From the IMG/VR virus record IMGVR_UViG_3300014962_000004, positions 16,282 to 80,281 of that record: a DNA stretch of 64,000 nucleotides. The stretch is one strand, 5' to 3'. The notes beneath the pieces are model-generated. The model did no database searches and was not told the DNA's origin. It saw only the letters and a program-made list of their open reading frames with translations. This document shows positions 1 to 64,000 of this stretch, in pieces. Each line of letters starts with the position of its first letter. Position 1 is the first letter of the stretch. The position numbers were made by a program, and so were the translations under genes. Source of the DNA: a virus.

Positions 1-75
1 ACCGTAAACCGCTCCGAACCACAGGGCGGCACCGAGCACGAGAACACCGGCACCGATGGTAACTTTGCGCCGCAT
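1..75 (-). CDS. N-terminal fragment of a small membrane or exported protein (runs off the left edge)
   Basis: Only the first 25 codons are present. The ATG at 75 has a strong ribosome binding site (AGGAGGT) seven bases upstream. The peptide begins MRRKVTIGAG and continues as a hydrophobic stretch (VLVLGAALWFGAVYG). A short basic N-terminus followed by a hydrophobic core is what a signal anchor or signal peptide looks like. It follows the preceding minus-strand gene after 33 bases, so it is probably the next cistron. Function cannot be inferred from this fragment. Confidence 0.6.
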   Translation of the reverse strand, partial: MRRKVTIGAGVLVLGAALWFGAVYG

Positions 76-87
76 GTCGACCTCCTG

Positions 88-103
88 CTCACTGATTAGT
101 GAG
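88..103. repeat. Perfect 6-bp inverted repeat just upstream of the left-edge gene
   Basis: CTCACT and AGTGAG flank a 4-base loop (GATT). The element lies in the 33-base gap between the gene ending at 109 and the ribosome binding site of the gene starting at 75. It could be a small RNA hairpin modulating translation or a protein-binding site. There is no U-tract, so a terminator is not favoured. Confidence 0.45.
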
Positions 104-108
104 TGTGG

Positions 109-378
109 TCACCACGTCAACAGGGTCTCTGGAAATTCTTCCTCGATGGAGTCGTCGTCGATGAGCGGGGACAGCAGGCCGCGCAGCTCCATCCTCATCA
201 CCGCCGGTAGGTTGCTGGCGGCAGGAGTCCACACGTATTCCCGAACGGCAAAACCGGAAAGCGACTCGCCAGGTGTGAGGACTACGTGAAATTTGAATTG
301 CGGCATGCGTTTCTTGACAAGCAAAGCGTCACTCAGGCTCGCCGCTACGATCACATTCGCCCGGATCAGCTTGGACAC
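109..378 (-). CDS. Hypothetical protein, 89 aa
   Basis: I do not recognise the family. The reading frame stays open further upstream, but that part lies inside the preceding gene. The GTG at 378 has a good ribosome binding site (GGAGAGGA, about six bases away), which sets the start. The first residues (VSKLIRANVIVAASL) are mildly hydrophobic and the C-terminus is acidic (LIDDDSIEEEF). It overlaps the end of the upstream gene by 50 bases, a long overlap for this genome but in a different frame. It is probably the penultimate cistron of the leftmost operon segment. Confidence 0.55.
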   Translation of the reverse strand: MSKLIRANVIVAASLSDALLVKKRMPQFKFHVVLTPGESLSGFAVREYVWTPAASNLPAVMRMELRGLLSPLIDDDSIEEEFPETLLTW

Positions 379-625
379 GGCGTTCCTCTCCGTTGACTTC
401 GACTCGGTAGCTTGCCACGTAGGCCAGTCGGTCGGGATCCGGGTAATCGGTTTCGATAATGATCCGAGTGACAGTTTCATCGGCTGCAGCCTCTCGCTGT
501 TGCGATTCCACCAGCCGCTCGACCAGTTGGCGCTCCCGGTCGTCGATCTGCCGGATGTCTCGGCGCAGAAACCCCACCAGCGTTCCCCGTATGTCGATCT
601 CTGCACGTGGTTGCGGATCTCTCAT
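329..625 (-). CDS. Hypothetical charged protein, 98 aa
   Basis: The family is not recognised. The protein is highly charged, with a predicted helical stretch rich in Arg, Glu and Gln around residues 20-48 (RRDIRQIDDRERQLVERL), likely a coiled coil, followed by a beta-prone stretch (TRIIIETDYPDPDRLAYVAS). The ATG at 625 overlaps the TGA of the upstream gene as ATGA, which indicates translational coupling. No catalytic motif is visible. Confidence 0.6.
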   Translation of the reverse strand: MRDPQPRAEIDIRGTLVGFLRRDIRQIDDRERQLVERLVESQQREAAADETVTRIIIETDYPDPDRLAYVASYRVEVNGEERRVQADPGECDRSGEPE

Positions 626-1035
626 TCCCCAGCCTGGATCACCGATCCGGCGACGGTGACCTTGATGTGGGAAGGAATCTCGCCTCGTTCTTTGGTGTAA
701 GCCTGCAGCTCAGCCAGAGTAGGAAAATCGAGCCATCCGGGTCCGGTGTAAGTCGGTATCAGAGGATCCAATCCTGCTGCCCGCGTTGCCTTTTCGCCCA
801 TGGCGCGATGATAGTCGGCAGGCTTTCCGCCGTTGGCATTCATGACGTTTAAGCAGCCGGTGTGACACAGCGCCATCGCGGCCTTGCCCTGATAGAACTG
901 ACGCTGGTCGGTCTCGCCGATCTCCTGGCTGCACAGGAAGCACTTGTCGCTCCAATGCAGCGGAGACATTCCCGTCTCAGTGTTGAGGCCAGCCGAAAAT
1001 GACTGCGCGGTAGGCTTTTTCGGAATATCGGCCAT
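622..1035 (-). CDS. Putative Zn-binding protein, 137 aa
   Basis: Unrecognised family. Residues about 32-61 contain two Cys pairs (KCFLC and LCHTGC) separated by about 20 residues, a spacing compatible with a four-Cys or Cys/His zinc site. The rest is hydrophilic. The start at 1035 overlaps the stop of the upstream gene by one base (TGATG), and its own stop overlaps the next start, so it is embedded in a coupled operon. Confidence 0.65.
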   Translation of the reverse strand: MADIPKKPTAQSFSAGLNTETGMSPLHWSDKCFLCSQEIGETDQRQFYQGKAAMALCHTGCLNVMNANGGKPADYHRAMGEKATRAAGLDPLIPTYTGPGWLDFPTLAELQAYTKERGEIPSHIKVTVAGSVIQAGE

Positions 1036-1505
1036 CAGTAAATGTCTTTCTTCTTGCCGGACTCTTTCAGCTCACCGGTGTTGGGGTCGATGACACCCTT
1101 GATGCCGTCGAACACGCCCTCGCGAACCTCGAACTTCTGCTTGTCGTGGTCGTAATCGAACAGCTTAGCTGTGCGACCGGTGATGATCACCTGCGGAATC
1201 CAATACAAGTTGTTGTCGTCCTCGTCATCGCTGACGGTCGGCGACTGGGCAAGCGGGAATCCCTCAGCGTCAGTCTTCTCGGTCTGCCACTCCCACAGCA
1301 CGTCGCAAGTAAAACCCGCTTCGTTGATGCGCTCGGACAGCTCTTTGGCATAGCGCGCCCGGCGGGCCGCATCCTCGACCGGCGTGAGCAGCTTGCCCTC
1401 CCGGTACCGTGCCGCCATGGTGCGAGCGATGTCGCGCAACCTGTCCTTGTCGGACTCGTAGAGTTCCTTGACTTCAGGACGAAAGTTAAACTCCGCGTCG
1501 GACAT
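1035..1505 (-). CDS. Hypothetical acidic protein, 156 aa
   Basis: I do not recognise it. The N-terminal 60 residues are helical and rich in Arg, Glu and Asp. A short acidic run (SDDEDDNN) lies near residue 92, and the C-terminal third is beta-prone. The ATG at 1505 directly abuts the TGA of the upstream 337-aa gene (TGAATG). No membrane segment or catalytic signature is visible. Confidence 0.6.
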   Translation of the reverse strand: MSDAEFNFRPEVKELYESDKDRLRDIARTMAARYREGKLLTPVEDAARRARYAKELSERINEAGFTCDVLWEWQTEKTDAEGFPLAQSPTVSDDEDDNNLYWIPQVIITGRTAKLFDYDHDKQKFEVREGVFDGIKGVIDPNTGELKESGKKKDIY

Positions 1506-2519
1506 TCACGCCTCCGGGAGCAAGCGCTCGCAGGTGCCGCAGCGGTGCGTGACGGCATCAGTCTGGAACGCGAGATCGCCGGACAGGTGCTGCAGCTTGA
1601 GCATGGTCTTGTAATTCACTGAGCCGTTGGCGATCTCGGTGAAGATCTGCTGAATGTCGTAGAGCGTCGCATCCTCCGGGAGGATGTTGACGCGCTCGAT
1701 GATGCGGTCCATCAGGCGAGCCGTCAGACCGTACTCACGCCCCAGCTGGTAGGCAAATCGGACCGGGCTGCCGGGCGGAAACTTGGTGGCCAGCGCGGCG
1801 TAGTCGGCAAGCTTCTGGTCGAGGTCACCCATCACCCGCTGGCACGCCCCCTCCAACTCGACGAAGATGTCGTCGATGGTATTGCCCTTGAGCCGGATGG
1901 TGCCCTCGGCTTCGGGAGAGGTGGAGCCGTTGGTGCACCACAGCCGGTGCAGGTAGGTCAGCACCTGGGGTGCCTCGACCTCGGTGGGGTTGGAGATGAT
2001 GCGGACTCCGCCGTGCGTGATGTCGCCGACGGTGCGGTCGCCGCGACGGCGATCCTCGATGCGGTCGTCCGGCGCAATCTCGACATGGTGCGGGGTGATG
2101 ATGTCGATGTGGAAGCGTGTGTCGTTGCGGATCAGCTGCACGACCTCGAAGCTGGGGTCCATGGTCTCGACGATCACGTCGGCCACGCGGGCCAGCGGCA
2201 GGATCAGCAGGCCGGGCTTGTGGATGGTCACCCAGTTGTCGCCGACAGTTTCGATCACAGCGGCGGCGTTGCCCTTGCGCTGCAGCCAGTAGTTGAGGTT
2301 GGTCGCCTTGAGATCCGGCGGACACTTGGCGAGGTACGCCTTGGACACGCCGAGGTACTGGGCCAGGCTGCGCTCGGCCTGCTCGTCGAGCTGGAACTGC
2401 TCGCCGTTGGACAGCGCGATGGTGCGGGCTTCCGGGTCGACGCTGATGTCTCCGAGGGTGGTTTCTAGAGTGCGTTCCTGTACCCCGGCGAGGTGTTCCT
2501 TGAGGTCAGCGACAAGCAT
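1506..2519 (-). CDS. Phage protein resembling the DUF932 family, 337 aa
   Basis: The ATG at 2519 (MLVADLKEHL) is chosen because upstream codons of this frame look non-coding. Features that recall DUF932-type phage and plasmid proteins are an N-terminal segment like LGVSKAYLAKCPPDL, a central segment describing a recurring domain (DNWVTIHKPG, then RIISNPTEVEAPQVLTYLHR) and the phrase LWCTNGS near residue 191. DUF932 proteins are common in phage and plasmid replication regions but have no established biochemical role. The C-terminus carries a CGTC pair. The family match is from pattern memory and should be treated as tentative. Confidence 0.55.
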   Translation of the reverse strand: MLVADLKEHLAGVQERTLETTLGDISVDPEARTIALSNGEQFQLDEQAERSLAQYLGVSKAYLAKCPPDLKATNLNYWLQRKGNAAAVIETVGDNWVTIHKPGLLILPLARVADVIVETMDPSFEVVQLIRNDTRFHIDIITPHHVEIAPDDRIEDRRRGDRTVGDITHGGVRIISNPTEVEAPQVLTYLHRLWCTNGSTSPEAEGTIRLKGNTIDDIFVELEGACQRVMGDLDQKLADYAALATKFPPGSPVRFAYQLGREYGLTARLMDRIIERVNILPEDATLYDIQQIFTEIANGSVNYKTMLKLQHLSGDLAFQTDAVTHRCGTCERLLPEA

Positions 2520-2580
2520 GGGTGCTCCGTTTCTGTGGGCGGACTGCGTTCCGGCGTGGGCCAGACTACACCACGGGAAG

Positions 2581-5500
2581 CTAGTTTCCGGTGATCGCCG
2601 CGAGGATTTTCTGCAGCTGCTCGGCAAGGTTTTCGATTGCATCTTCGAGCGCGCCGACGGCGGTCGTCACGAAGTCCAGCGGGGCGGGGACGGCGCTGGT
2701 TCCGGTCAGCCCGGTGCCGCCGGTGATCTGCCGGAGCACGCTCTCGAACGCGGCACCCGCGTCGGCGGAAACCCCGTCGGTGATCGCCAGCTTCTGCAAG
2801 AAGTCGGTGACCTGACCCTTAATCTTGCCGTCGGTGTCGGTGATTTCCTGGCCGGTGATGAGATACACAGCGTCGCCGATGAGGCCGGTGACGGTGTCGA
2901 CTACGCCGGTGCCGAGCGCAACCACACCGCCACTGACCGCTGTAATGACTTTGGTGAACAACGCGATGATCTCGGTCAGGCCGGTCGGCAGCAGCGCGGT
3001 GTCTACGGTGGTGGCCGTCGGTGCCACGCCGGACTTCTGTGCGGGCTTGGGGTCGGGCTGGAAGATTGACCACTTCGTCACCAGCGTCGATGTCGAATTC
3101 TGCAGCGAGACTTCAACTTTCGGGTTGGTGCCGTTGAACAGCCGGTAAGAGTAATAGTTCAGGACGGCGTAGTCCTCAGTGATGACGACGGTGAACTGGG
3201 ATGCCGACTGCGCGGTGACGTTGAAATTCTTGACCGTCTTGAATGAAGCGATGGCCCGGCGGATGTTGTCGGCGGTGGTGGCCGAGGAGGTCGAGAGGGT
3301 GATCGGCTCGCTGACGTGGCCGTCGTGGATGAGCCTGAACTTGCCCGAGGTCGGAGATCCGGAGATGGTGATCTGGTAGGTGTTGACGTTGACCCGGCTG
3401 GTGGTGACGAATGGGAATCCCTGGCGGGTGCGCGGCGCGCGGTCGGTGGCGAATGCCCACGACCAGTTCTGCGACTGCGTGGGTTCGGGGGTGTACGGGG
3501 TGAACGTGTAGCCGGAGCCGTGTGGGACGGCGATGGCTTTGTCGCGTCCGGAGGCCATCACCGCGATGTCGGCGGTGGACTGGTTGTGAATGGTGTAGGG
3601 CATGTAGGCGACCGGGTCTGTTGAGGTCGACGACAACAGCGCCGGAGCGGCGAATGACAGCGCCAATGGCGCTCCGGCCAGCTGGGGAGAACCAAGTCCG
3701 AACAAGGCGTTGATGAGGTTCTGGAAGCCATTGGTGACCTGGCTGATGAGCGCGTCGACCGGGCTGGTGATGGTGGTGTAGAGGGTGTCGGCCAGGGTGG
3801 TGATGGTGCCGACGATGTCGGCTGAGCCGCCGGTGATGAGGTTGAGGATGTTGGCCAGATTCTCCGCCGGGGTGCCGTAGTCGCCGGGGAGGTCGACCAG
3901 ACCGCCGGAGATCAGGTTGAGGAATTGGTCGACCGCCCCGAGCACCAGATTGCCGGTGTCGCCGACCACGCCGGTGAGGGTGCGGGTGGCTTGCTCCAGC
4001 AGGGTGGCCACAGTGCTGGCTATGAACGCGCCAGTCTTGATCGCTCCGCTGGTGATGCCGTTGACGATGTTCTTGAATTCTTCGAGCAGCGAGTCGATGA
4101 GCGTCTGCCGGTCGTCGTTGACGATGGTGCACATGGCGGTGTCGTCGTCAATGTCGGCGTTGACCGAATCAGACAGCGTGACGTAGAAGGTCTCGTCCGG
4201 CTCGTAGTGAAAGTCGCTGCGAACAGTGACGGTGATCTGTTGGGAAATAATTCCGGGCGCAAACGTGAGGGTTCCGGATGCTGCGACGAAATCCTGTCCG
4301 GCAGAAGCTGTTCCGGCTTGAGTGCCGGTGGTGTAGCTGACCGTGACCTCGTCAGAGGTTGACGACGACAGGGTGACCCGGAAAACGACGGTGGCGTTTC
4401 CGAGGTTGCCTTCTTTGACAGTTGCGTCTTCGATACTGAGGGTGGGCGCGAAGCTGATGGGCGCGTCTGGAACTTGGATTGCGCCTTCGGTCGTGATGGT
4501 GGTGCCGACCACTTTGGCGGTCGGTGGCAGGATGAGGGTGTGCGGTCCGGTTCCGGTGAGAACCTGGACGTGATCGCTGAACTCATCGAGGTAGCTCACG
4601 CCGGACGTGGTGGGGATGATTCCGTAACCGGGGGTGAGCGGGATCTGCGGCTGCAGGTAGCTTCCGCCGTTCTGGTACGTCGAAGTGCTGGGGGCGATGG
4701 GGTAGGTGAAACCGTGCGGCTTCCAGCTCTGCTCCACTTTTCGACTGACGTAAGTGGTGGATTTCCAGGACGCTTCCGGGGCAAGCGCCGCCTGGCTGGT
4801 GCCGAGGCTTGCCACTCCTGGTGATCCGGTGTTTCCGGTTCCGGTGAGGATCCCGGTGATGGCGCGGATGAGATCTTCGAGGAACTTGACCGGATTGAGC
4901 GTAACGAGGTCGTTGCCCAGACCCAGGATGGTGTTAATGGTGCCCTGAAGGTAACTCTGCGCCGTCTCAACGGCCTGCGACACACTGGATCCGGTGATTG
5001 CCTGAAAGATGTTCTGCAACAACGTGGCCGGGTCAGTGACTTGTTGCACGACCCCGGTGATGGCGTTGATGAACTCGCCGACCAGACCGGTGACGACTTC
5101 GGTGACAGTTCCGGCCTGACCGGTGATGATGAAAGCGGCCTGGCTGAACAGATCGCTAAGCGAGCTGATCACGCCGGAGGTGGTGCGGATGAAGCCGTTG
5201 ACGATGCCGCCCAGCAGCGCATTGATGCGGGCTACGATGGCGGCAAGCAGGGACTGCACGGTGACCGGCACGGTGTCGGACAGTGAAACCGAGCCGAGAG
5301 TTGCGCCGGTGGTGGGGTTGATGACGATTAACGTGTTGTCCTGAGCATTGGTTGCGTACAGCTTGCCGTTGTTCAGGAAGATTTGAACCGCGCCCAAATC
5401 GGTTCCGGTGCAGAAGGTTTGAGAAACCGTGGTGACTGGGTTCTCAATGGTGGCAGGATCCAAGACAGAGATCGTGTCGGCGGTGTTGGCGAGGTAGATC

Positions 5501-6984
5501 TTGTCGGATCCGGCCAGCAGTGTCAGTCCGATGTTAGGGATCGGAGACAGGTCGAAGACGCGGTTGGTGGTGGTGCTGATGCCCAACACACGGTCGGTTC
5601 CGCCGACGTAAAGGTTGTCGTCTTTGCGAGTGATGATGGTGGGAGAATCCTGGCCACCGAGCGGGATGTTCTTGATGACCTTGTTGGTGGTTGTGTTGAT
5701 CACCGACACCGTTTTGCTTCGCTGATTGGCGACATAAAGCCGAGATCCGGATGAGTTGAGGACAATCCCGAAAGGCTTTTCTCCGACGGTGATCGAGCTG
5801 ACCGCTTTGTTCTTGTCAGTGTCGATGATTGAGATGGTGTTGGTGTCAGATTGCGCGACGTACAGCGCCGCCTGGGTGGGATGGAACACCATGTCGCTGG
5901 AAGTCTTGCCGACCAAAATCTCGGCAACGATCTTGTACTCTTTGGCCGGGTCGTGCACGGTGATGCTGTTGGTGGTTCGGTTCATCACGTAAATCTTGTC
6001 GGCGTGGAACGCCAGCGCCCACGGTCCGTTGCGTGTGGTGAAACTGCCGACGGCAGTGGGCTTGGCCGGATCGGTTACGTCGATGATTTTGACTTTGTTG
6101 GCTTTGTAGTCGGCGACGTAAGCCTTCTTGCCGTCCGGGCTGACGGCGAGCGCCAGCCGGGCATCACCGGAGTTGAGGGTGGCCGGTTGGGTCGTCTTGG
6201 ACGTGGCCATCAGGTAGTAGGTGTCGCGGTAGCGGGCCATTGAGCACGGCCCGTCGGCGGGCAGCTCGACACCTTTCTCGTCGACGATCCCGGCCATCTG
6301 ATCGCGATTGGAATTCCAGCTGCCGGATCCCCAGAACAGCCAGTCCGGGGTGGGGCTGGCATCCGGATTCAGGCCGATGCGTCCCCAGTTCTTGCGGCCC
6401 ACGGTGAGCTTGCCGGTGGGGCTTGCCCCGAACACCCAGAGGTACCGGATGTCGACGAACAGACCCAGGCTGAGGTCGCCGGGCACAAACTCTTCGCCGA
6501 GCAGTGTGATGCCGGTGTAGGGGTTGACGCGGAAGTTCTGCAGCAACGCCTGGGTGGTGTCTGCGTCGGCGGAAGTCTTGTAGGTACTCAGGGTGAACAA
6601 GTATTCGCCCCGGCTGGCGGCGGCGACCAGGGTGCGCGGGCCGGGCAGCTCGGACGGGATCAGGGTGACCTTGTCGATCTGGCCGGTCTTCAGGCCGATG
6701 GGTGCCCAGCACGGTGCTGTTGACAGGCTGTAGTCGCTATACAGCAGCACGCCGTTGATCGTGACCGGGGACAGGGTGGCGTTGGTGAGTCGCCGGGAGA
6801 ACAGGGCCAGGTATCTGCCGTCCGGCATCGGGTGAAACCAGATGGGCTGAGCAGCGGCGAGGGTGGCGGGATCGTAAATAATGCCGGAGCGCGGGGCCTT
6901 CTGGTCGCGAGAGGCGGTGACGACACTCATCCCATGCTCGTCTATGGACGACGGGATGACTTGGAGCGTCGCTTCGGTGGCCAC
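2581..6984 (-). CDS. Large beta-propeller/Calx-beta protein, 1467 aa, probable surface or adhesion protein
   Basis: Domains in order. Residues 1-265 form a beta-rich domain with Trp- and Asp-rich strands. Residues about 270-565 carry YVTN-type propeller repeats (VSPDGKKAYVADYKANKVKIIDV and five or so similar units). Residues 570-715 are hydrophobic, helix-prone and rich in ITG/LTG. Residues about 848-958 form a Calx-beta domain (VKEGN start, DFHYEPDETF near the end, IVNDD terminus). Residues 960-1130 and 1365-1467 again hold amphipathic ITG-type segments. The GTG start at 6984 has an AGGAAGG site six bases upstream. YVTN propellers and Calx-beta domains are extracellular, ligand-binding folds, so virion surface attachment or host-envelope binding is plausible. 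The gene is nevertheless in the replication half, 25 kb from the tail genes. No signal peptide is evident. Confidence 0.7.
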   Translation of the reverse strand: MATEATLQVIPSSIDEHGMSVVTASRDQKAPRSGIIYDPATLAAAQPIWFHPMPDGRYLALFSRRLTNATLSPVTINGVLLYSDYSLSTAPCWAPIGLKTGQIDKVTLIPSELPGPRTLVAAASRGEYLFTLSTYKTSADADTTQALLQNFRVNPYTGITLLGEEFVPGDLSLGLFVDIRYLWVFGASPTGKLTVGRKNWGRIGLNPDASPTPDWLFWGSGSWNSNRDQMAGIVDEKGVELPADGPCSMARYRDTYYLMATSKTTQPATLNSGDARLALAVSPDGKKAYVADYKANKVKIIDVTDPAKPTAVGSFTTRNGPWALAFHADKIYVMNRTTNSITVHDPAKEYKIVAEILVGKTSSDMVFHPTQAALYVAQSDTNTISIIDTDKNKAVSSITVGEKPFGIVLNSSGSRLYVANQRSKTVSVINTTTNKVIKNIPLGGQDSPTIITRKDDNLYVGGTDRVLGISTTTNRVFDLSPIPNIGLTLLAGSDKIYLANTADTISVLDPATIENPVTTVSQTFCTGTDLGAVQIFLNNGKLYATNAQDNTLIVINPTTGATLGSVSLSDTVPVTVQSLLAAIVARINALLGGIVNGFIRTTSGVISSLSDLFSQAAFIITGQAGTVTEVVTGLVGEFINAITGVVQQVTDPATLLQNIFQAITGSSVSQAVETAQSYLQGTINTILGLGNDLVTLNPVKFLEDLIRAITGILTGTGNTGSPGVASLGTSQAALAPEASWKSTTYVSRKVEQSWKPHGFTYPIAPSTSTYQNGGSYLQPQIPLTPGYGIIPTTSGVSYLDEFSDHVQVLTGTGPHTLILPPTAKVVGTTITTEGAIQVPDAPISFAPTLSIEDATVKEGNLGNATVVFRVTLSSSTSDEVTVSYTTGTQAGTASAGQDFVAASGTLTFAPGIISQQITVTVRSDFHYEPDETFYVTLSDSVNADIDDDTAMCTIVNDDRQTLIDSLLEEFKNIVNGITSGAIKTGAFIASTVATLLEQATRTLTGVVGDTGNLVLGAVDQFLNLISGGLVDLPGDYGTPAENLANILNLITGGSADIVGTITTLADTLYTTITSPVDALISQVTNGFQNLINALFGLGSPQLAGAPLALSFAAPALLSSTSTDPVAYMPYTIHNQSTADIAVMASGRDKAIAVPHGSGYTFTPYTPEPTQSQNWSWAFATDRAPRTRQGFPFVTTSRVNVNTYQITISGSPTSGKFRLIHDGHVSEPITLSTSSATTADNIRRAIASFKTVKNFNVTAQSASQFTVVITEDYAVLNYYSYRLFNGTNPKVEVSLQNSTSTLVTKWSIFQPDPKPAQKSGVAPTATTVDTALLPTGLTEIIALFTKVITAVSGGVVALGTGVVDTVTGLIGDAVYLITGQEITDTDGKIKGQVTDFLQKLAITDGVSADAGAAFESVLRQITGGTGLTGTSAVPAPLDFVTTAVGALEDAIENLAEQLQKILAAITGN

Positions 6985-7042
6985 TGTTGCCCTTCCTGCT
7001 ACTACCTCTTGTGGCCGGTCCTAGACGGCTTTACAGGGGTGC

Positions 7043-7813
7043 TCAGTCCTCGCCCAGAGTGTCGTTGGCATCCGAGGACAGAATCGGGTCGTAGCCGACA
7101 TCGTCGTCGTCCTCGTCGTCGTCGATCACGTCGGCCTCGACAATGTCGTCCCGGACGGTGCCGCGCAGCTCGTCGATGCGGTCGGAGATCTGCGCCATGA
7201 GGGCAGGCGGCACCACGTCGCGGACGGCCTGCTGCAGCATGGCCACGTCCCGGCGCATCTGAGCGATCTGCTCTTCGACCGCGCCGTCGCGCTGCAATTC
7301 TTCGAGCTTGAGCTGCGCCTTGAGGCCGGTTTCGTAGTCGACGACCGTGTCCTCGGCGACCAGGTGCTCGAAGCCTTTTTGCGCGACAATGTCCAAGTAC
7401 GCCATGCCGGTCAGGAGGTGCGCCGCCGCGTCGCCCAGCTCGTCGGCAACCTGGGCCTTGCGCCGTTCGAGGATCCGGCGGCGGGCGGCGTTAGCCGGAT
7501 CCTGGGTGTTGAAGTGCCGCTCGGAGTGCCGCAGGATAGACCAGTAGGTGATCTGGTTCTTCTTGCTCCGCTTGGCGTTGAGGTCTTCGACGTACTCGAC
7601 GATCTCGCCGACCTTCATCCCGTAGGCCAGCAGCCGGTTAACCCGGCTACGCGACTCAGGATCCTGGCAGACCCGGCACCGGTGCTCCGGCAGCGGACGA
7701 TCCCGGTTTTCGCGCCGGATCGCGGCGACCTCGCGGTTGATCTCCGCATCGAGCTGGCGACCGGTCAACCCGCCTGCGGCCAATACCCGGCGGGGTGGGC
7801 GCGGTTCGGTCAT
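7043..7813 (-). CDS. Putative DNA-binding protein with a terminase-small-subunit-like N-terminus, 256 aa
   Basis: Residues about 46-100 have a CRVC pair followed by a segment like RVNRLLAYGMKVGEIVEYV and then YWSILRHSERHF. That arrangement, a short zinc-like element followed by a helix-turn-helix ending in RHxxxH, is frequent in phage small-terminase-like and related HTH proteins. A long helical, probably coiled-coil section follows (residues 105-215), with a very acidic tail (DDDEDDDDV). It starts with ATG at 7813 and stands between two unknown genes. A packaging role would be unusual in this location, so DNA binding in replication or regulation is equally possible. Confidence 0.5.
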   Translation of the reverse strand: MTEPRPPRRVLAAGGLTGRQLDAEINREVAAIRRENRDRPLPEHRCRVCQDPESRSRVNRLLAYGMKVGEIVEYVEDLNAKRSKKNQITYWSILRHSERHFNTQDPANAARRRILERRKAQVADELGDAAAHLLTGMAYLDIVAQKGFEHLVAEDTVVDYETGLKAQLKLEELQRDGAVEEQIAQMRRDVAMLQQAVRDVVPPALMAQISDRIDELRGTVRDDIVEADVIDDDEDDDDVGYDPILSSDANDTLGED

Positions 7814-7829
7814 CGACGGCCTCCTGGGA

Positions 7830-8096
7830 TTAGTCGTCGCTGGGTCGTCGACCCGGCCTGGCCCCCGCCAGCGGGCTGTAGGCCCGCCGGTAGAGACCTT
7901 GCCGGATAGAGGGATCCGGCACCCCGTTGGAATTGAGCACCTCGCGGGCTTGCCGCAAATTCAACTGCTCTTCGGTGAGATAATCTTTCTTTTCGGACAA
8001 CGCGGTGATTCCGCGTCGACCTTCGCGCAATATCGCGTTGGCTTGTTCTTCGAGATCCGCATTGATTCCGCTGTACAAATTGCTCAGCATGGACAT
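7830..8096 (-). CDS. Hypothetical protein, 88 aa
   Basis: Unrecognised. It is mostly helical and hydrophilic, with a basic Arg-rich C-terminus (YRRAYSPLAGARPGRRP). The start is ATG at 8096 or a second ATG two codons later; ribosome binding support is moderate (GAAGG). It lies 16 bases upstream of the 256-aa DNA-binding candidate. Confidence 0.5.
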   Translation of the reverse strand: MSMLSNLYSGINADLEEQANAILREGRRGITALSEKKDYLTEEQLNLRQAREVLNSNGVPDPSIRQGLYRRAYSPLAGARPGRRPSDD

Positions 8097-8149
8097 CCGG
8101 TCGGTGATCCTTCACCTCAGATGCCACTTCGGCATATCTAGACTGTAGG

Positions 8150-8680
8150 TCAGGCACCGTCGTCTCCGGTGTCTGAATCGGTTGACTTCAACCGTTCTTC
8201 AGGAACGCTACATCCTGATTCAGAGGCAGCTGTAAATTCTTGTGATTTCGGCGTGTCTTCACAGGGTTTCTTGCGGCGCTTGCGCCGGGCGGCGGCGGGA
8301 TTCCAGGTGCCGTTCTGCTTCGCGTCGTAGGCGGCAATCATCTTTTTGAGGCCGTCGTCGCTGTATTGCTGGACCGGCGTGCTCCACCGGCTGTTCGGCA
8401 GCAGGATGGCGGTGGCGGCGGACTCGGTGTAGCCGCGCAGGCAAATCAGCTCGAAAGCCTGACGCTGGCGCAGCGGCAGGATGTCGATGCCGGTCATCAG
8501 GTCGCCAATGTAGATTTCCTCGCCGTCCACGCACAGAATGTCGTCGACCTCGCCGGTTTCACGCAGCGACTGCCAGTGGTAATAGTTCTGATATATCCGC
8601 TTGAATAATTGAATGCGGCGTTTGGACGACGAATACTCACCGTCCTTATCGGGGTCATACGAAGGGAGTCTTCTTCCCAT
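8150..8680 (-). CDS. Sigma-region-4-like HTH protein, 176 aa
   Basis: Residues about 67-118 match the style of sigma-70 region 4: LPLRQRQAFELICLRGYTE, then an alanine-containing turn, a variable insert, and a second helix (QQYSDDGLKKMIAAY). The sigma region 2 signature for -10 recognition and core binding is not seen. The C-terminus is basic (RRKRRKK) and then disordered, Ser/Glu/Asp rich. It could be a stand-alone anti-sigma, activator or minimal sigma-like regulator, or a DNA-binding replication protein using the same HTH. ATG at 8680; the gene overlaps its upstream neighbour by 26 bases. Confidence 0.5.
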   Translation of the reverse strand: MGRRLPSYDPDKDGEYSSSKRRIQLFKRIYQNYYHWQSLRETGEVDDILCVDGEEIYIGDLMTGIDILPLRQRQAFELICLRGYTESAATAILLPNSRWSTPVQQYSDDGLKKMIAAYDAKQNGTWNPAAARRKRRKKPCEDTPKSQEFTAASESGCSVPEERLKSTDSDTGDDGA

Positions 8681-9389
8681 TCTTGCTCTCCTCGATCCGC
8701 CAATACCGGACTCGCTCTAAGACCCGGCAAAAGTTGTCGATCTCGGCCAGAAAAGTTTTGGCACTGCTCCACAGGTAGAAGCAAAAGAATGCGTGATACT
8801 TATCCTGGCGCGTTTTACGGGAAGCATACGCGTTTCGACCCGGAATTGTTTCTTCCACCAATTCCGAATATGCGTCTTGAAATTGGTCGTCGTGGATGTG
8901 CTTGGCAAACACGGCTTCGAGCAGCAGCTCATTGACTTTGGGGGCGATTTCCAGCTTGACCCGACTGAGGTTGAGAAGGCACTGTTCGATGTCCTGCCCG
9001 GTCATCTGATCCCAGCGTTCGATCTCTTTGCCGCGCTCGTCCTTGAGCCAGACGATGCGCCCCTGCCGGTCGCGCACCACCATGCCGGTTTCGGGATCCT
9101 GTTCAGGCACCCGCAGTTCGGCATAGAATGCGTCGATGACCGCCTTTGCGTCATCGAACATGTTGCCCATGATGGTGTCGACGGCACCTCGGATCCGGTC
9201 CAGCTGCGACTCTTCGTCGGCCCGCCAGCGGAACGTGATCTTGGCGAAGATGGACTTTGACTCGGCCAGCATCACCGGCTCTTCGTCGATGAACGGCACG
9301 CCCTCGGCGACAACCTTTTCGATCCACTCGTTCTGCATCTGCCGGGCGACGGTCTTGGCCATGTCGCCCTCGTGTTCCCAGCCGCTCAC
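8655..9389 (-). CDS. Hypothetical protein, 244 aa
   Basis: Family not recognised. The protein is helical and charged. The C-terminal half contains aromatic-rich stretches (KYHAFFCFYLWSSAKTF), and the DNA encoding it is visibly more AT-rich than its surroundings. The GTG at 9389 overlaps the stop of rusA as GTGA; an ATG nine codons later (MAKTVARQ) is an alternative start. Its position directly after a resolvase suggests a replication or recombination role, but nothing in the sequence proves that. Confidence 0.55.
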   Translation of the reverse strand: MSGWEHEGDMAKTVARQMQNEWIEKVVAEGVPFIDEEPVMLAESKSIFAKITFRWRADEESQLDRIRGAVDTIMGNMFDDAKAVIDAFYAELRVPEQDPETGMVVRDRQGRIVWLKDERGKEIERWDQMTGQDIEQCLLNLSRVKLEIAPKVNELLLEAVFAKHIHDDQFQDAYSELVEETIPGRNAYASRKTRQDKYHAFFCFYLWSSAKTFLAEIDNFCRVLERVRYWRIEESKNGKKTPFV

Positions 9390-9796
9390 AGCCCGCTCAC
9401 TTTGATGGTCACGCCGGGCTGCTCCCCCTCTTCGGCGATGCGCTTGGTGCCAATCAGCTCGGTGATGAGCGAATCTTCGGCGTACACCGTGCCCTTGAGC
9501 GCGTCGCCGATGGCGCGCAGCAACTTGTCCAGATCGGGCTTCTTGGTGGCGGGCGGAGTGGGAGGCCGTTTGGGTGTCGAGGCCGGACGTTTCATGACGA
9601 AGTCACACCGCATCCGCACCGCTCCGGTGAACAGTTCCCGGCCCTTCATCTTCTCGGCGGCGAAGACTTTCACGTCCGAGCGCCACGGCTTCACCCCGGC
9701 AGCGGATTCGACCAGTGACACCTTGCCGTTGGCCGACACGAATCCGCGTTTAGATCCCTGTGGCTGGGGTATGCCTGGAACGAAAAACTCGATCAC
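9386..9796 (-). CDS. rusA: RusA-family Holliday junction resolvase, 136 aa
   Basis: RusA enzymes are homodimeric, metal-dependent nucleases that cut Holliday junctions and other branched DNA. The protein opens with FVPGIPQPQGSKRGF, the usual N-terminal strand and loop. It carries the catalytic Asp cluster as KPDLDKLLRAIGDAL (D88, D90) followed by YAEDSL (D108), matching the D70/D72/D91 layout of the E. coli enzyme. The length of 136 aa is close to the family norm of about 120. The start is GTG at 9796, with AAGGAAG upstream and a GTGA overlap with the preceding nuclease gene. It would resolve recombination or replication intermediates made by the phage RecA and polymerase encoded just upstream. 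Confidence 0.88.
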   Translation of the reverse strand: MIEFFVPGIPQPQGSKRGFVSANGKVSLVESAAGVKPWRSDVKVFAAEKMKGRELFTGAVRMRCDFVMKRPASTPKRPPTPPATKKPDLDKLLRAIGDALKGTVYAEDSLITELIGTKRIAEEGEQPGVTIKVSGL

Positions 9797-10560
9797 CGAG
9801 CTTCCTTGCCGACCAGCCAGCACTGAAAGCGAGCCGGACACGATTGCATAGCAACAGAATTCAGCGGACAACAGTGCTCGGGCGGAGTGTTGTGGGCAAT
9901 GCACTCACGCACGTAATCGAACTTGGCGAAGATTTCACTCAGCAGCTTATCGTTCCGATTGACCCGAAACTCTTTCATCCTGTAGGGATAGCCGCTTTCC
10001 AGCACCAGCAGCACGCCGGTGGGGTAGCCGGTGCCGTGCAGGCCCATCGACAGCTGCGCGTCCCAGATCGGCTTGATCTCGTCCTGCAGGTCGAAGCTGC
10101 GGCTGTTCTGAGTTTTCAGCTCGACCGGGTATGTGTTGCCATCCGGATGGTGCACCAGAAAATCGACGCGACCCCGGACGTGATGCTCCTCGATGATGTA
10201 CTCAACCTCAACGTCCTCTTCGCTCTTGATGAGACCGGCCATCTGGAACTGAGCCTGGACGATGCCGTGCAGCGCGCTACCCATGGCCAGGGTCATCTCG
10301 GACTGCACGTTGCGCACCTCGTGGATCAGGTGCTGCTGGTGATCCGGATGGAACCGGTAGTACAGTTCGCGGGCACCAATTAGCCCATGCGTGCTCGGGT
10401 GAAAGTACCCGTCGCCGGTGCCGTAGTACGGCGAGCTGTCGATCTGAACGGTGTAGCTGTCCGGCCACTGCTTGCTCAGCAGCGCGTTGCGGAAGTACGG
10501 CAGCAGCAGTTCCTTGTTGACTAACGAGGACAGCACCGACCCGTAGGGGCTACCTGCCAC
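9793..10560 (-). CDS. Cas4/RecB-type PD-(D/E)XK nuclease, 255 aa
   Basis: The nuclease core is visible: GSALHGIVQAQF with H98, GRVDFLV with D133, and PVELKTQ with E147 and K149. A C-terminal cysteine group (C230, C231, C241, C247) could ligate an iron-sulphur cluster as in Cas4 and AddB-type exonucleases. Such enzymes process DNA ends for recombination. The GTG at 10560 has GGGAGG six bases upstream. It sits between a second small nuclease and RusA, forming a recombination cluster with RecA. There is no CRISPR array, so the Cas4 resemblance is to the phage exonuclease branch. Confidence 0.8.
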   Translation of the reverse strand: MAGSPYGSVLSSLVNKELLLPYFRNALLSKQWPDSYTVQIDSSPYYGTGDGYFHPSTHGLIGARELYYRFHPDHQQHLIHEVRNVQSEMTLAMGSALHGIVQAQFQMAGLIKSEEDVEVEYIIEEHHVRGRVDFLVHHPDGNTYPVELKTQNSRSFDLQDEIKPIWDAQLSMGLHGTGYPTGVLLVLESGYPYRMKEFRVNRNDKLLSEIFAKFDYVRECIAHNTPPEHCCPLNSVAMQSCPARFQCWLVGKEAR

Positions 10561-10915
10561 GTTCCACCTCCCGATAGTTGTCCAGCAGCATCACGTAATC
10601 CTGTAGAGGAACGACAACGTAATCATGGACGTGTTTGGTGGACGTGTCCACGAGGCGCACCGGGAGAACAAAGGATTTTCCGGCTTCGGCTGCCCGGCGC
10701 ACGTATTGGCCGAGCAGCTTGGCCGACAACGAGAACGACTTCTGTTCGGTGTACTTGCAGTCGACCATCAGCGCGTAATCGGTTTCACTGTGGTGCCGTC
10801 GGTCGACCCCGTCACCGGGATCGTGAGCTTGAGATCCAGATGCAGCAGTTCGGTCAAGCTTGAAAACGCGGTTGATATGAGCTTCCCAAGCCGCCCAACC
10901 CAATTCGTGTCTCAA
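10550..10915 (-). CDS. Small PD-(D/E)XK nuclease, Hjc/VRR-like, 121 aa
   Basis: The arrangement E11, a GSQ element near residue 27, then DYALMVDCKYTEQKSF (D46, D52, K54) followed by a hydrophobic helix and strands resembles archaeal Hjc-type resolvases and VRR-NUC domains. The usual E-x-K of the active site is here D-x-K. The frame starts with TTG at 10915, inside a TTGA overlap with the recA stop, so expression likely depends on coupling to recA. If active, it would give the phage two structure-specific nucleases together with RusA. Confidence 0.65.
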   Translation of the reverse strand: MRHELGWAAWEAHINRVFKLDRTAASGSQAHDPGDGVDRRHHSETDYALMVDCKYTEQKSFSLSAKLLGQYVRRAAEAGKSFVLPVRLVDTSTKHVHDYVVVPLQDYVMLLDNYREVERGR

Positions 10916-12012
10916 GCCAGATCTTCTTCGACGGCCTGGGGATCCATCGGGGCCACCTCAGAGGCCAGCTGACCGTCGCTCTTGAGCACCGCCATGGTCT
11001 CAGAAACGATGGTCTGCCGGAGCGCGCTGTCGGCGCTGATCATCTCGCCGAGCGCCTTGAGACCCTGCACCTTGTGCTCGCCGGAAGTCTTGTACTCCGG
11101 CAGCGCGGCGTGGCTGTACCAAGATCCGTTCTGCGCCACCACATGCGTGGCGACGGCCAGCCGGATGATCTCGTCGAGGGTGTCGATGCCGAAACCGTAC
11201 TGGTCGGTGTCGACGTTATAGAACCACCACCAGGCAGTGCGGCCCGGTGCGGCGAGCTGGTTCTTGATGATCGAGGCGAACACCTTGAACCCGACGACCA
11301 TCTTCTCCCCGTTGACCACCGCTTCGACCTTGTCGGTGGTGCTGCGGCGCAGTTTGATCCGCATGACGCAGGCATGCTTCCAGCCATGCCCGCCAGGAGT
11401 CATGTGGCGGCGGAAGCCGTCCATGTCGGCACGCACCTGGTTGACCCCGAACGTGAGGCAGTGGTACTTGGCGCTGTAGGTCGAGGCCAGCCTGGCGAAC
11501 TTGGTGACCGCACCGGCGTTGCCGCCGACCTGAACCTTTTCGGCTTCCTTTTCCGCCGCCGCCTTGGTGGGGCTGCCACCAATGGAGTCGAACAGGCAGA
11601 AACCGATCTGCCCGGAGCCGACCAAGTCGACGTACATGTTGGTCGCCTGCTCCATATAATCCGGCTGCGCGTAGAGCACGCGCTGCATGCGCTCGGCACC
11701 GATGAGGTACTGCACCCAGTCCATGGTGAGCTTATGCTCGGTGTCCAGGATGAGCGCCGCCCTATCGGGGTGCTCGTCGAGGAAGTGCATCATGGTCATC
11801 AGGCCGAGGGTGGTCTTTCCGGATCCCTCATCACCGGCGACCTCGATGACGCGGTCGGACGGAAGCCCGCCGATGCCGGTCGCGAAGTCCAGCGCAAGAC
11901 TGCCGGACGTGATCGGGTCTCGAACCGGAACCTGATCGGCGAACATGATCGCGTCAGCACCGTACTTGCCCTGAACTTCGGCAATCAGCTTGTCCAACAA
12001 CACATTTCCCAT
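10912..12012 (-). CDS. recA: RecA-like recombinase, 366 aa
   Basis: RecA forms ATP-dependent filaments on single-stranded DNA and drives strand exchange. The P-loop reads GDEGSGKTT at residues 60-68, close to the bacterial GPESSGKTT. A Walker B-like segment (FCLFDSIGG) follows, and a later segment (CLTFGVNQVRADM) corresponds to the conserved NQ region. Length matches cellular RecA, but the sequence is divergent. The ATG at 12012 has AGGAG upstream; the frame extends further but without good starts. It is preceded directly by the polymerase gene and followed by three nucleases. Confidence 0.88.
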   Translation of the reverse strand: MGNVLLDKLIAEVQGKYGADAIMFADQVPVRDPITSGSLALDFATGIGGLPSDRVIEVAGDEGSGKTTLGLMTMMHFLDEHPDRAALILDTEHKLTMDWVQYLIGAERMQRVLYAQPDYMEQATNMYVDLVGSGQIGFCLFDSIGGSPTKAAAEKEAEKVQVGGNAGAVTKFARLASTYSAKYHCLTFGVNQVRADMDGFRRHMTPGGHGWKHACVMRIKLRRSTTDKVEAVVNGEKMVVGFKVFASIIKNQLAAPGRTAWWWFYNVDTDQYGFGIDTLDEIIRLAVATHVVAQNGSWYSHAALPEYKTSGEHKVQGLKALGEMISADSALRQTIVSETMAVLKSDGQLASEVAPMDPQAVEEDLA

Positions 12013-12020
12013 AATTTCTC

Positions 12021-15000
12021 CTACACCCAATCCAATCGTTCTACGACACTTAGTTGACATCCCCGGCCCGACAGCTTGATGACCTCACAGGCCACCGGCA
12101 CTTTTTCGGACTGCAGCATTCGCTTGTTGGCTTCCCATGCGTCGGCGAACGCGACGATCTCGAAGTCTTCCTCGGCCCACCGCACGCTGAGAAACGCCAT
12201 ATCCTTGCCGTTGCGCTGCTTGTGGGTCTTGACCTTGGTCAGCTCTCCGCCGATGACGAACCGAGCACCGGTCTCGTAGTCGTCGATGTCAGACGGGTGC
12301 CGCACGCAGACCCCTTCGATCATGGGCGTGTAGCGCGCCATCGGGTCGACGCTGACGTGGGTGCCCAGCAGCTCGGTTTCCATCTCGACCAGAAACGCCT
12401 CGTCGCCGAACGGAAACTTCGGGTAGTCGTCCGGCTTGCGTTCCCACTTCTCGGCGACGATGAGGCTGCGCTCGTCCTCTGACAGCTTTTCCCACTTGTT
12501 GGGGGAGACTTCGCTGGCGGCGCGCTGGTAGTAGACCTTGTCAAGCATCTCCTGCCGACCAATGGTTGAGATGCTGTCGAACGCGCCGATCTTGACGAGA
12601 GAGTCGACGATGCCCTTCTTGCGACCAACCGTGGTGCGGTCCAGGTAGTCGTCGATGGACGTGTAGGGGCGGTGGTTGATGATGTCGGGCATTGCCGCCT
12701 TGCCGATCCCCCGGATGGAAGTCAGGCCGTAGCGGATCCCCTCGTCAGTGAGGGTGAAGTCTGCGCCGCTCTTGTTGATGTCCGGCGGCAGAATGGGGCG
12801 ACCCCGTTTGCGGCACTCGCGGATGAACGCCGTGGTCTTTTCCGGCATGACGGTGAGGCAGCCGACGATGAACTCGTCGAAGTAATAGTGCTTGACCCAG
12901 ATCTCCCAGCACGGCTGCATCGCGTAGCCGGTCGCGTGGGCCTTGTTGAACGCGTAGGCACCGGCGGCTTCCAGGCTCGTCCAGATCTTCAGCGCGGTAT
13001 TGCGGGTGCCGCCCTGGCCGGTGAAGTCGGGGTTGTTCATGCAGCCGTCCAGAAAGCGCGGACGGATCTCAGCGATCTTGTCGGCCAGCTTCTTGCCGAT
13101 AGCCTTGCGCAGCTCTTCGGCCTGACCGGCGGTGAACCCGGCCAGGTCGCGGGCGGTGCGGATCAGCTGCTCCTGGTAGACCAGGATGCCGTAGGTGTAC
13201 ATCGAGGAGCTGGGGCCGGTGATCGGCTCCATCATGGGATGGTCGTAGGTAATGTCTTCGTCGCCGTTACGGCGCTTGAGGTAGTGCTCTAGCTGTCCGG
13301 CGCGGATCACGCCGGGCCGGTTGATGGAGGCGAGGTCGGCCAGCTCGACGAGGCTGCGAGGCTTGAACCGCATCGCCTGCTTGGTGCCGGACACGGTGCC
13401 GATCTGAAAAATTCCGGCGGTCTGCCCCCGGTCGATCTGCTCCCATATAGCGGGATCGTTATATTGCTCGTCGCCGAACGTGATGACTTGCCTAGCTCCC
13501 GCCGGTACGCCGAAACCGAAACCGTCGAAGTCGAGCCAGACCTGGTGCCGCTGGAAGATCAGCTTGCGGGCGATGGCCAGCACGTCGAGTCCCTTGTTGG
13601 CCAGCAGGTCGTCTTTGACCCCGCCCATTTCGGCGATCTCGGTCATGTCGAATTGCGTTGCCCGCACGCCCTTTTTGACTCGCGTCGGTATGTTGCCCAG
13701 CAGCGGTTCGGTGTTGACCACGACACCGGCGGCATGTACTCCGGCCTGCCGCACCAGACCCACCATCTGTTCGAGGCGCTGGAACATTTCGGGATATTTG
13801 CGCGCCCACGGGGCCAGGTCGGAGTCCAGCTCCGAGATGACCTCATCCCACGTCGGCGGCTGCTGGTGCTCGTCCAGCTCGTCCTCGTCGATCTCGATGT
13901 TGTCGACCTCGCTGATGAGGTCGACCATCTTCTGAGTGTCGGCCCAGTCGATGCCCATCGCCCGGCACAGATCCTTGAGCATCTGCTTGGGGCCGGACCG
14001 GCTGCGGGTGCCAATGGAGCAGACGTTGGCCGCACCGTAGCGTGCGCCCAGGTAGGTCTTGATGTCCCCGCGTAGTGACTTCTGGAAGTCCACGTCGATG
14101 TCGGGGTAGTCGGGCCGGTCGGGGTTGAGGAACCGCTCGAACATCAAATCGTATTTGATGGGATCCAGCGAGGTGATGCCCAGCACGTAGTTGACCAGGG
14201 AGCCGCCGCCGGAGCCACGGCCCGGACCGCACAAGCAAGGGTCGGGGTCGGCGTGCGGGGTGATCCACTGCCGGTAGGTGCCGTTGCGAGCTGCCATCAC
14301 GTAGTCGCCGACGATGTTGAAGTATCCGGCCATGCCCTGGTCGACGATGACCTGCGCCTCATATTCGAGGCGTTCGAGGTACACGTCTTCGGGCAGGCCC
14401 TTGTCGAGAATGAACTTCTTGAAACCCTCGGCGATGTTGTCGAGGAAAGCGTTGATGTCGTCGGCATCGGTGGGGTGCAGGCGGGGCAGCGTGAGGGTGG
14501 GTTTGATTTCGACGTTGCACTGGTCGGCAATCCACCGGGTGTTCTTCAACGCCTCTTCGACCACCGAGGTGGGGATCCCGTGCCGCCCAAGGTAATACAC
14601 CATCTCGTCGGGGTTCATCAGCCAGTCGGCTGCCTGGCCCTTGGCTTCGACCTGATCTTTGCGGTACGCCTGGGTGGACAGGTTGTAGACCAGCCGGTGC
14701 TCTTCCCATTGGTGTTTCAGCGCGTAATGCGCGTCGTTGACCACGACCAGCGGTACGCCCATCTCGGCGGCGAAGCGCACCTTGGCTTGATTCATGGCGG
14801 TGATGCGGGCGTTAAGAGCGCGGTCCTCGTCGGTCTGTGGGTCGATGATCTGGAACGTGTGCAACTCGCTGTAGAACTTATCGCCGAAAATGTCGAGCAG
14901 CATGGCCCATTCGCGGCGTGCCGCGTCTTCGTCTCCGGCTTCAACGTAGTCGGTGAACCGCGTGAGTCCGCAGCCATCGGAGGCCCACAGGCCGGTGCTG

Positions 15001-15377
15001 TACTGCCGGAACAGGTTTGGTTCGAGCTGGGGCTTGCCGTAGAAGTTTTCCGGCTCGTAGGCGAGGCTGGACAGCGCCCAGAGATTCTTGAGGCCGGTTT
15101 GGTCACCGGCCAGCAGAATGATGTGGCTGCTGTCGCGACCGGAAGTCTTGGCCTCCCGGCTGGCGGCGATGTTGTGCACCCAGCGCGCCTCGGTAGCAAA
15201 GATTGGCTTGATGCCGACGGTGGCGCAGGCTTTCTGGAAATCGAGGTGACCGCCGACCTCGTCGTGGTCGCAAATCGCCAAAGCCTCGTCGCCGTTGGCT
15301 TTGGCGGCTTGTGCCATTTCCAAGCACCGGGCGCGACCATCGAGGAATGAATGCTCGCTGTGATTATGAAGCGTCAC
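12021..15377 (-). CDS. dnaE: DNA polymerase III alpha subunit (DnaE type), 1118 aa
   Basis: C-family replicative polymerase. The N-terminal PHP domain (residues 1 to about 230) keeps metal-site residues (LHNHSEHS, ICDHDE, NDAHY), so it may retain nuclease activity. The palm has GPGRGSGGGS and YPDIDVDF (D428, D430), equivalent to E. coli D401 and D403. The third catalytic Asp (E. coli D555) aligns with E697 in RPGVIRAGQLEHYL. The C-terminus has an OB-like domain (FVIGGELTKVKTHKQRNGKD). Length is slightly short of the 1160-aa E. coli subunit, and the tau-binding tail appears reduced. The GTG start at 15377 has GGAGG upstream and is preceded by a 222-base structured leader. Few phages carry a full DnaE. 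Confidence 0.92.
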   Translation of the reverse strand: MTLHNHSEHSFLDGRARCLEMAQAAKANGDEALAICDHDEVGGHLDFQKACATVGIKPIFATEARWVHNIAASREAKTSGRDSSHIILLAGDQTGLKNLWALSSLAYEPENFYGKPQLEPNLFRQYSTGLWASDGCGLTRFTDYVEAGDEDAARREWAMLLDIFGDKFYSELHTFQIIDPQTDEDRALNARITAMNQAKVRFAAEMGVPLVVVNDAHYALKHQWEEHRLVYNLSTQAYRKDQVEAKGQAADWLMNPDEMVYYLGRHGIPTSVVEEALKNTRWIADQCNVEIKPTLTLPRLHPTDADDINAFLDNIAEGFKKFILDKGLPEDVYLERLEYEAQVIVDQGMAGYFNIVGDYVMAARNGTYRQWITPHADPDPCLCGPGRGSGGGSLVNYVLGITSLDPIKYDLMFERFLNPDRPDYPDIDVDFQKSLRGDIKTYLGARYGAANVCSIGTRSRSGPKQMLKDLCRAMGIDWADTQKMVDLISEVDNIEIDEDELDEHQQPPTWDEVISELDSDLAPWARKYPEMFQRLEQMVGLVRQAGVHAAGVVVNTEPLLGNIPTRVKKGVRATQFDMTEIAEMGGVKDDLLANKGLDVLAIARKLIFQRHQVWLDFDGFGFGVPAGARQVITFGDEQYNDPAIWEQIDRGQTAGIFQIGTVSGTKQAMRFKPRSLVELADLASINRPGVIRAGQLEHYLKRRNGDEDITYDHPMMEPITGPSSSMYTYGILVYQEQLIRTARDLAGFTAGQAEELRKAIGKKLADKIAEIRPRFLDGCMNNPDFTGQGGTRNTALKIWTSLEAAGAYAFNKAHATGYAMQPCWEIWVKHYYFDEFIVGCLTVMPEKTTAFIRECRKRGRPILPPDINKSGADFTLTDEGIRYGLTSIRGIGKAAMPDIINHRPYTSIDDYLDRTTVGRKKGIVDSLVKIGAFDSISTIGRQEMLDKVYYQRAASEVSPNKWEKLSEDERSLIVAEKWERKPDDYPKFPFGDEAFLVEMETELLGTHVSVDPMARYTPMIEGVCVRHPSDIDDYETGARFVIGGELTKVKTHKQRNGKDMAFLSVRWAEEDFEIVAFADAWEANKRMLQSEKVPVACEVIKLSGRGCQLSVVERLDWV

Positions 15378-15599
15378 TCAATCCTCCTGTCCGCCACTAG
15401 GTTTCAGTGGTGGGGAAGATGCTGGGCAGTTTGTTCCTCTGCGGGATGAACAATTCCGTTTTGTGCAACGTGCCTGCCCAGCATCTTCCGCACCCTCCCG
15501 CCTATCCCCATGGGCGGGAGAGTCGGCCCCGTACCGGATTAACCGGGTCTCCGATGGGGTCAGCCTTGTGGGCTTACCGGAGTGAGGGGTCTGGGGTGT
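15378..15599 (-). promoter_or_regulatory. Structured non-coding leader between the ssDNA-binding protein gene and dnaE
   Basis: This 222-base gap has no open reading frame worth calling. It contains a long 16-bp inverted repeat with a 44-base loop (15414-15489), an 8-bp GC-rich hairpin (15495-15502 with 15513-15520), and a 5-bp hairpin (15394-15398 with 15406-15410) immediately upstream of the dnaE ribosome binding site. In the transcribed strand these would fold in series. Together they could form a transcription attenuator, a terminator between operon parts, or a translational control site for the polymerase. Confidence 0.55.
15414..15489 (-). repeat. Perfect 16-bp inverted repeat with a 44-base loop
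   Basis: GGAAGATGCTGGGCAG at 15414-15429 is the exact reverse complement of 15474-15489. A smaller stem (TTGTTC with GAACAA) sits inside the loop. Perfect 16-bp arms are far beyond chance in a gap this short. It lies in the leader of dnaE. No U-tract follows, so a simple intrinsic terminator is not certain. Confidence 0.75.
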
Positions 15600-16526
15600 C
15601 TAGCGGTGCCGCTCCAAGCGGGCGCGCAGCGAGGACACGTCGGTGTTGGCGGAAGCCGGAGCCGGAGAAGCCTGCGGCTCGTCAGGGGTGTCGCTGGCCC
15701 AGGCCGGAGCGGATCCAGGGGTGCTCACAGCAGCGATGGTGTCGCCGCCGATCAGCGCCTCGCGGGCGCGCTCCTCGGATGCCTGATTTTCCAGCCACTC
15801 CGGCAGGGTCTCGCGGCAGTAGAGGAAACGCTCGTCGGACTCGACGGTCAGGGGGTTACCGTCCATGTCCAGGCCGGTGCCGTAGCCGTACTGGGCGCGC
15901 AGCGCGTCCAGCGAGCTGCCGTCGTTGTTCCAGTCCGGATCCGGGTTCTTGGGGATGATTGAGTAGACCAGATCCTTGCCGGTGCCGGTGCGAGTGATCT
16001 TGTAGTCGCGGTCGCACAGCGTGCCGAATTCCTGGTGGTAACCGGCGAGCAGCTGCCAGAACTTCTTGTACTGCTTAACGACCATGAAGTTGCGGGCGGC
16101 GTAGCTCTTGCCGTCCTTGCCCTCGAAGGTGTTGAGCTTGTCCTGGGTCTTGATGACCTTGCGACCGTTCTCCTCGACCTGAACCTCTTCGCGCTCGACG
16201 GCGATGCCGACCAGGCGCTCACGCGGCTTCGACTCGACGAGCTGCTTGGTGGTGTAGTCGGTGGTGCGGCCACCGAACTTGGTGACCCAGTCCTCGCTGC
16301 CGGGGTGGATGTCCGGCGCGTAGACGAAATTCTGGAACTTACCGTTGCGGTCCTGGATGAATTCATGGAACCGAACTTCGACGATGTCGGGTTCGTCAGT
16401 GAGGAAGCGGACGATCTTGGTCTCGCCCTCTCCGAGAATGAAGTAGCTCAGGAACCGGCCCGGCTGACCGCCACCGCCGGAACGGCTCGGCGACGATTCC
16501 AGGGCGGAATTCAATCCAACGCGCAT
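15600..16526 (-). CDS. Probable single-stranded DNA-binding protein, 308 aa
   Basis: The start MRVGLNSALESS at 16526 has GAGGAAA upstream; the longer frame is not coding-like. The protein has a beta-rich core with many aromatic and basic residues (GRFLSYFILGEGETKIVRFL, HEFIQDRNGKFQNFVYAPD, YAARNFMVVKQYKKFWQLL). It also has single Cys residues (CDRDYK, YCRETL) and a disordered Ser/Pro/Ala-rich tail ending in a charged segment. That architecture, core plus flexible tail, and the position directly before the polymerase gene resemble T4 gp32-type phage SSBs. Identification is by architecture and context, not a clear signature. The 86-base upstream gap is AT-rich and could hold a promoter. Confidence 0.55.
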   Translation of the reverse strand: MRVGLNSALESSPSRSGGGGQPGRFLSYFILGEGETKIVRFLTDEPDIVEVRFHEFIQDRNGKFQNFVYAPDIHPGSEDWVTKFGGRTTDYTTKQLVESKPRERLVGIAVEREEVQVEENGRKVIKTQDKLNTFEGKDGKSYAARNFMVVKQYKKFWQLLAGYHQEFGTLCDRDYKITRTGTGKDLVYSIIPKNPDPDWNNDGSSLDALRAQYGYGTGLDMDGNPLTVESDERFLYCRETLPEWLENQASEERAREALIGGDTIAAVSTPGSAPAWASDTPDEPQASPAPASANTDVSSLRARLERHR

Positions 16527-16612
16527 GGGTGTTTCCTCATCTCTCAGTGGGCCGATTGCGACCCGAATAATCTTGATGTAATTAAGCCGACTTTGGACGG
16601 CTGATAGAAAGA

Positions 16613-17341
16613 CTACACGACAGCGCCGACGGGCGGAACGCCTGTGCGGGCGTGTCGGCTGCCGGGCTTGATTCCGGCCACGGCGGTGAACAATGCGAAC
16701 GCCAGCAACACCGAGGGGGTCCAGTGGCGGGGGATGGCCATCACGGCGGGGTCGGGGTGGAAGAACGCCGGTCCGTCGTGGATCAGCACTTTGATCCGGC
16801 GGCGGTAGCCGACCACGCGGGCGGCGTGGACGAGGTGGGCGTACCACCGCTGAGCCAGATGCATATCGCCCTGTTCCTGGTCGACAGACAGGTAGTCGTA
16901 CCACTTTCCGGTTCGGGTGGTCGGTGCCGGTTGCGGATCCAGCGCCTCGACCAGATCGCTCTCGGACAATCCGGCGAAATCCTGATTGCTCAGCTCTGAG
17001 AGGTAAACCCGATCCAGCAGGCGCTTGCCCGGCGGAGTGTTGTTGTACGCCTCGCGGCCTTCGGGGTCCAGCAGCACCTCGGCGATGAGCTTGACCCGCT
17101 GCAGCCGGTCGGAATCGGGGCGGGATCCGGTGTCGGGGTGCAGGCGGCGGTACAGCTTGCGGCAGGCGGCGCGGATCTCTTCATCGGTGGCCCACGGCTC
17201 GACACCGATCTCGGCGTAGTAGCCGTGCGGGTCGGCGATGTTACGCGGCAGGCGGCACAATTCGGTGTTGCACGAGGGGTAGCCCCAGCCGGGCCGCTCG
17301 GAAAGCCGGGAGTCGAAGAATCTAGATGGGTCGCTTGTCAT
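16613..17341 (-). CDS. J-domain (DnaJ-like) protein with a C-terminal hydrophobic segment, 242 aa
   Basis: Residues about 37-105 form a J domain: an HGYYAEIGVEPWATDEEIRAA-style helix I/II start, the diagnostic HPD in YRRLHPDTGS, and a helix III/IV region ending DPEGREAYNN. J domains stimulate the ATPase of Hsp70/DnaK. No G/F, zinc or substrate-binding domain follows. A hydrophobic stretch near the C-terminus (SVLLAFALFTAVAGI) could anchor it in the membrane. ATG at 17341 is used because it overlaps the upstream gene by only 20 bases. It may recruit host DnaK to the phage replication or assembly complex, as lambda does through other means. Confidence 0.75.
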   Translation of the reverse strand: MTSDPSRFFDSRLSERPGWGYPSCNTELCRLPRNIADPHGYYAEIGVEPWATDEEIRAACRKLYRRLHPDTGSRPDSDRLQRVKLIAEVLLDPEGREAYNNTPPGKRLLDRVYLSELSNQDFAGLSESDLVEALDPQPAPTTRTGKWYDYLSVDQEQGDMHLAQRWYAHLVHAARVVGYRRRIKVLIHDGPAFFHPDPAVMAIPRHWTPSVLLAFALFTAVAGIKPGSRHARTGVPPVGAVV

Positions 17342-17561
17342 GCGGCACCGAGTCGCCCGCGTCGAGGCTGTCAATCTTGGCCTGGATCGCTTCGGCGATC
17401 CGGGTGTCCAGGGCGGCTGCGGCCTGGTCGGTCTCGGGCTGGATGGTGGCCAGGAAACGTGCCACCTTGCCCTCCGGGATGAGACGGATGGTGCCGTCAG
17501 GATAGTGCATGACCTTTTCGCCGGACGGCAGCGTGCGCTTGGACGGTCGTTTGCTTCCCAT
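17322..17561 (-). CDS. Hypothetical protein, 79 aa
   Basis: Unrecognised. It has a basic N-terminus (MGSKRPSKRTLPSGEKV), a short strand-turn motif (HYPDGTIRLIPEG) and a helical C-terminal half. ATG at 17561 has GGAGAAG upstream. It lies between the primase and the J-domain gene in the replication operon. Confidence 0.6.
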   Translation of the reverse strand: MGSKRPSKRTLPSGEKVMHYPDGTIRLIPEGKVARFLATIQPETDQAAAALDTRIAEAIQAKIDSLDAGDSVPHDKRPI

Positions 17562-17571
17562 ATCTCTTCTC

Positions 17572-18618
17572 CTACCTCAGCACCGCTGGGACAGCCTGCT
17601 CGATCTTGGCCAGTACGGTGTCCAAGCTGGTGTGGTCGCCGAGATCCTGGCCGGGATCCGGGTCGATGACAGCCAAACCCGGATGATCAGCGAGCCGGGT
17701 CATCACGGTGCGTTCCATCAGCTGCCCGGCGGGGTCCGGGTCGGCCCACAGAATCACCCGGTCGTAGTCGAACAGCATGTCGGTCTGCGTCTTGGAGATC
17801 TTAGATCCAAAACTGGCCAGTACAGGGATGTCGAGGCCCAGCGCGGCGGCTTTGATGACCGAAAACGGCGACTCCACGACCAGCACCTCGCCTCGGGTCG
17901 GGAACGGGCGGGAGTGGTCGTAATAGAACGTGTCGCTCTTGGGAAAGCCGGAGGTGTTCTTGTACTTCGGGTTCGGGTCGGCGGTGCCGGGCCACTGGCC
18001 GGGACGGTCGGGGACGGCACGGGCCTGCCAGCCGACCAGCTTGCCCTGCCAGAAGTGCGGGATGACAATGCGGTTGGTGTCTTCGCGCCAGCCGATCTGC
18101 AGGCGACTGGCAGTCTCGGAGTCGATGCCCCGCTCGTGCAGGTAGGGGTGGACGAACGCCCACGGCGCGAGCACCCGCTCGGAGTAGGCGGGAAGCTCGA
18201 TGGTGTAGCCCTTGCCGGACAGCGCGGCCACCAGCGCCTCGACCTCACGCTCGAAATCGTCTTGGTCGAGGGTGGCACCGGCCAGGAACTGCGAGACCAG
18301 CGGCAGGATCTCTTCGAAGCTGTCCTTGTTTTCCATCTTCTGAATGAGATGGAACATGTCGCCGCCCCAGTAGGAGTAGCAGATGTACAGTTTTTTATCG
18401 AGATTGCATGCGGCGGAAGGATTTTGGTCGCCGTTGTTGTGGTGCCGGTCGACCCGGTCGAGCAGGCAGGAGTGGATGACTTCGGTCTCGCCGGTGTGCG
18501 TGACCTCGTCGTGGTCGTTTTCCACCCCGTAGTGATCGAGGACCGCCCGCGCGTCGAGACGGCGGCGGTATTCCTGGTATTGCGCGTCGGAGCGCAGTCC
18601 GGCAAAACCGGCTTTCAC
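17572..18618 (-). CDS. DnaG-like TOPRIM primase, 348 aa
   Basis: Primases make RNA primers for DNA synthesis. An N-terminal zinc-like region (HSCLLDRVDRHH, then C71 and C80) resembles a modified CHC2 finger. The TOPRIM domain follows at about residues 243-330 with the conserved Glu in EVLVVESPFSV (E249) and the DxD of LWADPDPAG (D293, D295). The DnaB-interacting C-terminal domain of bacterial DnaG is absent, so the protein is compact. The GTG at 18618 overlaps the upstream stop as GTGA; the longer frame upstream is non-coding. It is encoded next to a DnaB-like helicase and a DnaC-like loader. Confidence 0.8.
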   Translation of the reverse strand: MKAGFAGLRSDAQYQEYRRRLDARAVLDHYGVENDHDEVTHTGETEVIHSCLLDRVDRHHNNGDQNPSAACNLDKKLYICYSYWGGDMFHLIQKMENKDSFEEILPLVSQFLAGATLDQDDFEREVEALVAALSGKGYTIELPAYSERVLAPWAFVHPYLHERGIDSETASRLQIGWREDTNRIVIPHFWQGKLVGWQARAVPDRPGQWPGTADPNPKYKNTSGFPKSDTFYYDHSRPFPTRGEVLVVESPFSVIKAAALGLDIPVLASFGSKISKTQTDMLFDYDRVILWADPDPAGQLMERTVMTRLADHPGLAVIDPDPGQDLGDHTSLDTVLAKIEQAVPAVLR

Positions 18619-18881
18619 AGGGCAGCCGCCCGGTTGATTATCTGCAGCACGCCGCGCGAATTCTTCACCCCGTCGGTGCGCTTGTGAATCTCCCGGCGCT
18701 CCGGATGTACGTCGTTCTCGATCATCCAGTCGGTGACGGCGGCGACCAGCTTGCGCTGATCGGGGGCGAAGCTGATGTGTTCGACGTTGCCGCCTTTGAG
18801 CATGGCGATAGCCGAACACTCAGCCTTGCACCAGACCCAGTCCGGATCCGGCTCGCGCTTCGCGTCCAGCCACACTTTCAT
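18615..18881 (-). CDS. Hypothetical protein, 88 aa
   Basis: Unrecognised. It has a Trp-containing N-terminus (MKVWLDAKREPDPDWVWC), two Cys near residues 18 and 22, and a basic C-terminal half (HPERREIHKRTDG). ATG at 18881 overlaps the stop of the previous small gene as ATGA, and its own TGA overlaps the primase start. It may be a primase accessory factor by position only. Confidence 0.6.
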   Translation of the reverse strand: MKVWLDAKREPDPDWVWCKAECSAIAMLKGGNVEHISFAPDQRKLVAAVTDWMIENDVHPERREIHKRTDGVKNSRGVLQIINRAAAL

Positions 18882-19024
18882 TCGGCGGTCTTTTCCGCAA
18901 AGCGATCCCAGCAGGCTGCCAGCCAGGTCGGCACTGGATCGCCACACTCGACGCAGGTTCCGTTGCCGCGCTGCCAGACGTGAATGTGGCCGGTGTCGGT
19001 GATTTCCATGCCGGTGTCACTCAT
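18878..19024 (-). CDS. Small Zn-finger-like protein, 48 aa
   Basis: The protein has His residues (TGHIHVW) followed by a CVEC pair and a later Cys (AACWDRF), suggesting a tiny metal-binding fold. ATG at 19024 lies in an ATGAGTGA overlap with the helicase stop, the same eight-base overlap used by the loader gene, so it is probably translated by coupling. Function unknown. Confidence 0.6.
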   Translation of the reverse strand: MSDTGMEITDTGHIHVWQRGNGTCVECGDPVPTWLAACWDRFAEKTAE

Positions 19025-20279
19025 TGTCGATGTATTCCTCTCGGATCCGGATCTCGGTGCGCTCGGTGAGGTGCCAGGCCAGCGTCCAGCTGCGGGTGTC
19101 GCAGCGGCGGCTGCCCATGATGTCCAGTCCCATAGCGTTGTTGGCCCGCATCTCAGTGTTGCGCCACAGACCCAGCGCAAGGTCGACGGTCTGCTCGATC
19201 ATCGAGCTATTGGCAAAGTTGTACAGCTCGCCACGACCGCCGCCCGCTGCGGCCTGCCGGTTGAGCTGGACGGCCAGCAGGCACGGCACCTTTCCGGCGG
19301 ACTCGCGGGAGATCTCGTCCTTCAACTCGAAGATGATGTCGCCCTGCTTCATCCGCAGCGCGGAGTCGCCGTTGTAATCGCGTTCCGCGTCGATGAACGA
19401 CAGCTGGTCGATGATGAGGAAGTCGGCACCGAGCTGGCGGGCGCGGGACACCATGTGCTTCACGGTGCGCTCGCCGCGCTGGGGGCGTTCGATCCAGCCG
19501 TCTCCGGCTTCGGCCATCGCGTCCTGCGCCTCACGCAGCTGGGCGGACTCGTGCACGTCCAGCTCGCGCTGGCTCAGACGCTGATACGACACTCCGGAGT
19601 AGATCGCGTCGATGCGATCCTCGATCTCGGGCACGCCCATTTCGAGAGTGAAGAACAGCGGGCGCAGGCCGTTACGGAGGGCGGCGACAAAGCTGTTGGC
19701 CAGCAGCCAGCTCTTGCCGGTCTTGGTGTAGGCGGCGGCAGCGGCCAGCTCGCCGGGCAGGATGCCACGAGTGTGCTGATCCAGTTCCAGCAGACCGATG
19801 TCCACCCCGGCGGTCTGCTGGTGCTGCAGATCCCGGTTGTAGCGTTCCCGCCGGGCGGCGACGGTCTCGGTGATGTTGACCCGGCTGTAACGGGGCACGT
19901 TGTGCTGGGCCGCGTCGTATGCGTCGTGCCACATCTTTTCCAGGGCGGCGACCGGCTCGGCGGCGGTCAGCTTCATCACGTCCCGGACGATGGTCTGCAC
20001 CCGGCGCGACGAATACCGGTTCTTCATCCACTCGACGAGCCAGTCGGTGGTTTCGTCGACCTCGGCGGGCAACGGCAGTTGCGGGTATTCGGCTTCCATC
20101 ACCGCCAGGGTGGGGGCGGACTGCATCTGCGCGTCGGTCCAGTAGTCGACCATGAACTGGAAGGCGAACCCGTTGACCGGATCCTCGAACACCTCACGGC
20201 GGATGCCCATCTCCCAGATGCGGGCGATCTCCCGGCTGTCGGTCATCTTGGCCAGCAGCTTGCGCTCGTGACTAGACAA
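19017..20279 (-). CDS. DnaB-like replicative helicase, 420 aa
   Basis: The RecA-fold C-terminal half has a Walker A loop (AAAYTKTGKSWLL, K189), a Walker B (FLIIDQLSFID) and a segment (ALRMKQGDIIFELKDEISR) in the position of DnaB motif 3/4. The N-terminal 150 residues are helical, as in DnaB. DnaB-type helicases unwind the fork as hexamers. The start is TTG at 20279, supported by GGAGGTG about eight bases upstream; an internal ATG (MTDSREIA) is an alternative. It overlaps the DnaC-like gene by eight bases. Slightly short compared with 450-470 aa for cellular DnaB. Confidence 0.85.
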   Translation of the reverse strand: MSSHERKLLAKMTDSREIARIWEMGIRREVFEDPVNGFAFQFMVDYWTDAQMQSAPTLAVMEAEYPQLPLPAEVDETTDWLVEWMKNRYSSRRVQTIVRDVMKLTAAEPVAALEKMWHDAYDAAQHNVPRYSRVNITETVAARRERYNRDLQHQQTAGVDIGLLELDQHTRGILPGELAAAAAYTKTGKSWLLANSFVAALRNGLRPLFFTLEMGVPEIEDRIDAIYSGVSYQRLSQRELDVHESAQLREAQDAMAEAGDGWIERPQRGERTVKHMVSRARQLGADFLIIDQLSFIDAERDYNGDSALRMKQGDIIFELKDEISRESAGKVPCLLAVQLNRQAAAGGGRGELYNFANSSMIEQTVDLALGLWRNTEMRANNAMGLDIMGSRRCDTRSWTLAWHLTERTEIRIREEYIDNE

Positions 20280-21060
20280 TCGGTCGCACCTCCCCGTTGC
20301 GGATCTCGTCGATCTCCCGGCTGTTGGCGCTGGTGCGGAAATCGTTGCCGTCGAACCGGAGATCCAGACTCTTTTCCCGGATCAGGCTGAGGATGGCCGC
20401 ACCGTATCCGTCCTCCAAGTCCTGGGGATCCATGTTGGTGGTGATGAACGTCGTGCGCCCGGCCTGCACGCGCTGCCGCAGGATCGCGTCAAACGTGGTC
20501 TCGGCCAACGCAATTCGAGTGCCGCGCAATTCCTTGCCGACATCGTCGAGCAGCAACGCCTGGGAGTTGATGAACTTCTGCTGGAAGTAGTTCTTGTCGG
20601 CCTTGTCCGACCATCCGGCGGTGAACATCTCCACGGTCTGGCTGAACGTGGTGGCCCAGCACGTCAACCCGTCCTTGACGAGTTCTTTGAGTACCAGGTT
20701 GGCCAGCATGGTCTTGCCGGTGCCGTAGGAGCCGGAAAAGTACATGCCGATACCGCGTTTAAGAAATTGCTCGCGCTTGTCGAGGTACTTGGTGACCCCG
20801 TCGAGGATAGGTGTGGGGCCGACGTAGTCGTCCCAGTCCAGGCGCTGATACGTCACGCCGATCCCGGCGGCGAGGTAATGCTTGTGCAGCTGCAGCTGAT
20901 ACTCGCAGTCGCAGACGTTGTCCTGGTTGCGCCAGAAATACGCGCCGGTCTTGTCACACGTCGGGCAATACTTCTGGTACGAGCGGCCCAGCTGGGGGTG
21001 ATTACGGTACAGCCGGGCGGCTTCGTCGTCGGAGAGGTAGCGGGTGCGGATGTCACTCAT
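20272..21060 (-). CDS. DnaC/IstB-like AAA+ helicase loader, 262 aa
   Basis: The AAA+ core has Walker A GSYGTGKT (residues 110-117), Walker B (QALLLDDVGKEL) and a sensor-like TTFITTNMD. This order is typical of DnaC-type helicase loaders. The N-terminus carries a four-Cys zinc element (CPTC at 32-35 and CDC at 50-52). ATG at 21060 lies in an ATGAGTGA overlap with the upstream small gene. Loaders place the DnaB ring on single-stranded DNA, and the helicase gene follows immediately. Confidence 0.85.
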   Translation of the reverse strand: MSDIRTRYLSDDEAARLYRNHPQLGRSYQKYCPTCDKTGAYFWRNQDNVCDCEYQLQLHKHYLAAGIGVTYQRLDWDDYVGPTPILDGVTKYLDKREQFLKRGIGMYFSGSYGTGKTMLANLVLKELVKDGLTCWATTFSQTVEMFTAGWSDKADKNYFQQKFINSQALLLDDVGKELRGTRIALAETTFDAILRQRVQAGRTTFITTNMDPQDLEDGYGAAILSLIREKSLDLRFDGNDFRTSANSREIDEIRNGEVRPIV

Positions 21061-21301
21061 CGCGCTCCCACCGACTGATCCAGCGGTGCTCCACGACTTC
21101 GCCCTGGCGCGGGGTGACGGGTTCCTCGTCGGCAAACCACAGCGTCCTGCCGCCCTCGTCGTCGCCGACGGAAAACTCCTGGTGCAATCCCAGTTCGCGG
21201 ATCACCGCGTCGGCCAGCCGGTCGAAGTTGACCAGATTATTTTGAGTTCTCAATCCTTCCCAGATTGCGGCGGCGATGCGGGTGCGGAGCGAGTCAGTCA
21301 T
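21053..21301 (-). CDS. Small protein with LRTRIAA/LADAVIREL motif, 82 aa
   Basis: Begins MTDSLRTRIAAAIWEGL, then FDRLADAVIRELGL after a short variable loop, followed by a unique acidic C-terminus with Trp residues. The same paired-helix motif appears in the next two or three genes. Short proteins of this style are frequent in mycobacteriophages; their role is not established as far as I know. ATG at 21301 overlaps the preceding stop by eight bases (ATGACTGA). Confidence 0.7.
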   Translation of the reverse strand: MTDSLRTRIAAAIWEGLRTQNNLVNFDRLADAVIRELGLHQEFSVGDDEGGRTLWFADEEPVTPRQGEVVEHRWISRWERDE

Positions 21302-21533
21302 TGTGACCCGCCAGGATTCGCCCCAGGACTCGTTCCGCGCTAGGTGTCATATCGCCGTTGAGTACGCAGTCCCGCGCCCATGCCAGCAGTCTCACTGTCG
21401 GTAGCTCCGTTTCCAGTTCGCGGATCACCGCGTCGGCCAGGTTTGCTGACCAACCCTCAACGTCATTGGTCGGATCGTTGCGGTATCGCTCTGACACCAC
21501 GGCGGCAATACGGGTACGCAGGTGGTCAGTCAC
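21294..21533 (-). CDS. Small protein with LRTRIAA/LADAVIREL motif, 79 aa
   Basis: Paralogue of the downstream 82-aa protein: MTDHLRTRIAAVVSERY, a loop with NDVEGWS, then NLADAVIRELE. The remaining half is unrelated (LLAWARDCVLNGDM and a helical tail). GTG at 21533 overlaps the stop of a 28-aa membrane peptide gene by eight bases. The conserved start and motif point to tandem duplication. Confidence 0.7.
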   Translation of the reverse strand: MTDHLRTRIAAVVSERYRNDPTNDVEGWSANLADAVIRELETELPTVRLLAWARDCVLNGDMTPSAERVLGRILAGHND

Positions 21534-21612
21534 GAAACGTCACCACCCACCACATCAACGCGACGTTAAGGCCAAGGACTACAGCCACAAGCGCGTTCAT
21601 CAAGTTACTCAT
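21526..21612 (-). CDS. 28-aa single-pass membrane peptide
   Basis: The peptide begins MSNLMNALVAVVLGLNVALM and ends in WWVVTFRD: about 20 hydrophobic residues with aromatic residues at one end, a good single transmembrane helix. ATG at 21612 overlaps the upstream stop by eight bases (ATGAGTAA), and its own TGA overlaps the next start by eight bases, the same coupling as its neighbours. The precise double overlap supports real translation even though it is very short. Function unknown. Confidence 0.6.
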   Translation of the reverse strand: MSNLMNALVAVVLGLNVALMWWVVTFRD

Positions 21613-21907
21613 CAGCAGCCCAATTCCTGGCCTGGCAGTCACACCGGGCTTGCAGTTCTGGTATGTCGCGCATCAGCATGTCGGCCAGGTCGTAGCGGTG
21701 GCTGTGATCGACGTAGCCCGATAGCACGGCGGCGATACGGGTACGGAGGTCTGCGGATTGACCGGCAGGATCGCTGCTGATCGACCGCTCCAGCGCCGCC
21801 ACCCGGTCAGCCAGATCGCGCACGTCTGCGTCGGTGGCATCCATGCTGGCGGTGATGTTGCGGGTGACAAAATCCAACCGATCCCACCACTTCTGCTTCT
21901 TACCCAC
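21605..21907 (-). CDS. Small protein with LRTRIAA motif near the C-terminus, 100 aa
   Basis: The N-terminal half is helical (MGKKQKWWDRLDFVTRNI, then DADVRDLADRVAALERSI, a coiled-coil-like stretch). The second half carries DLRTRIAAVLSGYV and DLADMLMRDI, a degenerate copy of the local motif, and ends in a CDC pair. The GTG at 21907 overlaps the upstream stop by eight bases. Possibly a fusion of a coiled coil to the shared motif. Confidence 0.65.
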   Translation of the reverse strand: MGKKQKWWDRLDFVTRNITASMDATDADVRDLADRVAALERSISSDPAGQSADLRTRIAAVLSGYVDHSHRYDLADMLMRDIPELQARCDCQARNWAADE

Positions 21908-22028
21908 CGTCGTACTCCCAGGTGATCCGCAGCTCCCGCTCCCCGATGCCGATGGTGATGAACTGGTCGTTTTCGCGCAGCTCCTCGACGATGGCGCGCA
22001 CCAGGCGCGCGGTCAGGTCGTTGCTCAC
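21900..22028 (-). CDS. Tiny protein, 42 aa, related helix plus beta hairpin
   Basis: The sequence starts VSNDLTARLVRAIVEELR, which resembles the repeated motif of the next genes, and ends in a beta-prone segment (QFITIGIGERELRITWEYD). GTG at 22028 overlaps the upstream stop as GTGA. The longer open frame upstream is non-coding because it overlaps the 128-aa gene. Function unknown. Confidence 0.55.
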   Translation of the reverse strand: MSNDLTARLVRAIVEELRENDQFITIGIGERELRITWEYDGG

Positions 22029-22411
22029 AGGTCGAGCAGACTGACGGTGCCCAGGCCGGATCCGGTGGCGGTGCGGGCGGATTCGCGGCGCAGCTCGTCC
22101 TGCAGCTCGGTGTACATCTTGTCGACCCACCACTTGCGGCCTTTGGCGAATGACTGGTAGCGCACCGGCTCGCCGTCCCAGCGGCCCTTGTGCTTGTAGA
22201 ACACCCACTTGACGATCAGCCCCGCGTCGCGCTTGCCGTAGAGGCGCTGCATGCCTTTGAACACCGAGCGTTCCGGCAACCCCTCGACGGGCAGGTTTAA
22301 CCCGAACGCTTCCTGGTAACTCTTGATGTATGACACCAGCTGATCGGGAGTCATGTCCTCGCACCGGATGCCCATGTCTTCTTCGAGGGGGTCTGTATCG
22401 CTGAAACTCAA
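22025..22411 (-). CDS. Hypothetical basic protein at the head of the replication operon, 128 aa
   Basis: Unrecognised. The central part (SYIKSYQEAFGLNL, then GLIVKWVFYKHKGRW and YQSFAKGRKWWVDKMY) is rich in aromatic and basic residues, consistent with nucleic-acid or protein binding. The start is TTG at 22411 with GGAG five bases upstream; an ATG twelve codons later (MGIRCEDM) is an alternative. It is the first gene after a 58-base gap with a promoter candidate, so it may begin the operon leading to the loader, helicase and primase. Confidence 0.55.
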   Translation of the reverse strand: MSFSDTDPLEEDMGIRCEDMTPDQLVSYIKSYQEAFGLNLPVEGLPERSVFKGMQRLYGKRDAGLIVKWVFYKHKGRWDGEPVRYQSFAKGRKWWVDKMYTELQDELRRESARTATGSGLGTVSLLDL

Positions 22412-22453
22412 GTCGCTCCAACCTCTTTCGACATATCGTGATCCTGCAGAACC

Positions 22454-22483
22454 ACTATAACCGATGGCGGCGACAATCGTCAG
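22454..22483 (-). promoter_or_regulatory. Candidate promoter for the replication operon
   Basis: On the minus strand a -35-like CTGACG (22478-22483) is separated by 18 bases from a -10-like TATAGT (22454-22459). Both match the housekeeping-sigma consensus in four to five of six positions. The site lies in the 58-base gap before the 128-aa gene. It is a sequence resemblance only. Confidence 0.4.
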
Positions 22484-22893
22484 CTATACGCGGATGTGTC
22501 TCGCCGTTTTCGGTTAGTCAGCACGTTCTCGCATTGCGACCGCAGCGCGTGTGAATAGCTACGGATCTTGGAACGATGCTCGTGTTCGAGGTCTTCCAGG
22601 CGACGACCGGTCTCTTCGATTTTGGCGACCGGCCAGAAGATGAGAACGCTGTGCGGCTCGTCGGCGGCGTGGGCCGGGGTTGTCGACATCTGTAGGCATT
22701 TGTCGTCGAATCCGGTGATGTAGCCAACCGTGCACTGGCCGTCGGTCTCTTTGATGCGGAACTCGACCTCGCGATAGATCCGGCGCACCAGATACCGCTG
22801 CATGATCTGATCACTGCTTAGGCCGATGTCGATATTGCCGGGTTGGCTCACGTCGTCGTCCTCTGTCCACTGTGGCACTACAAACACTGTCAT
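22480..22893 (-). CDS. Putative Sm/Hfq-fold protein, 137 aa
   Basis: Residues about 36-72 read as an Sm1-like motif: VRRIYREVEFRIKETDGQ, then CTVGYITGFDDKCLQM, the pattern of a strand, a G-x-I-x-G-F-D turn and a strand. Residues 80-95 (HSVLIFWPVAKIEET) could be Sm2. The C-terminal third is basic and helical. Sm/Hfq proteins bind RNA as rings. Mycobacteria are generally reported to lack Hfq, so a phage copy would be notable. The match is weak and by eye; a generic beta-barrel is the alternative. ATG at 22893. Confidence 0.4.
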   Translation of the reverse strand: MTVFVVPQWTEDDDVSQPGNIDIGLSSDQIMQRYLVRRIYREVEFRIKETDGQCTVGYITGFDDKCLQMSTTPAHAADEPHSVLIFWPVAKIEETGRRLEDLEHEHRSKIRSYSHALRSQCENVLTNRKRRDTSAYS

Positions 22894-22926
22894 AGCTTCT
22901 GGACGCTCCCCCTCGGATTGACCTGG

Positions 22927-24063
22927 TTAGCCATCCCCCCAGGACAGCAGGGTGTCGGCCATCAAGTCGACCCCGCGTGTCACCTCGTGCGGAGACGACA
23001 CCAGCACCGGGGCCAGCCGGACGGTGTCACCGAACGCCGGTTCCACGTGCAAGCCGTGGTGCCGGGCGGCAATCGGGAAGGCGGCGGCGCGCTGTTCGTC
23101 GGCAAACTGCAGGCCGCGCAGCAGGCCGGTGCCGTGATGGCCAACCAGCAAGCCGGGGAACTGCCCGACCAGCCCGTCCAAGCCGTCGGCCAGGGTGCGC
23201 GTCAGATCCTTGACGTGCTCGATCACGCCGGGGTGGGTGCGGGTGAACAAGGCGTGCCCCATCGCGCAGGCCCACGGGTGGCCGGAATGCGGGCTGGGGG
23301 CGTGCAGGTTGTCAAACCAGTCCGGAGGGGCCACCACCGCGCCCAGCGGCAGACCGCCGCCCAGCGGCCCGCCCAGGACGGTCAGATCGGCCATCAGCCC
23401 CAGGTGCTCCTGCCCCCACAGGTGGCCGGTGCGCCCGAAGCCGGTACCGGACTCGTCGACGATCACCGGCACGCTTTCGGTGCGGGCGCGCAGCATCCAC
23501 TCCCGCGCGCCGGGCACCGGGGATCCGGTGACGGTGGTGGGAGCCAGCAGCAGCGCCCCGTACTGGGTCCAGTCCACGCCGGACCAGTCGGTGGAGAACA
23601 GCACCGGCATGCCCAGCCAGTTGTGCCAGCCGGTGTTGAGCACGGCGACCGGTTTGTCGGCGGCAGCCAGCCGGATGGCGGTGTGCACGGCCTCCCGCTG
23701 CCCCTCGCAGAACAGCACCTTGCGCGGGGGTTCGTCGGGCCGGGTGAACGCCGCCGACAAATCCTGGGCGTACTCGACCGGCCAGCGCAGCGCATGCTGG
23801 CCCTGCACGCCGGTATAGCCGTAATACTTCAGGTGGTCGGTCAGTGCATCATGCAACGACAGCATCCGGTGCCCCAGCGGGTTGAGATGCGCGGCGAAGT
23901 CGATCATCTCGTTGCGGTAGTCGTCCCACAGATAGAGCAGATCGGCTTTGGCGACCGGCAGCGGATCCGGCGTTGCCGCCGCCAGGTACGTGGCATGGCC
24001 GTCCAGTCGGGGCCGGACCGCCTCGTCGATCAACGCGACAAACGCGTCCTGCGGATTACCCAC
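22927..24063 (-). CDS. Class-III aminotransferase-fold protein lacking the PLP lysine, 378 aa
   Basis: The fold-type I, class III layout is clear: CEGQREAVHTAIRLA (residues 119-133) in the place of SGaEAnEaAiKlA; VPVIVDESGTGFGRTGHLW (D203, the residue that contacts the PLP ring nitrogen); EHLGLMADL; LGGPLGGGLPLGAVV; SGHPWACAMGHAL; and RLAPVLV near the C-terminus. In active members the motif before LGGG is AKG, with the Schiff-base lysine. Here it is GGP, so the lysine position is G232. Length is somewhat short of the usual 400-450. It is therefore likely inactive as a transaminase or repurposed. GTG at 24063, one base after the HTH gene, with a weak ribosome binding site. Confidence 0.8.
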   Translation of the reverse strand: MGNPQDAFVALIDEAVRPRLDGHATYLAAATPDPLPVAKADLLYLWDDYRNEMIDFAAHLNPLGHRMLSLHDALTDHLKYYGYTGVQGQHALRWPVEYAQDLSAAFTRPDEPPRKVLFCEGQREAVHTAIRLAAADKPVAVLNTGWHNWLGMPVLFSTDWSGVDWTQYGALLLAPTTVTGSPVPGAREWMLRARTESVPVIVDESGTGFGRTGHLWGQEHLGLMADLTVLGGPLGGGLPLGAVVAPPDWFDNLHAPSPHSGHPWACAMGHALFTRTHPGVIEHVKDLTRTLADGLDGLVGQFPGLLVGHHGTGLLRGLQFADEQRAAAFPIAARHHGLHVEPAFGDTVRLAPVLVSSPHEVTRGVDLMADTLLSWGDG

Positions 24064-24064
24064 C

Positions 24065-24658
24065 TCAGTCGGCGTGCCGCAGCTTCACGTCGGGGTGCGG
24101 GTTCCACTCCCCGTCCTTGGCGTTCCACACGGTCTGATCCGGACGCATCCAACGCCACCGGTTGCGGCCCAGGTGTGCGTGGTGCCAGCCCTCCCGTTCG
24201 CGCCATTCCACGCCCATCTCGGCGTAGCGGATCCGGCGCATGATCGTCTTGAGCTGGTCCGCGTCGAGGTTGCCGCGCCGGTAAGACGACTTCATGATTT
24301 CCTTGAGCAGCGGCACGGTGAACCTGCGCCTGCCCTTGACCGGGTGGCCGATGCGGTCCGGGTCGATAGGGGTGCCGTCGGCGTAAGTGAACACACCCTC
24401 CCGCAGCCCCCAGTACAGCCACTGGTTCGACCGGTCGAAGAATTCCGCCGCCTCGCTGGTGGAAAAAATCGGCTCCACCCCGGCCTCGGTCATCAGCTCT
24501 TCGTCGCTCATCTGATCCGGCAATCGCATGCTCTTGCGCTTGCGGCTGCCGGGCTTGGGTGGGTCGACGTGGATAGGCTGATCGCCCCGGTCGGAAAACG
24601 CGGGGCGATCAGCGGAGTGATCCACGACTTCGACGATGGTGTCGCTGTCGTTGTTCAC
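24065..24658 (-). CDS. HTH DNA-binding protein (MerR/excisionase-like helix), 197 aa
   Basis: Residues about 62-90 (EPIFSTSEAAEFFDRSNQ, then WLYWGLREGVFTYADG) follow the pattern of a MerR- or excisionase-type winged helix: S-T-S-E-A-A-E-F with a recognition turn. A basic N-terminal patch (KPGSRKRKSMRLPD) and a Trp/Arg-rich C-terminus (WREREGWHHAHLGRNRWRW) flank it. It could regulate this operon. GTG at 24658; the aminotransferase-like gene follows after one base, so the two are probably co-translated. Confidence 0.6.
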   Translation of the reverse strand: MNNDSDTIVEVVDHSADRPAFSDRGDQPIHVDPPKPGSRKRKSMRLPDQMSDEELMTEAGVEPIFSTSEAAEFFDRSNQWLYWGLREGVFTYADGTPIDPDRIGHPVKGRRRFTVPLLKEIMKSSYRRGNLDADQLKTIMRRIRYAEMGVEWREREGWHHAHLGRNRWRWMRPDQTVWNAKDGEWNPHPDVKLRHAD

Positions 24659-24665
24659 AGATACC

Positions 24666-25385
24666 TCATTCCTGGTTGGGTGCGAGATCCCGCACCATGA
24701 GACGAGCGGACTTCCACTCGCCGGGCACGACCGCGTCGCGCATCTGCTCCATCAGAGCGGGATTGGCCACCACGGCGGCGGACAGGGCGGAGTCGTTCAC
24801 CTCGTAGGTCACCTTGACCGTGGTGATCTGAGCAAACAGGTCATCGCCCAGGACGGCACGCAGCTTGTCCATGTCGAACTCGGCAGGCTTGCGGCCCGCG
24901 CCCTCGCGGCAGAAACGCTTGCCCAGCTCGGGAACGTCGACCTCCATGTTGGTGTGCTCGGGGAATTCCTCGCCCATCTCGGCGGCGGCGAGATCCATGT
25001 GGCGGAACACCAGGGTGCGAACCATGTCCTGGATCGCGGCCTGCGACTCGGCGACGATCTTGCCGTCCAGGTAGGACCGCATCAGCTCGAACGCGTCGTC
25101 GTCGGTGAGACCGCGCTCCATCAGCTCGTCGGACTTGGCGGCGATCTTCTTGCCCAACGGCAGCAGGGTGGACATTGCGTCGCTGACGCGGGCCAGCTCG
25201 ATCTTGTTGTTCTCGGCCAGCGCCTTTTGGTGCGCGGCCTTGCGGACGGCGGCGTTGTTGCCCTTCTTCTCGATGGCCGACGCGGTGTCGACCTCAGCGA
25301 GGATGTCCTTGACCAAGCTGTTCTTGGTCTGCTTCTTCAGCTCGGCGGCGAGCTTGGTGGTGGCGAGGCTCTGGGACTTTGCCAT
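24666..25385 (-). CDS. Hypothetical mostly helical protein, 239 aa
   Basis: Unrecognised. It is an alpha-helical protein rich in Ala, Lys and Glu with no membrane segment. Start MAKSQSLATT at 25385 has AGGTG upstream; two earlier in-frame ATGs exist in the leader. It has a dedicated promoter-like leader and is the first gene of the small operon with the HTH and aminotransferase-fold genes. Confidence 0.6.
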   Translation of the reverse strand: MAKSQSLATTKLAAELKKQTKNSLVKDILAEVDTASAIEKKGNNAAVRKAAHQKALAENNKIELARVSDAMSTLLPLGKKIAAKSDELMERGLTDDDAFELMRSYLDGKIVAESQAAIQDMVRTLVFRHMDLAAAEMGEEFPEHTNMEVDVPELGKRFCREGAGRKPAEFDMDKLRAVLGDDLFAQITTVKVTYEVNDSALSAAVVANPALMEQMRDAVVPGEWKSARLMVRDLAPNQE

Positions 25386-25425
25386 GGGGATCACCTGTTC
25401 TTTCATCTCAGTGGGTGGTAACACC

Positions 25426-25454
25426 AGGTTAGGCTATAGCCCGGACAAAGTCAA
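25426..25454 (-). promoter_or_regulatory. Candidate promoter and GTGGTAAC operator-like site
   Basis: A TTGACT hexamer (25449-25454, minus strand) is spaced 17 bases from TAACCT (25426-25431), and a GCTATAG element lies between them. Immediately downstream is GGTGTTACCACC (25414-25425, minus strand). The same combination of TTGAC, GCTATAG and a GTGGTAAC-type site occurs upstream of the gene at 30816, suggesting a shared phage promoter class. Confidence 0.4.
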
Positions 25455-25455
25455 A

Positions 25456-25839
25456 CTACCCTGTTTCCGCTGCTCCGGCGGTGTCGTCGACCTCCGCAAG
25501 CTGCTGCAGCTCCACTATTTTCATGGCGGTGGCCTGTTCTACCATGCGGCGCTCCCATGGCGACATGCATTCCCACACTGTATCCCCGTTAAACCAGTGC
25601 TGCACGATCACCAGCAGCATTTGGCCCAACCATTCCGTCGACAGATACCCGAAAGTTTGCTCGGCAACCTCAAAAGCCTGCAGTAAGCTATCCCGAACAG
25701 TTAGCTGTGGCTCGTCTTCGACCATCTTTTCCGCCGCATCCACCCAAAACACCAGGAAATCGCGGAATTTCTGGGAATCCTCGTCGGCATTAAACTCCGT
25801 CAGCTGCTGATTCCACTGCTCTTCGTCTCTGACATGCAT
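25456..25839 (-). CDS. Hypothetical acidic protein, 127 aa
   Basis: Unrecognised. ATG at 25839 with an excellent AGAGAGG site eight bases upstream is preferred to a GTG ten codons earlier. The protein is helical and acidic (DEEQWNQQLTEFNADEDSQ), with conserved-looking hydrophobic faces (FLVFWVDAAEKMVED). It is the first minus-strand gene after the 496-base non-coding region. Confidence 0.6.
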   Translation of the reverse strand: MHVRDEEQWNQQLTEFNADEDSQKFRDFLVFWVDAAEKMVEDEPQLTVRDSLLQAFEVAEQTFGYLSTEWLGQMLLVIVQHWFNGDTVWECMSPWERRMVEQATAMKIVELQQLAEVDDTAGAAETG

Positions 25840-26220
25840 ATGTTTAACCTCTCTGAGCTGCGGATACACGGGTGAGCAAAGCTATGAAGACCTCCCAGGC
25901 CCCCGACCTCCCATTGTGCCGCCCACGGTTCGTCTCCACCACCTCTGGCCCTCTGACCTTTTCTGGCCAAAGGGCTTCAGATCCGACCGTCACTACGTTT
26001 GCAACCGCAGATCCGGCAGCCCGCCTGTCCGAGCCTTTTAAGGAATGAGCACGACGGCGAGGACGTATTAGGTGCCAGGCCGCAGCAGGAGACGGTTGGT
26101 ATTGGTAACCCGGCGGACTCGTCCGTATAACGCCGGGGGCGGTTTATCCTCCCGCTTGTCAGGGAGCCGCTTGTCCCGAAAGTCCCATATCTGGTATTTT
26201 GGAACATGGCTCCAGTTGAT

Positions 26221-26264
26221 ACGAAGGCCCCCTAGCCTGCCAGGGCGATGATGGGGGCCTTCGT
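26221..26264 (+). terminator. Strong hairpin (12-bp perfect stem, 20-base loop)
   Basis: ACGAAGGCCCCC at 26221-26232 is the exact reverse complement of 26253-26264. On the plus strand it is followed by CATTCTTAC, only a weak U-tract. It ends 71 bases before the helicase start codon, so it could terminate a plus-strand transcript arriving from upstream, work in the other direction, or act as a leader structure. Confidence 0.5.
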
Positions 26265-26299
26265 CATTCTTACACCGATGTGATTCGAGTCGCAACACC

Positions 26300-26326
26300 C
26301 TGACCGGCGGGTCCATCCTGTAGTAT
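26300..26326 (+). promoter_or_regulatory. Weak candidate promoter giving a near-leaderless helicase mRNA
   Basis: TAGTAT (26321-26326) ends nine bases before the helicase ATG, and CTGACC (26300-26305) lies 15 bases upstream of it. There is no Shine-Dalgarno sequence before the ATG. A start point near the ATG would give a leaderless transcript, a common situation in mycobacteria. The spacer is shorter than ideal. Confidence 0.3.
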
Positions 26327-26335
26327 CGACACATC

Positions 26336-28198
26336 ATGCCGTTACCCACCCTCGACGACGTGGAAAAGCGGGTCACCGACCTACTCGATTCCGCCGTGCC
26401 CCCGTCCCGGATCATTCTTGTCGAGGAACACCCCGAGTACCGGGGTTACCTGCAGTTCGAGCCGCTCGACGAGACCGCCAGGGGGATGTTCTACGGCGAG
26501 TACCGGGACTGGATGAGCCGCCACCTGATCCTCAACGAGCTGCACCTGGCCCGCCGGTTCACCACCCAGCTGGAACGCGACGGGTATTACCCGCTGTGGA
26601 CCCCCAGCACCGCGCCGATCCAGGCCGACATCGACCGGTGGAGCGCCCCGCTGGCCATCGAGGGCTACGAATTCCGGCCCTTCCAGGCGTTCTCCCTCAA
26701 CCGCGCGTTGGAGCGGGCCATGGTCGGCGAGAACGCCTCCGAGCGGTTCTGGTTTTGGAACTGGTCGGCGGGCGCGGGCAAGAGTTTCTGCTCCGGCGCT
26801 GCCGCCAAGGCGTTGTTCCAGTCCGGCGACATCGACATCGTCATTGCCTGCACCCTGTCGAAGCTGAAAGAGAATTTGCGCCGGACGTTCGAGCACCCCG
26901 CCGGGCTGGACGCGGTCGTCAACGACGGCACCAAGGACAAGCGCCGCCGGGGCTACCAGGCCGAGCATCAGGTCTATGTCATGAACTACGAAAAGCTTTG
27001 GGTCGACGAGACCGAGGTGGCCGAGCTGACCTTCGGCAAGCGGGTGCTGTGGGTGCTCGACGAGGGCCACAAGCTCATCACCGACAACGGCCAGAACAAG
27101 GCCCGCCAGGCCCTCGACCGGCTCACCGACGCGTGCACGGCCATCGTATGGCCGATGAGCGCCACCGTGGTCGGCGGCAACCCGCTGAGGTTCAGGGATG
27201 TGTTCAGCCTCGACGGCAGGCCGACCGCCAACCCGCTGTCGACCAAAACCGATTTCATCCGGCGCTACGCCAGCCGGGTCAACAACGTCCCGGTGAAAAC
27301 CAAGAGCGGGCGGGCGTTTGCGTTCACGACCTACGACTGGAACCTCACCGCCTTGCAGGAGGTGCGGCATCGAGTCGGCGACCGCACCATGGCGGTGCGC
27401 AAGACGGATCCCGGCGTGCGCGAGCAGTTCAAGGGCATCGAGACCCTGCCGGTTCAGGTGCAGGCCACCCCGGCCACCCGCGAGTTGCTGGATCTGATCA
27501 CCAGCAAGGCCCGCGCCGCCCAGCAGCGCGGTGAGGGGCTGGCTCCGCACTACCTGATGGCCCGGCTTGCGTGCATCAATCCCGAGGCGCTGCGGCACAG
27601 CAGTTCGCCGGAAGCCGCCGAGATTTTGGATGAGCGCCCCGATCTGCTCGATGCGGCGCACAGCGCCAAGATCGAAGTGCTCAACGGTCTGCTCGACGAG
27701 ATCCGCGAGGCTCAGGACAAAGCCGTGGTGTTCTGCCACTGGACCGAACTGGGCCTGCTTCGGCTCGCGCCGCACCTCACCGTGCCGCACGTCCTGCACT
27801 ACGGCACCGGCCAGTCGGCGGCGGAATCCCAGCGCGCCCAGGATCGGTTCAAGGCGGATCCGGACATCACCGCGTTCTGCAGCTCCGATGCCGGGACGCA
27901 CGGGCTGAATCTGCAGGAGGCCCGCTACGTCATCAACGTGGACCCCACCTACTCCTACGACGACCTGGCTCAGCGCAACGCCCGCATCGACCGCGCCGAC
28001 AGCCACCTCGACGGGTTGACCGCCTACGTGCTGATCACCGAGGACTCGGTGGAGGAGCGGGTGTGGGAGACCTGCGAGTCGCGCCGTCGGCTGGCTGCGG
28101 CGGTCCAGGGCACTCAGGAGGAGTTGAGCTACGGCGACGAGCGGTCGTCGCGGGACGAGAACAAGAACTTGGAGTGGCTGCTTTTCGGCGAGAGCTAG
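26336..28198 (+). CDS. Superfamily 2 (SNF2/DEAD-like) helicase, 620 aa
   Basis: Motif I reads SAGAGKSFCSGAA (residues 144-156). Motif II is LDEGHKL (D242-H245), a variant of DEAH. Motif III-like PMSATVVGG follows, and the second RecA domain shows FCSSDAGTHGLNLQEA and QRNARIDRAD (motifs V and VI). These enzymes translocate on double-stranded DNA or remodel protein-DNA complexes. The first 110 residues are a unique N-terminal extension ahead of a Q-motif-like FRPFQAFSL. One of only two plus-strand genes in the window. ATG at 26336 has no ribosome binding site. Its stop shares a CTAG palindrome with the stop of the converging gene. Confidence 0.85.
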   Translation: MPLPTLDDVEKRVTDLLDSAVPPSRIILVEEHPEYRGYLQFEPLDETARGMFYGEYRDWMSRHLILNELHLARRFTTQLERDGYYPLWTPSTAPIQADIDRWSAPLAIEGYEFRPFQAFSLNRALERAMVGENASERFWFWNWSAGAGKSFCSGAAAKALFQSGDIDIVIACTLSKLKENLRRTFEHPAGLDAVVNDGTKDKRRRGYQAEHQVYVMNYEKLWVDETEVAELTFGKRVLWVLDEGHKLITDNGQNKARQALDRLTDACTAIVWPMSATVVGGNPLRFRDVFSLDGRPTANPLSTKTDFIRRYASRVNNVPVKTKSGRAFAFTTYDWNLTALQEVRHRVGDRTMAVRKTDPGVREQFKGIETLPVQVQATPATRELLDLITSKARAAQQRGEGLAPHYLMARLACINPEALRHSSSPEAAEILDERPDLLDAAHSAKIEVLNGLLDEIREAQDKAVVFCHWTELGLLRLAPHLTVPHVLHYGTGQSAAESQRAQDRFKADPDITAFCSSDAGTHGLNLQEARYVINVDPTYSYDDLAQRNARIDRADSHLDGLTAYVLITEDSVEERVWETCESRRRLAAAVQGTQEELSYGDERSSRDENKNLEWLLFGES

Positions 28199-28491
28199 TT
28201 GTCTTCGTCGTCTTTTTTCGGCTTGTCGAACAGCGATTTGGGGAGCGGATAGTCCTCAGTGCGGGCATCCCAGACGATTCGCTCGGTGAGGTCGGCGAAC
28301 CGGCCCGTGATGCCGTCATCGTCGGATTCCTCTTCGTCCTCGTCCTCGCCGCACGTGCACTCGTAGACGTACTCCACGTCCTCGTCGCGGTTGGCGATCA
28401 TCGCCTGAACCACGTCGGAAACCGTTGCCTCGTAATGGTTTTCGATCCGCAGCACTTCGCGCCCGAAAACTTTGAACACCTTGATCCGCAT
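28195..28491 (-). CDS. Hypothetical protein with an acidic loop, 98 aa
   Basis: Unrecognised. The N-terminal half has a strand-helix pattern (MRIKVFKVFGREVLRIENHY), with a CTCG pair and then a highly acidic run (EDEDEEESDDD). Its stop codon overlaps the convergent helicase stop. It starts with ATG at 28491 with an AGGAGGAATCAC-type site just upstream. Confidence 0.6.
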   Translation of the reverse strand: MRIKVFKVFGREVLRIENHYEATVSDVVQAMIANRDEDVEYVYECTCGEDEDEEESDDDGITGRFADLTERIVWDARTEDYPLPKSLFDKPKKDDEDN

Positions 28492-28501
28492 GTGATTCCT
28501 C

Positions 28502-29680
28502 CTAGAGTAGGGCGAAGCTACGCAAGTCGAAGCCGTCGTCGTTGATGGCGAATACGGTCAGTGCCGGGTCGCCGTCCTCCCCCATCGTGTTGCGCACCCA
28601 GGCGGATCCGTTGTCGAGGGTGGAGGCTTGAATGTGGTAACTCGACTTGCCGGTCACCGGGTCGCGTCCGGAGGGCCGGAACGAGGGGTAGTGGAAGTGG
28701 CCGGTCAGCAGCACCTCGCACATCAAACGGCCTTCATGCTTCTGGTTTTTCCACCAGGGGATGATTCCGGCGGGATTCTTGGCCTGGTGGCCGTGCGCCA
28801 GGCCCAGCGCGGTGCCGCGAATCTTGAACGTCATCATTTCGTCGTAGTCGTTGTCGGGCCGGTGGAAGTGCACGTCCAGGCCGACCTCGTCGTTCATCTT
28901 TTCCAGCTGCTTGGAGATGTGCAGCCCCCAGTCGTCGTTGGGCTTGCCGATCAGGCTCTTGCCCCGCCGCCACTGACAGTGGTTGGACGGAATGGACAGC
29001 ACATCGACGTGACCAAACTTCTCACACAGCTTGATCGTGCGCCAGAACTCGGTGGAGGCCAGGTCGACCTGAGCCTGTAGCGACAGGCCGTTGGTACGGG
29101 TCTGGGACAGCACGTTGTCGAAACCCTCGACGATGTCGCCCACGTCGGCGACCACCACGTGGTCGACTTTTGCGTCTTTGAGCCAATACTTCAGCTCGGC
29201 CCGCTTTTCCTCCAGCCGCTCGGCCAGTTCGGTGACCCCGCCCAGGTGGTCGACCTTGCCGGTCTGGATGTCGGCCCAGCAGACGACCGCTGTACGGCCC
29301 GTAGAAGCCGGTTCCTTCTTGCGCGGCCTGCTGGCCCTCATCTCGGCGTACAAAGCCGGGAGATTGACGCACAGGGCGTTTCTGACGGCCTTGTACTTGT
29401 AGGCGTTGAGGTAGACCGAGGTGGTGTCACCGGTCTTGCGGCCCTCGTCGTCGCGAACGGCGGATCGCTGTTCCCAGCGGCTGGCCGAGACCAGCTCCAT
29501 GCCGATCTCGCCGGGCGCGTAGCCCAGCCGGGTCAGCACCTCGTCGAAATTGTGCGGGTCGAACTCGTCCGGCAGGGCACCGGTCTGGATGGTGCCCTCG
29601 TTACCGGCCCAGTCGGCTCGCCAGGCCAGCTCCTCGTCGGCTCCGGTGGCGGTGCCGTCCCAGGAATCCTCCAAGCTCAC
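28502..29680 (-). CDS. Calcineurin-like metallophosphoesterase, 392 aa
   Basis: The metal-binding motifs are present in order: CWADIQTGK (D137), VVADVGDIVEG (D182), LSIPSNHCQWRRG (the GNH motif as SNH), LGLAHGHQA and LLTGHFHYPS. This layout matches the Mre11/SbcD and phage calcineurin-like family, which act as nucleases or phosphodiesterases. The N-terminal 120 residues form a separate, partly basic region that may bind DNA. With no SbcC-like ATPase in view, a stand-alone role is likely. It overlaps the upstream HTH-like gene by four bases. Confidence 0.8.
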   Translation of the reverse strand: MSLEDSWDGTATGADEELAWRADWAGNEGTIQTGALPDEFDPHNFDEVLTRLGYAPGEIGMELVSASRWEQRSAVRDDEGRKTGDTTSVYLNAYKYKAVRNALCVNLPALYAEMRASRPRKKEPASTGRTAVVCWADIQTGKVDHLGGVTELAERLEEKRAELKYWLKDAKVDHVVVADVGDIVEGFDNVLSQTRTNGLSLQAQVDLASTEFWRTIKLCEKFGHVDVLSIPSNHCQWRRGKSLIGKPNDDWGLHISKQLEKMNDEVGLDVHFHRPDNDYDEMMTFKIRGTALGLAHGHQAKNPAGIIPWWKNQKHEGRLMCEVLLTGHFHYPSFRPSGRDPVTGKSSYHIQASTLDNGSAWVRNTMGEDGDPALTVFAINDDGFDLRSFALL

Positions 29681-29946
29681 AGCTTGCCCTCCCGCCGTTT
29701 GGCAGCCAGCTCTAGGTGATGCTCGTGAACGTGACTGTGGAACGTGCTGCGCGCCACCTCGTGGCCGTCGGCGATCACCGCCCGTCGGAGGCGCTGCATG
29801 TTCCCGCGTGAGGTGAGAGCTTCGCGGACCTTTTCGTCAAAGAAGTCCTGGTCTCCCGGCGCTAGGGTTTTGTACCACTCGCACGTCTTGCAAGTACGCT
29901 TTACCAGGCTGTCATTGGCTGACTCGTAGCGATCCGCCAAACTCAC
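29677..29946 (-). CDS. Small HTH-like protein with a Cys pair, 89 aa
   Basis: The CKTCEWY element (residues 19-25) and a later segment (LRRAVIADGHEVARSTFHSHVHEHH) resemble the zinc-plus-HTH arrangement in the 256-aa protein at 7043-7813, ending in an H-rich helix. A terminase-small-like or regulatory DNA-binding role is possible. GTG at 29946. Confidence 0.5.
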   Translation of the reverse strand: MSLADRYESANDSLVKRTCKTCEWYKTLAPGDQDFFDEKVREALTSRGNMQRLRRAVIADGHEVARSTFHSHVHEHHLELAAKRREGKL

Positions 29947-29967
29947 GGGCTATGACCTCACTCCCGT

Positions 29968-29997
29968 TCGGCACGGTGCCGATCACCTATTCAGGTG
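29968..29997. repeat. Palindrome and adjacent hairpin upstream of the 89-aa gene
   Basis: TCGGCAC-G-GTGCCGA (29968-29982) is a perfect 7-bp palindrome, followed by CACCT-ATTC-AGGTG (29984-29997). They lie in the 105-base gap between the genes ending at 30052 and starting at 29946 on the minus strand. They may be a terminator for the upstream gene or an operator for the downstream one. Confidence 0.45.
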
Positions 29998-30051
29998 TGT
30001 TCGGTGCCACTATCCAGGGGAGGTTTCGGTAACGATTTTCCGAGCCGGGTG

Positions 30052-30357
30052 CTATCCTGCCCGTTTCCGGCGCGGCCCTCGGTAGCCCTTGGCGACCGTG
30101 TCGGGGATGTCGTCGCGGGCGGCGGGGCGGCGGTGTTCGGGCATCCACCAGCGGTAACCCAGCTCGGGTTCGCAGGCTTTCAGCATTTCGAACCGGATCC
30201 GGGGCGGCACCTTGGAGTAGGGCACCGGCAGCACCACGGTTTTCCCGAGGTGGTAGATCAGGTGCTTGGCTCCCCGGCGGTACAGGTGGAAAACAATGCC
30301 TTGCCGGTCGGCCTCTCGGCTGATCTCGCCGATGATGCTGGTGATGCTGTCGCTCAT
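30052..30357 (-). CDS. Small basic protein with a HicA-like pattern, 101 aa
   Basis: The segment IVFHLYRRGAKHLIYHLG, then TVVLPVPYSKVPPRIRFEML, recalls the dsRNA-binding-like fold of HicA toxins (GSHH...Y...G...V..P.H...). No HicB partner is evident beside it. The C-terminus is strongly basic (GYRGPRRKRAG). ATG at 30357 overlaps the upstream stop as ATGA. The resemblance is weak, and a general RNA- or DNA-binding role is equally likely. Confidence 0.45.
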   Translation of the reverse strand: MSDSITSIIGEISREADRQGIVFHLYRRGAKHLIYHLGKTVVLPVPYSKVPPRIRFEMLKACEPELGYRWWMPEHRRPAARDDIPDTVAKGYRGPRRKRAG

Positions 30358-30590
30358 CGGTCGGCCCCGGTGGCTTCGTAGCCCTTGATCAGGGTGTTGA
30401 GCGCGTTGGCGACGGCCATCTCGTCAGCACCGTAAGCCGACTCGAACGCGGCGTAGACGAGGTTCTGGGCCTCGGTCAGCCGGGTGCGTCGCTCGGTGCC
30501 GACCACCGCCAGCGCGTCGAGGATCAGCGCCGTCGCGGCGAGCGTATCACGAGCGAAGCTGGTGGTGTTGGTTGTTCCGACCATGGGCAT
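30354..30590 (-). CDS. Hypothetical protein, 79 aa
   Basis: Unrecognised; Ala/Thr-rich and predicted all-helical (DTLAATALILDALAVVG, then LVYAAFESAYGADEM). No membrane segment is obvious. ATG at 30590 with GGAAGG nine bases upstream; a second ATG lies two codons later. Confidence 0.55.
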   Translation of the reverse strand: MPMVGTTNTTSFARDTLAATALILDALAVVGTERRTRLTEAQNLVYAAFESAYGADEMAVANALNTLIKGYEATGADR

Positions 30591-30624
30591 GGCGGGTGTC
30601 CTTCCAGTGGGTGGGGTGGAGAAA

Positions 30625-30816
30625 TTACCAGGAATCCCGGCGCAGGGAATCGGCCTTGTCGCGCTTGGCGACCTTGCCGTTGCGCCGCCGCAGCAGGTCG
30701 CGCTTGCTAGCCTGCGGCAGGGCGGCGGAGCTGCTGCGTAGGCCGAGCAGCTTCTGCAGCTGGGCCTCGGTCATGGCGGGAGCCAGGACGATGCCGGGGT
30801 TGTTCTTCTTGGCCAT
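30625..30816 (-). CDS. Small basic protein, 63 aa
   Basis: Highly basic C-terminal half (ASKRDLLRRRNGKVAKRDK), suggesting nucleic-acid binding. ATG at 30816 has a strong AGAAAGGAG site. It is the first minus-strand gene after the divergent promoter region and is preceded by a TTGACA promoter and a 16-base palindrome. Confidence 0.65.
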   Translation of the reverse strand: MAKKNNPGIVLAPAMTEAQLQKLLGLRSSSAALPQASKRDLLRRRNGKVAKRDKADSLRRDSW

Positions 30817-30833
30817 CGCTGGCTCCTTTCTGA

Positions 30834-30875
30834 CGTGGTAGTTACCACGGTAGACCGACTATAGCTTGATGTCAA
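30834..30875 (-). promoter_or_regulatory. Candidate promoter with an overlapping operator-like palindrome
   Basis: TTGACA (30870-30875, minus strand) is 17 bases from TACCGT (30847-30852), with GCTATAG between. A perfect palindrome CGTGGTA-AC-TACCACG (30834-30849) overlaps the -10 side. This is a classic layout for a repressed promoter. It drives the minus-strand block below 30816 while the plus-strand gene starts on the other side. Confidence 0.5.
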
Positions 30876-30911
30876 ACAACGCCTGGTAAACCAACTGAAT
30901 CAGAATGTTTG

Positions 30912-30940
30912 TTGCGTTCGAACTGTAGTTAGCGTATCGT
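30912..30940 (+). promoter_or_regulatory. Candidate promoter of the plus-strand gene at 30973
   Basis: TTGCGT (30912-30917) and TATCGT (30935-30940) are 17 bases apart, followed 32 bases later by the start codon with a CGGAGG site. It forms a divergent pair with the minus-strand promoter near 30870. Confidence 0.4.
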
Positions 30941-30972
30941 TGTTCGTATCACCCACAACGGAGGTAACTGAT

Positions 30973-31665
30973 ATGGGGTATTGGGCTACGTCTCTGACCG
31001 GCATGTCGCTGCAACTGATCGGCGACCTAAACCCGGACGGATCCGAGATGCTGTGGGGCGATGCCCCCGCCGACGCGATTGACGGCGGGATCTCCAAGCT
31101 GATCGGGCGGCTGCGGGCCGACCTGGGGCGGTTCCCCACCGTCGACGAGGTCAACGCGATCAAGGCGACCGCACCGGAGATGATCGAGGCTATCGCCGCC
31201 GCCCGCAAGGTGTTTACCGAGGACATCGAGCGTGAACCCACCGACGGTGAGATCGCCGCCGGTCTGGCGTTCTGCGACACCGAAATCTCGCTGGACTACG
31301 AGCAGCGCAAAAACATCGTGGTCGGGGACACCATCCGGTGGCCGATCCTGCGTCAGCGAAATTTCTTTCAGGAAATCGACTACGTTGCCGAAGCCGCCGT
31401 CGAAGCCATCGAGGAGCGCGAGACCGTCAACAAGTGGACCGGGCTGATCCGGCCCAAAGCGGTCTACGTGGTAACCCACGACGGCGACAAGGTCGACGTG
31501 GACATCTGCGATGCCAATAAGGTGCTGCCCGGCGACGAACCGGTCGAGGTCGAAAACGCCCGCCGCGAAGAACGCCGCGCTCAGGAAGAAGACAGTTTCC
31601 TGCCCGACGAGGGCGACGACACCGGCGAGGACGACGGCGGTTTTGGGCTGATCTTCAACCGGTGA
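30973..31665 (+). CDS. Hypothetical acidic protein on the plus strand, 230 aa
   Basis: Unrecognised. Helix-rich core (PTVDEVNAIKATAPEMIEAI, then a beta-like central part) and a very acidic, disordered C-terminus (EEDSFLPDEGDDTGEDDGG). ATG at 30973 with GGAGG eight bases upstream. It converges on the 1487-aa baseplate gene with a single base between the stop codons, so a transcript reading past its end would be antisense to a structural gene. Confidence 0.65.
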   Translation: MGYWATSLTGMSLQLIGDLNPDGSEMLWGDAPADAIDGGISKLIGRLRADLGRFPTVDEVNAIKATAPEMIEAIAAARKVFTEDIEREPTDGEIAAGLAFCDTEISLDYEQRKNIVVGDTIRWPILRQRNFFQEIDYVAEAAVEAIEERETVNKWTGLIRPKAVYVVTHDGDKVDVDICDANKVLPGDEPVEVENARREERRAQEEDSFLPDEGDDTGEDDGGFGLIFNR

Positions 31666-31666
31666 G

Positions 31667-34600
31667 CTAGCGCAGATAATTTGGGGTGATCGTGCAGCCG
31701 AACGCGTAAGCGTTGGGGCTGTTGATCACCGCCTGGATCTGCATCTGCTTGACCGGCTCGCTGGTGGTCACGATGGCCTCGGACTTGGTGTACCGCAGGT
31801 CGGTCACCTCCACCGGCTCGGCCCCGCTGATCAGGTCACCGTTCTGGTCGTAAACCGGCGGCTCGCCCAGCCGGGCGAAGTACCGGATCGGCGTGGTCTC
31901 GGTGTAGAGGTCGGAGACGTACAGCTCTTCCTCCTCGGATCCCTCGACGGTCAGCTCGGCGGTGTACTGCTGGCGCGGAGTGCCCGGCACGCTGGCCGAG
32001 AAATCGTCGACCCACACCGAGCCGCCGGTGCCCGCCGACGCGGGCACTACAACCTGGAACGCCACCGAGACAATGCCGCGCCCCTCCGGCACGGTCACCG
32101 AAGTCGCCACCGGCTGCCAGGTGCTGCCGCTGCTGGCCGCAGAGATCGCCGCCGTCGAGGCGTTCACCGTGAGGTCCGAGGTGTCGACCACGTCTCCGGC
32201 CAGGTTGTAGAACACCGGCCTGACCGAAATGTTTCCGCTCGCGGTCAGCCCGGACCAGTTCACCCACGCCGAGGCGCTGACGGTGGTGTTGGTCAGCAGA
32301 TCCATCGGTTCGCCGGTCAGCGTCGACTCGGTGCCGTTGGTGGCCAGCTTGGCCGAATACAGCCCGGTGTAGCCCTTGTCCGAAACCGCCGTCCAGGTGC
32401 CTCCGTGCGGGATCCAGCCGTCGAGGCCGAGATCGAAGCTGGCGTTGGCCAGCGGCTCGGGAATCTCGGCGAACGCGGTCGCAATGTCGATCCACCGCCC
32501 GGCGGGCGCGGAGCTGACGCTGCGGAAGATCTCCGGCATGTTGGTTTCGGCCCGCAGCGGGATCCCGGCTCCCAGGAACCGGTACAACCCGTTCTCCACC
32601 ACGTCGTCCTGGCCGGTGAGGTTCAGCAGGGTGTTCTCGGCCACCGCCTGTCCGCCGATCTCGGCAGGCGGGTTGACGACGTTGACGTTGGTGCTGACCG
32701 TGACCTGCTCCGTCACGTCCGGCGGAGTCACCGAGACCGGCTGCAGCGGCACCGACGCACCCTGCCAGCGATACAGGCCGTTGTCGATGGTGTCGTCCTG
32801 GTTGCCCAGGTAGACCAACGTGTTGGCCGACAGCGTGATGCCGTTGATGGATCCGCCCGGCGCGGCCAGGTTGACGTGGCTGGTGGCCACCACGCGCGGG
32901 GTGCCCAGCTTCTCTTCGAGGATCACCGCGCCGTCGCTGCGCTTGAGCCGCAGGATGATGTTGTTGCCGGTCTGCTTGGGGCGGTAGATCACCGCGCCGA
33001 TCCGGAACTTCGCGCCGGGCACGAAATTGAGCCACTGCTGCAGCTGGATCCCGGCCTGGCCGCTTCCGGCGGCGCGGGTGAAGTGCACCACCCGCTTACC
33101 CAGGTAGCGCCGGTTGTTGTCGACGTTGATGGCCACGAGGGCATACGAGGTGCCCCAGTCGGTCTCCGCGTCGGCCCACGTGGCCAGCGCGTCGGCCCAG
33201 CTGCCCTTGGGGATCTTGGCCGGGATCACGCCGAAGTACGGCGACAGCTCGGTGTCTTTGATCAGGTCGGTGTTTTCGTCGATGTCGACCCACAGCGAGT
33301 TGGATCGCGCCAAGCCGGAGTCCTGGAAGGTCAACGTCACCTTGCTGAAATCGGACTGGCTGATCAGTTCTTTGGAGGTCAGCACGCCCGGCGTGGACGG
33401 CAATGCCGCCGTGACCGGGTCGCTGTAGATGACTTGCGTGCCCTCGGAGTCGGTGACCTCCCGCTTGAACCGCTGAATGTTGGTAAACACCCAATGGTCT
33501 TCGGTGTAGTGCGGGAAGCTGTAGACTGCCGTGTCCTCACCGGCCACATACGACGACCGGTATGGCTGCACCTCACGCACCCCGGCGAAGTAGGCGATGG
33601 CCGCGTCACGCTTGACCGTCTTCCACTCGTAGCGGTGCACCTGAGTCGTGTTGAACCGAAGCCGTGATTCCAGCGTGAGCTTGCGCTCGGTAACCGTCTG
33701 GGTGTCGGTCAGCTTTCGCATCACCGAGGCCGGAACCTTCAGCTGCTGTCCCGGATAGATCCACCAGTCGGTGCCCCGGATCGGCATGGTGCCCATCGAG
33801 TTCACCTTGGTGATCGAGTCCGGGTTTGCCTCTTCGATTTCTTTCCACGGCACGTCGACGTAAGGCTGAATCGCTTGCAGCCCTTCGGCTTTGATGATCG
33901 TGTTGTATTGATCTTGCGCCAGCACGTAGGGCTGCATTGCGTCGCGCGCGTACACGTATCTGCTGGCGGCTTCGATGCGGGTGGTGTCGGTCAGCGCGGT
34001 CTTACCCTTGTTCGGCAGCGTGTCTGCCAGATAAGGCTGTCCGGCGCTGATGAGCACCGGCGGAACCTGCGGCCCAATCATGTTGCCGATGGCCTGCATC
34101 ACCGAGTTGGGGTCAAGCCAGTTGACCGACCGCACGCCGTTGAGCGAAATGAACGTGCCCATTCCGAGGAACCCGCCCTGGCCGGTGTAGAGCCGCGCTC
34201 CCAGGCTGGAGGACTGAGTCACCGAGATCGGGTAGGTCTGGTACTTGACTTCGATGCCGGATTCGTAGATCGGGTAGGGCTGCTCGGTAAGGTTGGTGAA
34301 TTCGAGCTTGAGGTATTTCATCGAAATGGGTTGCGGCAGATGCAGCATGCCCTTGATGGCGACGTAGTTCCGCCAAATCGGGGTCCATTCCTTGTCTTCG
34401 AAGTGCGACTTGTCCGAGCCGCCGGAGCCGTGCTCGCGCGAGACGAACGGGGCGGCGTAGATCGCGTTGTCCAGGCTGGTGGACGGGTACTTGCCATCGT
34501 CGCCGACGATCACCGGATCCGGGTCGCAGTACAGCGTGGGGTTGGCCAGGAACGCCGTTGTTCCGGTGGTGTAGCTGGCCATTTTGACGATCAAGTTGCT

Positions 34601-36130
34601 GATCGTGCCCCGGAAGTTGTTGACCTGAGCCGGACCGTCAAAGCTGATCAGCTGCGGAAGGTTGGTCACCTGCTGATCGAGGCTGGCGATCTCCCGCCCC
34701 CGACTGTCGAGCACCTTGAGGTACACCTTGGGGTTAGGCAGGTATTTCCATCCGGCGACCACCTTGATCGCGTCGCCCGCCGCCCACTCCTGGCTGATCG
34801 CGCCGGTCGACCACACACGGGAGTCGGTGCCGCTGGACAGCTGCAAGGAGAAGGTGCGCAGCACGGGATCGTAGAACAGCGACGGCTTGTACGCGGTGTT
34901 GGTCGGCTCTCCGGCCTGAAACAGGGTGGGGTTCTGCGCCAGCTGCGGATCCGAGGACGTGGAAAAGTTGGGTTTCCACTCCACGCCGATCCATGCGTCC
35001 TGATTGCCGTGCGGGCCGACCGTCAGCGGCCAGCGGTAGAAACTGTCGGCGGTTCCGGTGGCGGTGTCAACCAGACCCTTGCCGGGGCGATGCTCGACGT
35101 TGACCACCGACGGCACGCCGATCTGGTACTTGGAATTGACCGCCGGTGCGCGGCCCGAAGGGAATGTCAGTTCGGTGGCGGTGTTACCGGCAATCTGCAA
35201 TGTCTGACCGTCGGCGGTGAGCAGATAGGCACCCTTGGTGAACCACTGGTTCGTCGTCCAGCTTTTGGTGCTGTCGGTCAGGGTGGTGGTGCTGCTAGCC
35301 GTCACGGCACCGGTGGCCAGGATGGTGAATGCGCTGGGGGCCAGCGTGATCGGCGATAGCTCACGCATGCCGACGGTGCCGTCAGAGGTGTAGTACATGT
35401 TGAGGTGCTGTCCGGCGTAGACCGGATCCAGATACACCCGGTCAATGACCTGCGCCGCGCCGTTTTCGTCGCGCACGTCCAGGTACAGCGACACCACCGC
35501 CGCCGGGTCGGGCTGCGGTGCTGAGCGCCAGAACGTGGTGTAGTTGTCGTCGGCTGCCTGAGACGCGTCCCAGTCCCGGATAAATTTCGAGACCGTGTTG
35601 CCCATCACGTCGGTCTCGTCCTCGAAAGAACCGCCCAGATGGCGGTCGTAGACGTTGCGCCGGATCAGGGTGTTCTTCAGGCCGACCGGATAGGGGGTGG
35701 TGTCCAGCACGCCGTCGGCATAGCGGGTCAGTCGAATCTGTACTTTTTTGGCGACAATCGGGTAACAGTGCGTGGCCCACTTGAACCAGCTCTTGGTGTC
35801 GGATCGGTCGACACGAACCTTCAGCGGTACCCGTTCCGGATCAAGGATCGGTCGCCAGTTGTTGGAGCGGTCCTGATACCACAGTTCAGCGACGCACGGT
35901 ACTCGCAGCACGTCGAGGGCGATTTCGGACACCGACATCGGAAGACGGAACGTGACGGTGACGCACTCGGTCTCCGATGACGTGCCGACCCGATGCTGAC
36001 TGAACCATTCCCGGTTTCCGGTGTCGGATAGCTCGTTGTTCGAATCCTGTTCCTTGCCAAGGATTTTCAGCAGCAGCTGAACCAGCGGCAGCGAATAGTG
36101 ATAGTCGTAATAGAAATTCGTCTTAGCCAC
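31667..36130 (-). CDS. Large baseplate/tail-fibre protein, 1487 aa
   Basis: The protein is almost entirely beta-rich. It contains two copies of a recurrent tail module (VNLAAPGGSINGITL, then QDDTIDNGLYRWQGASVPL, about residues 1080-1130, and QDDVVENGLYRFLGAGIPL, about 1143-1190) related to a segment in the sheath protein. A carbohydrate-binding-like domain follows (NASFDLGLDGWIPHGGTW to SVWVDDFSASVPG), resembling CBM4/9-type lectin folds. It lies at the end of the baseplate operon after the J protein. It could be the wedge or fibre that contacts the cell. GTG at 36130 with GAAGGGA upstream. Confidence 0.65.
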   Translation of the reverse strand: MAKTNFYYDYHYSLPLVQLLLKILGKEQDSNNELSDTGNREWFSQHRVGTSSETECVTVTFRLPMSVSEIALDVLRVPCVAELWYQDRSNNWRPILDPERVPLKVRVDRSDTKSWFKWATHCYPIVAKKVQIRLTRYADGVLDTTPYPVGLKNTLIRRNVYDRHLGGSFEDETDVMGNTVSKFIRDWDASQAADDNYTTFWRSAPQPDPAAVVSLYLDVRDENGAAQVIDRVYLDPVYAGQHLNMYYTSDGTVGMRELSPITLAPSAFTILATGAVTASSTTTLTDSTKSWTTNQWFTKGAYLLTADGQTLQIAGNTATELTFPSGRAPAVNSKYQIGVPSVVNVEHRPGKGLVDTATGTADSFYRWPLTVGPHGNQDAWIGVEWKPNFSTSSDPQLAQNPTLFQAGEPTNTAYKPSLFYDPVLRTFSLQLSSGTDSRVWSTGAISQEWAAGDAIKVVAGWKYLPNPKVYLKVLDSRGREIASLDQQVTNLPQLISFDGPAQVNNFRGTISNLIVKMASYTTGTTAFLANPTLYCDPDPVIVGDDGKYPSTSLDNAIYAAPFVSREHGSGGSDKSHFEDKEWTPIWRNYVAIKGMLHLPQPISMKYLKLEFTNLTEQPYPIYESGIEVKYQTYPISVTQSSSLGARLYTGQGGFLGMGTFISLNGVRSVNWLDPNSVMQAIGNMIGPQVPPVLISAGQPYLADTLPNKGKTALTDTTRIEAASRYVYARDAMQPYVLAQDQYNTIIKAEGLQAIQPYVDVPWKEIEEANPDSITKVNSMGTMPIRGTDWWIYPGQQLKVPASVMRKLTDTQTVTERKLTLESRLRFNTTQVHRYEWKTVKRDAAIAYFAGVREVQPYRSSYVAGEDTAVYSFPHYTEDHWVFTNIQRFKREVTDSEGTQVIYSDPVTAALPSTPGVLTSKELISQSDFSKVTLTFQDSGLARSNSLWVDIDENTDLIKDTELSPYFGVIPAKIPKGSWADALATWADAETDWGTSYALVAINVDNNRRYLGKRVVHFTRAAGSGQAGIQLQQWLNFVPGAKFRIGAVIYRPKQTGNNIILRLKRSDGAVILEEKLGTPRVVATSHVNLAAPGGSINGITLSANTLVYLGNQDDTIDNGLYRWQGASVPLQPVSVTPPDVTEQVTVSTNVNVVNPPAEIGGQAVAENTLLNLTGQDDVVENGLYRFLGAGIPLRAETNMPEIFRSVSSAPAGRWIDIATAFAEIPEPLANASFDLGLDGWIPHGGTWTAVSDKGYTGLYSAKLATNGTESTLTGEPMDLLTNTTVSASAWVNWSGLTASGNISVRPVFYNLAGDVVDTSDLTVNASTAAISAASSGSTWQPVATSVTVPEGRGIVSVAFQVVVPASAGTGGSVWVDDFSASVPGTPRQQYTAELTVEGSEEEELYVSDLYTETTPIRYFARLGEPPVYDQNGDLISGAEPVEVTDLRYTKSEAIVTTSEPVKQMQIQAVINSPNAYAFGCTITPNYLR

Positions 36131-36134
36131 TGGG

Positions 36135-37610
36135 CTATCCCTTCACAAACAGAGAGGGGTTGCGGATCTCGATGGCGGTGCCGCGCGGCTTGTGCGCGGT
36201 CCAGCTACTAGTCACCGTCGATTCCCGGCTCGGCGCACTGTAGGCAATGGCCAGATCGGGGGTGAAGATCCGCTTGGAATTACTGGTCTTCTGCGCCGGA
36301 AGGCGGTAGCGAAGATCGTTGGCCTCACCGCCCTTGGCAAGCACTTCGGCTTTCTTGGCCGCGACTGCAGCGGCCTGACTGGCGAATGGGAAATGGTAAT
36401 CCGAGTAGTCCTGGGGGTTGAGCGCCGGAGCCTTTTCCGGGGTCAGACCGAACTTGCCGCCCGGATAATTGTCCGGACTGTCCGCCTTGTCGTAAAGCTG
36501 CCAGGGGCCGTATTCCTCGCTCTGCTCATACCATTCCAGCGACGCTTCGGCCTTGACGCTGCCATCCTTCTGCAGGGTGCCGTAGGTGACCTCGTCGATG
36601 GGCGACCGCTTTCCGCCGGACACCAGGTAGAAGTACCCGTACTCCTGGGTGATGTTGAACTGGCCGTAAGGGGCCAGTTCCGGGGTTTTGGAATTCAGCC
36701 AGCGCTCCGAAGGATCCAGGTCGATGGCGAGCAGTTCCGGCGGCGGCAACTGATCAAGCGCCGGGGTGCCGGTGACTATTTTCTCCACCTGGTAGTAGGT
36801 GGAATCGGCGGTGATCGCCCGCATCGAAATCGGGTAATGAACGCTTAGCCCGTTCGGGTCGATGGTGATGACCGTGTCAATGTCGCGGACCTTGTTCAGC
36901 ATTTCCAGCAGCAGCCGGGCCTCGCGCGGGGTGAGGTCTTTCTTGTGCGGTACGACGGTCACCTCGGAGCGCGACTTGACCTGCTGAATCCGCCATCCGG
37001 TCTTGCCCACCAGGAACGCGTCGGCATCGGCCTTGTCATGGAACAGCACCCGATGACCGGTGTTCATCTGCACGACGGCATACGCCGCACCCTCGGCCCG
37101 GCCCAGCGGCTCGCTGATGCCGAAGTTGTCGATCCAGCGCCAGTTCTCGATAACCTGGCAGTCGGAACTGATCGCCGCATGTACGGTCTCGCGAATGCCG
37201 TCTACGGTGTTGCCGTGGCCGCACGCCTTGAAGTATTCGCGGATCCGGCTACGGTATTGCGCGTCTTTGGCGAACACCTCGTTCCACTGATCCGAATCCA
37301 GCTGTTGCTTCATGGGATCGTAGGTGTACGCCTCGGAGGTGGCCCGGCTCAGGAACCGGACATTGCCGAAGATGTAGTCCAGGTCGGATCCGTAAATGCT
37401 GTCCAGCGAACCCGAAAGGCGCTGCAGGAACGCTTGCTTCTTCAGGCTGCCCGCACCGGAATCGCCGCACAGCGCGTCGATGAACCGGTACAACAAGGTG
37501 TTGGTGTTGGTGCCGCTGGAATACACGTTGTAGACGTGCTCGTCGAAGTGCTCCATCCGAAGCTCGGTGGACTTCGGCGGAAACAACGGAAACGGAGTCT
37601 GGGAAGCCAT
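36135..37610 (-). CDS. Baseplate or tail protein, 491 aa
   Basis: Not recognised by motif. It begins MASQTPFPLFPPKSTELRM and is mixed alpha/beta with many aromatic residues. Its position between baseplate J and the 1487-aa protein fits the tail protein I or baseplate wedge slot of contractile phages. ATG at 37610 is preceded by AGGAAGG within the small membrane-peptide gene. Confidence 0.5.
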   Translation of the reverse strand: MASQTPFPLFPPKSTELRMEHFDEHVYNVYSSGTNTNTLLYRFIDALCGDSGAGSLKKQAFLQRLSGSLDSIYGSDLDYIFGNVRFLSRATSEAYTYDPMKQQLDSDQWNEVFAKDAQYRSRIREYFKACGHGNTVDGIRETVHAAISSDCQVIENWRWIDNFGISEPLGRAEGAAYAVVQMNTGHRVLFHDKADADAFLVGKTGWRIQQVKSRSEVTVVPHKKDLTPREARLLLEMLNKVRDIDTVITIDPNGLSVHYPISMRAITADSTYYQVEKIVTGTPALDQLPPPELLAIDLDPSERWLNSKTPELAPYGQFNITQEYGYFYLVSGGKRSPIDEVTYGTLQKDGSVKAEASLEWYEQSEEYGPWQLYDKADSPDNYPGGKFGLTPEKAPALNPQDYSDYHFPFASQAAAVAAKKAEVLAKGGEANDLRYRLPAQKTSNSKRIFTPDLAIAYSAPSRESTVTSSWTAHKPRGTAIEIRNPSLFVKG

Positions 37611-37614
37611 CAGA

Positions 37615-37737
37615 TCACCTTCCTAGACTGACCGCCGCGCCCAGCGCGGCTATCGCGAAGCCGAAAGCCACCAACGCAAGAACCAGACCAATGTAAGCGG
37701 CATGGTGCGGGTCGGGCTTGAGCGGATGCCTGGCCAT
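37615..37737 (-). CDS. 40-aa single-pass membrane peptide within the baseplate operon
   Basis: MARHPLKPDPHHAAY is followed by a 22-residue hydrophobic helix (IGLVLALVAFGFAIAALGA) and a short basic end. ATG at 37737 lies just after the J-protein stop, and its own end carries the AGGAAGG ribosome binding site of the next gene. Possible holin-like or envelope-interacting peptide; no direct evidence for either. Confidence 0.55.
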   Translation of the reverse strand: MARHPLKPDPHHAAYIGLVLALVAFGFAIAALGAAVSLGR

Positions 37738-37740
37738 GGG

Positions 37741-39603
37741 TCATCGGTTAGCCGTCCGGCGGATGATGGCCTCCATGAACACCGGCAACTGGTTGTCGTT
37801 GAGCTTGAAATCCGCTCCGCCCTGAGCGGCTTCGTCATGGATGGCCAGCGGGACGATGTCGGCGCTGTCAACGAAAGTCTGGATTCCGTAGTTGTTCTTG
37901 GTTACGCCGTCGACCTGAACGATGGCTCCGGGGTCGGTCGACTTGGTCAGCTTGACGTTGTCCACGCCAAGCACCTGTCGGACCGCCAGCAGCACGTCAG
38001 ACACCTCGATCCAGGCCCCGTAAGGCAGGCCGGAAAAGTAGGTCTTGAGCTGTTCCTGAACCGCGTTGTTGACCTGCTGCGGCACGAAGCCCCGGTCGTA
38101 TTCCACCGACAGGTAGAGCCGGATGTATTGGTACCCGGCCTGGTGCACCATCACGTCGGTGGCGACCTGCTTGCTGGTCTTGATGACCGCCTGCAACAGC
38201 TGCGGCACCCGGTTGTAGATGTAGGTCAGGGTGACGTTGGTGCCGACCTCGACCCGGTTCGGCATCCACTCAATTCCGGCGATTTCGTAAGGCGTTCCGG
38301 CCAGCAGTGTGGTCGGGTTGGCTCGCAGCTCCGGGGCCGACCGGATCAGGTGGTAATCCACGCCCTGCACGTAGCTGTCGGTGATCGGCACTCCGTCGAT
38401 GACGTTGGTCAGGGTGATGATGGACGGAAAGCTGGTCACCGGCGTGGATCCCAGCCGGGTGAACTTGTGTCCGTTGAGCGGGCTGCCCGGTGTGCCCACG
38501 CGGGCGAAGTTTCCGGCGTAAAGCTGGTCGTTCTCGTCGCTGTTGAGCGTGGTGGCGGTGACTTTGGTGCGCTCGGTGACGGTGTATGGCTCGGCCCCGT
38601 TGACGAACACGTCAACCTTGTTGGTGATGCCGTTCTCCGGGTCGTTGCGGCTGGATCGGGTGGTGTACTCGAATTCCAGATCCACCACGTCACCGACGAC
38701 CATCGCGCCGGTGGGAATCCGGGAGAACTGGGGTCTGCCGGGTGTCGGTCCGCCGACCCACTGATAGTCCACACCGCGCCGGTAGAACACCTCGTCGGAC
38801 TGGCCGAGGTTCTTGTACACGTGCACGTGCCAGTCGCCGTCCCAGGCGTATTTAATGTCGGCGCTGATGTAGGGGTCCATGGTGATGGTCGTGGTGTCGG
38901 GCACGACGATCTGGGTGGCGTATTTCTTGATCGGGCCGAAGCATGCCGCCTTGGACACGTGCTTGTTGGTGTAGCACAGGTTCAGGTACCAGTCCTCGGT
39001 GCCGACCACCGAGCGCAGGAACGTGTTCTTGAACCGCTGGCGCAATTCCGCGTCGGTCTCCACGTCCACGCCGCCGGTAAAGGACTGCAGGTTGGTGACC
39101 GAGGTCGCGCCCAGGATGTCGCCGATGAAGACGATGGTGTCCGGCGGGACGTTGCCGGTAGTGCCGACGATGGTGCATTCCACCGGCACGTCGACGATGT
39201 AGGAGCCAGCCGGGATCATCACGGCCTGGGTAGAGGAGAAGAAGAGCGGGCTTCCCGAGGACGGCAGCGACTGCCGGGTGTAGAACTGGGATCCCAGCGG
39301 GATGTTGATGTCCTGGATGTTGGCCGTGTTCAGCTCTACACGTACCGTTCCGCTGGCCTTGCGGCCCTGTAGCCGCCCGAAACCGAAGATGCCGCAGAAC
39401 TGTTCCAGTTCCAGCCCGGCCTTGCTCTCAATGTCCAGCAGCGACCCGACGAGGTACTGGTCGACGTAGGACTCGCTGATCGCCTCGGCGACCGCATCCA
39501 CAATCTTGCGTTCCGGGGTGCCCAGCTCCAGCGAAAAGCCGGGGGCGGTGACTGCCAGCGTGGCCAGAATTTCCTTAGCCACGATGTCCGGGGTTTTAGC
39601 CAC
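37741..39603 (-). CDS. Baseplate J-like protein, 620 aa
   Basis: Matches the family known from P2 gpJ and T4 gp6: an N-terminal segment (ILATLAVTAPGFSLELGTPE, AEAISESYVDQYLVGSLL), a central FTGGVDVETDAELRQRF region and repeated beta domains. These proteins form the baseplate wedge ring that contacts the sheath. Length is longer than P2 gpJ (about 300) but typical of larger myoviruses. GTG at 39603 precedes the gp25-like gene in the usual operon order. Confidence 0.8.
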   Translation of the reverse strand: MAKTPDIVAKEILATLAVTAPGFSLELGTPERKIVDAVAEAISESYVDQYLVGSLLDIESKAGLELEQFCGIFGFGRLQGRKASGTVRVELNTANIQDINIPLGSQFYTRQSLPSSGSPLFFSSTQAVMIPAGSYIVDVPVECTIVGTTGNVPPDTIVFIGDILGATSVTNLQSFTGGVDVETDAELRQRFKNTFLRSVVGTEDWYLNLCYTNKHVSKAACFGPIKKYATQIVVPDTTTITMDPYISADIKYAWDGDWHVHVYKNLGQSDEVFYRRGVDYQWVGGPTPGRPQFSRIPTGAMVVGDVVDLEFEYTTRSSRNDPENGITNKVDVFVNGAEPYTVTERTKVTATTLNSDENDQLYAGNFARVGTPGSPLNGHKFTRLGSTPVTSFPSIITLTNVIDGVPITDSYVQGVDYHLIRSAPELRANPTTLLAGTPYEIAGIEWMPNRVEVGTNVTLTYIYNRVPQLLQAVIKTSKQVATDVMVHQAGYQYIRLYLSVEYDRGFVPQQVNNAVQEQLKTYFSGLPYGAWIEVSDVLLAVRQVLGVDNVKLTKSTDPGAIVQVDGVTKNNYGIQTFVDSADIVPLAIHDEAAQGGADFKLNDNQLPVFMEAIIRRTANR

Positions 39604-39622
39604 TTCGGCTCCTCACAAAACT

Positions 39623-40072
39623 TTACTTACGATTGGGCGAAATGAAAGTTCCAGCAGCTTGCCCGTTGGCAATCTTGATGGTGGTGTACTGATTAGATCC
39701 GTTGCGGAGCTTGAGGGTCACCCAGATGGTGTCGTAGCTGAGCTTGACCTTGATGTCTTCGACGGACACCAGCAGCTCGCTGTCCGACAGTTTTTCGGGG
39801 TTTTCCTTGAACCGGCGCAGCTGCGCAGCCTGGTAATTCTGCAATACCCGCAGGATCTCGGACTGCACCTGGGCGCGCACCGACTCCGAAGCGATGGTGC
39901 CGATGAAATCTTCGAGGATGGATCCCATGTTCACGTGGAACCGGTCTCCGCCGTAACGCTCCACCAGCCAGCAGTTGATGTCCTGCCGGAGCTTGTCTAC
40001 CCCGTAGACAAGGTCGAGCCGCGACCCCTTGCGGGCCAGATCGCCGTCGACGATGGCCAGGCTGTAGCTCAC
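39623..40072 (-). CDS. gp25/GPW-like baseplate wedge protein, 149 aa
   Basis: Size, position directly before the J protein, and the sequence style (RQDINCWLVERYGGDRFHV, then NMGSILEDFIGT, and a C-terminal beta part SYDTIWVTLKLR) fit the T4 gp25/P2 gpW lysozyme-like baseplate family. GTG at 40072 with GGAGG eight bases upstream. The catalytic Glu of lysozymes is not expected in this family. Confidence 0.75.
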   Translation of the reverse strand: MSYSLAIVDGDLARKGSRLDLVYGVDKLRQDINCWLVERYGGDRFHVNMGSILEDFIGTIASESVRAQVQSEILRVLQNYQAAQLRRFKENPEKLSDSELLVSVEDIKVKLSYDTIWVTLKLRNGSNQYTTIKIANGQAAGTFISPNRK

Positions 40073-40126
40073 GGTGCGGCCCTCCTATCACTCCTTCTAG
40101 GCGCTGTGCAGGACGGCCACAGGGTG

Positions 40127-40366
40127 TTACTCGACGGGCTGGGCCTCGACGACATCGTTGAGGGTGGCGCGCTTTTCCTCGACCACCGATTCGGTGCGGG
40201 CGCGGCTGGCGGCAGTCAGCAGATCCAGCAGACTGCCCCCGTTGCCGCCCTCACGAGCGATCCTGCCCTCGATCTTGACCCCGTTGGGGCCGTCGGTGAA
40301 GTTGACTTCGGCGAACTCGCCGTTGACCCACTCGGAGCCGTTGACCTCGATGCGCAGGTGTTTCAT
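40127..40366 (-). CDS. Small structural or assembly protein, 79 aa
   Basis: A beta-rich first half (MKHLRIEVNGSEWVNGEF) and a helical, acidic second half. Lies between the esterase-like protein and the gp25-like gene. ATG at 40366. No family recognised. Confidence 0.5.
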   Translation of the reverse strand: MKHLRIEVNGSEWVNGEFAEVNFTDGPNGVKIEGRIAREGGNGGSLLDLLTAASRARTESVVEEKRATLNDVVEAQPVE

Positions 40367-40418
40367 GCTGTTGTCCTTACTTAGGAGTCGGGTGGAATCA
40401 GTGTAGCGGGAGCGTCGC

Positions 40419-42569
40419 TCAGAGACCGTTAACCACGTTCATGAGGTACTGCGCGGCGATTTGGTAGGCAGTTGATCCCGACGAGGGGAAAGTTCCATTG
40501 GCCAGCGGGGGTGGGTAATGCGGGTACAGGGGATGACCGCCGCCGCCGATTGTGGTGCTGATTCCGGTCAGAGCATCGGTGATGACGTGGTTCGCCGCCG
40601 GGGAGGTAATCGTGTTGGTCAAGGCTCCAAAGAATGTAGCCGCCAGCAGTCCGGCGATCTGCCCAATCGGGCCGAAGGCGTACAGCGAGGCCCCGGTGGC
40701 GTTGGTTATGGACTGACCAAGAGCCGAATCTCCGACTCCTGACGCGATTTCCATAGGCATGGTGAAGTCCCAGCACCAGGACGGGGTGTTGGTCATTCGT
40801 AGTTCCGCCGGATACATGCCATGCCCGCCGGTCGTCGAGCCGTCCACATCAAATGCACCTGAATAACCGCTGGAGCCTGGGTAGGTGTGGTTCAGCTCGC
40901 GGGTGGGTGCCCCGAACGTCACCGCCGCCACCAGGTCGTTGGCCCGCGACTCTAGCAGCCCCCCGGCGCGGGTTTCCTTGATCAGGAGGTGGGCCACGGC
41001 ACCGCCCTGGCTATACCCACCAACCGCAAACTTGGTTCCGGCGGGTTTGGTGAGAATGTCGTTGACGATGAACTTCACGCCCGCCTTGATCGAGGACAGG
41101 CCGTTGAGCAGGGTGGCCGGGTAGATGACCCGCTGGATCTGCCATTTGGTCGAGTCGAGCAGCAGCGGGAACGGGTCGTAATGTTCGCCGCCCTCGGAGC
41201 GAATGATCTTTCCGTTCAGACCTTTGATGTTGAAACCGTCGGTCGCCGTCCCCGGATTGGGGATCAGGTTGCCCATGAACTCGGTCAGCCAGGAGGTGCC
41301 GTTGGCCCAATAGAACCGGGGCTTCTTGGAGTCCTGAGAGCCGGGTGGAATGAGTGTGGTTGACCAGCCGACCTGGCCGGTGGTCGGAATGACCAGGGGC
41401 GCGGTAGCGTACACTTTGGCCCTGTCGTTAAGCCACTTCAACGCTAGCTGGTAGCAAGTTTCACTGCCCGGAGCGGGTTGTAGGTAATTGTGTGTGATGA
41501 CGGTTGGGCCAGGGCCAGTACCGGCTCGCGACCGGCCCGACTTGTTGCTAACCCCCGGAACCGAGCTTCGCGGCGGTGAAGTGGCGGTGTATTCGGTTGT
41601 CACCGGAGTCGAAATAGAAGAATAACCGGTGCTGGAGTTATACGGGGGCAAAGATGGGTATAAAACATGACCGCCGCCGCCGACGCTTCCTTGCTGATTG
41701 GCCCCGTCAATTAGATAATTAACAATACTGCCAACGCCACCCATAGCGGTTGAAATTGCGTTAATCAAATTAGATGGTATAAGCCAGCTTAGTAGCCCTT
41801 GAGCAAGGATGTTTCCTAATTGCTCTGGCGTAAAATCTAAAAGAGCACGGTTTCCTTCAGTCCACAATATGCCAGTTTGAGAATCGCCGGTTGAAGTAAT
41901 AACGTCATCGGGATTGGCGAACTCAATCCATTCGGTGCCGTCGCAGTTTGTTAATCTCGCCCACGGCCCATCTGCCGGAAAACTTCCATGCCCTCCGGTG
42001 TCGGATCCTGGAACATCCCAAGCCCCCGACCAGGTGCCGCCAATTTCTCCACGGTGATTGACCTGACGGCGTGGATTACCAAAACACACTCCCCCCAAAA
42101 AAGAAGGATACCGACTAGTTAAAGAACCGTATCTCAGCTCGTTATACACACCCGACATCACCGCCGCGCCCTGTGAAGTTCCCCCGATGGCAAATGGTTT
42201 TCCCGCAGGAAGGGCGTTGATTCTGGCAATTACTTTTTCAATGCCGTCATTGATTGACGCACCCATGCCACCAATAAGCGCACCGCCAGTGGCAGCAACC
42301 CCCAGAAAAGAATCAGCGAAATTGACTCTTTCTGGCTCCCATGCGTCGAGGTCGAGCATGAACGGGAACGGGTCGTTCATCACCCCGTCGGGCCAGGGGA
42401 AGACGGTGCCGTTCAATCCTCTGACGTAGCTGGTGATCGGATCGGCGGAAGGGTTGATTTCTTTGTCGCCCCAGAACCACCGACCTATACCGGCAAGCTG
42501 AAGTCCGGTGCCGAAAACAGAAAACGTGTAAGCGGTGCCGGTGCAGTAGAAGAACGCTGCTTTGCTCAT
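40419..42569 (-). CDS. Tandem two-domain LysB/cutinase-like alpha/beta-hydrolase, 716 aa
   Basis: Two homologous domains are fused. Domain 1 (about residues 1-310) has the nucleophile elbow FAIGGTSQGAA (S132), an acid candidate in ANPDDVI (D222) and GGGGHVLYP (H301). Domain 2 (about 400-716) has FAVGGYSQGGA (S520), MPMEIAS in the acid position (E607) and GGGGHPLYP (H679). A Ser/Thr/Pro-rich linker joins them. Mycobacteriophage LysB enzymes with GYSQG elbows hydrolyse mycolic-acid esters of the cell envelope. Here the protein is encoded among baseplate and fibre genes, so it may act from the virion during entry. Domain 1 DNA is AT-richer than domain 2. ATG at 42569 overlaps the next gene. Confidence 0.8.
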   Translation of the reverse strand: MSKAAFFYCTGTAYTFSVFGTGLQLAGIGRWFWGDKEINPSADPITSYVRGLNGTVFPWPDGVMNDPFPFMLDLDAWEPERVNFADSFLGVAATGGALIGGMGASINDGIEKVIARINALPAGKPFAIGGTSQGAAVMSGVYNELRYGSLTSRYPSFLGGVCFGNPRRQVNHRGEIGGTWSGAWDVPGSDTGGHGSFPADGPWARLTNCDGTEWIEFANPDDVITSTGDSQTGILWTEGNRALLDFTPEQLGNILAQGLLSWLIPSNLINAISTAMGGVGSIVNYLIDGANQQGSVGGGGHVLYPSLPPYNSSTGYSSISTPVTTEYTATSPPRSSVPGVSNKSGRSRAGTGPGPTVITHNYLQPAPGSETCYQLALKWLNDRAKVYATAPLVIPTTGQVGWSTTLIPPGSQDSKKPRFYWANGTSWLTEFMGNLIPNPGTATDGFNIKGLNGKIIRSEGGEHYDPFPLLLDSTKWQIQRVIYPATLLNGLSSIKAGVKFIVNDILTKPAGTKFAVGGYSQGGAVAHLLIKETRAGGLLESRANDLVAAVTFGAPTRELNHTYPGSSGYSGAFDVDGSTTGGHGMYPAELRMTNTPSWCWDFTMPMEIASGVGDSALGQSITNATGASLYAFGPIGQIAGLLAATFFGALTNTITSPAANHVITDALTGISTTIGGGGHPLYPHYPPPLANGTFPSSGSTAYQIAAQYLMNVVNGL

Positions 42570-42814
42570 GCAGGCGGGGCGGCAGGTTCGATGGGCGGCA
42601 GCGGGTCGGCGACGTTAGTTTCGGGGACGTACAAGTCTTCCCATTCCGGGCCTTCCACTTCCTGCGTCCAGGTGTTGCGCGGACCCGTATTGGGAGAGGC
42701 GCACGACCACTCCATCATCATCTGCTGCGGGGTGATGCCGAGCGGGAAGATGTTACGGACAGCTACCTCACCAGTAGTGGTGTTGCGCCGAGTGTGACCA
42801 ACCGTGTATTCCAT
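42566..42814 (-). CDS. Small protein, paralogue 1 of a tandem pair, 82 aa
   Basis: MEYTVGHTRRNTTTGEVAVR, then IFPLGITPQQMMMEWSCA and EVEGPEWEDLYVPE, with a Pro-rich end. It shares most of its core with the next 85-aa protein. The fixed positions of Trp, Cys and Pro suggest a compact domain. The ATG at 42814 has AAAAGGAAA upstream, and its stop overlaps the esterase-like gene start as ATGA. Possibly a fibre-associated chaperone or tip subunit. Confidence 0.65.
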   Translation of the reverse strand: MEYTVGHTRRNTTTGEVAVRNIFPLGITPQQMMMEWSCASPNTGPRNTWTQEVEGPEWEDLYVPETNVADPLPPIEPAAPPA

Positions 42815-42832
42815 TTGTGATTTCCTTTTCAG

Positions 42833-43090
42833 TTACTGCGGGGCAATGTTGAGGGGGCCAGATTGTGCAAGATTTTCTGGCATTAGAATGGGTTCAGGAA
42901 TATACACATCAACCCAGTCCGGCCCTTCGACATCTTGAGTTTTTGCATTGCGTGGCCCCGCGTTGGGGGCGGCACACAGCCATTCCATCATTGCTTCTTC
43001 TGGCGTTTTTCCAATTGGAAAGATGGTTCGCACGGCCACCTCTCCGCTTTCGGTGTTTCGTTTTAGATGGCCAACTGCATAAAAAGACAT
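42833..43090 (-). CDS. Small protein, paralogue 2 of a tandem pair, 85 aa
   Basis: MSFYAVGHLKRNTESGEVAVR, then IFPIGKTPEEAMMEWLCAAP and DVEGPDWVDVYIPEP. It differs from the downstream 82-aa copy mainly at the two ends, consistent with a fairly recent duplication. Its coding DNA is AT-rich like the tip of the neighbouring fibre gene. ATG at 43090. Confidence 0.65.
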   Translation of the reverse strand: MSFYAVGHLKRNTESGEVAVRTIFPIGKTPEEAMMEWLCAAPNAGPRNAKTQDVEGPDWVDVYIPEPILMPENLAQSGPLNIAPQ

Positions 43091-43105
43091 TAGATAACCT
43101 TTCTT

Positions 43106-46100
43106 TTAATTCAGGCTGCGGTTGAGTAGGGAAACAGAAAAATATGTGTATCTTCCGTTGCCGTCCCAGGTAATGATGTTGTCGCTTGTCCTCAACACGT
43201 TTTGAAAATTGATTGAATCATAGGAGCGGCTATCTCCGGTATCGGGGTGCCAAGCGTAGCCGGGGGCGATAGTCTCTTGCAAGCTTGCGTCGATGTAAAC
43301 AATGAAGCTGCTGTGTATCATTTCGGGGCACACACTGTTGCTGGTGCTTCCCCCCAACCCGGTATAGTAGGCGGCGTTGGCTCCGCCCGTCCCAAATTTG
43401 TAAGGTAAATTATTTTTATACAACACTGAGTTTATGTACCACTGGTACATACTTAAACTTCTGGTTAGTCCGTAAGAAATTTCTACTTCATACCAGCCAG
43501 ACAGGGTTGGTCTTACTTGAAGAAATCCGTTGTAGTTGCTGACTACAATGTCAGAAGTGGCCGGAGATTCTTCATAATTAAAAAAACCATAAGGGATTCT
43601 AGTACCGGCAAGGTTGTAATTGGTGGTAAAGGTAGTTGCCGCAGTTTTGCGGTACAAAAGACCAGAACCGACAGCACCAAGAGTCTTGGGAAGAGCATTT
43701 TCTAAAATTTTACCATTGTTGCCGCCTTGCGGGGCACCAAACAGTTTGGTGTTAGTGTCGTCAATTCGGCCAGATGCTTCTGAAGTTTTGTCGCCGTTGT
43801 ATTTTGCTCCGGTATAAACATCGTTTACAGTGCTGCCACTGTAATTATTTTTACTTAACGCAGAGGTCAAATACCCCAGCAGGGTGTTCATCGTGGCCGT
43901 ACCGTCGGCCTTGAGGGAGGCCAGCGAGGTGATCAAGGTGGGCAATTTGTTTACATCGAAGACGGTGCCGCCAGCCACGTTGGAGAACATAGCGTTATTG
44001 ATGAGGTCGAGCCGACCTCTAGTGGTGGAATTGTAGTCCTTGTTGGTGTATCCGGCCCCGTTGACTCCCTGCACTGTATTGACGGCACTGGTGCCGCCGC
44101 TGAGCCAGTAGACGAGGTAGTACAGCAGCTCGCCGAAAGTGTTAACGCCATCGACCTTGACGCTGAACAGGCTGGCGATAAGGCTTTGGGGGCTGTAGAA
44201 GGTGCTGCCGCCCCTATAATCGCCGAACAGGGTCGTGTTAGTGTTGGTGGAATATGAGTATCCGTTATCGGCTACGTTGCGAGCCGTAAACGCGGCATCG
44301 TACAGGCTCGTCCAGTCCAGGCCGCTGGTGTTCTGGCCGGTATTCTTGAGGCCGCCGATCATCTGGTTCCAGGCCGTGTTCAGCGAGTCGACGTTGCCCT
44401 GGATCAGCCCGCCGGTCTTCTTCAGGCTGATGTCGTCCCACCACACCACACCGCTCGTGGCGGTGGAGTCCACGCCCAGGCGCACCATGACCGTCGTCCA
44501 CGACGAATCGGTAACCACGTAGGGGACGAGGGTGGTGTTACCGATGGTCGTCCATTCGGCAGAGTTCTGAATCCTATTGCCGATGATGATCGTCGGCTGC
44601 TGGTCGTTGCCAACAAATGGGATGATGGCAATCGAGATTGGGGTCGACCCAGCAGGGCTGACCGCGACCGCGTTGGTCTTGACGCTGGCGGTCACCACCA
44701 GACGGTCGCCGACACCGACCGGCACCGCCTGCCGTGAGTACAGGTAGCGGTTCTTGGCCGAGCTGATCGTCACCTTGGCCGAGCCGCCGCTGCTCTGCGG
44801 GGCGTTTTGGGTGCTGTCCCACACCCACCCGTCATTCGCCTCGATGTTGATGGTGTCGGCGAACTTGCCCAGCGTGATGAGGTTGGGGCTGGTGTCGGCG
44901 ATGTTGGCCACCGGGATCGAGCCGATCACCGCAGGCGGCAGCACGCCCTGCACCAGGTTGGCGGGGATCTGGCTGAACTTGGTCAGCAGGGTTCCGGCGA
45001 TGTCACCGAGCAGGCCCAGCCCGACGGTGGCGATGTCGGTGATGCTTTGAATGCCGAATTTCGCGGGGTCGATGTTGAGACCCTTGAGCAGGTTACCGAC
45101 AATCGGGCCGATGACGTTGATCTGCGCCCATTCCAGAAGATTGTTGTGACCACCGAAAACGAAACTGGTAATCCAGGCCAGTAATGCTTTTTCAATGTTC
45201 TTGAAGAACAAAGCGGCCATTTGAATTGGCTGAAGTGCGCCTTCCGCAAGGTTTCTCAGATCGAAACCAAAGAAATCGCGAATGTTTTCAAAAAATGCTC
45301 CGACGGCCCCCAGCACGTTGGACACGATGGTGCCGCCGAATTGCAATACGCCGTCGAGACCCCTGGTAGCGATGCCCAGAATGTTGGTGAGAAAAAATTC
45401 GATAGCGGTGCGCAAGCCTTGTGCGTCGAGAACGCCGCCAAGCAGGCCCATGCCGTTCAGCAATTTGCCCAGGTTGGTGATGAAATTCTGGAACGCCCCC
45501 GCCGCATTGCCGAGCAGGCCACTGAACAAGCTGTCGAACATGCCGAACAGGTTGGTGGTCAGCAGGGTAGGCCAGTTGATGCCCGGCACGGTGGCGTTGT
45601 TGATCGCCGTCCAGTTGAGGAACGGCAGCAGGGCCTGCCAGGGGACGAACGGCAAGAAGGTCGTGAGGGCCTTGAAGAACCAGTTGAACAGGCTGCCGGT
45701 GCCGGTGATGATCTGCTGCAGGAGGGTTCCGGTCAGCCCGAGGTACTGACTGGCGAAACTCTGGATGGCGGTGATGAGCGGGTTGGACATCAGGCTGGTC
45801 ACCAGACCGGCCAGGGTGGCCAGGATGCCCTGCGGGGTCGTCAGATTCGGGGTGCCGTTGAAGAATCCGGCCAGCGTGGTCAGCGAATTTGGATCGCACG
45901 TCAGAACACCGAACAGGGTGCTCAAGAACTTGGTGCCGCCGATCACCGCGTCCTGCAGCAGGTTTCCGGTGAACAGCCCCGGCGCGATGGACTGCAGGAA
46001 GCTGCTCAGCCCTTGCAGGAACGGGTTGAGGCGGAAGACATTGAAGAAGGTCTCAATGGCCTGGATTATCGAGATCGGCCCGAACACGTCGCCGGTGGCA

Positions 46101-47035
46101 TCGAGGATGGCCTGCAGCTGCGTGGGATCGGCCTGGCAGAACAGAACGTCGAACAGGGTCTGGATGAACTGCGTGATACCGCCGATGGCATCCTGCAGCA
46201 GGCTGCCGGTGGATCCGGACACCAACGTGAAGAATTCTTGCAACGCCAGGATGAACGGGTTGCTGGCGACGGGAGCCAACAGATCGCGCACTCTTGCCAG
46301 CAGCGTCTGCGGGGTGAGGTCGCCGTTGAAGTCGCAGAAGATCGTGCTGAATAAGTAGTTGACGAAGTTCTGGAAGCCGTCGATCATCTTGGCTACGTCG
46401 GTGTCGCCGAAACCGAGATCCTTGAAGCCGCCGACAAACACGTTCTGGCACAACAGGTTCCAGAATTCGGAGAAGTTGTCGACGATGGTCTGGACCGAGC
46501 CGCCCCAGTCCTGCAGGGCGCTGGCGGCACCGGAAAGATCCGCGCCCTGGAAGCCGGTCAGCGCAGCCGCGACGGATTGCACCAGATCGTCGGCCTGCGC
46601 CGAGCTGACCGGTGCCCAATTGACTTTGTCGGCGGAGCGTTCCAGGGTGGTGCCGTTGTCCCGGTAGTAGACATCGTTGAGCCGAAACATCTTGCTGTTG
46701 ACCCGGACTTCGGGGCCGTTCAGCTCCAGCGGTCCGTAGGCGGATCCGACCGACACCTGCCCCTCTTCGGGCTTGATGTTCAGGGTCGGGTCGTTGAACG
46801 GGATGCGCCCGTAAAGCCGCCATTCCATGTCGAAGCGTTCGACGTACCACTGCTCGCCGGTGGCCGGGACGGTGATGGTGTCGCCGGTGGCGTAGGCGCA
46901 ATTGATCCGGATGTCGTGCCGGGTCTTAGTCAAGCCCACGGCGGTGCGGCTGATCGGATCAACGGAAATGATCGCGACCGGCTGTATTTCCCGCTCGGAG
47001 GCAGCCCGGCGGGAGAAACCGGTGTCATAAGCCAT
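43106..47035 (-). CDS. Large tail-fibre protein with internal repeats and a jelly-roll tip, 1309 aa
   Basis: Domains in order: an N-terminal structural domain (1-150); four repeats of about 80 residues (160-462) rich in hydrophobic helices ending LF-x-x-L-x-C (NPFILALQEFF, NPFLQGLSSFL, NPLITAIQSFA); a further helical region to about 720; a carbohydrate-binding-like beta domain (residues about 740-900, ending VWWDDISLKK); repeated short motifs; and a C1q/TNF-like beta tip (about 1150-1309). The tip-encoding DNA (43106-43860) is much AT-richer than the rest, typical of exchanged receptor-binding tips. Probable host-recognition protein. ATG at 47035 overlaps the tail lysin stop (TAATG). Confidence 0.7.
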   Translation of the reverse strand: MAYDTGFSRRAASEREIQPVAIISVDPISRTAVGLTKTRHDIRINCAYATGDTITVPATGEQWYVERFDMEWRLYGRIPFNDPTLNIKPEEGQVSVGSAYGPLELNGPEVRVNSKMFRLNDVYYRDNGTTLERSADKVNWAPVSSAQADDLVQSVAAALTGFQGADLSGAASALQDWGGSVQTIVDNFSEFWNLLCQNVFVGGFKDLGFGDTDVAKMIDGFQNFVNYLFSTIFCDFNGDLTPQTLLARVRDLLAPVASNPFILALQEFFTLVSGSTGSLLQDAIGGITQFIQTLFDVLFCQADPTQLQAILDATGDVFGPISIIQAIETFFNVFRLNPFLQGLSSFLQSIAPGLFTGNLLQDAVIGGTKFLSTLFGVLTCDPNSLTTLAGFFNGTPNLTTPQGILATLAGLVTSLMSNPLITAIQSFASQYLGLTGTLLQQIITGTGSLFNWFFKALTTFLPFVPWQALLPFLNWTAINNATVPGINWPTLLTTNLFGMFDSLFSGLLGNAAGAFQNFITNLGKLLNGMGLLGGVLDAQGLRTAIEFFLTNILGIATRGLDGVLQFGGTIVSNVLGAVGAFFENIRDFFGFDLRNLAEGALQPIQMAALFFKNIEKALLAWITSFVFGGHNNLLEWAQINVIGPIVGNLLKGLNIDPAKFGIQSITDIATVGLGLLGDIAGTLLTKFSQIPANLVQGVLPPAVIGSIPVANIADTSPNLITLGKFADTINIEANDGWVWDSTQNAPQSSGGSAKVTISSAKNRYLYSRQAVPVGVGDRLVVTASVKTNAVAVSPAGSTPISIAIIPFVGNDQQPTIIIGNRIQNSAEWTTIGNTTLVPYVVTDSSWTTVMVRLGVDSTATSGVVWWDDISLKKTGGLIQGNVDSLNTAWNQMIGGLKNTGQNTSGLDWTSLYDAAFTARNVADNGYSYSTNTNTTLFGDYRGGSTFYSPQSLIASLFSVKVDGVNTFGELLYYLVYWLSGGTSAVNTVQGVNGAGYTNKDYNSTTRGRLDLINNAMFSNVAGGTVFDVNKLPTLITSLASLKADGTATMNTLLGYLTSALSKNNYSGSTVNDVYTGAKYNGDKTSEASGRIDDTNTKLFGAPQGGNNGKILENALPKTLGAVGSGLLYRKTAATTFTTNYNLAGTRIPYGFFNYEESPATSDIVVSNYNGFLQVRPTLSGWYEVEISYGLTRSLSMYQWYINSVLYKNNLPYKFGTGGANAAYYTGLGGSTSNSVCPEMIHSSFIVYIDASLQETIAPGYAWHPDTGDSRSYDSINFQNVLRTSDNIITWDGNGRYTYFSVSLLNRSLN

Positions 47036-49929
47036 TAGCTTGGCACCTCAGCGGCATTTCGGAACAGATCCTGGCGGTTCGCAATTTCCTGCGCAGTGGC
47101 GCTGGTGAACATGGACACAGCCGTTTGCCATCCAGGCTTCGACGGGGCCATGATCGTCATGGTTGTGGTAAATCCGTTCTCAAAGTCACCGGCGTGAGTT
47201 ACTTCTGCAACATACACCTGCAGTTTGTGTGTAGGCAGATTGACACGCATGCCGGGGAAAATTTCCGGCATAAACGTGGTTTCGATGACCGTCGCGTATT
47301 GCTCGGCCCATTTCTTCATAAAGGTTTGAACGGCCAGCATGAATTCCATCTGACCGGACATGATCGCCGCCATCGACTGGCTCAGGGGGCGAGCGCCGAA
47401 TTTCTCCATGATCTGCTGACCGCTGACCATCCGCTCGCCGGGCACATGCGGGGCAGCAGCGGCCATCCGGGTGAACAACCATTCGTTTTCCACGGTGGCG
47501 ACACCCTTGGTGTTCAACCAACCGGCAATACCGCCACTGGAGGCGTTGAGGGTCGGCGACCCGGCGATGTAGACATGCGTGGCCAATGCGTCATCGTTCA
47601 AGTCAATCTGAACATTCTTCATTTCGATGTCTTCGATGTGCCACACCGCGTCTTTGCCGTCAATGCCGAAATAGTCCGGGTAATAAGCGATGAAGTCGCC
47701 ATTGGGCGCAGATTGGAAATTGCGAAGACCCGCTTGCGAAAAGCTGATGACAGTCTGAATCAGCTGTTCATCGTTGATAAACGCTTTTTCTTCCGTTCCC
47801 GGCGCATTGCCAAGCATGGCGGCAATTTTTCTGCCGTAATCTTGCGCGCCGGGAAAGAACTGATACGTGAACAGGTTACGGGCGATTGGCTCGGTGTGTC
47901 CGGTACCGGTGGTGCCGTTGAGGCCGGTGGTCGACGTACCGGCGGTCACGTTGTTGGCGCGGTTAATGGCCCGGTTGATGTCGAACGGAGCAAACGGGGA
48001 TCCGCCGTATTCGGCTCCGGGCACCCGACGGATCTGGGCGGTCGTCATGTCGAAGTAGATCTCGCGCTCGTGCACCGGCACCCCGAATGTCGATGCTTCG
48101 ACCATCATGTTTCCGCCCGCATACATCGCGACGTGCTCGTTATGCGGGAAGATCAGATCGCCTGGCACCATGTTTTCCAGCGGAACGGGCTGCAAAGAGG
48201 CCAGCTGTGCGTTGGTGTTGTGCACGATATTCAGGCCGATGGAAGCGTAGGCGAACAGCATCAGCCCCGAGCAGTCGAAGCCGTTTGGACCCTCCCCTCC
48301 CCACACGTAAGGTTTGCCGATCTGAGCGCGAGCGCATGACAGCGCACCGGCGGTGTCGTAGGCGGGTCTGCCCGCCGCGATGGAGGCCGACATCGCGCCG
48401 GGGGTTCCGTTGACGGTGGGAATCGACGGAATCGGCGAGCTGGTCGTGCCGGGCAGCGCCGGGGTTGAGACCGATCCGACCGGGGTCGCTCCGGCGTTGA
48501 ATCCGGGGATCGGGTTTCCGTTGTCTTGAGCACCCGCCCCGGCCCCGGTTCCGGATCCAGACCGGATGGCCCGCACCTGCTCGATGGCGATCTGCTCGTG
48601 CTTTTTGTAGTTGGAGCCGTCTGAGTATGCCGACCGTTGCACAGCCTGGCAAGCGGCGGCGCGGTCCATGTTGCGCCACTCCAGGCGGTTCAGCGCCTGC
48701 AGAAACATCTGGGTGCTGGCCTTGACGTTCATCCGCTGCCGGACATCGCCCCACTCGCCGAAGTTCTGCTGCTGGTACAGCCCGACTGACGTGCCGTCCG
48801 GAGAGATGAAGCCGGGATCCGGGTTGTAGTTGAACGATTCCGGGACAGCCCGATTGGCGTACATGTGCCAGTTGGATTCGGCGGCAATGGTCATGAAGCA
48901 GTGCACGGCGGCATCGTCTTTCAGCGCCGCGTCAGTCCAGTTCTTACCGACCTGTTGCAGCGATTCCCACGCTTGCTGGTCGCGCTGATCTTTGCCGCCC
49001 AGCGCCGACCCGGCAACACCTTGGGCGGCGGCGATCTGAGCGCTGTTCGGCCCCATGCCCATTTCGTCGACGGCCTTAATGACTTCCAGCATGCGCTCCG
49101 GCTGGGTCAGTGCGTAGCCGCCCATCGTTACGCCCTGCTGCATGCCAGCAGCCTTACCCACACCCAGGCTGGTGTCGCCCTCGCCGAGAATCAGTTTCTT
49201 GAATTCCTCGATGTTGGCATTGTCTCCGGGAGTCATCTGCCTGAGCTGTTGCTCCATGATCTCGAAGAATCGAACCGGGAACCGTTGAATGTGAATGTTT
49301 TTCGGATCCCACTTACCGACCAGCACCAGCAGGCGGCGCAGCAGCGAGCCGAGACCGGCATCGACGATGGATTCGCCGTTCTGCTGCTCTACCTGCGCGG
49401 CGGTGATCTGAGAAAAGATTTCCTGCGAGGCGGGAAGGGCCGGATCCCACCAGGTGTTCATCAGCCGCTTGAGCGTGCACGACGCGCGGAAGCTGACAGT
49501 GCCGGGATAAAGCTGTACGTGCGGCACGCTATCGAGGTATCCGGAGAACACCTGCACCCACTCGACGCGCTTGAGCCAGATGATGACCCGGTCCATACGC
49601 TCAAACAACTGGTTATAGCGCAATTTTTTGGGGTCGTTCGACGCAGCCTTGTTCGACAGCCGGAATACCGCCGAGGACACACCGTTTTCCACGCGGCGAA
49701 TCGACCATGCGACTACGTCGTTGGACACGTCGTACTGCTTGTTGCCCCGAGCGATGTAGATCCGAACATCTGGCGAGTACACCAGCGTTCTCATGGGTGG
49801 AGGGCTGGTGGGGTCGATGTTGATTACATTCTCGGCGTTCACCGTTTGTTGTGCCGACGGATCAGCACCATTAATGATGTTAGTGTTCGGCCCCGCGTTG
49901 CTCAGTGCCGATGTGACGGGATCGGTCAC
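47035..49929 (-). CDS. Tail-associated lysin and hub protein with lysozyme-like and NlpC/P60 domains, 964 aa
   Basis: Residues 50-160 resemble a tail-hub domain. Residues about 335-456 form a lytic-transglycosylase-like domain with a catalytic Glu candidate in IAAESNWHMY (E351), followed by SVGLYQQQNFGEWGD. A Gly/Pro-rich linker leads to an NlpC/P60 endopeptidase (about 525-640) with YVWGGEGPNGFDCSGLM (C553) and HNEHVAMYAGG (H599). The C-terminal part returns to hub-like beta structure. Two peptidoglycan-cleaving activities on one virion protein would open the wall for genome entry. GTG at 49929 overlaps the next gene as GTGA. Confidence 0.82.
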   Translation of the reverse strand: MTDPVTSALSNAGPNTNIINGADPSAQQTVNAENVINIDPTSPPPMRTLVYSPDVRIYIARGNKQYDVSNDVVAWSIRRVENGVSSAVFRLSNKAASNDPKKLRYNQLFERMDRVIIWLKRVEWVQVFSGYLDSVPHVQLYPGTVSFRASCTLKRLMNTWWDPALPASQEIFSQITAAQVEQQNGESIVDAGLGSLLRRLLVLVGKWDPKNIHIQRFPVRFFEIMEQQLRQMTPGDNANIEEFKKLILGEGDTSLGVGKAAGMQQGVTMGGYALTQPERMLEVIKAVDEMGMGPNSAQIAAAQGVAGSALGGKDQRDQQAWESLQQVGKNWTDAALKDDAAVHCFMTIAAESNWHMYANRAVPESFNYNPDPGFISPDGTSVGLYQQQNFGEWGDVRQRMNVKASTQMFLQALNRLEWRNMDRAAACQAVQRSAYSDGSNYKKHEQIAIEQVRAIRSGSGTGAGAGAQDNGNPIPGFNAGATPVGSVSTPALPGTTSSPIPSIPTVNGTPGAMSASIAAGRPAYDTAGALSCARAQIGKPYVWGGEGPNGFDCSGLMLFAYASIGLNIVHNTNAQLASLQPVPLENMVPGDLIFPHNEHVAMYAGGNMMVEASTFGVPVHEREIYFDMTTAQIRRVPGAEYGGSPFAPFDINRAINRANNVTAGTSTTGLNGTTGTGHTEPIARNLFTYQFFPGAQDYGRKIAAMLGNAPGTEEKAFINDEQLIQTVISFSQAGLRNFQSAPNGDFIAYYPDYFGIDGKDAVWHIEDIEMKNVQIDLNDDALATHVYIAGSPTLNASSGGIAGWLNTKGVATVENEWLFTRMAAAAPHVPGERMVSGQQIMEKFGARPLSQSMAAIMSGQMEFMLAVQTFMKKWAEQYATVIETTFMPEIFPGMRVNLPTHKLQVYVAEVTHAGDFENGFTTTMTIMAPSKPGWQTAVSMFTSATAQEIANRQDLFRNAAEVPS

Positions 49930-50519
49930 GGTCGCCTCACGTAATTCGCGATGGTGTCTGCCGTGTTGATGAACGAATTGATGACCGTGTTCAGCGGCGG
50001 AGTCGGAAGCTGAAACGAGCTGCTTACGTCAGAGGGTCCGGCAACGTATGCCGAAATCTCTTGTCCGACAATGCTGAAGAAGTCATTGCCCAAGCTGTAC
50101 GCGTAAGTCTGCTCGCTCATCAGAGAGTCCAGCAACGCCACGCCGAACGTCACGCGCGGCGCGTACTCGAAGCGCGCTTCGCGTCCCGGCATGGATACGA
50201 TGTAGCCCGTCCACCCGTTGATGTTGCGCTCCGGCCAGTCGAGTCGGATCTTCCCGCCGTTGGCGTTGGCGCTGGTGTACTTGTCGCTGAGGGTGTTGAG
50301 CTGATGCTCGCGCACGAAATCGCGGAACTTGTGATGGTCGTCGATGGACGGAAACTGCACGGTGAACTGAATGTCAGGCTGCCCAGCGCGAATCGGGAAG
50401 TGATGCGCCATGCTTCGGGTCTGAGTTGAAGAGATGCTGGCCGACATGGGTGACCGGAACTGCGTGACGTTCAGCTCGAACCGGTGATTTTCGTGGCCTT
50501 TGAGAATCAGTCGTGACAT
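49926..50519 (-). CDS. Tail or baseplate hub protein, 197 aa
   Basis: Begins MSRLILKGHENHRFELNV and contains HHFPIRAGQPDIQFTVQFPS and YAPRVTFGVALLD, a beta-rich pattern typical of tail tube-to-hub adaptor proteins. Position between the tape-measure block and the tail lysin supports this. Family not named with confidence. Confidence 0.5.
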   Translation of the reverse strand: MSRLILKGHENHRFELNVTQFRSPMSASISSTQTRSMAHHFPIRAGQPDIQFTVQFPSIDDHHKFRDFVREHQLNTLSDKYTSANANGGKIRLDWPERNINGWTGYIVSMPGREARFEYAPRVTFGVALLDSLMSEQTYAYSLGNDFFSIVGQEISAYVAGPSDVSSSFQLPTPPLNTVINSFINTADTIANYVRRP

Positions 50520-50522
50520 GGC

Positions 50523-50693
50523 TCAGACACCCGGCTCGTCGGGCTTGCGCATCGGAAGCGTGCTGTCGTCGCCGCTGGTGGGGTAAAACATCCCCCACTC
50601 GTAAGACCAACCCATGCCGCCGATGTCCCACGACAGCTTCCAGTCCAGATTGACCGGGCGCGAGATCGGAGTGTTGCTGACGAAATCCGCCAC
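50523..50693 (-). CDS. Small tail protein, 56 aa
   Basis: VADFVSNTPISRPVNLDWKL then SWDIGGMGWSYEWGMFYPT, rich in Trp, Gly and Asp. GTG at 50693 lies two bases after the upstream stop, and the gene ends just before the next ATG. The clean fit between neighbours and sensible composition support it. Function unknown, presumably structural. Confidence 0.6.
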   Translation of the reverse strand: MADFVSNTPISRPVNLDWKLSWDIGGMGWSYEWGMFYPTSGDDSTLPMRKPDEPGV

Positions 50694-50695
50694 GA

Positions 50696-51379
50696 TCAGT
50701 TACCTCCGTTGATGAGCGAATCGACGAAACCTTGAGCCTGGGTGACTGGGTTGGGCAGGTATTCCTGCAGATTGGTGACGCTGGTGTTCTGGATGAGCTG
50801 AGTGACCGGACCCATGTCGATGGCAAACCCGTTCTGGTTGGCGTTGCCCATAGGGTCGTTGTATTTATCGCGACGGAATCCGATGCCGTCTTTGAGTCGA
50901 CGCATCTCGGCGGACAGCGTATTGCGGCTGATGAGTCCGGTGATGTCTTCTTGAACCTTCATCGTGACTTCGAATTCGCGCAGCACTTCTTCGACCGCGT
51001 CGGCGAATGGAATCGACACGATGTAGGCGTTGAATTTCCAACCCCGCGTGGTGTATTCGAACGTGGCTGGAACACCGCTGCGCTGAGCGATCATGATGTC
51101 GCGCATAAACAGCGCCACCTGGTTCATGTAATCCCATCGCCCGTTGCCGCAATCGGCCTTAAAGCTGAAGTCGTCGATGCGGGTGCCGAGAAGCTGGATT
51201 ACCCGGCCACCGTAGGTCTGGTCGACACGTTTGTTGAGCGTGTACGACCAGTTGAATTCTTTTGGGTTAGAGCGGAACCGCAGCGAACCGACGGCTGGAT
51301 GGTACAGACTGGCGATGCCTTTTTCGCCGTAGGCGAGCGGCGGAGTCTTCTGCGGGAATTGATAATTGCCAAACGCCAT
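50696..51379 (-). CDS. Tail or baseplate protein, 227 aa
   Basis: A beta-rich protein (FRSNPKEFNWSYTLNKRVD, VIQLLGTRIDDFSFKADC, TFEYTTRGWKFNAYIVS) with a helical C-terminus. Similar in style to tail-end or hub components that follow the tape measure in contractile phages. ATG at 51379. Not assigned to a family. Confidence 0.5.
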   Translation of the reverse strand: MAFGNYQFPQKTPPLAYGEKGIASLYHPAVGSLRFRSNPKEFNWSYTLNKRVDQTYGGRVIQLLGTRIDDFSFKADCGNGRWDYMNQVALFMRDIMIAQRSGVPATFEYTTRGWKFNAYIVSIPFADAVEEVLREFEVTMKVQEDITGLISRNTLSAEMRRLKDGIGFRRDKYNDPMGNANQNGFAIDMGPVTQLIQNTSVTNLQEYLPNPVTQAQGFVDSLINGGN

Positions 51380-53674
51380 TTACGCCATCCTTCCTCCCGA
51401 CGCAGGGAACGCGTCGTAGGCATGCATGTACGTCGGATCTCCCGGCGGAGCGTTGTTCAGTTGCGACGAACCGTGTCCGGCCAAAGCGGCCTTCTGCTGT
51501 CCGGTGAGCTGAATGTACTGCGGTGCCGTCACCCGCCCCTGTTGGTCGACGGTGATTCTCACTTCGCCGCTGACCTGGCTTGTGGTGCTGACCAGCGTGG
51601 CATCCTGAGATCCCCTGGCCGGGATGGGCGGCGCTGCGTAGCCGGACGGCGTGAAGGTGCCCGCTCCACGTCCTGCGCCCTCGAAACTGTCGGAAGTACC
51701 GGCGGCATTTTCTGACGGGCTGTAGCTGGGATGGTTGGCGGTCCAGTCTTTGTCCGCCGGGCTGGAAGACGTGCTGCCGTCCCCACCGCGCCCCTGGAAT
51801 GAACCGCCTCGGGTTTCGGTCTTGCCTTGCCGTGCAATTTTACGGTTAGCTTTTTTGGTAGGACTTTCTTCTCCCGTTACCGAGTCGTATAGCGCCTCAG
51901 CCTGAACGAAAGTAAGCTCAACGCCATACCCCTGCATCAGTGACATGAATTGCCCGACGCGGTCAATTTTGTCCGGGAATCCGGTCACAAAACCGGCCAC
52001 CATCTTGGCCACGACTTCCAGGATTTCGTCCTGGTCGTATCCGGCCTCGTTAAGAGCCTTACCCGCCACTCCGGGAAGATGCGCAGGCAGCCCAAGCTGC
52101 TGTGCCGCCATGACGTTGAGCATGTCGCTGTTGGCTACCTGGTTAGTAATTCCGGTGATGCTGTCGCGCAATGCCAGCTTGTCGCCGTACCCCTCTTGCA
52201 GGCCGATGGCAGCGCGGTTGATGCTTTCCGGGTCGTAACCCTTCTGCGCCAAATTGTCGGTCAGTTCTTGAAGCTGTTCGGCTCGTTTCGGCAGCGATGC
52301 GCCGCCCTCGGCGGACAGCTCCTTCATGGTGTTGAGTGTCTGAGACAAGTCTTTCTTGATCTTGCCCTGATCGTCACCCTCTGACAGCCCCAGCGCCTGA
52401 GCCTTCATCAGCTCCATCGACTGGCCCATCGAGATGCCCAACTCCTTAAAGTTGGAGATCATGAAGTCTTGGACGGTGTCGTAGTTGTCGCCCCGGAAAC
52501 CTTCCTTGAGGGCCATCTGCATGGCCTGGCGGGCCTGCTGGGTGGTGATGAACGGGTTGAGGGCCATGATGCGGGCCTGAGCCTCGTACTTCATGCCCGT
52601 CATGTAGTCGCCGCCCTGCACCGAGCCGAGCTGCTGGAATTCTGTGACGCGCTCGCCGATGTTTTGGGCAGCGTTGAAAGCCATCAACCCAGCGCCGAGA
52701 ACGCCGGTGGTTTTCGCCACCGGACCCAGTGAACTCCAGGCGTTTTTGGCAAGACCACCGACACTCATGCCGTCTGGCATCCAGCCGCCGCCGCCAACGC
52801 CCTTGCTGGCCCACCCAAGCCCCTTGGCAAGCTTGGAAAGACGGCCACCTTTTCCGCCGTCCATTTCGTTGGCGAATTCTTGGCCTCTGCCCAGGTAGTA
52901 AGAAGCCTTTTCCGCCATAGTCGCGTCGGGGCCGGGTTCTGCCGGGCTGGCCGGGTCCGGTCCACCTCCGCTGGGGGCACCACCTTTAGTGGGATCCGGG
53001 GCGCTTGAGCTGGCCCTGTCCTTGCCGGTGGGTTGGGGAGATTTCGACGAATCTGAACCGTCGCCCTTGCCGGAGTCCTGGCCCTTGATTCGCCCCATGA
53101 CGTTGGCGACACCCGCGCCCAACGCGCCCAGCAATGCCGGGTTGACGGCCCGTCCTCGCGCCGACTCCATGTTCGCCGCCAGGCCCGGATCCTCGCGTTC
53201 GATCCGCTCGGCCTGCGCGGCCCCCTGCTGCGGGGTCATGCCGCCGCCGGGCATGCCGTAGCCGTAACCCATTCCGGCGTTTACGCCTTGCCACGGGTTG
53301 ACGTAGCCTGCCGGGGCGGCGGTCGAATAACCACCGCCAGGAGCGCCAGCAGGGCCACCCGCGCCACTGAAAGCTGCCCCGCCGCCGATCTCGTTCTGTA
53401 GGTACGACTGACGTTCCAGCAGCGTGATCTGGGCGCGCAGCGCCTCATTGGCCCGCTCGGTGATGTCAGGGATCTCGTTGAGGTATTCGAGCCAGTCCGA
53501 CTGCGCGCGGGCGATGGCCTCCAACTGGACGCGCATCGCGCCCATCGCCTGCGAAAGCTGACCGATGTCGTTGAGCGCCTGGCCGGGGATGTCGAAGCTG
53601 ACGCGGGCGATGACGGAGTCGTCGGTGTACTCGAACCCTCCGACGTTATCGGGCGATGTCATGCCTACAACCAC
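51380..53674 (-). CDS. Tape measure protein, about 760 aa
   Basis: Position after the frameshifted chaperone, large size and helical composition identify it. Residues about 36-95 form a coiled-coil-like helix (MGAMRVQLEAIARAQSDWLE). A long Gly/Pro/Ser-rich linker (100-270) follows, then a hydrophobic patch (TTGVLGAGLMAFNAAQNIG) and alternating helices to the C-terminus. Tape measures set tail length at about 1.5 angstrom per residue, so this implies a tail of roughly 110 nm. Start at GTG 53674 or ATG 53662; the latter is cleaner, two bases after the chaperone stop. Confidence 0.75.
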   Translation of the reverse strand: MVVGMTSPDNVGGFEYTDDSVIARVSFDIPGQALNDIGQLSQAMGAMRVQLEAIARAQSDWLEYLNEIPDITERANEALRAQITLLERQSYLQNEIGGGAAFSGAGGPAGAPGGGYSTAAPAGYVNPWQGVNAGMGYGYGMPGGGMTPQQGAAQAERIEREDPGLAANMESARGRAVNPALLGALGAGVANVMGRIKGQDSGKGDGSDSSKSPQPTGKDRASSSAPDPTKGGAPSGGGPDPASPAEPGPDATMAEKASYYLGRGQEFANEMDGGKGGRLSKLAKGLGWASKGVGGGGWMPDGMSVGGLAKNAWSSLGPVAKTTGVLGAGLMAFNAAQNIGERVTEFQQLGSVQGGDYMTGMKYEAQARIMALNPFITTQQARQAMQMALKEGFRGDNYDTVQDFMISNFKELGISMGQSMELMKAQALGLSEGDDQGKIKKDLSQTLNTMKELSAEGGASLPKRAEQLQELTDNLAQKGYDPESINRAAIGLQEGYGDKLALRDSITGITNQVANSDMLNVMAAQQLGLPAHLPGVAGKALNEAGYDQDEILEVVAKMVAGFVTGFPDKIDRVGQFMSLMQGYGVELTFVQAEALYDSVTGEESPTKKANRKIARQGKTETRGGSFQGRGGDGSTSSSPADKDWTANHPSYSPSENAAGTSDSFEGAGRGAGTFTPSGYAAPPIPARGSQDATLVSTTSQVSGEVRITVDQQGRVTAPQYIQLTGQQKAALAGHGSSQLNNAPPGDPTYMHAYDAFPASGGRMA

Positions 53675-54596
53675 CCCTCTTCTTCACTCATCGCGTCGAA
53701 CACTTGCGCGCCGGTCATGGTGCGCCGGTTTTCCAGACGCTCGAAGTACGCGTCCAACTCGTCAACGTCGTCTACTACTTCTTCTACATCCCTCCCGGCA
53801 ATGGTGAGAGGTTCGGGCGCGAAGTGACCGGCCAGGAATAGCTCTTGGTATCGGCCCGGCTCCAGATACCAGGTCTGCCGCTGCAGCATGTCCTCGGTGT
53901 CCTGGATCTGGATCCGCCGGTTCATGCCAATCGCGTACCGCAACGCCCACTTCTGGAAGGCGTTGAGGTTACGCTGGCTCAGCAGCCCCTGGTGGAAGGC
54001 TAGACGGATCTCGGATTCGGTGAGGTCGTCTAGCCGGGAAGTTTTCCCAGTTTGATGGCCAGCTCTGCGAATTCCCGCTCCAAGTCCATGATTGCCTGGT
54101 AGATCTGGCTCACCACGACGGGGTAAAACTCCTGCACCGCCGCCACACTCTTGTCGAAGATCTCGTCCTCGCTGGTGATCTCGCGCAGATCCCGGAACAG
54201 CGGGCTGCCCTGAACCTCGCGGATCCCGGCGGCGCACACGGCCACCTGGTAGGCCCGCTGGAATCCGAGCTGAGTATCGCTGTATTTCTTGGTGAACAGA
54301 CCGATCCGCATCTCGTCGGCGGTGTTGAGGGTCTGGATGACCACCGGGTGGCCCATGACGGTGATGGTCTTGGAGCGTCGCCCGCACGTCATCAACGAAG
54401 CGAAATCGCGGCGCTCTTCGGCGGTCAGCTCGGTGACTTCCACCTTTTCCGGCGCGGCAATCTCGTCTTCGACGACGGCGGTCTCGTCGGCAACGATGCG
54501 ACGATCTTCGACGAACGGTGTGGGTGGGGCCAGCTCCGGATCGACGGCGGGGTCGACCGGGGCTTCGTCTACTGACAGTTGTTCACTAGCGTTCAT
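53665..54596 (-). CDS. Tail assembly chaperone, -1 frameshift fusion product (310 aa)
   Basis: The zero frame (185 codons from 54596) runs through the GGGAAAA slippery heptamer; a -1 shift there continues into a 125-residue extension (TSRLDDLTESEIRLAFHQGL... ending SEEEGWL) instead of the TAG at 54030. Many tailed phages make short and long chaperone forms this way, between the tube and tape-measure genes, and this gene sits exactly there. The extension is helical and acidic, as expected for a tape-measure-binding chaperone. Confidence 0.8.
54030..54596 (-). CDS. Tail assembly chaperone, unshifted product, 188 aa
   Basis: The abundant short form. It has an acidic N-terminus (SVDEAPVDPAVDPELAPP) and a helical body (REIDEIFDKSVAAVQEF-type segments), and ends IKLGKLPG. 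Encoded directly upstream of the tape measure. ATG at 54596. Confidence 0.8.
   Translation of the reverse strand: MNASEQLSVDEAPVDPAVDPELAPPTPFVEDRRIVADETAVVEDEIAAPEKVEVTELTAEERRDFASLMTCGRRSKTITVMGHPVVIQTLNTADEMRIGLFTKKYSDTQLGFQRAYQVAVCAAGIREVQGSPLFRDLREITSEDEIFDKSVAAVQEFYPVVVSQIYQAIMDLEREFAELAIKLGKLPG
54042..54048 (-). promoter_or_regulatory. Programmed -1 ribosomal frameshift site (GGGAAAA)
   Basis: In the zero frame it reads CTG GGA AAA CTT, a canonical X-XXY-YYZ heptamer. The -1 reading GGG AAA ACT leads into the downstream half of the chaperone. It lies four codons before the zero-frame stop, as usual for this gene in tailed phages. Confidence 0.8.
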
Positions 54597-54614
54597 GCTT
54601 ACTTTCCCTTGTGA

Positions 54615-55607
54615 CTAGAGGAGATGAATGTTGCGAGGCTCCTCGGTGGAATACTGGCCGTCCGCCCAGCGGACTTTGACACTATTACTGACCGGATCTA
54701 AACCGATGACGGTTCCGTTGATGTTGCTTCCGGGTCGCCATTCCAGACCAACCTGGTGGCCGATCTGATAACCGCCACCTAGCGGCATCTGCTGCGGCAT
54801 GAGGTCGGCGGTGCGGTAATGGCCGTCTTTGTCGTACCAGGTCGACTTCAGTTCGTCCATGCAAGGCCAGCAGAACATGCCCTTGTAGTCGTCTCCGATA
54901 CTGACGTGGTTGACCTCGCCGTGGTCGGTGGCGAAATGACCGCAATTCTGGCATTGGTTGCGGCCCAAGAGACTTGGGTGCAGCGGGTCTCCGTCTCGGG
55001 GGATTTCACTTTGAGGTTCGCCCTGAGCCAGCTGTTCGTCGATCCGCTTCATGATGTCGTCGTAAGACATCTCAGCGGCAATTTTTGAGCTGTTTTTGCG
55101 GTGAGAGTCGCATTTACGGCAGGATCCCTCGGCGCACGGCTCGGTACCCGGCACCCGCTCGTAGCCTTCCCAGCATTCGCACTTGCCCTTGGCCTGCCGC
55201 ACAGCGGCGGCACGGTCAAAAGGGTGGCGACCACTCCCCCGACGCGCTTCGCGGGGATCGACGAAATTCTCGGGAATGTAGCGATGCGGATCGTGATTTT
55301 CCAACGAGTAGTCGTAGTCGTCGTAGTCGTCGCCCTCGTACTCGTCGGCTTCGGCCTCGGCGCGGGTCGGCACAATGCGACGAGGATCCTCCTCCGGGAA
55401 GCCGTCGACGCGGGGGTCGTACTCGTCCGGGTAGTGCATCCCCGCTTCGCGCGTGTTCAGCAAGCCTCCGGTGATGCGCGGGCCGGTCGTGTTGATCAGC
55501 CCGGCAAGACCTTTCGGCAGATCGTAGCTCTCGCGATCCCGCGCCCACCGGGGGCTGGTATCGAAAGCCGCGAACTGCTCGCTCTGGCGCTGAATCGGCA
55601 TGGACAT
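54615..55607 (-). CDS. Zn-ribbon protein with a Tudor/KOW-like tail, 330 aa
   Basis: Two cysteine clusters are visible: C143, C145, C158, C163, C166 and C219, C222, C246, C249 (CQNCGHF, then FCWPCMDE). The N-terminal third is acidic and disordered. The last 50 residues (VGLEWRPGSNINGTVIGLD, then VRWADGQYST) look like a small beta-barrel. The location between tube and chaperone is unusual for such a protein. It may be an assembly factor. ATG at 55607 with AGGAG upstream. Confidence 0.55.
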   Translation of the reverse strand: MSMPIQRQSEQFAAFDTSPRWARDRESYDLPKGLAGLINTTGPRITGGLLNTREAGMHYPDEYDPRVDGFPEEDPRRIVPTRAEAEADEYEGDDYDDYDYSLENHDPHRYIPENFVDPREARRGSGRHPFDRAAAVRQAKGKCECWEGYERVPGTEPCAEGSCRKCDSHRKNSSKIAAEMSYDDIMKRIDEQLAQGEPQSEIPRDGDPLHPSLLGRNQCQNCGHFATDHGEVNHVSIGDDYKGMFCWPCMDELKSTWYDKDGHYRTADLMPQQMPLGGGYQIGHQVGLEWRPGSNINGTVIGLDPVSNSVKVRWADGQYSTEEPRNIHLL

Positions 55608-55615
55608 CAGGACTC

Positions 55616-56083
55616 CTAGACGATGGTCGTCTTGATGTACTGCATGGTGATGGTCTTCGGCAGGGTCATGGTGCCGATGTTGAGCTGCTCACCCTCGTCG
55701 ATGTCGGTCAGCACGCAGCCGTGGTAGACGCGAGCACGAATGATGCCCGACGGCGACTTTATGAGCTTGCGGCACGACACCTCACCCATCTGGATCTGCC
55801 GCTTCAGCACCTCAAGCAAGTTGTTGGTGCCTTCGAGGCCGGGAAGCCGCGACCAGACCGGCTCGTTCCACAATTCGTAGAAGGTGCAGCGGAGGGTGCC
55901 CGCACCCACCGCCTGCGAGGTCACGATCTCCTGCGGAGTCTCGTCGTCGATGGCCTGCACCACCTGAGCGCCAGCCACCGGCTGCGGCGGGGTGTCCTGC
56001 AGGGTCTGCAGGTAGGCCAGCCGGGTGCCCCGGAAAGTCATGGTGGTAAACCCGGCTCCACCAATTCTGGTTTTTGACTCCAC
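55616..56083 (-). CDS. Tail tube protein, 155 aa
   Basis: Encoded directly after the sheath, as in most contractile phages. Beta-rich with a typical ending (GTMTLPKTITMQYIKTTI). Tube subunits stack as hexamers inside the sheath. GTG at 56083 with GAGGAGG upstream. Confidence 0.75.
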   Translation of the reverse strand: MESKTRIGGAGFTTMTFRGTRLAYLQTLQDTPPQPVAGAQVVQAIDDETPQEIVTSQAVGAGTLRCTFYELWNEPVWSRLPGLEGTNNLLEVLKRQIQMGEVSCRKLIKSPSGIIRARVYHGCVLTDIDEGEQLNIGTMTLPKTITMQYIKTTIV

Positions 56084-56135
56084 CGGTGGTCACCTCCTCA
56101 TACTAGATGTGTTGTGCGACTTGATATTTGGTTGT

Positions 56136-57842
56136 TTAAGCGCCGGTCGACGGGGTCACGTCGCCGGTCATGACCGCGACCGAGTACCGGATGACGATGT
56201 AGTTGAGCGGATAGGCAGGCTTCCACTCGTAGCGCACCTCAACCACTTCAGGCTGGGTGGCAATTTGGCGAATCTTCAAGTTCTGGTAGCCGACGATCAC
56301 CTGGTCGCGGACCAGCGACTGCAGGGCGGACTCGGCGGAAGCCTTGACCTGAATCAGGGTGGTGTCGTAGATCGGCATGCCGATCAGGCCGTCGGCTTCC
56401 AGGTAGTCGCGAATTCGGTAAATCATCACGTCGCGCTGGCCGATGATCGACCACTCACGGGTCAGCAGCTCGGAAGCGTCGGTGGTGACACCGTGACGCA
56501 CCTGGATCTGGTTGCTGCGCGTCTTCTCGACAACCATTAGACCGTTCTGCGATTCCAGGTTCTTCTCGCCCTCACGCTGCGGTGGGTTCTCTGCCGGTCC
56601 GTTGAAACCGTTGATGGCCTTACGGGTCAGCGGCATGGCGGCGATCTGCGAGGCTGACTTACCGGCCACCGCAGCGGCCATGTACTGACCGCCGATGACG
56701 ATGTTCTTGCCCAGCTCCGGTGCGTAATAGCTGAACCGCGACGGCGAGATCAGGGCAATGCGCTCGTCTCCAAGAGCCTCGGCGAAGCTGATCCGGTTGG
56801 AGCTGCTGACCGAGTTGAACGAACCGTCCAGACCCAGGATCGCCCGGCGCTCGTAGCGGTTGTTCGACTGAACATTGACGTGGTCCTTGACCAAGGGGTA
56901 GATCCAGCTCTGGCCGGTGCCCGGCACGATGATGGCGATCTGCTCTTCGTCGCGGAACTTGTTGAGCGCGTCCTCGTAGCACTTATCGGCGCTGTTGTGG
57001 GCGGCGAGATCCACCGCGCACGTCAGGACCGTGGTCGCACCGTTCTGGAACGCGAACTTCGCCGCCAGCGTGATCTCAGACTGGATGTTGCCGTTCGCGT
57101 CGAAAGGCTCACCGTAGTGGTCGCGCACGTCGTCGTAGTCGTAGTAGGCGAAGACATCAAAGTAGTCACCAGCCTCGCCACGTTTCTGGTCGACACCAAG
57201 ATAGCGGTAGCTGACCTGAACAACCTGCCCCTGCTGAATCCCGGCGTTCACGCCACGGTCGATGCGCTGGATCGCGTACAGGTCGTCGCGGGTGGTGTTC
57301 AGGTCGGTGTTGCCCACGCCGACCTTGACGACGGTGTAGTCGAAACCGTTGATGTACTGGTGGCCGGAGAAGGGGTCGACGACCTTAAAGGTGTCGACGA
57401 CTGCAACCAACGGCAGGTCGGCACCCTTGTAAGTGTAAAGACCGTTCTGGAAACTCTTGGTCTGGGCGGTCAAGTAGACCAGGTCATCGACCTCCGGAGA
57501 GACAGCGGCAGGGGCGGCGGTAACGTCGCCGGGGTTGCGACCAGTGATCTCCGCGCCAGGAGCGGTAATGTCGACGTTGGTGGTGGCGAACACGACCGGA
57601 ACGCCCAGGAGGCCGGTGATGCCGGATTTAGCCAGCGTCTCGCTGGGCTGGGGCACAACGTCGCCGTCGTCATTGGCCGCGTCGGAGTTGATCTTGACCG
57701 ACTCCCGGTAGGTGCGGTAGCCGACACTGCTGCCGAAGATTGCCACGGCGGTGGGCACCGACGAGCGGACGGCGAGCTGCGGCCCGCCGACGTTCTCGGT
57801 GTAAATCCCCGGCGGGTTGTAGCGCGTGAAGTCGATTGCCAT
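56136..57842 (-). CDS. Tail sheath protein, 568 aa
   Basis: The N-terminus MAIDFTRYNPPGIYTENV (Y-x-P-P-G-[IV]-Y) is the hallmark of contractile-tail sheath proteins, and the C-terminus (VRYEWKPAYPLNYIVIRYSV) matches the family. An insertion (about residues 84-150) contains VYLTAQTKSFQNGLYTYKG, a module also seen twice in the 1487-aa baseplate protein. Forms the contractile outer layer. ATG at 57842 with GGAAAGG upstream. Confidence 0.93.
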   Translation of the reverse strand: MAIDFTRYNPPGIYTENVGGPQLAVRSSVPTAVAIFGSSVGYRTYRESVKINSDAANDDGDVVPQPSETLAKSGITGLLGVPVVFATTNVDITAPGAEITGRNPGDVTAAPAAVSPEVDDLVYLTAQTKSFQNGLYTYKGADLPLVAVVDTFKVVDPFSGHQYINGFDYTVVKVGVGNTDLNTTRDDLYAIQRIDRGVNAGIQQGQVVQVSYRYLGVDQKRGEAGDYFDVFAYYDYDDVRDHYGEPFDANGNIQSEITLAAKFAFQNGATTVLTCAVDLAAHNSADKCYEDALNKFRDEEQIAIIVPGTGQSWIYPLVKDHVNVQSNNRYERRAILGLDGSFNSVSSSNRISFAEALGDERIALISPSRFSYYAPELGKNIVIGGQYMAAAVAGKSASQIAAMPLTRKAINGFNGPAENPPQREGEKNLESQNGLMVVEKTRSNQIQVRHGVTTDASELLTREWSIIGQRDVMIYRIRDYLEADGLIGMPIYDTTLIQVKASAESALQSLVRDQVIVGYQNLKIRQIATQPEVVEVRYEWKPAYPLNYIVIRYSVAVMTGDVTPSTGA

Positions 57843-57903
57843 TACCGGCCCTTTCCATGCCTTCTACGTCTTCTTGGTGGGGGCGGCAGCCTTCACAGGG
57901 TGA

Positions 57904-58656
57904 TCACTGCCAGTCGTACCGGTCGACCGCGACCGGAGTTTCTGCGATGTTCCGCAGGGTGTAGGTGCCGTCGTTGTGGAACACGATGTTCGTCTGCCCC
58001 AGAATGTCGAACGAGTAGGTGTCCTCGTAACCTGGGATTTCTTCGTCCCACGGCACGCCGGTCGTCATGGCCTGTCCACCGGGGATGATCTGGTCGTGGT
58101 TGATGGTCAGGCTCACAAAGGGGTTCTCGGCCAAGCTGGTGATCAGCTGCCGGAATTGCCGGGTATCCTCATTGGGGTTGGTGATGATGTTGGCCGGAGG
58201 CCGGGAAAACGCCAGCATGGTGATCACCGAGTCGGCGATCCGGTCCCGCTCCAGGCTGGACAGCGCCACGATGGTCAGGGTGACCCGGCCCTTGAACTGG
58301 AATTCGCGGATCGGCTCCCAGTTGACCTTTTCCGGCTCGGTGTCGGTGGCTTCGGCCAGCACGGTGCGGATCAGCGGCTCGTGGCCGATCCCGGCCTGGG
58401 TGATCTCGTTGAACGAGAACTGCACCCAGATGCCGGGGTAGTTCTCCTTCTCGATGGGGTACTCCATGTCGATGGTCACCTCGGTGCCGTTGACCAGGTG
58501 ATTTAAGCTGGTACCGGTCAGGGCCTCACGCAGGGCGTTCATCACCGCCCGCTTGACCGTCTCGATCATGCCGGATCCGCCCGCGCCGGGGAACGGGGCG
58601 TTGGCCCGCTTCGCCGGATCCAGGCCGGGGCCTACCGCGTCATACCATTCGGTCAC
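57904..58656 (-). CDS. Tail terminator or neck protein, 250 aa
   Basis: Position just before the sheath and the mix of short helices with beta strands (ITIDMEYPIEKENYPGIWV-style, GRVTLTIVALSSLERDRIADSV) fit the tail-completion or terminator slot. GTG at 58656 overlaps the next gene as GTGA. Assignment rests mainly on gene order. Confidence 0.6.
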   Translation of the reverse strand: MTEWYDAVGPGLDPAKRANAPFPGAGGSGMIETVKRAVMNALREALTGTSLNHLVNGTEVTIDMEYPIEKENYPGIWVQFSFNEITQAGIGHEPLIRTVLAEATDTEPEKVNWEPIREFQFKGRVTLTIVALSSLERDRIADSVITMLAFSRPPANIITNPNEDTRQFRQLITSLAENPFVSLTINHDQIIPGGQAMTTGVPWDEEIPGYEDTYSFDILGQTNIVFHNDGTYTLRNIAETPVAVDRYDWQ

Positions 58657-59108
58657 AGCTCACCCCGCAGCGCCATCATCGCGGTCTTTCGGATCTCCTG
58701 CCGGGAATCCTTGACCGCCTGGTAAAGCGCCTTCTCCATGAACCGTTTGGGCTTGAGGCCGGGGTGCTTCCAGCGGACATCCCGCCACACTTTGCCCTTA
58801 TGCGGGATGTCGACGTAGCCGGGGGTGCCGACCCCGCGACCGTTGCGGAAATGCGGGCCGTCGCCCTCCTTGCAGCCCAGCGGGACGGTGCGGTTCTTGA
58901 CCCACCACATGACGAACGGGTCGAAGCCCCGGTTCTGGATCAGCAGGTAGTTGACCGTCGAGGTGATGCCCGCCTTGCCCTCGGCGACGTAGGGGACCAG
59001 CGCCGAGGCGGATTTCCAGTTGCGTCGCCAGATGTCCTGCCGGACGTTCCGGATCGCTTTCTGGGCGATAACCTGGGTCAGCGATTCGGGGGCGGGGATA
59101 CGCGTCAC
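58653..59108 (-). CDS. HK97 gp10-like neck or tail-completion protein, 151 aa
   Basis: Basic protein with a helical end (RFMEKALYQAVKDSRQEI, then RKTAMMALRG), as in the HK97-gp10 group of head-tail joining proteins. GTG at 59108 overlaps the upstream small gene as GTGA. Confidence 0.55.
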   Translation of the reverse strand: MTRIPAPESLTQVIAQKAIRNVRQDIWRRNWKSASALVPYVAEGKAGITSTVNYLLIQNRGFDPFVMWWVKNRTVPLGCKEGDGPHFRNGRGVGTPGYVDIPHKGKVWRDVRWKHPGLKPKRFMEKALYQAVKDSRQEIRKTAMMALRGEL

Positions 59109-59272
59109 GATTGCTCCTCCCGCGCCAGCCGTTCGATCAGGTTGTTCATCAGGGTTTCAGCCGCGTCGATGTCGCGCTTGTCTCCCTTTGTTCTTGCTTC
59201 TCGCAGACGCTTTAACGCGTCGGTGATGTTGCGCCGAAGCGTGACGTAGTAGTCGGGCGACTTTACCGTCAC
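59105..59272 (-). CDS. Small helical protein, 55 aa
   Basis: VTVKSPDYYVTLRRNITDAL then KRLREARTKGDKRDIDAAET and an acidic end (NNLIERLAREEQS). The GTG at 59272 overlaps the upstream stop as GTGA, and its own stop overlaps the next start as GTGA. The double overlap and good codon use support it. Probably a connector-region accessory. Confidence 0.65.
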   Translation of the reverse strand: MTVKSPDYYVTLRRNITDALKRLREARTKGDKRDIDAAETLMNNLIERLAREEQS

Positions 59273-59685
59273 AGATAGTCCCGATAATTCTTGACGATGT
59301 CGTCGTAGTTGACACCGGAATCGTGACCACCGGTATCGGTGCCGAGGGGGAACAAATTCTTGTAATGCGCCTCCATGCCACGCGCAGCCTCTTCCCTATT
59401 CGACCAAGCCTCATCGGGAGTGGTGCTGTGCGGTAACATCGCGTCGCCGAGAGAATCCTTGCCATAGTCCGGGCCGAAGATGCCGGGGTGGTTGATGTAC
59501 CCCTTCCACTGTCCGTCGGTGTTGTGGACGGTGATGCTATGTCCGTTTTCCATATCCGCCTGCCACGCCTGCCAGGCACCAGGATTGCCGTAGCTCGGAT
59601 CTTCCGGGGTGGGAAAGATCATTTGCCAATCCAGCTCCGGATCTTGCTTGGCCTGACGCATCTTGGCCATGAGGTGACGGCTCAT
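59269..59685 (-). CDS. Member of the SRHLMA family (copy 3), 138 aa
   Basis: Starts MSRHLMAKMRQAKQDPELDW and ends in an acidic D-D-I-V-K-N-Y-R-D-Y-L segment, sharing its N-terminal motif and the C-terminal style with the genes at 60281 and 60760. The ATG at 59685 overlaps the upstream stop by one base; an earlier in-frame ATG lies within that neighbour. Contains a Trp/Tyr-rich core with GxWKGYINHPG. Family not known to me. Confidence 0.65.
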   Translation of the reverse strand: MSRHLMAKMRQAKQDPELDWQMIFPTPEDPSYGNPGAWQAWQADMENGHSITVHNTDGQWKGYINHPGIFGPDYGKDSLGDAMLPHSTTPDEAWSNREEAARGMEAHYKNLFPLGTDTGGHDSGVNYDDIVKNYRDYL

Positions 59686-60281
59686 CAGCGGGGCCTCCCA
59701 TCGAACCGGTCGAACTTCACGCCCTTGACCGGGAACAGGTAGATCGGCATGTTCTCGGCGATCATCGACAGATCCGCGCGCTGGCTGATCGTGTCGTACA
59801 CGGTCTGCGCATGCATCGCTCCGGTGCGCAACGATTCGTTGACGACCTGCTTGAGCACGTAGATGCCGTCGATTTCGGCGACCCGGTGATCCGGGGTCCA
59901 CTCGGCGACGCGGATGATGTAGTCGCGCTGCCACAAGTCCGGAAAGTGCTCGGTCTGCACCGAGCTGGCGATGGGGTGCCAGAGGCCGCGCTTGCCGAAC
60001 GTCTCCGCGTCGTTAGCGTCAGTGAAAATCGCCCACGCCCGGTACGCGTTCATCACGCCGCCGTCGAAAGTCGTTCCGTAGCAACGGGGGCAGTCGTACT
60101 TGTTGCCTTGCTTGTAGATGTCGTCGAAACAGACCGGGCAGCGGGGGTGTTTGTCCTGCACCTCGTTGGCGTGGTACATGTGCACCAGCACGCACTCTTC
60201 CCCGTGCGACATCAACGAGTCGCGCACCGACTGGCGCGCGAACCGGACGGCGTAGGGTTCGGGAAGGTCTACACGAGGCAT
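59685..60281 (-). CDS. Zn-binding connector-region protein, 198 aa
   Basis: A CPVC pair (C48, C51) and CPRC pair (C64, C67) form a likely zinc ribbon; the rest is beta-rich with FPVKGVKFDRFDG near the end. It lies between two SRHLMA-family genes in the neck region. ATG at 60281 overlaps the upstream stop (TAATG). Possibly head-completion or adaptor. Confidence 0.55.
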   Translation of the reverse strand: MPRVDLPEPYAVRFARQSVRDSLMSHGEECVLVHMYHANEVQDKHPRCPVCFDDIYKQGNKYDCPRCYGTTFDGGVMNAYRAWAIFTDANDAETFGKRGLWHPIASSVQTEHFPDLWQRDYIIRVAEWTPDHRVAEIDGIYVLKQVVNESLRTGAMHAQTVYDTISQRADLSMIAENMPIYLFPVKGVKFDRFDGRPR

Positions 60282-60763
60282 TACAATTCCCCGTTGTTGA
60301 ACCGACGCATGATGTCGTCGATGTCGTAGTCCTGAGCTGGGGGAGTGACTCCGCGTCGGTTCAGAGACGTGTAATGCTGTTCGGCAGCGCGCATTGCGCT
60401 GTGCTGATCATCGTAATGTCCGGGGTGATCGTCGTTGTTCATGAACGAAGCCAACAATTCCGAATAAACACCCGGCTCGTTGGCGAAACTGTGATAAGTC
60501 TTTGAGCCGTCGGGTTCGTTTGGTTCGGACTGGTGACGAGTTTTCGGGCCATACAGCATGTACCCCCATCTGGGATAAGGGCCGAAATCATGATGGTCAT
60601 CAGTCCGGGGCATGCCGTAGCCGTAAGCCAATAGGTGGTCACCGTTCTCTAATTGCGCACCAAAACTTGCTGATCTGCCTGGGATTCTTGACCAGTCAAA
60701 ATTTAAACCATTTTCGTCGGCGGCATGGACATGGCGAAAGCGCGCCATGAGATGCTTGCTCAT
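60281..60763 (-). CDS. Member of the SRHLMA family (copy 2), 160 aa
   Basis: MSKHLMARFRHVHAADENGL at the start, a Trp/Tyr-rich centre (YGYGMPRTDDHHDFG) and YDIDDIMRRFNNGEL at the end. The last segment is almost identical in pattern to copy 1. The gene is AT-richer around 60.4-60.7 kb. ATG at 60763 overlaps the upstream stop as ATGA. Confidence 0.65.
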   Translation of the reverse strand: MSKHLMARFRHVHAADENGLNFDWSRIPGRSASFGAQLENGDHLLAYGYGMPRTDDHHDFGPYPRWGYMLYGPKTRHQSEPNEPDGSKTYHSFANEPGVYSELLASFMNNDDHPGHYDDQHSAMRAAEQHYTSLNRRGVTPPAQDYDIDDIMRRFNNGEL

Positions 60764-61296
60764 AGCTCACCCCGGTTAAAGCGGTCCATGATGTCGTTGA
60801 TGTCGTAGCCGCCGCCCTTGATCGGGTTCTGCGCGTCGACGTGAGCCTTGTGCTTTTCCCAGTTTTCTTCAGCAGCGCGCTGCGCTTCTTCGGCGGTGGA
60901 GGCGTTGCCGAAATACTGAGCCGGGCTTCCCTCCGGATGATCCCACTCGCCGGAGCTTGTCCAGTTCAGCCACTCGCCCTTGTATCTGTCTTCCACGTCC
61001 GGCATGTCCCAGAGCGAAGAGCGCTTATTACGATGCTCGTGAATCCCCCACGTCCACGGCGCTGCGGGAAGGTAATGGCTGGGCATGACTTCCAGCGCAT
61101 ACCGCTTCTCGCCGTGATGAACGATGGCTGAGCTGTGATCGTTAATGTCGTTGGCGGGATACCCATCCGGAGCTTTTTGTCCGCTTGCCGGATCTGGGGT
61201 GGCCCACTCTCCCCACACCAGCGGCCTGCCCTGCTGCCAATCGTAGCCAGAGCTGGCGTGAATATGGCGGAAACGCGCCATCAGGTGGCGGCTCAC
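60760..61296 (-). CDS. Member of the SRHLMA family (copy 1), 178 aa
   Basis: MSRHLMARFRHIHASSGYDW at the start and YDINDIMDRFNRGEL at the end, with a middle like YKGEWLNWTSSGEW. GTG at 61296 overlaps the upstream stop as GTGA. The conserved ends with variable middles suggest a scaffold for targeting or docking, such as a head or neck binding helix at each end. No published function is known to me. Confidence 0.65.
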   Translation of the reverse strand: MSRHLMARFRHIHASSGYDWQQGRPLVWGEWATPDPASGQKAPDGYPANDINDHSSAIVHHGEKRYALEVMPSHYLPAAPWTWGIHEHRNKRSSLWDMPDVEDRYKGEWLNWTSSGEWDHPEGSPAQYFGNASTAEEAQRAAEENWEKHKAHVDAQNPIKGGGYDINDIMDRFNRGEL

Positions 61297-62285
61297 CAGG
61301 GTTGTCCAAACGCCTGGGCACCCCAGCTCACGCTTGGGGCTGCCGGGTAGAACCGCATCGACCGCGTCATCGCGGTGAACAGGCCGGGGATGTACATGCT
61401 GCGCGCGGATCCTCCGTAGATGCCACCGGCCACCAGGATCGAGCCGCGCCCCAGCTTCAGCAGGCTACGCTTGGCCATCTTGACGGCCTTTTCGTATTCC
61501 GGCTTTTCGTCGGCCAGCACCGCCTGCCAGCGCTGCATGTAGTCGCGCCGGTCGGTGTAGGTGGTAGCGATGTTGCGGAAGTCCGGCTGCTCGACGTAGG
61601 ACGTGATCAGGTGCCGGATCACTTCGAGCTTGGTGCCCCACAGCATGATGTCGGTGAAGTTCGAGGGAATCGACTTGTCCTGGGTGGACACTCCGTAGTG
61701 CGTGACCGGGTAGCCGATCACGTTGAACTTCATCGCCGCGACGCGCAGCAGGAACGCAATGCGGTCGTAGTCGAAGTGAGTCTGAAAGTTCTCCTGCAGC
61801 CACGGCCCGCCGGTGGTCGAGTCGAAGAGGTCGGCGAAAAACCACGATGCCTGCTCGACCATGAGTTTCGTTGCGTCGTTGAGGTTTTCGTAGTTCGGCA
61901 TCTGCTCCAAGATCTGCATGTTGTCCTGGAACGTGAAATCGGTGCCGTCAACGGTGTAACTCCACTCGACCGACAGCAGGCCGCGCCGGTTGGTGTGCGC
62001 GGGGCCGATGTCGTAACGGAACTTGCCCTTGTCGTCGCGGACGATGTCGGCGGACCCGATGTCGATGATCAGCTCGCCGCGCGGATCCGTCGACGTGTTG
62101 TCCAGCGCATCCAGCCACACCTTCAGCGCGATGGTGCCGGTGTCGGGGTCGACCGGCTTAGAAGCGCGGTCGACGATGCCGATGGACAGGTAGCCGCGCC
62201 CGTTCTGGGACACGAACTTGCGAGCCTTGGCCTGGCTGACAAGTTTCTGGCTGTAAACCTCTGGCCCATAAATCGGTTCCGTCAT
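61293..62285 (-). CDS. Structural protein, possible neck or head-completion component, 330 aa
   Basis: Not recognised by motif. A beta-sandwich-like N-terminal half (GYLSIGIVDRASKPVD, IDIGSADIVRDDKGK) and a helical C-terminal half with a hydrophobic glycine-rich end (SLLKLGRGSILVAGGIYG). It lies just upstream of the SRHLMA genes. Confidence 0.5.
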   Translation of the reverse strand: MTEPIYGPEVYSQKLVSQAKARKFVSQNGRGYLSIGIVDRASKPVDPDTGTIALKVWLDALDNTSTDPRGELIIDIGSADIVRDDKGKFRYDIGPAHTNRRGLLSVEWSYTVDGTDFTFQDNMQILEQMPNYENLNDATKLMVEQASWFFADLFDSTTGGPWLQENFQTHFDYDRIAFLLRVAAMKFNVIGYPVTHYGVSTQDKSIPSNFTDIMLWGTKLEVIRHLITSYVEQPDFRNIATTYTDRRDYMQRWQAVLADEKPEYEKAVKMAKRSLLKLGRGSILVAGGIYGGSARSMYIPGLFTAMTRSMRFYPAAPSVSWGAQAFGQPW

Positions 62286-62297
62286 GGGTCTCCTCGG

Positions 62298-63302
62298 TTA
62301 CGGGCCTACATAGTGCATTTCGATGCGGGACTTGACGTTCGACGGCGCATCGAAGAACGTGTTGACCAGCGTGCCGATTGGAGTGATCCCGGAATAGCGG
62401 GCCTTGACCGTCACTTCGGCGTTAGTGGCCAACCGCAGCTTGCCCGACACCGCCACCGTCTGGGAGTAATCCGAGTCGATCAGGGTGCCGAGGAGGGCCA
62501 CCACGCTGGGCGGCTGGAACACCGAATGCCGCAGCACGGTCTCGGTGCCGCCAACGCACACCACGACGGTGGCGACCTCGGGGATGAAGTTCACGCCCCA
62601 CTGCACGGCCAGGTCGATCTGGTACACCCCCGGCTCGGTGACGCGGATCTTGGTCGGTGCCGACGGCGCGAAGTAGCTGAACGTGTCTTCGTCGTCGGTG
62701 CCCTTGGCCCACTGCAGGATGGTTCCGCTTGAGTTGATCACCTGCGAGCTGGCCTGCGTCAGCCGGACAATCGGGATATTGGCCGTCGGCAGAATGTTCC
62801 AGCGCCGCCCGTTCCCGGTACCGAAGTCGGTGTACACCCGCATCCGGTTGGTGTCGGTCTCGTAAACCGTCAGGCCGTCGGTCGCGGTGGCAGTCAGCCC
62901 GGCCACCTCGCTGGACAGCTTGCGCAGGTACGGGGCGTTGATGATGGTGCCGCCCGCGTAGTCGTGAGTATGGTTGCCCGGCGCGGCCTGGTTGGCTCCG
63001 CTGCCGAGCGTGTGGTGGATCCCCACCAGCGACGAGAAGCCCAGCCCCTCGTGGGTGTTGAGGTAGCTGAGCTTGGCCCCCTTCTTCGGGTCGCTGTTGT
63101 CGCCGGAGTGATCGTGGGTTTTCTGGGCCGCGTGGTTCTGCAGCGCCTCGACGGCATCACCGAGATCGCGGTGGTGCTCAACGTGGTTGCGACCGGGGTT
63201 GGTCGACGTGCTGGCCTGGCTACCGGCCTGAGACAGCGCGGTCTGCTCCGGCTGCAGCGGCTCGTGGAACTGGTCGAGTCCGTCCGGATAATTCGTCGCC
63301 AC
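62298..63302 (-). CDS. His-rich fibre-like structural protein, 334 aa
   Basis: The N-terminal third holds repeated H-x-H segments (VEHHRDLGDAVEALQNHAAQ, KTHDHSGD, GNHTHDYAG), typical of trimeric phage fibres that bind metal ions through such motifs. The C-terminal half is a beta jelly-roll of C1q/TNF style (TVVVCVGGTETVLRHSVF, LRLATNAEVTVKARYSG). Possibly a head fibre, whisker or decoration. GTG at 63302 with GAGGAGG upstream. Confidence 0.6.
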   Translation of the reverse strand: MATNYPDGLDQFHEPLQPEQTALSQAGSQASTSTNPGRNHVEHHRDLGDAVEALQNHAAQKTHDHSGDNSDPKKGAKLSYLNTHEGLGFSSLVGIHHTLGSGANQAAPGNHTHDYAGGTIINAPYLRKLSSEVAGLTATATDGLTVYETDTNRMRVYTDFGTGNGRRWNILPTANIPIVRLTQASSQVINSSGTILQWAKGTDDEDTFSYFAPSAPTKIRVTEPGVYQIDLAVQWGVNFIPEVATVVVCVGGTETVLRHSVFQPPSVVALLGTLIDSDYSQTVAVSGKLRLATNAEVTVKARYSGITPIGTLVNTFFDAPSNVKSRIEMHYVGP

Positions 63303-63327
63303 CGCATCCTCCTCAGATCAGCCGTCG

Positions 63328-63361
63328 CTCCCCGGTGCTGCGCGGCGGCGGCACCGGGGAG
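63328..63361. repeat. Perfect 11-bp GC-rich hairpin
   Basis: CTCCCCGGTGC (63328-63338) and GCACCGGGGAG (63351-63361) with a 12-base loop, in the gap between two minus-strand genes. It could terminate or attenuate the preceding transcript, although no U-tract follows. Confidence 0.55.
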
Positions 63362-63374
63362 TCACGACGCACGA

Positions 63375-63650
63375 CTAGCCGTTGTAGTTACGGTCGATGG
63401 TCGTGGAGTCGAAGAAGTTGACGTATGCGTCGTGGTTGTTGGTCAGATCGGCACGCGTCGTGCTGGGAGACCGCACGCCGGTAGCCACCGCTGCGGCCAG
63501 CGAGGACTGCTCCGCCGTGACCGCCGCCGACGACGGATCCGCCAGCGCCGCCAGGTAGGACTGGCCGGTCAGGGGGCGCTCGTCGAACTGCCGGACCTGA
63601 TGCGTCAGACCATGCTGCGCGTAGATCGAATCAGCGAAAGGGCTGCTCAT
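63375..63650 (-). CDS. Hypothetical small structural protein, 91 aa
   Basis: MSSPFADSIYAQHGLTHQVR then QSYLAALADPSSAAVTAEQS, with TTIDRNYNG at the end. Hydrophilic, with no recognised family. It sits among head-region genes, followed by a GC-rich hairpin. ATG at 63650. Confidence 0.5.
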   Translation of the reverse strand: MSSPFADSIYAQHGLTHQVRQFDERPLTGQSYLAALADPSSAAVTAEQSSLAAAVATGVRSPSTTRADLTNNHDAYVNFFDSTTIDRNYNG

Positions 63651-63666
63651 TGATTATCCTTCTCTC

Positions 63667-64000
63667 CTAGCTGCCGGTCTTCCGACGAGACCTACGGGCA
63701 GGGGCCTTCTTGGGTTCCGGGGCCTCGGCCTCGGCAACGGGGGCAGCCTCGGTGACCGGGGCGGCGATCTCGACGAGCTGGTGGCTCCAGGTGCCGTCGG
63801 CGGACGGGGTGGACACCACCCGCGAACGGTCGCTGGCGTGCGTGTCGCACAGCGGCGGCTCGCCGTCGTCCATCTGCTTCTGGGTCAGCATCACCGGCTC
63901 GCCGCCGACCAGGCAGTGATTCTCGTTCTGGATGCTGTAGTTGCGGGCCGTCGGGGCGCCGGGCGCCTTTAACACGCTGTCGCGGGTTGCCGGGGTCTCG
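63667..64000 (-). CDS. Partial gene running off the right edge; C-terminal part with an Ala/Glu/Pro tail
   Basis: The frame is open to the end of the window. Only GTG 63975 gives an in-window start and it lacks a ribosome binding site, so the true start is probably outside. There is a CDTHASDRSR segment in the middle and a disordered tail (APVAEAEAPEPKKAPARRSR). Probably a structural-region protein. Confidence 0.5.
   Translation of the reverse strand, partial: ETPATRDSVLKAPGAPTARNYSIQNENHCLVGGEPVMLTQKQMDDGEPPLCDTHASDRSRVVSTPSADGTWSHQLVEIAAPVTEAAPVAEAEAPEPKKAPARRSRRKTGS

Follow-up and report, generated by a model that had tools for sequence, protein, structure and literature searches.

The locus and its protein

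The window, a 64,000-nt stretch of the IMG/VR virus record IMGVR_UViG_3300014962_000004, carries a DNA-replication module on one strand, and within it lies a gene whose product has the fold of a class III aminotransferase (Table 1). We confirmed the frame as real, with its GTG start 1 base past the stop of the DUF7229 gene. DUF7229, called MerR-like HTH in phage I3, is the HTH protein that an earlier note, made from the letters of the window, had described as co-encoded with it. We refer to the product as a pseudo-aminotransferase (pseudo-AT).

Table 1. Features of the replication module in the window, in order of transcription
Feature	Position	Strand	Basis or remark
DUF7242 (PF23890) gene, first constant module member	24666..25424	-	E 3.3e-45
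DUF7229 (PF23875) gene, MerR-like HTH in phage I3	24065..24658	-	E 3.1e-36; one base upstream of pseudo-AT
Pseudo-aminotransferase (class III fold, 378 aa, GTG start)	22927..24063	-	Pfam, PHROG, alignments, AF2 model, Foldseek
Codons of residues 228-240 (TVLGGPLGGGLPL), former PLP-lysine loop and turn after it	23344..23382	-	computed from ORF start
G232 codon, at the lysine position	23368-23370	-	computed from ORF start
Hfq-like protein (PF23874 Phage_Hfq), directly downstream of pseudo-AT	22480..22893	-	E 5.5e-42
Small conserved protein, 128 aa (phrog_2799), ahead of helicase loader	22025..22411	-	conserved gene order
DnaC-like helicase loader (AAA+)	20272..21135	-	~50-63% identity to named-phage loaders
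DnaB-like replicative helicase	19017..20279	-	PF03796, E 2.6e-18

The fold assignment in the earlier note was borne out by profiles and by structure comparison. The protein matches PF00202 (Aminotran_3) with 89.4 bits (E 2.6e-25; curated cut-off 30.5 bits), almost entirely through its C-terminal half (best stretch residues 195-371), and matches the phrog_2736 ‘aminotransferase’ profile over its full length (E 3.5e-87, residues 7-376 of 378). An AF2 model built from a 10-sequence alignment is moderately confident overall (mean pLDDT 73.6, pTM 0.74) and weak at residues 33-67 and 233-238, the latter being the former lysine loop. In a Foldseek search of the PDB with this model, acetylornithine and related aminotransferases fill the top 50, with ArgD structures at a TM of ~0.7, and against viral models the phage relatives of the protein rank first. 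The AF2 model of the 305-aa Phrappuccino version (pLDDT 64, pTM 0.49) is too poor to interpret. The likeness to ArgD/AstC (acetylornithine/succinylornithine type) lies in the fold and in the motifs DE-x-x-TGFGRTG and GGGxPxGA; unlike those enzymes, the window protein has neither the PLP lysine nor the other PLP contacts, its identity to them is only ~20-29%, and some pseudo-ATs have large-domain deletions. The earlier statement that all class III motifs are recognisable holds for the C-terminal half, but not for the N-terminal half, where the PLP-binding motifs are absent.

The same module recurs widely. At least 210 records of phages (Mycobacterium, Gordonia, Rhodococcus) contain a homologue of the pseudo-AT within their replication module, and the order DUF7242-DUF7229-pseudo-AT-(Hfq-like)-small protein-DnaC loader-DnaB, on one strand, is seen in 15/15 representative lineages, among which the L009 contig ends short of the loader. 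The Hfq-like gene was not detected at this position in Skog, Pupper, Settecandela and L017 and is present in most relatives; its place between pseudo-AT and loader hints at RNA handling in the start of replication. In annotated genomes DnaB is followed by primase, a DnaJ-like protein, SSB and DNA polymerase III alpha. The window loader is ~50-63% identical to the loaders of other named phages in the group, and the loader and aminotransferase trees concur on the main groups. Among named phages, a close loader occurs in 210 records (Mycobacterium 196, Mycolicibacterium 1, Gordonia 9, Rhodococcus 4), and the aminotransferase records give identical counts per organism, a match made at that level and not record by record. 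The direct homologues in the phrog_2736 family (among them Bixzunavirus I3 gp208, Myrna gp183 and Rhodococcus E3 gp145) range from 36% (Bixzunavirus) to ~26% identity; they occupy the same place before the DnaC-like loader and share the change from lysine to glycine or proline, and the databases call them ‘aminotransferase’, their records making no mention of an inactive site.

Four uncultivated relatives with loaders 49-52% identical (L043, L047, L049, L051) have no pseudo-AT, nor do most freshwater loci, so that the module can work without this gene, which is not universally required. The more distantly related loader of Eggerthella phage LE2-3 is accompanied by the small protein and DnaB, with aminotransferase and DUF7229 absent.

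Two side observations concern the neighbours of the slot. In Bixzunavirus the pseudo-AT adjoins I3 gp207, a ‘thymidylate kinase’ (L002:5472-6029) that matches only phrog_2107 and no Pfam family at E 0.1; this label merits the same scrutiny as ‘aminotransferase’. A 5’-3’ exonuclease gene lies directly or nearly upstream of the slot in L021 (6749-7645), Stormageddon (L024:4223-5167) and freshwater loci; the window phage and Bixzunavirus have none there.

The cofactor site and its history

The central claim of the earlier note was that the Schiff-base lysine had been lost, with G232 in its place. Alignment upheld this, K255 of E. coli ArgD falling on G232 within VLGGPLGGG, and showed the loss to be wider than claimed. 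We compared 19 pseudo-AT sequences, comprising the window protein, homologues from named phages (Bixzunavirus I3 and Tonenili; Myrna, Phabba, ScoobyDoobyDoo and Settecandela/Phrappuccino; Gordonia phages Skog, Pupper and Stormageddon; Rhodococcus phages Finch and E3) and homologues from uncultivated contigs (L009, L010, L017, L037, L038, L040, L045). As a yardstick we used 29 other class III sequences, of which 5 come from freshwater phages and 24 are of cellular or stray origin; two genes are present in duplicate among them. The lysine column holds glycine or proline in 19/19 module homologues and lysine in 29/29 of the others, so a sequencing error or private mutation at G232 can be dismissed.

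Other parts of the site are missing as well. The S-G-T of the PLP phosphate loop is gone from all 19 sequences (the window protein reads EGQREA where NSGTEA is expected), the catalytic Glu of the VEP motif is replaced in 19/19, and the partner-subunit Thr is likewise gone throughout (P instead of T284 in the window protein). The aromatic-His-Gly (F-H-G) ring-stacking segment is deleted or unalignable, and the substrate Arg is present in just 7/19. The Asp that contacts the pyridine nitrogen is kept in 16 of the 19 (D203 of the window protein, inside DESGTGFGRTG) and is Asn in Tonenili, Skog and Pupper. Lysine, Glu and Asp are all retained by 29/29 yardstick sequences. Lengths of the pseudo-ATs range from 303 to 411 aa; the short versions of Settecandela/Phrappuccino (305 aa) and L017 (303 aa) lack the central part of the large domain. 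The most conserved segments are the glycine-rich GGPxGGG and the DE/GFGR region. Identity to cellular class III enzymes is ~20-29%.

A lysine elsewhere that could bind PLP would have told against this picture, and we looked for one. The window protein has only K39, K79, K115, K137 and K285, the L017 homologue has a single Lys across its entire length, and none that is conserved or close to the site was found in the module homologues. Since the lysine, phosphate loop, stacking segment, Glu and Thr have been lost, PLP binding and transamination by the pseudo-AT are, judging from these alignments, very unlikely, and the label ‘aminotransferase’ on more than 200 phage genes is probably wrong. PLP binding had been raised earlier as a possible new role; the missing N-terminal PLP motifs and the 303-305 aa relatives, which are without the middle of the fold, make that unlikely too.

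In a maximum-likelihood tree the lysine-less proteins form one clade (support 100/99), and because they are monophyletic the tree is most simply explained by one loss in an ancestor. On that view, the ancestor shared by a large group of actinobacterial phages gave up PLP together with all aminotransferase chemistry, and the pseudo-AT has since passed down by vertical descent as part of the DNA-replication module. Over six lineage pairs its dN/dS is 0.38-0.70 (0.38-0.44 for I3/Tonenili, Myrna/Phabba, Skog/Pupper and window/L009, ~0.7 in the most diverged pair), compared with 0.05-0.48 for neighbouring replication genes; in the I3/Tonenili pair the pseudo-AT, at 0.38, evolves faster than the loader, at 0.05. 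The protein is under purifying selection, but loosely. With catalytic residues lost across the clade and selection still acting, it is properly called a pseudoenzyme. A search for cellular or plasmid versions returned only ordinary, weakly similar aminotransferases (one of three plasmid matches was examined), and neither a single-protein scan of viral contigs nor two lineage-specific scans gave new homologues.

Freshwater phages with an intact enzyme in the same slot

Scanning viral contigs with the loader yielded 57 loci, 15 with a pseudo-AT and 10 with an aminotransferase whose PLP site is complete; the rest have neither within the flank covered. In freshwater phages the gene order is DUF7242, DUF7229, other genes, 5’-3’ exonuclease, LuxE (PF04443), LuxC (PF05893), aminotransferase and PTPS/QueD, followed by a radical-SAM protein (QueE-like), FolE, a dCTP-deaminase-like protein, an Hfq-like protein, the small protein, loader and DnaB. 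The freshwater aminotransferase matches PF00202 with 239 bits. It differs from the pseudo-AT in its complete PLP site and in its company: in a survey of 18 records, LuxE, LuxC, PTPS/QueD-like and FolE genes were present in 6/6 records with the intact enzyme versus 0/8 with a pseudo-AT. The cassette lies beside QueD-, QueE- and FolE-like genes at L105:3880-12401 (IMGVR 3300025467_000009) and L054:134-10027 (3300025379_000005), and LuxE-LuxC-aminotransferase recurs in freshwater phages L067, L076, L078, L080 and L082.

The lysine-bearing phage enzymes (L054, L067, L076, L078, L082) occupy the same module slot and, with a HemL-type sequence as the root of the tree, are the weakly supported sister group of the pseudo-ATs (87/73); the two groups share 19-26% identity, which does not exceed the identity of the pseudo-ATs to cellular enzymes. 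A shared origin in that slot is suggested.

What the freshwater cassette makes can be proposed from established chemistry. LuxE and LuxC would activate a carboxylic acid and reduce it to the aldehyde, from which the aminotransferase would give the amine; with FolE, QueD and QueE alongside, the acid would be 7-carboxy-7-deazaguanine. QueC and TGT-type (DpdA-like) genes were sought in the 18 phage records and not found, though a divergent DpdA could be missed by such a search. A cassette with neither QueC nor a detectable TGT is possibly a new route to an aminomethyl-7-deazaguanine DNA base. The pseudo-AT would probably descend from the aminotransferase of this acid-to-aldehyde-to-amine cassette, the pathway itself being probably one of 7-deazaguanine, as the shared slot and sister grouping suggest.

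Two other records among the 18 surveyed have a LuxC-like gene alone. Such genes, unaccompanied by LuxE, aminotransferase, QueD or FolE, lie in that slot at L058:5788-6852, L066:5879-6922 and L053:5841-6890, and the one in L058 retains the probable catalytic Cys within a GEGC motif. The lone LuxC-like gene may likewise be a remnant of this cassette.

What the pseudo-aminotransferase may do

Lysine-less pseudoenzymes of PLP folds are already known as a kind. One is LCB1, a subunit of serine palmitoyltransferase with the type I fold of PLP enzymes; it lacks the lysine, serves a structural purpose and functions as an obligate heterodimer with its active paralogue. The window phage differs from that arrangement, as a search of its 150-kb record found no second PF00202 gene and hence no class III partner. 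The pseudo-AT is probably still dimeric, because the glycine-rich motifs that it retains line the dimer and active-site face in known class III enzymes.

We give almost no credence to the GenBank reading of an ordinary phage-encoded aminotransferase: nearly all of the ~200 records are so annotated and the Foldseek match agrees with the fold, but the lysine and the PLP-phosphate, stacking, Glu and Thr contacts are missing in 19/19 sequences. Nor does the gene look like a functionless remnant being lost after the LuxE-LuxC-aminotransferase pathway went. Its lost active site, its range of length, its fast evolution and its absence from some relatives could all be expected of such a remnant; however, the frame is open and uninterrupted in all lineages read, dN/dS is well below 1 in the closer pairs, and the gene is kept in all close-loader records of named phages (by matching organism counts) across divergence to ~26% identity, which makes decay a poor explanation. 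The general idea of the earlier note, that the fold was kept for a new role, is the one we retain.

That role could be directed at the host. Class III enzymes are dimers with shared active sites, LCB1 provides a precedent, and a pseudo-AT with no phage-encoded partner enzyme might form mixed dimers with a host aminotransferase (ArgD, GabT, BioA and others), switching it off or retuning it. Its fairly fast evolution points the same way, and its higher rate than that of the loader between I3 and Tonenili would also be in keeping with a binding partner in the host. Yet an identity of only ~20-29% to cellular enzymes is low for such pairing, the deletion of the middle of the large domain in several members would disturb a mixed dimer, and every lineage read has the gene at a fixed position within the replication module, not in a variable early or host-takeover region; we consider host poisoning unlikely. 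We think it similarly improbable that the remodelled pocket (GGPxGGG and DES-x-TGFGR) binds or senses a nucleotide or another metabolite, or performs PLP-free chemistry. GGPxGGG and DE/GFGR are indeed the best-conserved parts, the fold is retained and relatives of the module handle modified bases, but almost all the strongly conserved residues are Gly, Asp/Glu and turn residues common to ordinary class III enzymes, which the fold can explain; no novel group of invariant polar positions is seen, and loop 233-238 is modelled with low confidence. For the non-transaminase chemistry proposed earlier we found no positive evidence, and that proposal is not supported.

A protein-protein adaptor fits best, because the fold has been kept while the cofactor site was stripped, the place in the replication block is fixed, purifying selection is loose and large deletions are tolerated. 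We therefore favour, with moderate confidence, a pseudoenzyme of fold type I (class III) that probably came from the cassette enzyme and may now be a non-catalytic adaptor or scaffold of replication. It might work with DUF7229, the Hfq-like protein, the phrog_2799 protein and the DnaC-like loader, and would act in starting or regulating phage replication; gene order and co-occurrence are what hint at this job. The fuller history, in which a lake-phage enzyme of the LuxE-LuxC route, converting 7-carboxy-7-deazaguanine to a preQ1-like aminomethyl base without QueC, was disarmed and rebuilt as a part of replication initiation, is a tentative proposal that we hold to be rather doubtful as a whole.

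In the parts of the literature available to our searches, we found no paper on this protein or its missing lysine. What is new is that an entire viral clade of lysine-less PLP-fold proteins has a fixed place in replication operons, and that relatives carry an intact counterpart at the corresponding position. Some 200 phage genomes carry the label ‘aminotransferase’ for a protein that is very probably unable to bind PLP, and metabolic inferences drawn from that label would be wrong. The freshwater relatives provide an unusual before-and-after pair and point to a predicted acid-to-amine route for modified DNA bases. If the pseudo-AT is truly a replication adaptor, a much-used group of phages, Bixzunavirus and its relatives, would have taken a metabolic fold into its replication machinery.

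Follow-up and report, generated by a model that had tools for sequence, protein, structure and literature searches.

Two fused LysB-fold hydrolase domains in the tail gene module of a Bxz1-like phage: a putative mycolate esterase of entry

The window analysed here, a stretch of 64,000 nucleotides from a virus record of 150,100 bases, carries within its tail and baseplate module a gene in which two homologous hydrolase domains of the LysB/cutinase type are fused. The product is probably a tail esterase, associated with the baseplate or the fibres, whose two LysB-fold catalytic domains would hydrolyse mycolate esters at entry. Its use at entry, its presence in the virion and its substrate are predictions from sequence, and the tail role of this stand-alone gene is argued from its relatives and its location. 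The strongest evidence for a role in the virion tail comes from related domains that are fused to tail proteins, although these are proteins of other phages and not the window ORF itself.

The open reading frame and its genomic setting

The hydrolase ORF begins with an ATG and encodes 716 aa with no internal stop (Table 1). The first-pass annotation had read it as two homologous domains in a single protein lying between fibre and baseplate genes, and both statements are borne out: the two halves are 35% identical over 245 aa (E 2e-31), and the flanking genes could be identified by Pfam and PHROG. The residues that it had named (S132/D222/H301 and S520/E607/H679) are all found at these positions of the translation. 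The kinship with LysB and cutinases is likewise upheld, with Pfam Cutinase (PF01083) matching the second half at 46.4 bits (cut-off 25.9), PE-PPE (PF08237) matching the first half at 35.8 (cut-off 21) and PHROG_102, the LysB family (labelled ‘endolysin’), matching each of the halves (E 4.5e-45 with the complete protein), in addition to the structural match of the second domain given below. Chance is excluded for the reading frame, the domain matches and the gene context.

The first domain, D1, consists of an N-terminal FFYCTGTAY, the hydrolase core, a long linker between the catalytic acid and the histidine and a C-terminal tail of the GWSTTL type, an ending also seen in stand-alone relatives. 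The second, D2, begins at RFYWANGTSW, which is the position at which stand-alone genes start. The C-terminal peptide P-x-V-x-P...GWSTTLxPP shared by stand-alone copies of the tail clade (about aa 400–411 in D1 of the window) is absent from D2, and is possibly a docking tail.

Baseplate J of the window phage is 63.7% identical to its counterpart in Mycobacterium phage Gizmo (Bxz1 group, Ceeclamvirinae), and the phage is therefore a Bxz1-like myovirus. In the order of transcription, on the minus strand, a tail protein with an NlpC/P60 domain is followed by a fibre-like protein, two paralogues of 82–85 aa, the twin hydrolase, a 79-aa ORF, gp25, baseplate J, a DUF7297 protein and a large tail protein, so that the hydrolase occupies a slot between the fibre and gp25/baseplate J in a same-strand series of genes that resembles an operon. 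The small upstream gene, recognizable by RN..TGEVA...WEDLY, adjoins a hydrolase gene also in L015, L014, L024, L027 and L062, while L013 and L054 carry it with no adjoining hydrolase; the two partners can thus be separate. The 82-aa protein gave no matches in INPHARED, and neither it nor its 85-aa paralogue had any in PHROGs. This tandem pair (42566–43090) represents an undescribed family, in which the ORF transcribed first seems by eye to be richer in AT than the second. At the other side of the hydrolase, the 79-aa ORF is present even in L024 and L025, whose contigs have no baseplate J match.

Table 1. Features of the twin-hydrolase gene and its neighbours, in window coordinates.
Feature	Position	Strand	Basis or remark
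Tail protein with NlpC/P60 peptidoglycan-hydrolase domain	47035..49929	minus	phrog_2810
Fibre-like minor tail protein, 1309 aa	43106..47035	minus	phrog_2952 at N-terminus, phrog_746/346
85-aa paralogue of the 82-aa partner ORF	42833..43090	minus	in tandem with the 82-aa ORF
82-aa partner ORF (RN..TGEVA...WEDLY family)	42566..42814	minus	TGA stop overlaps hydrolase ATG (ATGA)
Twin-hydrolase ORF, two fused LysB-like α/β-hydrolase domains	40419..42569	minus	Pfam, PHROG, half-versus-half alignment
D1 (aa 1–411)	41337..42569	minus	alignment with 411-aa single gene of L015, 57% identity
D1 nucleophile codon, Ser132	42174..42176	minus	GGTSQG(AA)
D1 acid codon, Asp222	41904..41906	minus	motif NPDDVIT
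D1 histidine codon, His301	41667..41669	minus	motif GGGGHVLYP
D2 (aa 412–716)	40422..41336	minus	AlphaFold2 model; 41% identity to N-terminal domain of L049 tail protein, E 4e-65
D2 nucleophile codon, Ser520	41010..41012	minus	motif GGYSQGG
D2 acid codon, Glu607	40749..40751	minus	motif MPMEIAS
D2 histidine codon, His679	40533..40535	minus	motif GGGGHPLYP
79-aa ORF directly downstream of hydrolase	40127..40366	minus	also downstream of hydrolase in L014, L015, L017, L024, L025
gp25-like baseplate protein	39623..40072	minus	phrog_2669
Baseplate J / wedge protein	37741..39603	minus	63.7% identical to Gizmo gp145
DUF7297 virion protein	36135..37610	minus	phrog_2813; carries embedded LysB-like domains in L019, L029–L032

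The hydrolase gene lies neither in nor near the lysis cassette of the phage, which is found about 54 kb away (G000:C1:2138-4748) and comprises LysA (389 aa), a holin and a canonical LysB (331 bits to phrog_102). As a complete cassette with its own LysB is present in the same genome, the twin hydrolase is not the LysB of this phage. The same holds more widely in that five related contigs (G001, G004, G008, G009 and G010) carry a tail-type or embedded copy together with another LysB-family match elsewhere; G001, the record of L014, adds to its two tail copies both a canonical LysB and one more match to the LysB family (C1:94549-96203, 110675-111595). The same gene frame is present in Gizmo, Phrappuccino and Rhodococcus phage E3, with the hydrolase missing from the slot, and since these nearest cultured relatives do without it, entry in that lineage does not depend on the enzyme.

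Relatives, domain architectures and ancestry

The hydrolase ORF, used as a single-protein query against viral contigs, returned no matches; relatives were found by way of baseplate J and subsequently with alignments. The same slot is occupied in L015 by a single gene (see D1 in Table 1) and in L014 by two separate tandem genes, while L024 and L027, from contigs with no baseplate J match, present a single gene following a fibre of the phrog_746/346 type and preceded by a similar small ORF. In three further contigs the hydrolase domain forms the N-terminal part of a tail protein of 890, 1005 or 1137 aa. The fusion partner is a Dit-like protein in L047 (phrog_106, with a weak Sipho_tail match), another minor tail protein in L049 (phrog_13352), whose N-terminal domain aligns with D2 over 302 columns at the identity given in Table 1, and a Gp37-like tail protein in L050 (Sipho_Gp37, PF14594, E 5.6e-41). 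Yet another arrangement is seen in L019, L029, L030 and L031, where two LysB-like domains reside within the DUF7297 baseplate protein as one ORF, the pair lying between the positions that correspond to residues 354 and 357 of the DUF7297 protein encoded in the window; L030 and L031 barely differ over the region matched, and L032 shows the start of this arrangement before the contig ends.

Several additional proteins were observed in the course of this comparison. Tail-region proteins of L034 (8294-10621) and L041 (13830-15494), assigned to phrog_3329/282, carry a hydrolase-like domain at the N-terminus (PE-PPE for L034), and that of L034 has a further domain of LysB type at the C-terminus; the nucleophilic serine is seemingly missing from the two L034 domains and from the domain of StAugustine gp42. 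A 539-aa protein with a LysB/cutinase-like stretch (L064:177-1796) lies on a contig binned as Elusimicrobia, which would be unusual outside the mycolic-acid bacteria, and the contig is possibly misbinned. In three contigs (L014:11988-14477, L015:11988-14489 and L040:6726-9089) an intein-like insert (CADEETEILTRSGY ... TYFTGN|S) interrupts the DUF7297 gene in frame, at one shared site following residue ~161, the window copy having none, and the baseplate J ORF of L019 (9992-12523, 843 aa) likewise has an intein-like insert (CLIPETRVLTDG ... GLLSHN|T).

In the phylogenetic tree both domains of the twin hydrolase fall within a tail clade of 14 rows (support 100/99), outside the clade of canonical lysis LysB (12 rows, 96/93). 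The copies embedded in DUF7297 form a sister group of their own (72/49). The minimum number of changes (2) suffices to explain the context labels on the tree, these labels being less certain for L063 (a Mycolicibacterium sphagni chromosome) and L048 (a contig end). The small Gordonia phages GRU3, GMA5 and Coeur were considered as evidence for a tail role and rejected: in each, the tail genes end with a stand-alone LysB, annotated ‘structural’ or ‘endolysin’, and the genes of GRU3 and Coeur fall in the canonical clade.

The two domains had been regarded as a duplicated form, and a simple internal duplication of one domain is not sustained by this topology. D1 is sister to L015 (100/99) and D2 branches near L049, L047 and L050 with no resolution among them; a tree constrained to make D1 and D2 sisters is rejected (p-AU 0.0017), a result to be read with some caution as D2 is a long branch. 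The GC content at third codon positions also differs, being 0.55 in D1 and 0.77 in D2. The rejection of the sister grouping and the difference in GC3 thus lead us to view the gene as a joining of two lineages, and D1 and D2 would then descend from different lineages of the tail clade, brought together head to tail by gene fusion. By contrast, the two genes of L014 are a local duplicate (100/100). Within D1 the GC3 drops to 0.37 (aa 241–300, window region 41670–41849) as against 0.77 for D2, which suggests a recent acquisition of D1 from a source of lower GC.

Catalytic residues and fold

A set of LysB enzymes analysed earlier shares the motif G-Y/F-S-Q-G, with Ser and Asp absolutely conserved (PMC7022511). 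D1 reads G-T-S-Q-G and has a predicted Ser-Asp-His triad; in the predicted Ser-Glu-His triad of D2 a glutamate replaces the aspartate. The acid and the histidine are separated by 79 residues in D1 (D222–H301) and by 72 in D2 (E607–H679); in LysB of phage D29 a long linker likewise separates D166 from H240, whereas cutinases have 12 residues (PMC7022511). Both spacings, as read from the predicted triads, are thus LysB-like and unlike those of cutinases.

Structure prediction against LysB, proposed at first pass as a check, was run for D2. The AlphaFold2 model, from a 24-row alignment (pLDDT 82.8, pTM 0.86), finds D29 LysB (3HC7) as its best match in the PDB (E 2.3e-7, probability 1.00), followed by mycobacterial Rv3802c and fungal esterases, and places Ser520 at a strand–turn–helix elbow (E103–108, H110–121), as the fold predicts. 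A profile comparison with 3HC7 gives E 8.7e-45, the profile containing some canonical LysB rows. The model of the full-length protein is of low confidence (pLDDT 50.5) and is counted as weak support; its best Foldseek matches are Rv3802c and an acetylxylan esterase.

The replacement of Asp by Glu in D2 had been proposed to mark a domain altered for binding over cleavage, a proposal that the relatives do not favour. All 14 tail-clade copies have Ser, Asp or Glu, and His, together with the N-terminal Gly-Thr and the Gln that follows the Ser, and Glu is the acid in five of them (D2, L014a, L014b, L027 and L049). Glu607 was accordingly rejected as a sign of catalytic decay, since Glu recurs in relatives with Ser and His intact and so provides no evidence of lost catalysis; in the Candida rugosa lipase, too, a Glu serves as the acid of the triad (PMC7022511). 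The embedded copies present a different picture, with the nucleophile a Ser in L029a only, an Asp in L019a and L030a and a Gly in every second copy. As these copies mostly lack the nucleophile, a non-catalytic role is likely for them, at least outside the window phage. To judge from these residues, the conversion to non-catalytic domains has happened in the embedded relatives and not in the window protein.

Proposed function, alternatives and implications

The first-pass annotation had favoured a tail role acting on the envelope over that of an ordinary LysB, and this gains support from the presence of a separate LysB, a holin and a LysA elsewhere in the genome and from the fusion of related domains to tail proteins. 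Location alone is weak evidence: Gordonia phages are known in which a stand-alone LysB gene lies among the tail genes (PMC5559632), and the tail-type genes of L025 and L062 stand directly or almost directly before lysA. For these same reasons the main rival is an accessory second lysis enzyme, made late, which would help LysB to strip the mycolate layer at burst, its place among the tail genes being a matter of convenience of transcription. The ability of lysis genes to lie inside tail operons (PMC5559632) agrees with this account, as does the fact that a Pfam/PHROG scan of the twin-hydrolase ORF revealed no obvious known tail-anchoring domain; the complete lysis cassette elsewhere in the genome, the clear separation of the tail-clade domains from canonical LysB and the three contigs in which such domains are joined to structural proteins of the tail speak against it, and we regard it as rather unlikely. 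Less probable still is a receptor-binding or structural module, a tail adhesin in which the LysB fold would hold on to mycolates or glycolipids while cleaving them little or not at all. Such a module would be in keeping with the loss of the nucleophile from the embedded relatives and, seemingly, from the L034 and StAugustine domains, but both window domains keep Ser, acid, His, the Gln after the Ser and the N-terminal Gly-Thr, and the glutamate of D2 is an acid found in intact relatives and in the C. rugosa lipase. That a sequencing error fused two tandem genes, as the separate units of L014 might suggest, is very improbable, given an ORF that is clean across the junction, the missing stand-alone start codon at the beginning of D2 and the differing lineages and GC3 of the two domains, and it would leave the enzyme content unchanged.

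On the preferred reading of a tail esterase, the protein would be carried by the virion close to the fibres and, once the phage has attached, would hydrolyse mycolate esters (mycolyl-arabinogalactan and/or trehalose mycolates); the local loosening of the outer membrane would then let the contractile tail and the NlpC/P60 peptidoglycan hydrolase reach the inner layers.

Such an enzyme has features in common with several known systems. With the mycobacteriophage LysB, a mycolylarabinogalactan esterase (D29 gp12, PDB 3HC7; PHROG_102), it shares the α/β-hydrolase fold, the G-x-S-Q-G motif, the order Ser-acid-His and the long acid-His linker, but differs in its two fused domains, tail-gene context, position in a non-canonical clade and Glu in D2. 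Cutinases, Rv3802c/MSMEG_6394 (Culp6) and the PE-PPE esterase domain share the fold and the nucleophile motif; the acid-His gap of cutinases is however about 12 residues (PMC7022511) compared with 72–79 here, and Rv3802c and MSMEG_6394 are host proteins, unlike the twin hydrolase. In virion-associated lysins an enzyme domain (NlpC/P60 or lysozyme) likewise lies in or beside tail or baseplate proteins, but these cut peptidoglycan, whereas the target of the twin esterase would be the mycolate esters in the outer membrane. Gizmo gp177 and StAugustine gp35, with a tail-borne D-Ala-D-Ala-carboxypeptidase/β-lactamase fold, are similarly envelope-enzyme folds annotated as minor tail proteins, their fold and presumed substrate differing from those of the twin esterase. 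The recent reviews and tail structures consulted treat LysB as a release enzyme only and mention no tail component that cleaves mycolates (PMC6116005, PMC6116114, PMC13033339, PMC13252515). While the LysB enzymes, the tail hydrolases and the cutinase fold are all familiar, no description of a tail-borne LysB or of a tail clade of LysB-fold enzymes was found in the openly licensed papers searched.

For the phages of mycolic-acid bacteria as a group we lean, with somewhat less assurance, towards the view that they carry a distinct clade of entry esterases, of LysB fold and located in or beside the tail, that would open the mycomembrane from outside. The module of fibre, small partner and esterase may move between tail sets of contractile and non-contractile type, and some of its enzymes would have decayed to paired dead domains of the baseplate, probably lipid-binding adhesins. 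These data suggest that an enzyme family of the lysis type has been put to new use in virions, where some of its members have become pseudoenzymes. The way in which mycobacteriophages get through the mycomembrane at entry is poorly understood, and a tail clade of LysB-like enzymes makes this question directly testable as well as offering a source of new mycolate-active enzymes.
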